A stretch of DNA of 23,395 nt from positions 1 to 23,395 of IMG/VR virus record IMGVR_UViG_3300045950_000106; one strand, 5' to 3'. The stretch comes from a virus. The position numbers and the translations under genes were made by a program. The notes beneath the pieces were generated by a model. It made no database searches. It was not told the origin of the DNA and saw only the letters and a program-made list of their open reading frames with translations. Below, in pieces: positions 1-23,395 of this stretch (its first letter is position 1; each line of letters opens with the position of its first letter).

Positions 1-60
1 GCCAACCTGTCCGGGGCCAACCTGTCCGGGGCCAACCTGTCCGGGGCCAACCTGTCCGGG
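1..60 (+). repeat. Four perfect tandem copies of a 15-bp unit
   Basis: The unit GCCAACCTGTCCGGG occurs four times without any mismatch and encodes four ANLSG pentapeptides. A diverged fifth unit follows. The array continues leftwards out of the window, so its full copy number is unknown. Perfect identity at synonymous positions suggests recent slippage expansion, not old divergence of the repeat protein. Confidence 0.95.
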
Positions 61-492
61 GCCGACCTTACAGACACCAAGGGCCTCGTCAAGCTCATGG
101 GCGTGGTACCCGGCAACTGCTACTGGAAGCGGTTTAACGCTGGTCTCTGCAACCAGAGCTATCAGTACCATGTTGGCCTCAACTGCCTACACGAAGGCGA
201 GATGTTTGCCGCCGACGAGCGTGTCATGTGCTCCTATCCCGGCTTCCACTTTGGCAGTCGCTCGTGGTGTGCGGTCAACTATCCCGACCGGCCTCTGGAG
301 GCACTGATCCGCATCCCAGAGGATGCGCAGATCAACGAGCCGTGGGCAACGGATGGCAAGGCGAGTGCCGACAAGATCGAAATCCTGCAGATATTCGATT
401 GCGCCAGTGGCGAAGATGTGACAGACCAATATCGGCAGGACGGCGACACTATCGGCGACCGGTTGCTCAGCACCATCGCAATGGAGCGGTAG
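1..492 (+). CDS. Pentapeptide-repeat protein, 3' part only (5' end outside window)
   Basis: The reading frame is open from base 1 and ends at TAG 490-492. It begins with four identical ANLSG pentapeptides and a fifth, ADLTD, the A(N/D)LxG pattern of right-handed quadrilateral beta-helix pentapeptide proteins. A non-repeat domain of about 130 residues follows. It is Cys/Trp/Tyr-rich (for example GFHFGSRSWCA and EALIRIPEDAQINEPWATDG) and resembles the C-terminal domain often found after pentapeptide repeats in phage proteins. I know no biochemical function for that domain. The ATG at 97 is only an internal methionine: the repeats upstream are in the same frame, so the true start lies left of the window. 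The DNA-level repeat is listed separately. Confidence 0.8.
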   Translation, partial: ANLSGANLSGANLSGANLSGADLTDTKGLVKLMGVVPGNCYWKRFNAGLCNQSYQYHVGLNCLHEGEMFAADERVMCSYPGFHFGSRSWCAVNYPDRPLEALIRIPEDAQINEPWATDGKASADKIEILQIFDCASGEDVTDQYRQDGDTIGDRLLSTIAMER

Positions 493-493
493 T

Positions 494-985
494 ATGCCCC
501 CGGTGCAGCTCGCGTTGCCGGTGGCGTTGCCCGTCGGTCGCGACCTGGTGGCCCTTGCGGACATCGACGACGCGGAGAGACTGCTGCAGTACCGCTGGCG
601 CGCCATCCGTATCCGGCGTACCTGGTACGCGGTGCGGGCGGACAGTGACGCGCTGATCTACATGCACCGGCTGATCCTAAACGCGCCGGATGGCATGATT
701 GTGGATCATCGCGATGGCAACGGTCTCAACAACAGTCGTGCCAACCTGCGAGTCGTCACACACCGGGAGAACAACATCAACGCGGCGAAGCGGGCCGGCT
801 GCAGCAGCCACCACCGGGGCGTGGACTATCACCGGAGCACGCGGGCTTGGCGAGCCCGGGTGTGGTGCGGCGGCAGGGAAACGCTCGTCGGGTTCTTTGC
901 CACAGAAGAGGAGGCAGTAGCAGCCAGGGAGAGAGCAGCACGAGAGGTATACGGCGAGTACGTAAGTGTGAGGAGGTGCCCATGA
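494..985 (+). CDS. HNH endonuclease with C-terminal AP2 DNA-binding domain
   Basis: The 163-residue protein carries an HNH core: MHR at residues 57-59, DHRDGNGLNN at 71-80 (the His and Asn of the motif) and VVTHRENN around H90. An AP2/ERF-like domain follows at about residues 108-157, with the hallmark RGVDYHRSTRAWRARV and a GFFATEEEAVAARERAA helix. This domain order is known for phage free-standing homing endonucleases that nick or cut DNA. The start ATG lies 1 bp after the previous stop, with GGAG about 7 nt upstream. The gene ends in TGA overlapping the next ATG (ATGA). It may be a mobile homing-type gene or a packaging-related nuclease; the AP2 fusion favours the homing type. Confidence 0.88.
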   Translation: MPPVQLALPVALPVGRDLVALADIDDAERLLQYRWRAIRIRRTWYAVRADSDALIYMHRLILNAPDGMIVDHRDGNGLNNSRANLRVVTHRENNINAAKRAGCSSHHRGVDYHRSTRAWRARVWCGGRETLVGFFATEEEAVAARERAAREVYGEYVSVRRCP

Positions 986-1083
986 CCAAAGAGCGCATCG
1001 GGGATGTTGTCGGAGTCGTCATCGTCGCCCTGGCGGTGCTGTACTGGTTGGCCCAGATGGTACGCGCGGGGTGGCTGTGGTGA
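982..1083 (+). CDS. Small single-pass membrane peptide (33 aa)
   Basis: The ATG at 982 overlaps the stop of the HNH gene as ATGA and has a strong AGGAGG 4-5 nt upstream. The 33-residue product has a short charged N-terminus (MTKERIGD), a hydrophobic stretch VVGVVIVALAVLYWLAQMV long enough for one membrane span, and a short basic/aromatic end. Size and topology fit small phage membrane proteins, but there is no lysis neighbour and no basis for naming a function. A rival reading is that the AGGAGG is accidental in the 3' end of the HNH gene; the ATGA coupling argues against that. Confidence 0.55.
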   Translation: MTKERIGDVVGVVIVALAVLYWLAQMVRAGWLW

Positions 1084-1113
1084 GGCCGTGGTGAGGCCGT
1101 GGTGAGGCCGTGG
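1081..1113 (+). repeat. Three tandem copies of an 11-bp unit that supplies stops in all frames
   Basis: TGAGGCCGTGG is repeated at 1081-1091, 1092-1102 and 1103-1113, and a fourth TGA begins at 1114. Because 11 is not a multiple of three, the TGA triplets fall in all three forward frames. The first TGA is the stop of the 33-residue peptide. The array lies directly before the ribosome-binding site (AAAGGAGGG) of the next gene. Confidence 0.9.
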
Positions 1114-1128
1114 TGAAAGGAGGGACAC

Positions 1129-1365
1129 ATGGGAACCGCCGGATACGATCCCTACGACGATCTGGCGTTCTGCCCCGTATCGGCGGCGCGCATGGCAGAC
1201 GTGGAAATTGAGGTGGAAGCCGAAGAACGCTGCCGCGCCAGGCTCAAGGACTTGCGAGCACAGGTCGGCCGGCTGGCGGCGGAGAACCGCCAGTTGCAGG
1301 CCCGACTGGACGGAGTGTTGGACCAGATTGCCGACCTGCGGCAGCAGATGCCACAGACAGCATGA
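1129..1365 (+). CDS. Small coiled-coil protein of unknown function
   Basis: This 78-residue protein starts at an ATG preceded by AAAGGAGGG at good spacing. Residues about 23-72 are strongly helical and charged with heptad-like leucines (LKDLRAQVGRLAAENRQLQA), typical of a dimeric coiled coil. The N-terminus (MGTAGYDPYDDLAF) is acidic and aromatic. No catalytic motif is seen. Similar short coiled-coil proteins are frequent in phage early regions, but I do not recognise this one. Confidence 0.7.
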   Translation: MGTAGYDPYDDLAFCPVSAARMADVEIEVEAEERCRARLKDLRAQVGRLAAENRQLQARLDGVLDQIADLRQQMPQTA

Positions 1366-1421
1366 CGCGCCTTGGGCCTTTCAGTACCCTACCATCGGGT
1401 GGATCGGAAGCTACGAAGACT

Positions 1422-1440
1422 GTGACCCATTATAGGTCAC
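1422..1440 (+). promoter_or_regulatory. 6-bp inverted repeat upstream of an early gene, possible operator or leader hairpin
   Basis: GTGACC at 1422-1427 and GGTCAC at 1435-1440 are perfect inverted copies separated by the AT-rich 7-nt spacer CATTATA. The dyad sits 18 bp before the ATG at 1458 and just upstream of its ribosome-binding site GAAAGGAAG. It could be a protein-binding operator or an RNA hairpin close to the ribosome-binding site. A chance dyad of this size is also possible. Confidence 0.3.
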
Positions 1441-1457
1441 GAAAGGAAGAGCGACAA

Positions 1458-2177
1458 ATGGCTACAGAGCCCATCGTCAGCACCGCAACCGAAGACCCCT
1501 TTGAGAGTGCGAGCAATGCGACTCTCGCCCCCCGCAGCTACTTTGGCCAGATCGACATCGACGCCTGGCACTGCGTGCTGATCAAGGGCAGGGGCAAGGT
1601 GCCGTTCGACCCGGCGCAGCACAGCCGCGCCGACCGGCGCACGGCCATTACCATCGCCCTGTTGCCCCTGCCTGAGATGAAGGTCCAGTTCGAGATCAAG
1701 CGCGACCTGGTGGCCGAGAGCCACGAGTGGACCAAGTTCATGCTGCCGTCCCTGAAGGCGCTGGGCCTGGCGAATGTGCGGGACGCCAACGGCCGCTGGG
1801 CCAAGATGCAGCAGGTGGGCACGGGGCGTACGTATCGCAATGCCAAGGGCGAGGAGAAAGAAGCTACGGCGTTCAAGTTCCTGGCATTGTATGCCGATGA
1901 GGCGACTTGTCGGGCAACGTATGCGGTGGAGGCTGCAGGCCACGCGAACGGCAACGGACAGGCTGCTGCTACTGCTACGGCGACAGTTGCCGATGCCAAC
2001 GCACTGAACGTCGCACGCCCCTTCATCGCAGCCTTTGCGCGCCAGAACCAGTTCGACATCGAGAAGACGCGCGCGGCCTGCCGGTCGCAGGCCATCATCA
2101 CCAAGGCCATCGACGTGGATAGCGAGACGTTCGTCAACATCGTGGCCGAGGCCATGGCGGCGACGGGAGGCAAGTGA
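1458..2177 (+). CDS. Conserved-looking phage early protein, unknown function (239 aa)
   Basis: I chose the ATG at 1458 (MATEP) because GAAAGGAAG lies 9-10 nt upstream. An in-frame ATG at 1362 overlaps the previous stop but would add 32 low-complexity residues. The N-terminal two thirds (to about residue 160) look like a folded, mostly beta domain (RSYFGQIDIDAWHCVLIKG, then VPFDPAQHSRADRRTAITIA). An Ala/Thr-rich linker follows near residues 165-185, then a helical C-terminal domain of about 55 residues. No nuclease or ATPase motif is present. Its position at the head of the recombination genes would suit a single-stranded-DNA-binding accessory protein, but that is inference from location only. 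Confidence 0.75.
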   Translation: MATEPIVSTATEDPFESASNATLAPRSYFGQIDIDAWHCVLIKGRGKVPFDPAQHSRADRRTAITIALLPLPEMKVQFEIKRDLVAESHEWTKFMLPSLKALGLANVRDANGRWAKMQQVGTGRTYRNAKGEEKEATAFKFLALYADEATCRATYAVEAAGHANGNGQAAATATATVADANALNVARPFIAAFARQNQFDIEKTRAACRSQAIITKAIDVDSETFVNIVAEAMAATGGK

Positions 2178-2178
2178 G

Positions 2179-2472
2179 ATGACACGCACATTCAGGCCCG
2201 TGGGCATCGGCATCGCCTGGCACAATGAGCCGGACCCGGATGACCCGACCGTGGACCTGCCCGATGAGGTCTGCCAGGCGGTCGATTGCAACCCGTTGCC
2301 CGAGTGCATCTGCACGGACGATGAGAAGTATCAGAACAACGTCGCGGCGGAAGCGCTTGAGAAGAGCTATGAGATTGTCACAGTCATCGACGCGTTCGGC
2401 GACATGGGTCTGCGCCTCGCGTATGGGGCGCCACCTGAACTGCCACCACTGGACTTGAGTCTGGTAGCATAG
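2179..2472 (+). CDS. Small acidic hypothetical protein (97 aa)
   Basis: The ATG lies 1 bp after the preceding TGA, with GGGAGG about 9 nt upstream, so translation is probably coupled. The product is rich in Asp, Glu and Pro and has four Cys in residues 33-46 (DEVCQAVDCNPLPECICTDDE), which could be a small metal or disulfide site. The C-terminal half is plausibly helical. I recognise no family. A 12-bp hairpin follows the stop. Confidence 0.65.
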   Translation: MTRTFRPVGIGIAWHNEPDPDDPTVDLPDEVCQAVDCNPLPECICTDDEKYQNNVAAEALEKSYEIVTVIDAFGDMGLRLAYGAPPELPPLDLSLVA

Positions 2473-2486
2473 CAACGCCGCCTTCA

Positions 2487-2521
2487 ACCTCCCGGAGGTC
2501 CGGAGCAACCCTCCGGGAGGT
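2487..2521 (+). terminator. Stable 12-bp hairpin between genes, no U-tract
   Basis: ACCTCCCGGAGG (2487-2498) and CCTCCGGGAGGT (2510-2521) form a perfect 12-bp stem with an 11-nt loop. No run of T follows, so it is not a classic intrinsic terminator. It could stall polymerase, stabilise an mRNA end or act as a processing site between the two early-gene groups. Confidence 0.5.
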
Positions 2522-2549
2522 CAGATCTTCGCCACGCCAGGAGGTTGCC

Positions 2550-3275
2550 ATGAGCATCACCGCTGCCGTCATCGACTCTCGCGAGCCCAAGTGGGTGCAG
2601 GGTTTGAGCTTCAATGGCGCCATGGTCGCCACCGGGCTGCTGGACGCCGGCGATCTCCTGGCCATCTGCGACGATGGGACGCTGTTGGCCATCGAGCGCA
2701 AGACCCCGGACGATCTCCTCAACAGCATCCGTGATGAACGGCTCTGGGCGCAACTTGCCGGTCTCTGCCAGGTGACACGGTGGGCGTACCTGGTGGTAAC
2801 CGGCGAGCTGCGCCAGGGGCCGGACGGCAAAGTCGTCACCGATGCGCGCGGCACCGGGTGGAACTGGGCATCGGTGCAAGGCGCCCTGTTGCAGGCCCAA
2901 GAAATGGGCATCTTTATCGTACACTGCGCCGGTGACGAGGACTATGAGGCTGCAGTTCTGCGGCTGGCAACGCGGTCGCACCGCGCAGAAGTCGTCGTGT
3001 CGCCGGCGCGGGAGCCCCGTATCCTGGCGCAAGCAGAGCAGATACTGTGCGCGTTGCCCGGCATCGGCTGGGAACGCATGCAGGCGCTGATGCAACACTG
3101 TGGCAACGCCGCTTGGGCTATGAACTACCTCACCAGTATCGAGGCATCTGACATCCCCGGCATCGGGCCGGGGACCAGGCGCGCCATCCGCAAAGCCCTC
3201 GGCCTCAAGGAAGACGAAGAACTCGCAGTAGTCATTGCAGAAACGGGCCAATTGGCCCAGGAGCAAGCAGCATGA
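2550..3275 (+). CDS. ERCC4/XPF-type nuclease with tandem helix-hairpin-helix motifs
   Basis: The nuclease domain (about residues 5-130) shows the XPF/Mus81 active-site order: D9 in IDSREPK, GD at 34-35, then AIERKTPDDLL with E49, R50, K51 and D54 (GDx(n)ERKx3D). The C-terminal part (about 165-218) has two helix-hairpin-helix units, LPGIGWERMQALM and IPGIGPGTRRAIRKAL, as in structure-specific endonucleases that cut branched DNA. At 241 residues it is a minimal version without a helicase domain. The start has GGAGG 7-8 nt upstream. The stop region overlaps the RecT-like gene by 4 nt, which suggests coupled expression and a joint role in phage recombination or branch resolution. Confidence 0.9.
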   Translation: MSITAAVIDSREPKWVQGLSFNGAMVATGLLDAGDLLAICDDGTLLAIERKTPDDLLNSIRDERLWAQLAGLCQVTRWAYLVVTGELRQGPDGKVVTDARGTGWNWASVQGALLQAQEMGIFIVHCAGDEDYEAAVLRLATRSHRAEVVVSPAREPRILAQAEQILCALPGIGWERMQALMQHCGNAAWAMNYLTSIEASDIPGIGPGTRRAIRKALGLKEDEELAVVIAETGQLAQEQAA

Positions 3276-4045
3276 CAGAGCAGAGCAAAGCATTGAGCGT
3301 TATCAAACCGCAGGCATTGACACCGGACATCTGGCAGATGATCCGCGATGTGGCACCGGCGATGCACGCTGCCCGCTGGTTCAGTGTGAGCAATCCCGAG
3401 CAGGCCATGGCCATCATGCTCAAGGGGCACGAGCTGGGCCTGGGCCTGGCAGCGTCCTTCGAGTTCATCAAGCCGGTGCTGAGCCGGCCGTGCCTGACAC
3501 CTATGGGGGCGTTGGCGCTGATCCAGAACAGTCCACTGATCGCTGAAATGGAAATCAAAGACCTGACAGATGATCAGGGGCGCCCCACCGGCTGCCGCGT
3601 ACGCATGAAGCGGAGCAGCGGATTCGAGTACCAGTGCACCTTCACCGAAGACGACGCCAAGCGCGCGGGCCTGATCAAGCCCGACTCCGGATACGAGAAA
3701 TACCCGGCGAACATGTACCGTTGGCGGGCGATTGGCTTCTGCGCGGATGTGGTATGTCCCGATGTGCTGGGAGGCCTGAAACGCGCAGACGAAATGGGCG
3801 CGACAATCTCGCCGGACGGACAGGTGATTGAGGCGGCCTGGAAGCCGGTGGCACCGGCGGCGGCCGAGCAGCAGGCCGCACCCGCACCTGCCATTACAGC
3901 GCCTGCAGTTTCTATCATCTCGCTCGACGATCTTCTGGCCAAGCACGGCGCTGAGGCCATCATCGCAGCCAACGAGGGGCGTATTCCTGGCATGGACGCT
4001 GAGATCGAGGCCGTCGCGATCAAGCTGGAGCAGGGCAATGGCTGA
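3272..4045 (+). CDS. RecT-family-like single-strand annealing protein
   Basis: The 257-residue protein has features of RecT/Redbeta-superfamily proteins. These are an N-terminal helical region with SNPEQAMAIMLKGHELGLGL, a beta region (CRVRMKRSSGFEYQCTFTED), and the conserved block DDAKRAGLIKPDSGYEKYP followed by MYRWRAIGFCADVVCPDVLGG (about residues 127-168). The tail after residue 180 is an Ala/Pro-rich linker and a small helical end. Such proteins anneal complementary single strands during phage recombination. The ATG overlaps the stop of the ERCC4-type nuclease gene, and a RecB-like nuclease gene follows two genes on, a usual grouping. Family identity rests on motif memory. Confidence 0.75.
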   Translation: MTEQSKALSVIKPQALTPDIWQMIRDVAPAMHAARWFSVSNPEQAMAIMLKGHELGLGLAASFEFIKPVLSRPCLTPMGALALIQNSPLIAEMEIKDLTDDQGRPTGCRVRMKRSSGFEYQCTFTEDDAKRAGLIKPDSGYEKYPANMYRWRAIGFCADVVCPDVLGGLKRADEMGATISPDGQVIEAAWKPVAPAAAEQQAAPAPAITAPAVSIISLDDLLAKHGAEAIIAANEGRIPGMDAEIEAVAIKLEQGNG

Positions 4046-4370
4046 GCAGCACACGCCGGGGCCATGGCGCGCAGGCAAGGGATCTGATGCGGGCCTGATT
4101 CTAGCGGATGATCAGGGAGGCGGGCCAACGCGGGCAGTATGCGAGATGCGGTATCATGCCGTCCCGCGGTCCGAAATGATCGCCAATCAGTGCCTCATCA
4201 CCGCTGCCCCCGATCTCCTGGCTGCCTGCCAGCAAGGCGGACCAACCCTGCTGACGCAAGCCGCCGATCTACTGCAAACGCATGCGCCAGAGATCGCAGC
4301 AGAACTGCGGCGCAAAGCAGGGGCTGAGCGAGTGGCGATTGCACTCGCAGAGGATGGCTACTGTGTCTGA
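4038..4370 (+). CDS. HTPGPW-type small phage protein, unknown function
   Basis: I place the start at the ATG at 4038, which overlaps the end of the RecT-like gene by 8 nt. The 110-residue protein begins MAEQHTPGPWRAGKG, a signature that recurs in small phage early proteins, followed by a segment including QCLITAAPDLLAACQ. Proteins with HTPGPW plus an AAPDLLxA motif are common in phage replication or recombination clusters and have no assigned function that I know of. The 3' end overlaps the start of the next gene by 17 nt. Confidence 0.75.
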   Translation: MAEQHTPGPWRAGKGSDAGLILADDQGGGPTRAVCEMRYHAVPRSEMIANQCLITAAPDLLAACQQGGPTLLTQAADLLQTHAPEIAAELRRKAGAERVAIALAEDGYCV

Positions 4371-4926
4371 GGTCACTCATCTCAGCTACAGCTCGCTCAA
4401 TCTCTACCTCCTCTGCGGCCATGCCTGGAAACAGCGCTACGTGGAGAAGGTGCAGACGCCCACCTCGCCGGCGTTGGTCTTCGGCAGTGCGTTCCACGGC
4501 ACGGCAGAGGCATACCTGCAAGGCGCCGATCTGGAGCCCGCCTGGGAACAGTCCTGGGGCCAGCAACTGGAACGCAATCCAGCGGTGGCCTGGGGCAGCG
4601 ATACGGTGGACAGTTGTCATGCCGACGGCCTGCGCATGGTACGCGCCAAGCCCGTACGGGACCTGCTGGAGCAGGTACGTGCCAACTATGAACCGGGCGA
4701 GGGTCGCATCGAGCGGCGAGTGGAGCTGCGGGTACCGGGCGTACCAGTGCCCATCATCGGCTACGTGGACCTGATCACGCGGGATGGCGTGCCGGGGGAC
4801 ATCAAGACGGCCGCGCGCATGTGGACCGAGATCGTTGGGGTGAATGCCACGGGGGAGCCTGAACCAGGAGGAGGGTCGTGCCAAACTTTATCGCTTCGCC
4901 TGCTGACGATCAGCAGGTGCAGGTAA
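4354..4926 (+). CDS. Cas4/RecB-like PD-(D/E)XK nuclease, apparently C-terminally truncated
   Basis: From the ATG at 4354 the protein has the opening of phage Cas4-like nucleases (LSYSSLNLYLLCGHAWKQRY), a conserved His (FGSAFHGTAEAYL, H48), and the PD-(D/E)XK core VELRVPGVPVPIIGYVDL with E124 and D139, then GDIKTA with D149 and K151. Family members normally continue with a QxxxY helix and about 60-100 further residues. Here the frame changes to unrelated sequence after residue 159 and stops at residue 190. Neither other forward frame encodes the missing part. It may be an inactive remnant or a product of recombination with the block that follows. An upstream in-frame ATG at 4282 lies within the preceding gene and is less likely. 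Confidence 0.75.
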   Translation: MATVSEVTHLSYSSLNLYLLCGHAWKQRYVEKVQTPTSPALVFGSAFHGTAEAYLQGADLEPAWEQSWGQQLERNPAVAWGSDTVDSCHADGLRMVRAKPVRDLLEQVRANYEPGEGRIERRVELRVPGVPVPIIGYVDLITRDGVPGDIKTAARMWTEIVGVNATGEPEPGGGSCQTLSLRLLTISRCR

Positions 4927-4970
4927 CGGCCACCTGGAGGGAAGATGACGATGCCCAGACGCGAGCCTGA
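4878..4970 (+). CDS. Possible 30-residue ORF with strong ribosome-binding site
   Basis: GTG at 4878 is preceded by AGGAGGAGGG at good spacing and opens a 30-codon frame (MPNFIASPADDQQ to DDAQTRA) ending at TGA 4968-4970. It overlaps both the end of the truncated nuclease and the start of the frameshifted gene. It could be a small protein, a translational leader, or the true N-terminus of the downstream gene, which is read in a different frame and shows another frame disruption. The strength of the ribosome-binding site is the main support. Confidence 0.35.
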   Translation: MPNFIASPADDQQVQVTATWREDDDAQTRA

Positions 4971-5378
4971 GCCGCCAACTCAGAGTCCGAGGGACTGGCA
5001 AGCTCTAGAGCCAAAAAGAGCGCGTAACCTGGAAGCGGCCATCAGCATCGAAGAGTGTGGCCAGATGCACTGGAGCGCACTAATCGATGCGGCCATAGGC
5101 AAGCCCAAGTTTGTCGAGATTCTCTACGATAGCAAAAGCAGCCGGTCAGGCATCCGGGCCGCAATGAATGCCAGGGCCTGTGGGTTTACAAGCGACGCGC
5201 GCGGATCGGGGCCAAGAGCACATTGACGTATGCTGGCATCTGGCACAAGCTGGAGCTGCCAATCCGCGCTCGCCCGGCGCGGGAGGCCAAGCCAGGCTTG
5301 TGGGCCATCAGCTTTTTTGTCCGATCTCCCAATCAAGAAGGGCCGATACCACGACGCGTATCTGAACGACGAGGATGA
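4945..5378 (+). pseudogene. Frameshifted paralog of the gene at 7071-7442
   Basis: The first frame starts at ATG 4945 (or 4951, better spaced from GGAGGG) and reads through about 5157. It then runs into unrelated residues and stops at 5226. The protein continues in the -1 frame from about 5175 to TGA 5376-5378. The first part (AAISIEECGQMHWSALIDAA, then VEILYDSKSSRSGIR) aligns without gaps to PAISLNLSGRLCYTQALAER and VEIYIDEERKLLGIR of the downstream gene. The second part (LTYAGIWHKLELPI, GLWAIS) aligns to LTVTGLWERLSLPI and GIWAIP. The frame-0 stretch has no ATG, so one missing base between 5158 and 5174 explains it best. A further acidic stretch in frame 1 up to TAA near 5427 may mark a second shift. 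Real decay or an assembly/sequencing indel are both possible. Confidence 0.7.
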
Positions 5379-5442
5379 TGAAGCCAACGGCTGGCATGAC
5401 GACGACGAGACCGGCCGCCAACAGTAATCTGGAGGGGAGGAC

Positions 5443-6546
5443 ATGGAGCGCTTTTGTGCATTCGACATCGAGATTACGACCGAAATCCCGGAGGGCACCG
5501 ACGACTGGAAGGCACTGCGCCCGCTGGGCATCTCCTGTGCAGCCACGCTGACTGACGCCGGCGATCTCCGCCTCTGGCACGGCGCCGAGCAGCCGGATGG
5601 CCGCCTGGCGGAGCGGATGACGCCAATGGAATGCCAGGCGCTTGTTGAGTACTTGGTGAGCCTGGCCAAGGACATGACTCGGGTCCTGACATGGAACGGT
5701 CTCGGTTTCGATCTGGACATCCTCCAGGAGGAGTGTGGCCGGGGCTATATGCAGGACTTTTGCCATCTCCTCGCTCGCCATGACCACATCGACATGATGT
5801 TTCAGATCTTTTGCCAGAAAGGCTTTGGCCTGGGATTGGACGTTGCCGCGAAAGGCATGGGTCTGGCTGGCAAGACGGAGGGCATACACAGAGACCTCGC
5901 TCCGGTAATGTGGGCGCAGGGCCGAGTCGAGCAGGACAAGGTGCTGGAATACGTCGCCCAGAATGTGCGCACCACGGCAGACCTCTACCGCGCTATCCTC
6001 AAAGAGCGTTGCCTGCGCTGGCAGGCCAGGTCTGGCGGGCAGGCATCCTGGTCGCCCACGCTCCACACAAGTGGCGACGTCCGCAATCTGCGCATGCTTA
6101 CGGTCGACGAGTGCCTGCGTCTCCCCGAGCCGGACACGTCCTGGATGAGGAACCCCTGGCCACGCTCCAAGTTCGCAGGGTGGCTGCGTGAGCCACGGGA
6201 GAGGCCGTCTCCCAAGCCTGTCCCGGTGCCTGCGCAGCTGGGCCTGCCGCGCATTAGCGGCGGGTTGGAGGAGCGGAAGTGTGACGATCCCACGCATGAG
6301 ATGCTCGATGGCGAGGTCTGGTGTCCCCGCTGCGATGGACATGGAGACTATCTCTTGGGCCTCACCGGTGGCATCATCTGCTGCGAGGTTTGTGAAGGGC
6401 GGGGCTCAGTTCACCCCGCCTTCCAACAGGCCTACATAGCCCGCAAGGGCAGTCTGAGTATCTGTGACAAATGCTATAGCTGGACCTGGTGTGTCCAGGC
6501 AGGCGAGCAGAGGCTGTGTTCACAGTGTAGTCTGACTGAACGATGA
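5443..6546 (+). CDS. DEDD-type 3'-5' exonuclease-like protein with C-terminal zinc ribbons
   Basis: Residues 1-190 have an RNase H-like exonuclease fold: motif I FDIE (D8, E10), motif II LTWNGLGFDLDIL (N85, D90), an internal HDHIDMM (H115, D117) and the motif III region VLEYVAQNVRTTADLY. In related proteins motif III usually reads YxxxD; here position 174 is Asn. The C-terminal part has zinc ribbons: CPRCDGHG (294-301) with CCEVCEGRG (313-321), DnaJ-like CxxCxGxG, and CDKC (341-344) with CSQC (359-362). The start has GGAGGGGAGG just upstream. Likely roles are DNA end processing or proofreading-like activity in the recombination module. The Asn makes full catalytic activity uncertain. Confidence 0.75.
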   Translation: MERFCAFDIEITTEIPEGTDDWKALRPLGISCAATLTDAGDLRLWHGAEQPDGRLAERMTPMECQALVEYLVSLAKDMTRVLTWNGLGFDLDILQEECGRGYMQDFCHLLARHDHIDMMFQIFCQKGFGLGLDVAAKGMGLAGKTEGIHRDLAPVMWAQGRVEQDKVLEYVAQNVRTTADLYRAILKERCLRWQARSGGQASWSPTLHTSGDVRNLRMLTVDECLRLPEPDTSWMRNPWPRSKFAGWLREPRERPSPKPVPVPAQLGLPRISGGLEERKCDDPTHEMLDGEVWCPRCDGHGDYLLGLTGGIICCEVCEGRGSVHPAFQQAYIARKGSLSICDKCYSWTWCVQAGEQRLCSQCSLTER

Positions 6547-6887
6547 GCAGCTACCTGATCCCTGGCGACAGGCCGATGGACACCTTCCGGCGCGAGCTGA
6601 TGGACATCCTTTGCCGCAATATGGGATTGGGCATCCGGGTGGTGGCCGCGCCATCGAAGACGCTCAAGGCGCCGGCGCCGGACACCATCCGCTACCTCGA
6701 CGCCTGCAGCAACGCGGATGGCAGCTACTACGTCTTTGGGGTGCAGACGGTAGCCAGCGCCCTCGGCATCTCGGTCAGCGAGATGCGGCGCCTGACAGAG
6801 AGGGTGCGCACGCGGCACGAGGAGATGTTCTCCATGCAGGAGGCGCTGCGGCTGTTCGAGGCGCTGGCCGCGGAGCGCCACGGGTAA
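6543..6887 (+). CDS. Hypothetical early protein, possibly helix-turn-helix (114 aa)
   Basis: The ATG overlaps the stop of the exonuclease gene (ATGA). Residues 65-95 (YVFGVQTVASALGISVSEMR and following) look like a helix-turn-helix: helix, GIS turn, then a basic helix. That would suit a small DNA-binding protein. The N-terminal half is mixed alpha/beta with a Lys/Pro-rich stretch (SKTLKAPAPDT). I do not recognise a named family. Confidence 0.65.
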   Translation: MSSYLIPGDRPMDTFRRELMDILCRNMGLGIRVVAAPSKTLKAPAPDTIRYLDACSNADGSYYVFGVQTVASALGISVSEMRRLTERVRTRHEEMFSMQEALRLFEALAAERHG

Positions 6888-6899
6888 GAGGCACACCGC

Positions 6900-7442
6900 A
6901 TGACGCGGGCCGCAGAGGATGCCCAGCTCGTCGCTGCACGTCGCCGACTCTACGTGGCGGCGATCGAGCTCGTCTGCTTCGGCGAGGGCTCGCGGGCCGA
7001 CTTGGAACGGTTGCGCCGGCAGGTCCTGCGGCTCAAGCGCCGGCGCGGGAAGAAGAGGAGGAAAAGTTCCATGGCGTGGAAAAAGCTCGTAATGCCCCTG
7101 AAGCCGAGCCAGATCCCCGCAATCTCGCTCAACTTGAGCGGCCGGCTCTGCTACACGCAGGCCCTGGCGGAGCGGATCGGGGAGCCCCCGACGGTAGAGA
7201 TCTACATCGACGAGGAGCGCAAGCTTCTCGGCATCCGGCCCGGCGAGTCGGATGGCGACAAGGGGCTCCTGATGGGCAAGAATAACGCTGTTACCATCAA
7301 AAAGCTGCTGACGGTCACGGGGCTGTGGGAGCGGTTGTCGCTGCCGATCACGCTGCGGCCGGCGACGGTGGAGGATGATGGTATCTGGGCCATCCCCATC
7401 GAGCTGGCCGAGGAGCAGGCGCGGGATGGCCCCAAAACGTGA
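6900..7442 (+). CDS. Unknown early protein with probable internal second start at 7071
   Basis: From ATG 6900 (AAGAGG 8 nt upstream) the protein has 180 residues. Residues 1-57 are helical and end in a very basic segment (LRLKRRRGKKRRKSS). At codon 58 an in-frame ATG (7071) has AGGAGG 9 nt upstream, so a 123-residue short form is likely made too or instead. The short form is a compact alpha/beta domain (TVEIYIDEERKLLGIRP, LLTVTGLWERLSLPI, DDGIWAIPIEL) and is the intact paralog of the frameshifted gene at 4945-5378. That copy lacks the basic N-terminus, so the 57 residues may be a separate small gene fused in frame. Function unknown; the basic tail suggests nucleic-acid contact. Confidence 0.7.
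   Translation: MTRAAEDAQLVAARRRLYVAAIELVCFGEGSRADLERLRRQVLRLKRRRGKKRRKSSMAWKKLVMPLKPSQIPAISLNLSGRLCYTQALAERIGEPPTVEIYIDEERKLLGIRPGESDGDKGLLMGKNNAVTIKKLLTVTGLWERLSLPITLRPATVEDDGIWAIPIELAEEQARDGPKT
7056..7073 (+). promoter_or_regulatory. Strong internal ribosome-binding site and ATG within the 6900-7442 gene
   Basis: AGGAGG at 7056-7061 precedes ATG 7071 by 9 nt. It lies inside the codons for the basic Arg/Lys stretch, so the purine-rich codons partly explain it. However, the intact paralogous domain starts close to here, which supports real use of this start. Confidence 0.5.
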
Positions 7443-7929
7443 CATGGCCCCCTCCCCGCGCATCGGGCTTGCCGGTGTGCTGCTCCTCGGTCTGCTTCTC
7501 ATGGTGATCGCGAGGCACGCGCCGGCGGAGGATCCAGCGCCTGGCCCCGGCCCGCCCTGGTCGCCGGCGCCCCGCGCAACGGTCACCAGCACGGCGACGG
7601 CCACGCCGACGCACACGCCGTTTCCCACACAGCGCCCGACCACGACGCCATTCCCGCCCTCCGGCACCATCGTGGTGGAGGTGGGCGAGTGCCGCGACTG
7701 GCCGGCCGGCTCTGAGGTGCCCGTGCACCTGAGCAATGGCCAGACGGGGGAGATGCACGACCTCCTCGGCACCTACATCGCCGGGCAGATCGTGGTCACC
7801 AGCGCGCCAGTAGGCGAGTGGGACATGGACTGGTCGGGTCAGAGCTATTGGTGGCCGCAGACGGTGCGGGTGTGGGATGGCATGACGACGATCGTCGAGT
7901 ACTGGAAGTGCGAGGAACAGCATGAGTGA
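7426..7929 (+). CDS. Membrane-anchored extracytoplasmic protein with Thr/Pro-rich linker
   Basis: Starting at ATG 7426 the 167-residue protein has a basic N-terminus, one hydrophobic span (about 12-29, GLAGVLLLGLLLMVIA), a Pro-rich stretch and a low-complexity linker at about 51-80 (TSTATATPTHTPFPTQRPTT). A C-terminal beta-rich domain follows, with two Cys (C89, C162) and many Trp. There is no lipobox Cys, so it is a signal anchor or a cleaved secretory protein. TP-rich linkers are typical of Chloroflexota envelope proteins. It overlaps its neighbours by 17 and 8 nt in the middle of early genes, an odd place for an envelope protein. A superinfection-exclusion or surface role is possible but unproven. 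An alternative start is ATG 7444. Confidence 0.75.
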   Translation: MAPKRDMAPSPRIGLAGVLLLGLLLMVIARHAPAEDPAPGPGPPWSPAPRATVTSTATATPTHTPFPTQRPTTTPFPPSGTIVVEVGECRDWPAGSEVPVHLSNGQTGEMHDLLGTYIAGQIVVTSAPVGEWDMDWSGQSYWWPQTVRVWDGMTTIVEYWKCEEQHE

Positions 7930-8752
7930 CATTCTGCTCGAAAACGGCAGCCTGATTGTACGGACGCCCTACAATCCCGCCCTGGTTGCGGCGCTGAAAG
8001 CGACGGTCCCGGCGAGCGACCGCAAGTGGGACAATGCGCGCCGCGCCTGGCTTGTCGCGCCACAGCATGGACACGCCGTGGTGAAGCTTATTGACCAGCA
8101 CCTGGGGGAGAATGTCGGCTTGCCAGCAATGCCCGCCGCGACCGCTGCGCGTGAGACGCGCGTACTCGAGGTGCGCTACCTGGGTACGACGAAGGACAGG
8201 GGCGACGGCGTGCCGTCAGTGTTTGCGATGATCGACGGCGAATGGGCCGCAATCTTCCCGGAGAAGGTGCTCCGGGAATGGTTCAGCGCCGAGGCGCGCC
8301 CGGACGAAGCGCCGACGCTCTACGCTGTCCTGGGCGTGCCGGCCGTAGCCTCTGACAGTGACATCAAGACGGCGTATCGGAGGCTTGCCCGTACCTGGCA
8401 CCCAGATGTCTGCCAGGAGCCGGATGCCAAAGAGCAATTCATGCACATCCAGCACGCGTATGAGCTGCTGCACGATGCCAGGACGCGCGCCAAGTACGAC
8501 GCGGGGCTGGCTTTGCAGGCATCGCTGATCAGGAGCCAGTCTCCTGGTCTCTGCGCCGCCGTTGACAACATCACCACCGGTTACCGGCCGCCACTACGCT
8601 ATGGTCTCATCATGGTCGAGGGGCACGAGACCCTGGGACGCTTTGCAGTTGAGAAGATACTCGCCTGGCAGGATATCGTCCGCGGTGACGGCAAAGTGCT
8701 CGTCACATCCTGGCCCGCGGGCGCCAAGGCGCCGGCAGAGAAATGGAGTTGA
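7922..8752 (+). CDS. J-domain (DnaJ-like) protein with HARP-like N-terminal region
   Basis: Residues about 131-195 form a J-domain: TLYAVLGVPAVASDSDIKTA, then YRRLARTWHPDV with the HPD motif at 160-162 and the closing helix AYELLHDARTRAKYD. This would recruit and stimulate a host DnaK-type chaperone. The N-terminal 60 residues (IVRTPYNPALVAALK, RKWDNARRAWLVAP) resemble the HARP domain found beside annealing helicases. There are no Cys repeats or client-binding domains of full DnaJ. In phages J-proteins can remodel replication complexes, and the genes just downstream encode a VWA protein and an AAA+ ATPase, so a role at the replisome is a reasonable inference. Confidence 0.85.
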   Translation: MSDILLENGSLIVRTPYNPALVAALKATVPASDRKWDNARRAWLVAPQHGHAVVKLIDQHLGENVGLPAMPAATAARETRVLEVRYLGTTKDRGDGVPSVFAMIDGEWAAIFPEKVLREWFSAEARPDEAPTLYAVLGVPAVASDSDIKTAYRRLARTWHPDVCQEPDAKEQFMHIQHAYELLHDARTRAKYDAGLALQASLIRSQSPGLCAAVDNITTGYRPPLRYGLIMVEGHETLGRFAVEKILAWQDIVRGDGKVLVTSWPAGAKAPAEKWS

Positions 8753-8754
8753 CC

Positions 8755-8946
8755 ATGGAGTACACGCTCTATTGGCTGGACACGACCTACGCGTGCGGTG
8801 GCCTCCTGGTACAGCCGGAGAACCGGCGTATCGTCGGCGCACCACCAATCTACCGCAAGTATCTCGGGCTCTCGCTCGACACCGTCATCGCTCGCCTGCA
8901 ACGACGCGGCTGGCTGCGGTACATCAAGGAGGTGCGCAATGGCTGA
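8755..8946 (+). CDS. Small hypothetical protein (63 aa)
   Basis: The ATG at 8755 lies 2 bp after the J-domain gene stop, with TGGAG about 7 nt upstream. An in-frame ATG at 8743 would add MELT. The product (MEYTLYWLDTTYACGG to RLQRRGWLRYIKEVRNG) has an aromatic N-terminal half and a basic helical C-terminus, perhaps a tiny winged-helix-like fold. I recognise no family. It overlaps the VWA gene start by 8 nt, so it belongs to the same translational chain. Confidence 0.6.
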   Translation: MEYTLYWLDTTYACGGLLVQPENRRIVGAPPIYRKYLGLSLDTVIARLQRRGWLRYIKEVRNG

Positions 8947-9511
8947 ACAGACCGCGATTGTGCCGGGAAGCCTATCGGCCATTGCCACGCGTGACGGTGT
9001 GTCGCTGGCGGAGACGTTCGTTTCCGCGGATGCGGTAATCCTGGTGGATACCTCTGGTTCCATGTGCACCCGTGACAGCCGCGGCGGCAAGAGCCGGTAC
9101 GATGTGGCGCTGCAGGAGCTGGCGCAACTGCAGGCACGACTGCCGGGCAAGCTGGCGGTGATTGCCTTTTCATCCAACGTGCTCTTTTGCCCTGGTGGCC
9201 AGCCGCCCCTGCTCAATGGCGGCGGCACGGACATCGCCGGCGCGCTCAAGTTTGCCAAAGTCGCCGACGTTGATGGTATGCGCTTCATCATCATCTCGGA
9301 CGGCGAACCGGATGATGAGCGAAAAGCGCTCGCGGTCGCCAAGACATACAAGAACCGCATCGATACGATCTTTGTGGGACCAGAACACGACTATGCAAGC
9401 GGTCGGACGTTTCTACAACGCCTGGCCTCCGCTTCTGGGGGAAAGCACATCGCCGCCGACCGCGTCCAGGAACTGGCCAGCAAGACCGAGCAGTTGCTGT
9501 TGAGTGCCTGA
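8939..9511 (+). CDS. von Willebrand factor A (VWA) domain protein with intact MIDAS
   Basis: The 190-residue protein is essentially one VWA domain. The metal-ion-dependent adhesion site is complete: DTSGS at residues 37-41, the Thr in GGGTDI (T97) and the Asp in IISDGEPDD (D121). AAGGAGG lies about 7 nt before the ATG at 8939. Intracellular bacterial VWA proteins commonly pair with AAA+ ATPases (MoxR/CoxE type); here the next gene encodes an AAA+/SF3-like ATPase. No signal peptide is present, so it acts in the cytoplasm. A role as assembly or adaptor factor for the replication ATPase is inference. Confidence 0.9.
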   Translation: MAEQTAIVPGSLSAIATRDGVSLAETFVSADAVILVDTSGSMCTRDSRGGKSRYDVALQELAQLQARLPGKLAVIAFSSNVLFCPGGQPPLLNGGGTDIAGALKFAKVADVDGMRFIIISDGEPDDERKALAVAKTYKNRIDTIFVGPEHDYASGRTFLQRLASASGGKHIAADRVQELASKTEQLLLSA

Positions 9512-9512
9512 G

Positions 9513-11474
9513 ATGGATGCAGGCATCGACCTGGGCAAGGCCCAGGTGGACGCGAGCCTGCTCGCGGCACTGGCGGCCGCCGGCGTGAAAGACGCCGACG
9601 CGCGCGAGATCGCGCGCGTGGACGGCTTTGGCGGGTTGCCAGCCGGTCCCTGGTGCAAGGGCTTGGATCTCGCGGCACGGCTGGCGAATGGCGAGCAACT
9701 GGCACTGGACTGGGCAATGCTGCTCCAGCCCTGGGATACCATCTGTCAAGCAATGGCCAACGGCCAGGGGCCGGCGGAGGGTCTGGCCGCTGCCATATTA
9801 GCGCTACGCAGCGAGCTGCAGATAGCGCTGGTGAGCGCAGTAGGTGCGGTGGCGCAGCGGCTGGCGACCACGGCAGCCAAGGTACGACCAGGGGCCACCA
9901 TGGCCGGCGCACGTGTGGCGGCGGCAACGGACGGAATGCCTCCCGACGTGGCCTCCCACTACCTCAGTTACATCGATGGCCGCCTGGTGAACACTGTTCG
10001 CCGGCTGCTGCAGATGAAGGACAAGGACCGCGAGCAGCGCCTGCGGGCGGTCGGCGAGCAGATCGTCCAATGGCTGGTGGACCATGGCAAACTGATCCGC
10101 ACGCCGTTGGGGCAGAGCTATTACCTGTACGGCGATCAGCACCGGCTGTACGCGTTGGAATCTGATGCCTGGCATGGGTTTCTGTATCGGATCAGTGGGA
10201 TCAATCCGGCCAGTCGCACCTTCGCTTACCTGTGCGCCGACTGTCTCACCGCTGCTGAGGACGGTGAGCCCCTGGACGTGGTACGCGTGGCCCACTGGCA
10301 CCAGGACATGCAATTGTTGCGCGTGAGTGCCTTCAATGGCCAGGTCTGGCGGCTGGATGGCGAGACCATCGAGTGTGAGAACAATGGCGATGGGCCAGTA
10401 CTGTTCGAGGATGCCGTCTACTGGCAGCCCTACGAGCCGAATTACTCCGCCGGCGGGCAGGCGCTCGCCTGGGCTACAGAGCAACTGCCACAGTGGGATG
10501 GCGACCAGCAGGAACTCTCGCTGTTCTACCGCAACTGGTGGCTGGCAACGTTCTTCTGCGAGCTGTGCCCCACCCGGCCGGTGCTGCTACTCAAAGGCGA
10601 AAAAGGCTCCGGCAAAAGCATGGCCATGCGGGTCATGCTGCGGCTACTGTTCGGTTTGGCAGCGGACGTATCGGGCGTGCCCGACAAGGCCGATGCTTTT
10701 ACCGCCATGACCAGCAACTCGCACATCGTGGTCATGGACAACATGGACGTGGTAACGCAGGAAATCCGGGACAAGATCGCGGCCCTCTCCACCGGCAAGC
10801 AAGACGAGCTGCGCACACTCTACAAGACCAACGAAAAGACCATCGTGCGCTACCGCTGCTGGCTGGCGGTGACGAGCCGCACCCCGGACACATTGCAACG
10901 CGACGACCTGGTTGACCGCATTCTCCTCCTTCCGGTGAAGCGGATCGACGATGCCGCCAGGTCGCGCGAGAGCAAGTTTCTGCAGGAGGTGCTACAGAAG
11001 CGAAATCAGTTCTGGGGCGACTGCCTGACAGCACTCAACTCAGTCGTGGCGCACATCCGCTGGGGCGGCATCCCAGATCGTGGCGGGTTGCGCATGGAAG
11101 ACTGGGCCGCGCTCGGTACGGTGATGGCGCGGGCTGTGGGTCAGGATGACATCTGGGAAAACGGGTTAAATGGGGTGAAGACACGGCAGGCCGCTTTCCT
11201 CCTTGAGTACGACGTGCTCTCACAGGCTATCGACGCCTATGTATCCGACCCGACACATAGCCGGAAGCCTCTTGAGACACGCAAACTGTACTCCGAGCTA
11301 AAGGCCGCACTGTACGGTCAGGACCGCCCAGATGCATCATGGCCCAGGTCCGTACGATCATTCGGCCGGCACCTGGCAGGCAGCAGACGCGAAATCGCCG
11401 CACATCTGGCCAAGAGTGGCATCCAGATGTCCTGGTATGAGAGTGGGACAAGGATGTACTATCAGTTCGAATGA
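9513..11474 (+). CDS. AAA+/SF3-like replicative ATPase (helicase)
   Basis: This is the largest gene, 653 residues from ATG 9513; a GTG at 9504 is an alternative start. The C-terminal half holds the ATPase: Walker A KGEKGSGKS (G362-S369), Walker B IVVMDNMD (about 405-412), sensor-1-like WLAVTSR (about 450-456) and DLVDRILLLPV. This resembles ATPases encoded with separate primases in phages and integrative elements. The N-terminal 340 residues lack a primase active site; their middle (about 200-310) is beta-rich and may contact DNA. The final 150 residues are helical, perhaps a winged-helix DNA-binding end. Primase activity appears to be supplied by the next gene, and a candidate origin lies between the two. 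Confidence 0.82.
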   Translation: MDAGIDLGKAQVDASLLAALAAAGVKDADAREIARVDGFGGLPAGPWCKGLDLAARLANGEQLALDWAMLLQPWDTICQAMANGQGPAEGLAAAILALRSELQIALVSAVGAVAQRLATTAAKVRPGATMAGARVAAATDGMPPDVASHYLSYIDGRLVNTVRRLLQMKDKDREQRLRAVGEQIVQWLVDHGKLIRTPLGQSYYLYGDQHRLYALESDAWHGFLYRISGINPASRTFAYLCADCLTAAEDGEPLDVVRVAHWHQDMQLLRVSAFNGQVWRLDGETIECENNGDGPVLFEDAVYWQPYEPNYSAGGQALAWATEQLPQWDGDQQELSLFYRNWWLATFFCELCPTRPVLLLKGEKGSGKSMAMRVMLRLLFGLAADVSGVPDKADAFTAMTSNSHIVVMDNMDVVTQEIRDKIAALSTGKQDELRTLYKTNEKTIVRYRCWLAVTSRTPDTLQRDDLVDRILLLPVKRIDDAARSRESKFLQEVLQKRNQFWGDCLTALNSVVAHIRWGGIPDRGGLRMEDWAALGTVMARAVGQDDIWENGLNGVKTRQAAFLLEYDVLSQAIDAYVSDPTHSRKPLETRKLYSELKAALYGQDRPDASWPRSVRSFGRHLAGSRREIAAHLAKSGIQMSWYESGTRMYYQFE

Positions 11475-11512
11475 GAGTCGGTGGCATGCCGGTGGCCTTT
11501 CGGGGCCAAAAC

Positions 11513-11615
11513 TTGCAGTTTTGCAGTTTTGAGGGTGTGTTTCCACTAACTTTCTTCACGCTCAAAACGCTACGGAATTGGGCTGGAACAGACGAGAAAA
11601 ACTGCAAAACTGCAA
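11513..11615 (+). other. Candidate replication origin: 18-bp inverted repeat of tandem 8-bp units
   Basis: The 153-bp gap between the ATPase and primase genes contains TTGCAGTTTTGCAGTTTT at 11513-11530 and its exact inverse AAAACTGCAAAACTGCAA at 11598-11615, separated by 67 nt. Each arm is two tandem TTGCAGTT units, iteron-like. A nested 8-bp dyad (GTTTTGAG 11526-11533 / CTCAAAAC 11561-11568) overlaps the left arm, so two alternative folds exist. The gap is clearly AT-richer than its surroundings and has no supported ORF. Location between helicase and primase genes fits a phage origin; an operator or leader of the primase gene is the alternative. Confidence 0.5.
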
Positions 11616-11627
11616 AAAGAGGGTCGA

Positions 11628-12461
11628 ATGGACGCAACAGGATTCTTAAAGTCCGGAATCGCTGTCATTCCTGTATTGCCTGGAACCAAAAAGCCCTTTG
11701 TGCGGTGGCGCCGATACGAGAAGCAGTTGCCTACAGAGCGAGACCTGGTGCGGTGGTTTGCTCCGGGGCGGGCGATGAATGCGGCGGTGATCTGCGGCTG
11801 GCAAGGCCTAACAGTGCTGGACTTTGACGACATGCAGCGATACGTTGTCTGGCTGGCGTGGGCCGTCGCCACCGGAGGGACAGCGCGAGCAGCGGCGCAG
11901 GATACATACCGGGTGCGCACCTCCCGGGGCATACATGTGTACCTGCTGGTGGACGATTGCCCGCGTTGTGGGCACTTTCAGTGGGGCGATATCAAGGGCC
12001 GGGGTGGGTACGTGCTGATACCGCCGTCGGTGCATCCGAGTGGCGCGGTGTACACGGCGGTGGATGATGTGGCGCCGATGCTGAGGGTGACAGTCCTCGC
12101 TGAGGTGATCCCGGACGCGCCGGCTCCGCCGCTACTGCCTCCGCTGCCACTGACGGCTGTGACGCCGATGAGCAGCTTGTGGCCGGCAACGCGTGCTGAG
12201 GAAGTGAAAGCGGCCGTGCCGATATTGAGTTTTTTTCCAGATGCGCGGCCAACGGGCGGTGGCGGCCGCTGGTTAATGGCGCACTGTCCGTGGCATGACG
12301 ACAAGCATGAGTCGCTGTGGATCGACACAGAAAAGGGTATCTGCAAGTGCTACGCGGGCTGTACGCTGAAGCCGTTGGATGTGATTGGTGTGCATGCGCG
12401 GCTGCAGGGTATTAGTGATCGTCAGGCGCTGCGAGAGCTGCACGCGCGAATAACCTGTTGA
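11628..12461 (+). CDS. Primase-polymerase (AEP superfamily) with C-terminal CHC-type zinc finger
   Basis: Residues 1-160 show the prim-pol (archaeo-eukaryotic primase) pattern: GIAVIPVLPGTKKPFVRW, the metal-binding DFDD at 65-68, TSRGIHVYLLVDD (H103) and DIKGRGGYVLIPPSVHPSG (about 121-139). After a Pro-rich linker (about 163-180) comes a zinc finger: CPWHDDKHESL (C220, H223) with CKCYAGC (C239/C241, C245), like the CPxHDD...CHAGC finger of phage DnaG-type primases. No TOPRIM domain follows. The protein (277 residues) probably primes replication with the ATPase encoded upstream. The ATG has AGAGGG a few nt upstream, directly beside the inverted repeat. Confidence 0.87.
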   Translation: MDATGFLKSGIAVIPVLPGTKKPFVRWRRYEKQLPTERDLVRWFAPGRAMNAAVICGWQGLTVLDFDDMQRYVVWLAWAVATGGTARAAAQDTYRVRTSRGIHVYLLVDDCPRCGHFQWGDIKGRGGYVLIPPSVHPSGAVYTAVDDVAPMLRVTVLAEVIPDAPAPPLLPPLPLTAVTPMSSLWPATRAEEVKAAVPILSFFPDARPTGGGGRWLMAHCPWHDDKHESLWIDTEKGICKCYAGCTLKPLDVIGVHARLQGISDRQALRELHARITC

Positions 12462-12485
12462 AACCTGCTGAGGAGGAAGCGACTT

Positions 12486-12644
12486 ATGAAACTCAACAAG
12501 ACGCGACTAGAGGCCGCCCGCAAGCGGTGTAGCAATGACACCCACGGCCCGTACGAGCGCTGTCCAGATGGGCCGTGCAAGTGTCAACGGCCAAGATATT
12601 CACCCACCCCTGTGCCGCTGCCATCTGGTCACGCGACTGCCTGA
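12486..12644 (+). CDS. Small Cys-containing protein (52 aa)
   Basis: ATG 12486 has a strong GAGGAGGAAG about 7 nt upstream and opens a 52-residue frame ending at TGA 12642-12644. The product is basic at the N-terminus (MKLNKTRLEAARKRC) and has four Cys (C15, C26, C31, C33; RCPDGPCKC), a possible zinc knuckle, then a Pro-rich end. The ribosome-binding site and the Cys pattern support a real gene although it is short. Function unknown; its place after the primase suggests a DNA-related accessory. Confidence 0.55.
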   Translation: MKLNKTRLEAARKRCSNDTHGPYERCPDGPCKCQRPRYSPTPVPLPSGHATA

Positions 12645-12674
12645 CGGACATCGTAACGTTTCTGGCCTGCCTGA

Positions 12675-12767
12675 ATGCAGCGCCCGCCGGAACCCGACTG
12701 GTCGGCCTGTCAGGTGATGATGGGCTTCGGTGAGCAGCACAAGTGGTGGAAGAAGGTGACAGCATGA
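12675..12767 (+). CDS. Possible 30-residue protein coupled to the next gene
   Basis: The frame MQRPPEPDWSACQ to GEQHKWWKKVTA runs from ATG 12675 and ends in TGA that overlaps the next ATG as ATGA (12764-12767). The Trp/Lys-rich end does not look random. However, there is no Shine-Dalgarno sequence before 12675, and the internal ATGs at 12717 and 12720 are alternatives. It could be a leader that couples translation to the downstream gene. Confidence 0.3.
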   Translation: MQRPPEPDWSACQVMMGFGEQHKWWKKVTA

Positions 12768-13051
12768 CCGACCGTGCCTGGAAGCGTGCCGAGCGCCAGA
12801 TCGCCAAGCGCCTCGGGGGCAAGCGCACCGGCAACGCGGGGCGGTGGCAGTGCAGGAAGTGCAAGGAGGCCCTGGGCTACGTTACGCCCCAAGGGCGTGT
12901 CTGGCTGGATATGGACCAGTGCAAGGTCATGGAACGGTTCTGGAACCTCATCCGTGTGCAGTGCGTGTGTGGCCAGGTCAATCGCTGGGGGCTGCGCGGT
13001 AGCGACAGAAAACGTGGCCCAGCGCTTGACGACCAGGAAGAGTCAGTATAA
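12764..13051 (+). CDS. Zinc-ribbon protein with resolvase-like N-terminus (95 aa)
   Basis: The ATG at 12764 has GAAGAAGG about 6 nt upstream. The N-terminal 21 residues (DRAWKRAERQIAKRLGGKRT) resemble the first helix of small phage PD-(D/E)XK, Holliday-junction-resolvase-like nucleases. The catalytic Asp/Glu motifs that should follow are absent. Instead there is a zinc ribbon with CRKC (about 32-35) and CVCG (about 71-74). The tail is charged. It may be a DNA-binding remnant or chimera, or the helix likeness may be coincidental. It is the last gene before the late promoter and terminator region, and its 3' end contains the putative promoter. Confidence 0.65.
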   Translation: MTDRAWKRAERQIAKRLGGKRTGNAGRWQCRKCKEALGYVTPQGRVWLDMDQCKVMERFWNLIRVQCVCGQVNRWGLRGSDRKRGPALDDQEESV

Positions 13052-13052
13052 A
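13026..13052 (+). promoter_or_regulatory. Putative sigma70-type promoter upstream of the packaging genes
   Basis: TTGACG (13026-13031) and TATAAA (13047-13052) match the -35 and -10 boxes at 5/6 positions each, but the 15-bp spacer is shorter than the ideal 17. Two tandem AACTGT units follow at once (13051-13062), perhaps a binding site. A transcript would start near 13059 and meet the terminator at 13097-13134 after about 75-80 nt, just before the terminase genes. Confidence 0.4.
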
Positions 13053-13096
13053 CTGTAACTGTACTGAATTGAACGCGCAGAACTGCGGAGTTGAGC

Positions 13097-13138
13097 GCCC
13101 GCAGACTCCCTCATCGAGAGTCTGTGGGCTTTTTGTTT
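13097..13138 (+). terminator. Intrinsic terminator immediately before the terminase small-subunit gene
   Basis: GCCCGCAGACTC (13097-13108) pairs with GAGTCTGTGGGC (13118-13129) in a 12-bp stem with one G-U pair and a 9-nt loop, followed by TTTTTGTTT (13130-13138). This is a textbook rho-independent terminator on the + strand. CTGCGG (13083-13088) can instead pair with CCGCAG (13099-13104) inside the left arm, a mutually exclusive 6-bp antiterminator-like fold. The terminator could end the early transcript or gate the late operon. Confidence 0.85.
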
Positions 13139-13151
13139 GCGGCGGTGTGAT

Positions 13152-13634
13152 GTGGGTGGCTTAAGCGCGAAACGGCGGGCTTTTCTTGAAGCCTACCTCA
13201 GTTGCTGGAATGCAACTGAGGCAGCTCGCCGTACCGGCTATAAGCATCCACATGTCCAGGGGCCGCGGTTGTTAGCAAATGTTAGAGTTCAGGTTGCCAT
13301 CCAGGCCCGCCTGACCGAGATCAAGATGAACGCTGACGAGGTGCTGGTCAGGTTGGCGCAGCAGGCCCGGTCCGAATATTCGGCCTATATCCGCGACGGC
13401 GGCACGATTGATCTGGCGAGGCTGCTTGCTGACGGCAAGGGGCACTTGGTCAAGGGCGCAAAATGGGACAGAAGCGGCAAGCTGGTCGTTGAGTTCTACG
13501 ATGGGCAGCATGCTCTGGAGTTATTGGGCAAGCATCTCGGGCTGTTCAAAGACGGGGTACAGGTGGACATAAGCGATGCTCTGGCAGGCATCCTGGCAAG
13601 ACTCGCTGGCCAAAGCAGTAGAACAGACGACTGA
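13152..13634 (+). CDS. terS: Terminase small subunit
   Basis: The 160-residue protein starts at GTG 13152 by my choice; an upstream TTG at 13137 lies in the terminator T-tract and is unlikely. The N-terminal LSAKRRAFLEAYLSCWNATE and AARRTGYKHPHVQGPRLLAN is the helix-turn-helix of terminase small subunits, which recognises packaging sites and forms a ring that loads DNA for the large subunit. The middle is helical (NADEVLVRLAQQARSE) and the C-terminus (LGKHLGLFKDGVQVDISDAL) is the usual oligomerisation and contact region. It overlaps the large-subunit gene by 59 nt in another frame. Confidence 0.88.
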   Translation: MGGLSAKRRAFLEAYLSCWNATEAARRTGYKHPHVQGPRLLANVRVQVAIQARLTEIKMNADEVLVRLAQQARSEYSAYIRDGGTIDLARLLADGKGHLVKGAKWDRSGKLVVEFYDGQHALELLGKHLGLFKDGVQVDISDALAGILARLAGQSSRTDD

Positions 13635-14865
13635 CGCGGTGGCTTTCGCCCGCGCCTGGCTGCAGTGGGAACCACACGACGGGCAGCAGCGGTGGCTCCT
13701 GGCGCCGGAGCGCAATACGGCTGTGCTGGTGACGGGTCGCCGTTGGGGCAAGAGCGAAGTCGCAGCAATGCAGTCGCTGTATTATGCGGTCTTTCGTTCG
13801 AAGACGCGACAGGGTATCGTAAGCGTGACTCTTGACCAGGCACGTCTCAGCTTCGATGTGGCGCTGATGATGGTGCAACAGCAGCCGTTGCTGGCGGCGC
13901 TGATTGACAAGGTGCGAGATACGCCGTTTCCGCTGCTGCGCTTCAAGACCGGCAGTGAGATCACAGTGCGCACGGCAGCACGTGAGGGCATCTACCTGCG
14001 CGGGCACAAGTTCCACCGCTGTATTGTGGATGAGGCCGACTATCTGTCTGAGAAGTTGATCGACGAAGTTGTGCGCATGGCGCTTGCCGATGTCGGTGGG
14101 CAGCTCGTGCTGATCTCGACGCCCAGGGCGAGGCGGGGGCTGGTGTACCGTGAGCTGCAGCGGGGGCTGGGCGGTAATGACGGTGTCTATGCTCAGCAGG
14201 GCAGTACGTTCGAGAACCCGAACGTCGATCACAAGTATATCGAGGGGTTGCGTGACCGGATGACGGCGACAGCCTGGCAGCGTGAGGTCGAGGGCATCTA
14301 CACCGATGACGACGCTGCAGTGTTTGGCTGGCAGCATATCCAAGCCGCTTACGAAGCGGCAGATTGGACGCTGCCGTTGACGCCGGACCCCAAGTGGCGT
14401 TACGTCTGCGGGGCCGACTTGGCCCAGGCCGAGGACTGGACGGTGATCTACGTTCTGGATGCAACGCAAAAGCCGTATCGCCTTGTCTACTCCGAGCGTT
14501 TCCAACGGCAACCCTGGCCGTTCGTCAGCAGTCGTATCCGCGAGGTGCATCAGCGCTACAATTGCCATCAGACGCTGATTGACGCCACAGGCGTGGGCGC
14601 AGCAGTGCTGGACGAAGTGCGGGACGTTGCTCAAGGTTACGTCTTCACTGGGCGCAGTAAGGTGGACCTGTTGGTGAACCTCCAGGTGGCACTGGAAAAG
14701 CGCGAGGTGCTGTTCCCGTTTGTGCGTGAGCTTGTGGATGAACTACAGAACTATGCCTGGGATGACAAGGCGCTGACTACTGACTGCGTTATGGCTCTGG
14801 CTCTCGTCTGCTGGGCGGCGGGCCCCCGTTCGGGCGTCGAGTACGCGCCGAGCTTGTGGAACTGA
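13576..14865 (+). CDS. terL: Terminase large subunit (packaging ATPase-nuclease)
   Basis: The 429-residue protein has both motor and nuclease parts. Walker A is TGRRWGKSE (about 53-61), Walker B CIVDEAD (149-155) and the coupling motif LISTPRAR (about 179-186). The RNase H-like nuclease has acidic residues D281 (CGADLAQAEDWTV), D336 (LIDATGVG) and D403 (LTTDCVMALAL). It translocates DNA into the prohead at the portal and cuts it. The long overlap with the small-subunit gene is notable. In-frame starts further down are rejected because the N-terminal adenine-binding region (AWLQWEPHDGQQRWLLAP) would be lost. Confidence 0.95.
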   Translation: MLWQASWQDSLAKAVEQTTDAVAFARAWLQWEPHDGQQRWLLAPERNTAVLVTGRRWGKSEVAAMQSLYYAVFRSKTRQGIVSVTLDQARLSFDVALMMVQQQPLLAALIDKVRDTPFPLLRFKTGSEITVRTAAREGIYLRGHKFHRCIVDEADYLSEKLIDEVVRMALADVGGQLVLISTPRARRGLVYRELQRGLGGNDGVYAQQGSTFENPNVDHKYIEGLRDRMTATAWQREVEGIYTDDDAAVFGWQHIQAAYEAADWTLPLTPDPKWRYVCGADLAQAEDWTVIYVLDATQKPYRLVYSERFQRQPWPFVSSRIREVHQRYNCHQTLIDATGVGAAVLDEVRDVAQGYVFTGRSKVDLLVNLQVALEKREVLFPFVRELVDELQNYAWDDKALTTDCVMALALVCWAAGPRSGVEYAPSLWN

Positions 14866-14873
14866 GGAGGCTC

Positions 14874-16199
14874 ATGGTGACTTGGCTACGACAGGGCAAT
14901 ATCATCGAGGACCAGGTCGCCTCGGCGCTGGCTATGGAGGAGAATGAGCGAGCGCTGCGCTTCAAGCGTGCCTGGGAGTGCTATTACGGTCAGTTTGCCA
15001 GGCCACTAAAGGTGCGCAAAGGCCAGCCCGACGACAATGTGATCGTGAACCTGGCGCGGGTGATCGTGGACAAGGGGGTGTCTTTCCTCTTCGGCCAGGA
15101 ACTCGTTTTCGATCTGAACGAGGGTAAGCAGACGCCCGCCGAGGAGTGGCTAGATGGTTGCTGGCAGGCCAACCGGAGGATGACGCTGCTGCAAAAGCTG
15201 GCTCTCAACGGCAGTATCTGTGGGCAGCCCTTCGTCAAGATTGTCCCCGGTCAGCCTTATCCGCGACTCGTCATCCTGGACCCTGCGACGGTGACCGTGC
15301 GCTGGGAGCCCGACGACATCGAGGCTGTGGTCAGCTACCGCATCCAGTACCCGGCGGTGGACCCGCAGACCGGTAAGCCCATTGTGATCCGACAGCTTGT
15401 CGAGCAGGACGGGCAGGTCTGGCACATCACCGACCAGGTGAGTCGCGATGGGGGCATCTGGCAGACGACAGCTGAGGCTGCTTGGCCACACCCCTGGCCG
15501 CCGATTGTCGACTGCCAGAATCTGCCAGCGCCTAACGAGTACTGGGGCATCAGCGATCTGGAAGATGATGTTCTCGGCCTGAACGGCTCGCTCAACTTTG
15601 TGCTCTCGAACCTGGCGCGCATTATCCGCCACCACGCGCACCCGAAAACGTGGGGCAGAGGGTTTACAGCGCAGCAGCTCAGCATTGCGGTTGATGAGAC
15701 GATTGTGCTGCCGGCACCGGAGGCTGAGCTGCACAATCTGGAGATGTTGAGCGACTTGAGCAGCTCGATAGAGCTGTACAAGCGGCTGAAAGAGGCGCTG
15801 CACGAGATCTCGCGCGTCCCAGAGGTGGCCACCGGCAAACTGGAGAGCACCGGCCAGCTTTCGGGCGTGGCACTGGCCATCCTGTATCAGCCGCTATTAG
15901 AGAAGACCGAGACCAAGCGGCGCACGTATGGCGATTTGCTCGTCGAGCTGAACCGGCGGTTGCTGGCTCTGGGCGGTTTTGGCGAGGATAACCGCGCGGT
16001 GCTGCACTGGCCGGAGATGTTGCCGCGCGATCCGCTGCAGGAGCGGCAGGCGGCGGTGCTGGATCAACAGCTTGGCGCTTCACAAGACACACTGCTGGGC
16101 AAGCTGGGCTACGACCCGGATTTGGAGAGGGAGAAGCGGGAGGTCAGGAGTGCAGAGCTTGGCGACCAGGTGCTCGGCGCCTTCGACCGTGGCGAATAG
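14874..16199 (+). CDS. Portal protein, SPP1 gp6 type
   Basis: I chose ATG 14874 because GAGGAGG lies about 5 nt upstream; the in-frame GTG at 14856 has no such site. The 441-residue protein has the N-terminal YYGQFARPLKV, NVIVNLARVIVDKGVSFLFG typical of SPP1-type portals, a central stem/wing region (PNEYWGISDLEDDVLGLNGS) and the clip-to-crown helices (EISRVPEVATGKLESTGQLS, SGVALAILYQPLLEKTETKR). It forms the dodecameric DNA channel at the capsid vertex and follows the terminase gene by 8 bp, the usual order. Confidence 0.92.
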   Translation: MVTWLRQGNIIEDQVASALAMEENERALRFKRAWECYYGQFARPLKVRKGQPDDNVIVNLARVIVDKGVSFLFGQELVFDLNEGKQTPAEEWLDGCWQANRRMTLLQKLALNGSICGQPFVKIVPGQPYPRLVILDPATVTVRWEPDDIEAVVSYRIQYPAVDPQTGKPIVIRQLVEQDGQVWHITDQVSRDGGIWQTTAEAAWPHPWPPIVDCQNLPAPNEYWGISDLEDDVLGLNGSLNFVLSNLARIIRHHAHPKTWGRGFTAQQLSIAVDETIVLPAPEAELHNLEMLSDLSSSIELYKRLKEALHEISRVPEVATGKLESTGQLSGVALAILYQPLLEKTETKRRTYGDLLVELNRRLLALGGFGEDNRAVLHWPEMLPRDPLQERQAAVLDQQLGASQDTLLGKLGYDPDLEREKREVRSAELGDQVLGAFDRGE

Positions 16200-16353
16200 T
16201 CCTGCCGTCGCCTGGCTGCTGCACTTGCTGGAAGAGCACGGCCCCGGCGAGTATATCGTGCAGGTGAAAGCAGATGGGCGCATGATCGTGAAGCGCCCGC
16301 GGCCGCCATTGCGTTTCGAGTGGGAGCCACCTTGCCATGCCGGAGCCCGGTGA
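16189..16353 (+). CDS. Small protein between portal and MuF genes (54 aa)
   Basis: GTG 16189 overlaps the portal stop and the frame ends at TGA 16351-16353, 17 nt into the next gene. The product (LLHLLEEHGPGEYIVQVKAD, then GRMIVKRPRPPLRFEW) starts with an amphipathic helix followed by a small beta hairpin and a Pro-rich basic end. Neither other frame encodes anything across this 137-bp gap, which supports the call. The ribosome-binding site is weak, so expression is probably coupled to the portal gene. No family recognised. Confidence 0.6.
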   Translation: MANSPAVAWLLHLLEEHGPGEYIVQVKADGRMIVKRPRPPLRFEWEPPCHAGAR

Positions 16354-17815
16354 CATCTATGCAGTTGCGGAGCGCTTCCGGCGTGAGCTGTTGCGGTGCG
16401 AGCGGGCCACAACCTCGGAGATGGTACGCGCCTATAGCGAGAGCTGGAAGCGTATCAAGGTGCAGATTGACAAACTGACCCACCGATGGTGGGAAGCGGT
16501 GCAGGCCGGCGAGAAGCCTGCGGCGTCGTGGCCTTTCGAGTTTGAGCGGCTGCAGATGCTGCAGCGGCAGGTCGAGGCTGAGATTGGCCGGTTTGCCCGC
16601 TTTGCCGAGACACGGATCGCGGCGGAGCAGTGGGAAGCAGTGCGGGCGGCTGCGCGCTATGCCGAGCAGATGGTCGATGCGGCTATGCCGCCTGGCCTGG
16701 CTTACCGATGGGACCGGCTGCCGGTGGAGGCTGTCGAGGACCTGGCGGGTTTTACCCAGTCTGGCTCACCACTGCGCACTCTGCTTGATAGGCTGGGGCC
16801 GGCGGCGAGCGAGAGCATTCGGAAGGCGCTGATTTCGGGTCTGGCTCTAGGCAAAAACCCCCGCGAGATCGCGCGCCAGGCGCGGGCGGCACTGGGTGGC
16901 AACCTGGTGCGGGCACTGACGATCAGCCGCACGGAGACACTGCGAGCGTGCCGCGAGGCCACGCGACGCAACTATCAGGCAAATAACGATGTGGTCAAGG
17001 GGTGGGTGTGGCATGCGGCGTGTGACCCGAGGACCTGCGTTATGTGCTACGCGATGCACGGCACAAAGCACAGCCTGGAGGAGGTCCTGGATGATCATCC
17101 CAACGGCCGCTGTGCCATGTTGCCCGAGACCAAAAGCTGGGACGAGCTGGGCTTTGAGGGGGTGCAGGAGACACGAGCCGGGGTGGAGACGGGCGAGTTG
17201 CTGTTCGCCAAGCTCACGGAGGAGCAGCAGCGGCAGGTGCTGGGCAACGCGGGATACGAGGCGTACAAAGCGGGCGCGGTGAAGCTGTCGGACTTTGTGG
17301 GCCGGAAACAGAGCAGCTCCTGGGGCACAACGCGGTACGCGAGGAGTCTAAGGGAGATACTGGGGGCGAGTGAGGCGAGGAAGTGGCAAGAGGCGGCTGC
17401 CCAGGCGCACCGTGAAGCATTGCGGGGTGTGCCCAAGACACCGCTGAAGACACCGAATCCTAGACATAGGCTAGAGAAAGTGCTACCACGTTCGCCAGCC
17501 AAGCCCACCAATACTGTTGTGGAATCGTGGGATGTGGTACAACAGGATATTGCAGCGATCAATCGGGGTGAGGGAGAACGTCAGGGCAACTGCTGGGCTA
17601 TCAATGGGCGAACGTATGGCGTGGAGAAGGGTGGGCGCTGTTATCCGATTTCCGGGCCAGGGTTCCACGTGCTGGACCGCGTTGCCTACAAGGCACTTGG
17701 GATGTATAATAAGTATGGGCTGACGAGTGAGGCTGAGAGAATGCTTGACCGTTGGGATTGCCCGCAGGAGGCGCGACGCGTTGCACGTGCTGCGTATGAG
17801 GCGGTGAAGGGATGA
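16337..17815 (+). CDS. MuF-type minor head protein with distinct C-terminal (toxin-like?) domain
   Basis: Residues about 160-262 are the phage Mu F / SPP1 gp7 domain: SGLALGKNPREIARQARAAL, ISRTETLRACREATRRNY, then CDPRTCVMCYAMHG and DDHPNGRC, a Cys/His site. This protein is injected or packaged as a minor head component. A spacer (about 285-345) typical of this family follows, then a Pro/Lys/Arg linker (about 364-392). The last domain (about 395-492: INRGEGERQGNCWAINGRTY, GGRCYPISGPGFHVLDRVAY, YNKYGLTSEAERML) is separate. Known MuF proteins of temperate phages carry variable C-terminal toxins; I do not recognise this one. The DNA for it is about 54% GC (163/300 over 17461-17760), against 46/60 at 16861-16920. 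A small acidic protein gene overlaps its stop. Confidence 0.88.
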   Translation: MPEPGDIYAVAERFRRELLRCERATTSEMVRAYSESWKRIKVQIDKLTHRWWEAVQAGEKPAASWPFEFERLQMLQRQVEAEIGRFARFAETRIAAEQWEAVRAAARYAEQMVDAAMPPGLAYRWDRLPVEAVEDLAGFTQSGSPLRTLLDRLGPAASESIRKALISGLALGKNPREIARQARAALGGNLVRALTISRTETLRACREATRRNYQANNDVVKGWVWHAACDPRTCVMCYAMHGTKHSLEEVLDDHPNGRCAMLPETKSWDELGFEGVQETRAGVETGELLFAKLTEEQQRQVLGNAGYEAYKAGAVKLSDFVGRKQSSSWGTTRYARSLREILGASEARKWQEAAAQAHREALRGVPKTPLKTPNPRHRLEKVLPRSPAKPTNTVVESWDVVQQDIAAINRGEGERQGNCWAINGRTYGVEKGGRCYPISGPGFHVLDRVAYKALGMYNKYGLTSEAERMLDRWDCPQEARRVARAAYEAVKG

Positions 17816-18246
17816 TGTGGGAAGAGCTCTATCTAGGCCGGCTGGCTGGCATTGACGAAATCCAGATAGCGCTGGGCAAGGCGTTGGGCATTGCCCCGGG
17901 TACAATCAGGGTGGTGGATGATCTTGCGGAGGCGCCACTGCCGCATGATCCCGCAACGCGCTTGCTGGTGGAGCGATACGTCTATCCCGGTGAGTTTCCA
18001 ATGCGACTCTCCTGCAATGTGTTTGACGTGCCGGCTGTCGATGCATTGACGGTAGTACGCAAGGTATGCACTGCGCTGCAAACAACGTGCCTGATTGGCG
18101 ATGACTCGCCGGATGACTCGGTTTGGTTGCGCGTGGCGCTCGACGGCACCGTCGAGCGCGTACTGGTGGACGATGAGGCGCTCGAGCGAGATGAATTGAG
18201 GGTAGCTCAGGTGCTCGATGTTGAGCGCGCCAGGACGGCTGCCTGA
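17812..18246 (+). CDS. Small acidic protein after MuF, candidate immunity protein
   Basis: ATG 17812 overlaps the MuF stop as ATGATG (4-nt overlap). The 144-residue protein has 26 Asp/Glu against 14 Lys/Arg and contains no signal or membrane segment (for example VYPGEFPMRLSCNVF, GDDSPDDSVWLRVALDGTVE). It sits between the MuF and scaffold genes, where many phages have nothing or a small head protein. Being directly coupled to a MuF with a toxin-like tail, it is a good candidate for a cognate immunity protein; phage immunity proteins are often small and acidic. A structural role is the alternative. I recognise no family. It is the last gene before a 267-bp non-coding stretch. Confidence 0.6.
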   Translation: MMWEELYLGRLAGIDEIQIALGKALGIAPGTIRVVDDLAEAPLPHDPATRLLVERYVYPGEFPMRLSCNVFDVPAVDALTVVRKVCTALQTTCLIGDDSPDDSVWLRVALDGTVERVLVDDEALERDELRVAQVLDVERARTAA

Positions 18247-18254
18247 AGGGGCAA

Positions 18255-18273
18255 GGGCGGGGTCTCCCCGCCC
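18255..18273 (+). terminator. GC-rich 8-bp hairpin after the acidic-protein gene
   Basis: GGGCGGGG (18255-18262) and CCCCGCCC (18266-18273) form a perfect stem with a 3-nt TCT loop, 9 bp after the stop. No T-run follows. It resembles the GGCGGG-gagat-CCCGCC palindrome at 18396-18412, and both resemble a dispersed host-type repeat, so it may be a repeat unit as well as an mRNA-end hairpin. Confidence 0.45.
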
Positions 18274-18279
18274 CTGCGC

Positions 18280-18308
18280 TTGACCACATTTCCAAGTTGT
18301 TGTAGAAT
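18280..18308 (+). promoter_or_regulatory. Strong sigma70-type promoter before the scaffold and coat genes
   Basis: TTGACC (18280-18285) and TAGAAT (18303-18308) each match the consensus at 5/6, with an exact 17-bp spacer. The spacer and downstream sequence are AT-richer than the surroundings. Transcription would start near 18315 and run into the terminator hairpin at 18347-18386 about 75 nt later, before the scaffold gene at 18514. Confidence 0.65.
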
Positions 18309-18346
18309 ACAGCCAACAGAATAACCAACCCCAGAGCGTGTAGCAG

Positions 18347-18390
18347 AGGGGCATTTGTCGGAGAAATCCGGCGGGTGCCCCTTTTTGTTT
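18347..18390 (+). terminator. Intrinsic terminator in the leader of the scaffold/coat operon
   Basis: AGGGGCA (18347-18353) pairs with TGCCCCT (18376-18382), followed by TTTTT to 18386, G and TTT. Inside the loop a second small stem CGGA/TCCG (18359-18362, 18367-18370) closes a GAAA tetraloop, so the hairpin is a compact stacked structure. It ends in the same CTTTTTGTTT as the terminator before the terminase genes. Confidence 0.75.
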
Positions 18391-18470
18391 TCTCAGGCGG
18401 GGAGATCCCGCCCCTACTTGGGCGAGGGAGAGGCCCCTCACCCCAACCCTCTCCCCCTGGGAGAGGGGGA
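18391..18470 (+). repeat. Host-type interspersed palindromic repeats in the non-coding gap
   Basis: Two palindromes lie side by side: GGCGGG/CCCGCC (18396-18401, 18407-18412) and CCCTCTCCC/GGGAGAGGG (18447-18455, 18459-18467). The second is within CCCCTCACCCCAACCCTCTC (18434-18453). Both resemble short sequences dispersed in intergenic DNA of many environmental bacterial chromosomes, whose mistranslation (PHPNPLPLGEG) is a well-known annotation artefact. With the hairpin at 18255 and the promoter and terminator they fill the gap from 18247 to 18513, which has no credible ORF. Confidence 0.7.
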
Positions 18471-18513
18471 TGTTTACACCACGGCGGCGGTAACAGCCGG
18501 GAGGATGTTCACA

Positions 18514-19119
18514 ATGGCAGATCAGAACCCACAACAGACGAACCAGGCCAACGGGGCACAGGCCCCGGACCCCACCGCTCAGCAGGGCGGGAAAACGTTC
18601 ACGCAAGAGCAGCTCGACGTCATCATCGCGGACCGGCTGCAGCGCGAGCGGGGCAAGTATGCGGACTATGAGGAGCTGAAGAAGGCCAAGACCGAGCTGG
18701 ATACGCTCAAGCAGGGCCAGCTCAGCGAGGCCCAGAAGCTCCAGCAGCGGGCTGAGACGGCTGAGGCGGAAGCCAAGACGGCCAGGGAGCAGATCAGGGC
18801 GGCCAATCTACGCATGGCCATTGAGCGGGAGGCGCGCAAGTTGGCCATCGTGGACGAAGATGCCGCTTTCCGGCTGCTCGATCTGGCGGCCGTGCAGTAC
18901 GACGCGGCCAGCACGCCCACCAATATCGAGCCCCTGCTGCGTGCCCTGGTGGCCAAGCGCCCCTACTTGGTGGGCCAGGCAGGCGGCAACAGTGGCTCGC
19001 TGACGAACCCGGCGCGTGGCGGCAACGCCAAGCTGACGCTGGACGACATTCGCAAGATGGGCCCCGAGGAGATCAACCGTCGCTGGGACGAAGTGCAGCG
19101 GGTGATGGCGGGGCAGTAA
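18514..19119 (+). CDS. Scaffolding protein (capsid assembly)
   Basis: I chose ATG 18514 (MADQNPQQTN) because GGGAGG lies about 9 nt upstream. In-frame starts further up read through the repeat and terminator and are artefacts. The 201-residue protein has a Gln/Asn-rich N-terminus, the scaffold signature FTQEQLDVIIADRLQRERGK (about 29-48), a long coiled coil (about 50-110) and a C-terminal helix (LTLDDIRKMGPEEINRRWDE) of the type that docks on the coat protein. This matches DUF4355/GP20-like scaffolds, which shape the prohead and are then removed. It directly precedes the coat gene. Confidence 0.85.
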   Translation: MADQNPQQTNQANGAQAPDPTAQQGGKTFTQEQLDVIIADRLQRERGKYADYEELKKAKTELDTLKQGQLSEAQKLQQRAETAEAEAKTAREQIRAANLRMAIEREARKLAIVDEDAAFRLLDLAAVQYDAASTPTNIEPLLRALVAKRPYLVGQAGGNSGSLTNPARGGNAKLTLDDIRKMGPEEINRRWDEVQRVMAGQ

Positions 19120-19145
19120 AGCCGTGGATAGACAAGGAGTAGGAC

Positions 19146-19994
19146 ATGGCACTGGAGAACTTTATTCCAACTATCTGGAGCGCGCGGCTCCTGGAGAACC
19201 TGCAAAAGGCGCTGGTCTATGGCCAGGCCGGGATCGTCAACCGCGACTATGAGGGCGAGATCCGCGATGTGGGCGACACGGTGCGGATCAATGCTATTGG
19301 CGCGGTGACGGTGTCTGACTATACCAAGAATACGGATATCAATGCGCCGGAGACGCTGCAGGATGCGAGTTTGCTGCTGCGTATCGAGAAAGCGAAGTAT
19401 TTCAACTTTGCCGTAGACGACGTGGATCGTGTGCAGCAGAAGCCGAAGGTGATGGACGCTGCAATGCGCGAGTCGGCTTATGCCCTTCGGGATGTGGCCG
19501 ACCAGTATATTGCCGCGCAGATGGTGGCCGGGGCCGGCGTCAAGTGGGGTACGGACGCCAGCCCGAAGGTGCTCGACACGGCGGTCAAGGCGTACGAGCT
19601 GCTGGTCGATGTCGGCATCGAGTTAGACAAGGTGAATGTGCCGCGGGCCGGGCGGTGGGCGGTGGTGCCGCCCTGGGTTTACGGTCTCTTCCTTAAGGAT
19701 GACCGCTTTGTCAAGGCGGGCACGACCCGGAGCGACCAGGTGCTTGCTAATGGCGAGATGGGCCAGGCGGCCGGGTTCACGATCTTGGAGTCCAACAACG
19801 TGCCGGTCTCCAGCAACAAGTACCGGGTGTTGGCCGGTGTACCGCAGGCGTGCTCATATGCCGAGCAAGTCCTCAAGGTCGAGGCGTATCGGCCGGAGCG
19901 GCGCTTTGCCGATGCCGTGAAGGGCCTGCATGTGTATGGCGCAAAGGTTGTGCGCTCGCAAGCGCTGTGCCTGGCGATCTGTAGCGTGAGTTAA
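19146..19994 (+). CDS. Major capsid (coat) protein, P22 coat/HK97-fold type
   Basis: The 282-residue protein starts MALENFIPTIWSARLLENLQ, continues with VNRDYEGEIRDVGDTVRI and YTKNTDI, then has FNFAVDDVDRVQQKPKVMDA and ALRDVADQYIA and the P-domain-like GRWAVVPPWVYGLFLKDDRF. These blocks are typical of P22-coat-like capsid proteins in siphoviruses. AAGGAG lies about 7 nt upstream. It forms the icosahedral shell around the scaffold encoded just before it. No protease gene or pro-domain is visible, in line with scaffold-dependent assembly without a maturation protease. Confidence 0.88.
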   Translation: MALENFIPTIWSARLLENLQKALVYGQAGIVNRDYEGEIRDVGDTVRINAIGAVTVSDYTKNTDINAPETLQDASLLLRIEKAKYFNFAVDDVDRVQQKPKVMDAAMRESAYALRDVADQYIAAQMVAGAGVKWGTDASPKVLDTAVKAYELLVDVGIELDKVNVPRAGRWAVVPPWVYGLFLKDDRFVKAGTTRSDQVLANGEMGQAAGFTILESNNVPVSSNKYRVLAGVPQACSYAEQVLKVEAYRPERRFADAVKGLHVYGAKVVRSQALCLAICSVS

Positions 19995-20014
19995 GCTAGT
20001 GAGGGGGGTGCTCG

Positions 20015-20380
20015 ATGGCTCGTGATGCTGTGACTATCGTTGGCCTAGCCGTGGATGGCGGGACGGCCCCAGGGGCTGGCACGACCATCAACGTGGCCAA
20101 TGGCGCCCTGCTGGCTGCTGGCGGCAACACGCAGCGGCTTGCGATCCACGTGAAGAACACAGCTGTGGCCGACAAGAACGTTACTATCAAAGCGGGTGCC
20201 AACCCGCCCGCCCTTGCCCAGGGAGTCGGTGACCTGGTCGTGAGCGTGCCTGCCAGTACTGGCGAGCGCCTCATCGTCGTCGAGTCGGCCAGGTTCGCCC
20301 AGATCAACGGTGACATCCACGTTGACTTTGAGACGGGCATGACCGGCACCATACTGGCATACCGACTGCCGAAGGTGTAG
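20015..20380 (+). CDS. Head decoration-like protein
   Basis: The 121-residue beta-rich protein (MARDAVTIVGLAVDGGTAPG, LAIHVKNTAVADKNVTIKAG, GLVVSV-type strands, VDFETGMTGTILAYRLPKV) resembles small capsid decoration or cement-like proteins that follow the coat gene in many phages. It has no Cys and is rich in Gly, Ala, Thr and Val, as expected of an immunoglobulin-like or beta-tulip fold. GAGGGGGG is about 8-11 nt upstream. The function is inferred from position and composition. Confidence 0.65.
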   Translation: MARDAVTIVGLAVDGGTAPGAGTTINVANGALLAAGGNTQRLAIHVKNTAVADKNVTIKAGANPPALAQGVGDLVVSVPASTGERLIVVESARFAQINGDIHVDFETGMTGTILAYRLPKV

Positions 20381-20390
20381 CTGGGAAGTG

Positions 20391-20433
20391 GGCTGGCCGG
20401 CAGAGTTCCTTCTCAGGTGCTCGCCGGCCAGCC
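20391..20433 (+). terminator. 11-bp perfect hairpin between decoration and connector genes
   Basis: GGCTGGCCGGC (20391-20401) and GCCGGCCAGCC (20423-20433) form a perfect stem with a 21-nt loop. It lies 10 bp after the decoration gene and 25 bp before the next start. There is no T-run, so it may lower read-through or protect the highly expressed coat/decoration mRNA. Confidence 0.5.
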
Positions 20434-20458
20434 GCACGCCAGGCCAGGAGGATAGGGT

Positions 20459-20995
20459 GTGGGCGTCCGTGCTTCCATGGCTGATCTAATCAGCCGAGTG
20501 CGGCTGCTGATCAACGATCCGATAGGCGGGGGCCAGGTATTCACCGACCAGCAAGTCCAGGATGCTCTGGACAAGCGCCGTTCCGATGTGCGCTACCTGG
20601 AGCTGGCAGGCGCTGAGGCGGTCGCGCCAGGTGGGACGGTGAGCTATCTGGACTACTACGCTAACCGCGGTGACTGGGAGGCCGACGAGCAGCTCGTGGA
20701 CGGCTCGTACAATGTGCTGGCTCCGGCAACTGCAGATCGCCTGACGGGCCACTGGACTTTTGCCACAGATACAGAGCCGCCGGTGTACATTGTGGGCAAG
20801 GTGTACGATGTATACGCTGCTGCGGCGGACGTGCTGGAAGCCTGGGCGGCGAGGGAGAAGCTCGCCTTCGATGCGGAGGCCGATGGTCAGGCTATGAGTC
20901 GGTCGCAGAAGACGAAGGCGCTGCTGGCGCTGGCGGCTGAGTACAGGCAGCAGCAGAGAGTGGCGGTCGTGCGGCAGGTGCGAAGTGACCTGTAG
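20459..20995 (+). CDS. Head-tail connector (adaptor) protein
   Basis: GTG 20459 has AGGAGG exactly 7 nt upstream; ATG 20477 is an alternative. The 178-residue protein begins ADLISRVRLLINDPIGGGQV, TDQQVQDALDKRRSDVRY, a helical opening characteristic of connector/adaptor proteins (HK97 gp6/SPP1 gp15 group), then a beta region rich in Tyr and Asp (SYLDYYANRGDW) and a C-terminal helix. Such proteins form a ring under the portal. Position after capsid genes and before head-closure genes supports this. Sequence similarity alone would not prove it. Confidence 0.7.
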   Translation: MGVRASMADLISRVRLLINDPIGGGQVFTDQQVQDALDKRRSDVRYLELAGAEAVAPGGTVSYLDYYANRGDWEADEQLVDGSYNVLAPATADRLTGHWTFATDTEPPVYIVGKVYDVYAAAADVLEAWAAREKLAFDAEADGQAMSRSQKTKALLALAAEYRQQQRVAVVRQVRSDL

Positions 20996-21008
20996 AAGTG
21001 GTCGTAGT

Positions 21009-21037
21009 GGGCCCTTCGGCTTCGCTCAGGACAGGCT
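21009..21037 (+). repeat. Interspersed host-type repeat (CCTTCGGCTTCGCTCAGGAC)
   Basis: The 51-bp gap between two connector genes contains CCCTTCGGCTTCGCTCAGGA followed by CAGG. The reverse strand reads TCCTGAGCGAAGCCGAAGGG, a close match to the CCTGAGCGAAGTCGAAGG family scattered through many environmental bacterial genomes and known from the mistranslation CPERSRR. It lies directly before the next start, and the next gene lacks a clear ribosome-binding site. Confidence 0.75.
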
Positions 21038-21046
21038 TGGTGAACT

Positions 21047-21403
21047 GTGCTGACTGCGGCTGAGCTGTCGATAGCCCGGACCGATGCTGCTGCGCTTTTG
21101 CCGGAGACCTGCGAAGTGCGGCGCAAGACACTGGCGCCGGATGGCGCTGGTGGCCTTACCGAGTCTTGGGCAACCGTTGCTGCTGTTGCTTGTCGAGTGG
21201 CGCCCTCTGGCCAGTCGCCGCAGGAGCGGGCGATTGCGGAGCGGATGACGGCGACGAGTGTCTGGACGCTTACGCTGCCAGCCTTGACGGATGTGCGGGT
21301 TGCGGACCACCTTGCGGTGGGCACGAGGACGTTCGAGGTGGCGGGAGTGCTGGCGCGCAGCGAGGAGATTGCCCGGCGGGTGGTGTGCAGGGAGATTGCC
21401 TGA
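21047..21403 (+). CDS. Head-closure/head-tail joining protein
   Basis: GTG 21047 opens a 118-residue protein of the head-tail joining type: CEVRRKTLAPDGAGGLTESW, a central strand-rich part (SVWTLTLPALTDVRVADHLA) and TFEVAGVLARSEEIARRVVC. The beta-barrel pattern of RxTxxxDGxGGxxxxW and W-x-LTLP-x-TD is common to SPP1 gp16-like head-closure proteins, which form the ring below the connector and keep DNA in. The usual ribosome-binding site is missing; the repeat immediately upstream may have replaced it. Confidence 0.7.
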   Translation: MLTAAELSIARTDAAALLPETCEVRRKTLAPDGAGGLTESWATVAAVACRVAPSGQSPQERAIAERMTATSVWTLTLPALTDVRVADHLAVGTRTFEVAGVLARSEEIARRVVCREIA

Positions 21404-21822
21404 TGGCCGATCTCAAGATCATCGCCGAACTAAAGTTCGACCGGCTGCCGGAGCTGCAGGGCCAGTTGCGCCGCCAGGCGAGCGCGGCGGTGCGCAAGGC
21501 GGCCTTCGCCATCGAGGCCCAGGCGAAGCGGGCGGCCCCGGAGGATACGGGATTCCTGAAGAATAGCATCTACACAACCACACAGGACGATAGCAGCTAT
21601 GACCAGGCGGCCAGTCGGGCGCGGGAGGTCAACCCGGACGCTGAGGTCCTCCCGGAGGTGGGCCGGCCCAGCGAGCTGCAGGCCGTGGTGGCCGTTGGTG
21701 CCGAGTACGGCGTCTATGTCGAGCTGGGTGCCGCGGGCCGACCGGCGCAACCTTTCCTGGGCCCGGCAGCGGAGGCGGTGAGGCCGGTCTTTGTGGCGAA
21801 GATGAAAGAGCTGCTGGGCTGA
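21403..21822 (+). CDS. HK97 gp10-type neck/tail-completion protein
   Basis: The ATG overlaps the preceding TGA by 1 nt (TGATG). The 139-residue protein has ALRKAAFAIEAQAKRAAPED-like helices and the family hallmark KRAAPEDTGFLKNSIYT (about 45-62), then VGAEYGVYVELGAAGRPAQP with FLGPAAEAVRPVFVAKMKEL at the end. This DTGxLxxSI...YxxYVExG...QPFLxPA pattern is typical of HK97 gp10 proteins, needed for tail completion and joining. Its place between head-closure and tail-terminator genes is standard. Confidence 0.88.
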   Translation: MADLKIIAELKFDRLPELQGQLRRQASAAVRKAAFAIEAQAKRAAPEDTGFLKNSIYTTTQDDSSYDQAASRAREVNPDAEVLPEVGRPSELQAVVAVGAEYGVYVELGAAGRPAQPFLGPAAEAVRPVFVAKMKELLG

Positions 21823-22253
21823 TGCAGGAGACCTTTCGTGCGGAGCAGTGGCTCTATGGCCTGCTATCGAGCGACGCAGGGGCCGGCGGGGTGAATACGC
21901 TTGTCGGGGGGCGTATCTATGCCTACCTGGCCCCGCTCGGGGCCCCATTCCCGCTGGTGGTTTTCTCCCACCAGGGTGGCCACGATGTGCGGGGGGTGGG
22001 ACCGATGCGAGTTATGGCGAGCATGGTGTATCAGGTCAAGGTGATTGGGGAGGGTACGGCGGTGAACTTTGGCGCAGTGAAGGTCATCGCTGACCGGATC
22101 GACGCACTACTCCAGGGAGCGAGTGGTGTCGTAGTGGATGGCCAGGTGCTCTCTTGTGTACGAGAGCAGGGGATCAGCTACGTGGAGAACAGAGGGGCGG
22201 ATGTTTATAGCCACCTGGGGGGGCTCTATCGTCTCCAGGCGCAGGCGCTGTAG
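21822..22253 (+). CDS. Tail terminator/completion protein
   Basis: The ATG overlaps the last base of the previous stop (TGATG). The 143-residue protein (AEQWLYGLLSSDAGAGGVNT, GGRIYAYLAPLGAPFPLVVF, MASMVYQVKVIGEG, VIADRIDALLQGASGVVVDG) matches the alpha/beta pattern of DUF3168/SPP1 gp17-like tail-terminator proteins that cap the tail tube. It lies immediately before the tail-tube gene. Confidence 0.78.
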   Translation: MQETFRAEQWLYGLLSSDAGAGGVNTLVGGRIYAYLAPLGAPFPLVVFSHQGGHDVRGVGPMRVMASMVYQVKVIGEGTAVNFGAVKVIADRIDALLQGASGVVVDGQVLSCVREQGISYVENRGADVYSHLGGLYRLQAQAL

Positions 22254-22263
22254 GAGGTGAAGT

Positions 22264-23253
22264 ATGCCGGAACGGACAAGCATCACACAGGTGACGCAGG
22301 TGGGTGTCGAGGTCACACCTGGTACGGGAGTGGCGGCCAATAAGCTGCTGCAGGCATTGTCTATTGAGCCAGGCATCAAGGCCGATGTCAAGACCTTCAG
22401 GCTGCTGGGGCAGAAATTTGCAACCATTGCGGCCTTGGGCAAGGAGTGGGTGGAGGCGAAGATTAGCGGGGATGTGGCCTGCTACAACCACCTGGCTTAC
22501 CTGCTCAGTGGCGTGATGGCCTATGCTGCCCCGGCGCAGCAGGGGGTAACAGCGGCCTACAGGTGGACACTGGAGCCGTCACAGTCTGCCGCGGACACGG
22601 TGAAGACGTACACAGTGGAGAATGGCTCGGGCGTCCGGGCCGGGAAGTTCACGTACGGCACGATCACTGAGTTTGGCCTGTCGTTCGACCGTGAGAAGGT
22701 TGAGGTTGCAGGCTCGATGATTGGCCAGGCATACCAGGACAACATTGCCTTGACCGACGCGCCGACGGCGATTGCTGTGCAACCGATTTTGCCGGCGGAC
22801 CTGGATGTTTATCTGGATTTGACGTCGGCGGCTATTGGCACGACAAAGCTGACGAGAGCATTCAGTGGTGAGTTTAGCATTGGCAACCGTTTCGGCCCGC
22901 TGTGGGCGATCAACAGCACCGTCGACGGCTTTGCGGCGACGGTGGAGCTGGAGCCGAAGGCGCAGTTGAAGCTGCTGGTCGAAGCGGATGCACAGGGGAT
23001 GGGACCTCTGGCAGCGATGCGGGCCGGGGACAAGCGATACATCCGACTGAAGGCGGTGGGCCCGCTGATCGCTGACACGTACTACTATACGTTGCAACTG
23101 GACCTCTGCGGTGCGGTCTCGGGGGTTGGCAAGTTTAGCGATAAAGATGGGGTGTATGCTATCGAGTGGACGTTCGACGTGGCATATGATCCTGCTTGGG
23201 CGGCGGGGACGGCGATGGAAGTGCAGCTGACAAATGTGCTCAGCTCGCTGTAG
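22264..23253 (+). CDS. Major tail tube protein
   Basis: The 329-residue protein begins PERTSITQVTQVGVEVTPGT, a usual tail-tube opening with an N-terminal strand and loop. It is beta-rich throughout, with repeated strand patterns (KFTYGTITEFGLSFDREKVE, FSGEFSIGNRFGPLWAINS) and the late TYYYTLQLDLCGAVSGVGKF, DKDGVYAIEWTFDVAYDPAW that marks tail-tube C-termini. AGGAGGTGA ends 3 nt before the ATG. It polymerises around the tape measure. At 329 residues it is of ordinary to large size for siphovirus tail tubes. Confidence 0.85.
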   Translation: MPERTSITQVTQVGVEVTPGTGVAANKLLQALSIEPGIKADVKTFRLLGQKFATIAALGKEWVEAKISGDVACYNHLAYLLSGVMAYAAPAQQGVTAAYRWTLEPSQSAADTVKTYTVENGSGVRAGKFTYGTITEFGLSFDREKVEVAGSMIGQAYQDNIALTDAPTAIAVQPILPADLDVYLDLTSAAIGTTKLTRAFSGEFSIGNRFGPLWAINSTVDGFAATVELEPKAQLKLLVEADAQGMGPLAAMRAGDKRYIRLKAVGPLIADTYYYTLQLDLCGAVSGVGKFSDKDGVYAIEWTFDVAYDPAWAAGTAMEVQLTNVLSSL

Positions 23254-23261
23254 GAGGCGAC

Positions 23262-23395
23262 ATGTCAATCAGGGTATCTCACCTGGCCCGCGACCAGCGG
23301 ACTGTTGCCGTGCCGGTGGGGGGCGACGTAGTCAACACCATATACCGGCCGGGTGGGATCACGCCGGAGATCGAGGACAAACTGCAGGAGTATGT
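23262..23395 (+). CDS. Start of a further tail gene, probably tail-assembly chaperone-like (partial)
   Basis: ATG 23262 is preceded by TAGGAGGCGAC, a good ribosome-binding site. The visible 44 residues (SIRVSHLARDQRTVAVPVGG, DVVNTIYRPGGITPEIEDKL) run to the window edge without a stop. A small protein with an N-terminal beta hairpin after the tail tube is usually the tail-assembly chaperone, often followed by a programmed frameshift, but the fragment is too short to prove this. Confidence 0.7.
   Translation, partial: MSIRVSHLARDQRTVAVPVGGDVVNTIYRPGGITPEIEDKLQEY

Follow-up and report, generated by a model that had tools for sequence, protein, structure and literature searches.

What purpose does a promoter serve in front of phage capsid genes when a strong terminator follows it immediately? 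This question is raised by a short region of the window, an IMG/VR virus record of 23,395 bases. The right half of the window is a morphogenesis cluster. Its genes follow the order terminase small subunit (TerS), terminase large subunit (TerL), portal, MuF-like protein, an unassigned ORF, scaffold and major capsid protein:

13137-13634, plus strand: terminase small subunit (PF03592, phrog_51), start codon TTG at 13137 or GTG at 13152
13576-14865, plus strand: terminase large subunit (PF17289, phrog_2)
14856-16199, plus strand: portal protein (PF05133, phrog_64)
16337-17815, plus strand: Mu gpF-like head morphogenesis protein (MuF; PF04233)
17812-18246, plus strand: unassigned ORF between MuF and W18; ORFs of about 100 aa occupy the same place in the related loci L029, L030, L031 and L042, which does not imply homology
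18514-19119, plus strand: capsid scaffold, the first gene 3′ of W18 (PF06810, phrog_2303)
19146-19994, plus strand: major capsid protein (phrog_267, E 4e-74; PF25209)

No DNA similarity of the window to named phages was found. Named phages possess only distant relatives of its portal and coat proteins, so that no annotated genome was of help.

The arrangement in question occurs twice in the cluster. The cassette W18 (18280-18390) precedes the scaffold and coat genes, and the cassette W13 (13026-13138) precedes TerS. They consist of the following elements:

13026-13054, plus strand: W13 promoter, TTGACG-17-TAAACT (sequence scan)
13055-13096, plus strand: W13 leader, with a CTGAAT box at 13064-13069 (sequence)
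13097-13138, plus strand: W13 intrinsic terminator (fold energy)
18280-18308, plus strand: W18 promoter, TTGACC-17-TAGAAT (sequence; spacer and −10 region kept in L030)
18309-18345, plus strand: W18 start-site region and leader, with a CAGAATA box at 18317-18323 (sequence)
18346-18390, plus strand: W18 intrinsic terminator, hairpin and T-tract (fold energy, shuffles, orthologous L030 hairpin)

The −35 (TTGACC, 18280-18285) and −10 (TAGAAT, 18303-18308) hexamers of W18 are separated by a spacer of 17 nt and match the consensus at 10 of 12 positions. Transcription is likely to start at about position 18315, 7 nt past the −10, which would give a leader of about 30 nt and an RNA of about 70-75 nt. 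The terminator follows the promoter at a distance of about 40 nt. Its hairpin (18346-18383) has 17 pairs and a GAAA tetraloop and is followed by TTTGTTTT. With two flanking nucleotides included, its folding energy is −31.7 kcal/mol (z = −6.9), and none of 200 shuffled sequences is equally stable. No other terminator-like site in the 20 kb scanned is as strong. The hairpin of W13 (13097-13129) has a folding energy of −22.6 kcal/mol. Both cassettes end in CTTTTTGTTT, which upholds the common terminal sequence already reported for them, and the window's own record contains a single copy of W18. As a plain operon boundary, a promoter leading straight into a strong terminator would be useless. Its purpose must therefore be either a controlled readthrough or the short RNA itself.

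The promoter of W18 alone cannot settle the matter. Six promoters like it were seen in the 20 kb scanned against 3.9 expected, which is not rarer than chance, and comparison with relatives was therefore needed to decide. Relatives were fetched with the coat, TerL and portal proteins, and with the scaffold stretch against the GTDB genomes, where the latter matched a Chloroflexi MAG (G001) and the bin HRbin27. A strict scan covered 164 non-redundant loci (1.6 Mb), chosen by protein and not by motif. Strict cassettes were distributed 27:1 between the gene strand and the other strand. Sixteen of the 27 on the gene strand fall in the TerS or MuF-scaffold borders, which account for 6% of the bases scanned (p = 2e-13), and several of those counted outside are actually located at these borders and were missed because the neighbouring gene was not recognised. 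The same conclusion was reached with a relaxed scan of 158 related loci, in which a weaker −35 was allowed: 36 promoter-terminator pairs on the gene strand lie in the borders (7% of bases) versus 49 elsewhere (p = 2e-19).

The two conserved borders that carry the cassettes are primase/TerS and MuF/scaffold-coat. Both are in view in 25 loci, or slightly fewer if counted independently, since L004 and L248 are one contig; strong terminators are present at both borders in 14 of them, at one in five and at neither in six. The original prediction had proposed a search for the cassette at the same border in close relatives, and it is present there in L030, L031, L002, L029, L042 and L043. The closest orthologue of W18 is the scaffold cassette of L030 (promoter 9334-9363), where AGTTGTTGTAGAATACnGCCAACAGAATA, comprising the spacer and −10 region, is conserved and the leader has diverged. 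In the orthologous hairpin of L030 (9382-9421) an outer stem pair has changed from G-C to A-U, a compensatory exchange. An exact scan of IMG/VR for the W18 promoter core GTAGAATACnGCCAACAGAA returned the L030 contig only. In L025 (6390-6445 and 10628-10680), and also in L027, both borders carry one repeated palindrome, GCTGATTCTGGGGCTGGTCnGAAnnGGCCGGCCCCTGCTGATTCC, in place of the usual terminators.

These data bear on the simplest explanation, namely that W18 matches the consensus by chance or arose as a by-product of host-type repeats, which are present on both sides of it. The chance-level frequency of the promoter and the presence of the repeats would fit such an origin, but the same cassette is found without repeats in L030 and other loci, and the decisive evidence is comparative: the strand bias and the border enrichment across related loci make this explanation extremely improbable. 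Together with the consensus match and the hairpin stability, the enrichment also bears out the near-consensus promoter and GAAA-loop terminator proposed for 18280-18390. As judged from the comparison of sequences, W18 is a real, conserved late-gene control cassette that recurs at two fixed borders.

The leaders were compared by local alignment in 14 phages. In this list, which was drawn up after inspection of the leaders and in which the hairpin starts of L029T and L248T were set by hand, the score of same-phage pairs was 22.0 versus 12.2 for different-phage pairs (permutation p = 5e-5). The p value was still 5e-5 when a related group was reduced to one. The leader motif varies from phage to phage (GCGCGGCUnnnCUGCCGCC; GCGGUAUU..UUUCCGCC; CUCACGAGG..ACCCGGAG; UCGGAGUUUACCGCCCGG). 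Within a phage it recurs: L042 has GCGCGGC..CUGCCGCC in two cassettes, L231, L238 and L241 have [GA]CGGUAUU..GUUUCCGCC in two cassettes each, L249 and L247 have UCGGAGUUUACCGCCCGG in two cassettes each, L254 has CUCACGAGGAAUAAGCACCCGGAG in two cassettes, and GCGCGRCU is common to three cassettes of L029. The third cassette of L029 (1685-1779), with the same leader motif (GCGCGACUAUUCUGUCGCC), is located 5′ of a second, short stretch that matches the N-terminus of TerL (2326-2439). The two leaders show no convincing likeness in L030, L031, L032 and L043, nor are they alike in the closest relatives of the window.

The same-phage likeness supports one phage-encoded, leader-specific control per phage. 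A single control shared by both cassettes of the window had been suggested in the original prediction. Across the family the suggestion is upheld by the phage-specific leader motif, but it does not carry over to the pair W13 and W18 itself, whose leaders show no likeness in the alignment test (p = 0.79) and whose promoters, like their spacers, are not significantly alike (p about 0.09). The W13 leader is similar to the scaffold leader of L249 (CGGAGUU..CGCCCG, score 22), and its CGGAGTTGAGCGCCCG resembles the leader motif of L249 and L247. The W18 leader resembles the terminase leader of L030 (GAGCGUGU..GGGGC, score 16).

Within a phage, the shared motif often sits beside the 5′ arm of the terminator. 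In several leader families it takes the form of a short G+C hairpin, the 3′ side of which overlaps or abuts this arm. Pairing between leader and terminator arm is modestly above shuffled sequences (Fisher 4e-4 over 14 leaders that are non-independent, as are the per-member p values, because several leader families are related by descent). The individual value is p = 0.21 for W18 and p = 0.07 for W13, where CTGCGG in the leader is able to pair with CCGCAG in the terminator 5′ arm. Antiterminator pairing was dropped as a universal rule, since the statistics are modest.

The best-sampled leader family is that with GCGCGRCU. A scan with GCGCGGCTnnnCTGCCGCC identified true cassettes in IMG/VR as well as in the class to which the Chloroflexi MAG belongs. 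In this class two cassettes were found in G001, two in G009 and six in G022, all of which have a terminator after them, and the reversed-pattern control gave 2 matches in the 29 genomes. Most of the 66 matches to GCGCGGCTnnnCTGCCGCC in IMG/VR were rejected as chance occurrences in coding sequence that lack a terminator. The motif scan in the class of G002 gave 19 matches versus about 29 for reversed-pattern controls, which is background, L043 itself excepted. Several copies in G022 and G009 lie between MuF remnants and small-ORF/scaffold genes. The six cassettes of G022 (L118, L121-L125) are near-identical and have one motif, and several are located beside truncated MuF genes; they are repeated prophage remnants, in which the cassette seems to be better preserved than the genes. 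The pattern GCGCGRCUnnnCUGYCGCC is kept in 18 distinct cassettes, and the inner terminator stem varies. Seven double-change cells demonstrate covariation of the terminator stem in these 18 cassettes, a value reached by none of 500 shuffles. For the competing leader hairpin GCGGC/GCCGC, just one double change was seen among the 18 sequences.

If the short RNA were the product, the cassettes would be small-RNA genes. The terminated RNA of about 70-75 nt would then act on phage or host mRNA targets, and the site ahead of the late operons would be a convenient intergenic niche. A promoter, a short RNA and a strong terminator do form a complete gene-like unit, and a motif common to the copies in one phage is also expected of paralogous small RNAs. 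The location of the cassettes argues against this explanation: they are tied to two gene borders and in many loci are separated from the next gene by 8-53 nt. Furthermore, no promoter-like site was detected in the 20-kb window scan between the W18 terminator and the scaffold gene, which leaves the capsid block without one past the terminator, and the most conserved part of the leader abuts or overlaps the terminator arm and is not a free seed. We consider small-RNA genes an unlikely explanation, albeit one to be taken seriously.

Slightly lower is the probability that we assign to a factor-independent attenuator or a constitutive partial terminator. Its readthrough would be constant or would depend on temperature, ribosomes or the speed of the polymerase, and its role would be limited to tuning capsid dosage or insulating the gene blocks. 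The variable strength of the terminators among cassettes, their absence from both borders in six of the 25 loci and the lack of a clear element common to the W13 and W18 leaders are in line with such a device. Dosage tuning, in contrast, needs no phage-specific motif matched between two distant cassettes, and translation-coupled attenuation is unlikely because ATG is absent from both leaders of the window.

Controlled readthrough by a common factor is favoured by the linkage to late-gene borders and by the leaders matched within a phage. We propose that the cassettes are late-gene switches under antitermination, with a logic like that of lambda Q or AlpA, and regard this as on balance probable. 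Antitermination itself, including processive antitermination, is what we infer. By default, the promoter would yield only the RNA of about 70-75 nt, and transcription that enters W18 from the packaging block 5′ of it would likewise end at its terminator. At a late stage of infection, RNA polymerase would be allowed to pass by a phage-encoded factor recognising the leader or the promoter of both cassettes, and the packaging and capsid genes would be switched on together. The factor may hold a hairpin that competes with the terminator, or it may load onto the polymerase in the manner of Q and AlpA.

Lambdoid Q systems (pR′/tR′; phage 21 Q) similarly have a late promoter followed by an immediate intrinsic terminator, an early end by default and virion genes 3′ of it. 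They differ from the present cassettes, of which there are two or more per phage, each before a structural block and each with a conserved motif in the leader, next to the terminator. The action of Q depends on a DNA site located between the −35 and −10 and on a −10-like element within the initial transcribed region (PMC6606751). A pause-like element is present there in W18 (CAGAAT, 18317-18322) and absent in W13. In its strict form it is not enriched, with 7 of 32 cassettes versus 59 of 285 other predicted promoters. The motif GAATA occurs 8-12 nt past the −10 in 6 of 32 cassettes versus 1 of 285 other predicted promoters, both it and GCGCGGCU having been picked after inspection. The scan of the window ORFs, many of which are unnamed, revealed no antiterminator, Q-like or otherwise; some small ORFs lay outside the scan, and the record is possibly a fragment. 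As neither a Q-like protein nor an enrichment of the strict pause element was found, membership in the lambdoid Q system is not claimed.

In the case of AlpA of Pseudomonas aeruginosa, the terminator begins 54 nt past the start site, and the factor acts at more than one promoter and lets polymerase pass (PMC7969949). The GnTAGC found between the −35 and −10 in cassettes of L029, G001, G009 and G022, and absent from the window, occupies the place of the AlpA element. AlpA is nevertheless a host-encoded cell-death regulator with an element in promoter DNA, whereas the clearest within-phage sharing here is in the leader, and no homologue of AlpA turned up among the matches of the ORFs scanned. 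A literature search found Q and AlpA and nothing on such cassettes in this phage group. In the HK022 put system, structured RNA at the transcript start can itself modify polymerase without a phage protein, and the leaders might conceivably act in this way. The present motif, unlike put, abuts the terminator; it is also very short, and each phage has a different one. In LicT/SacY-type antitermination, a short hairpin with its 3′ side overlapping the terminator 5′ arm is stabilised by a protein. Here the hairpin is much shorter, its covariation is a single event, and no LicT/SacY-type regulator was found. The alternative hairpin that overlaps the terminator in a number of leader families would also suit a host-type ligand- or protein-binding RNA switch, such as a riboswitch or a ribosomal-protein-leader-like element, in place of phage antitermination. 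This is very unlikely: neither the window nor any of 11 related loci has a match to an Rfam family (release 15) at its gathering threshold, and the motif changes between phages, unlike a host ligand sensor.

A candidate for the trans-acting factor of the proposed antitermination is encoded beside the terminase cassette:

12764-13051 (region 12743-13051), plus strand: small protein with two CxC/CxxC zinc-ribbon knuckles (sequence; candidate factor)

Small ORFs with two CxxC motifs are present at 21 of 38 terminase borders versus 73 of 3,292 small ORFs overall. The protein of the window has no Pfam family above the cut-off and no match to PF10122 (Mu Com). Among 14 zinc-ribbon homologues, three match PF10122 with E of at least 0.0033 (one score seen was 16.3 bits, below the cut-off of 22.9) and three match phrog_6417, 'translational regulator' (best E 7e-4), so that the likeness to Mu Com is sub-threshold. 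Since zinc-ribbon ORFs are also found in L032 and L036, where no strict cassette was detected, the link to the cassettes is a lead only and the assignment as factor is speculative. As a tentative and rather doubtful extension, the cassettes might represent a new antitermination class with a lineage-specific leader code. One short leader RNA motif, fused to the terminator, would be common to at least two cassettes and would be recognised by a small factor dedicated to it, which might be the zinc-ribbon protein. The packaging and capsid operons would be licensed together, with the code diverging between lineages. Late-gene control beyond model phages is mostly unknown, and the cassettes offer a testable handle on the timing of virion production in uncultured phages, some of them from Chloroflexota. 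An antitermination factor of a new kind may come out of their study, as may orthogonal leader/factor pairs.

The repeats around W18 provide a hint to the host. Between the W18 terminator and the scaffold gene (18391-18480) lies a host-type interspersed repeat (CCCCTCACCCCAACCCTCTCCCCC, also GGCGGGGAGATCCCGCCCC), and just 5′ of the W18 −35 (18247-18277) a strong G+C palindrome (GGGCGGGGTCTCCCCGCCC) of the same repeat type, without a T-tract. Of 400 genomes from the phylum to which the Chloroflexi MAG belongs, 17 contain the repeat 24-mer, in up to 18 copies per genome, and the reversed control gave none. This indicates that the host probably belongs to the Chloroflexota. Exact tandem repeats are present at 1-60 and 1081-1118 of the window, with units of GCCAACCTGTCCGGG, which encode pentapeptide repeats (ANLSG) truncated at the start of the window, and of GTGGTGAGGCC, respectively.
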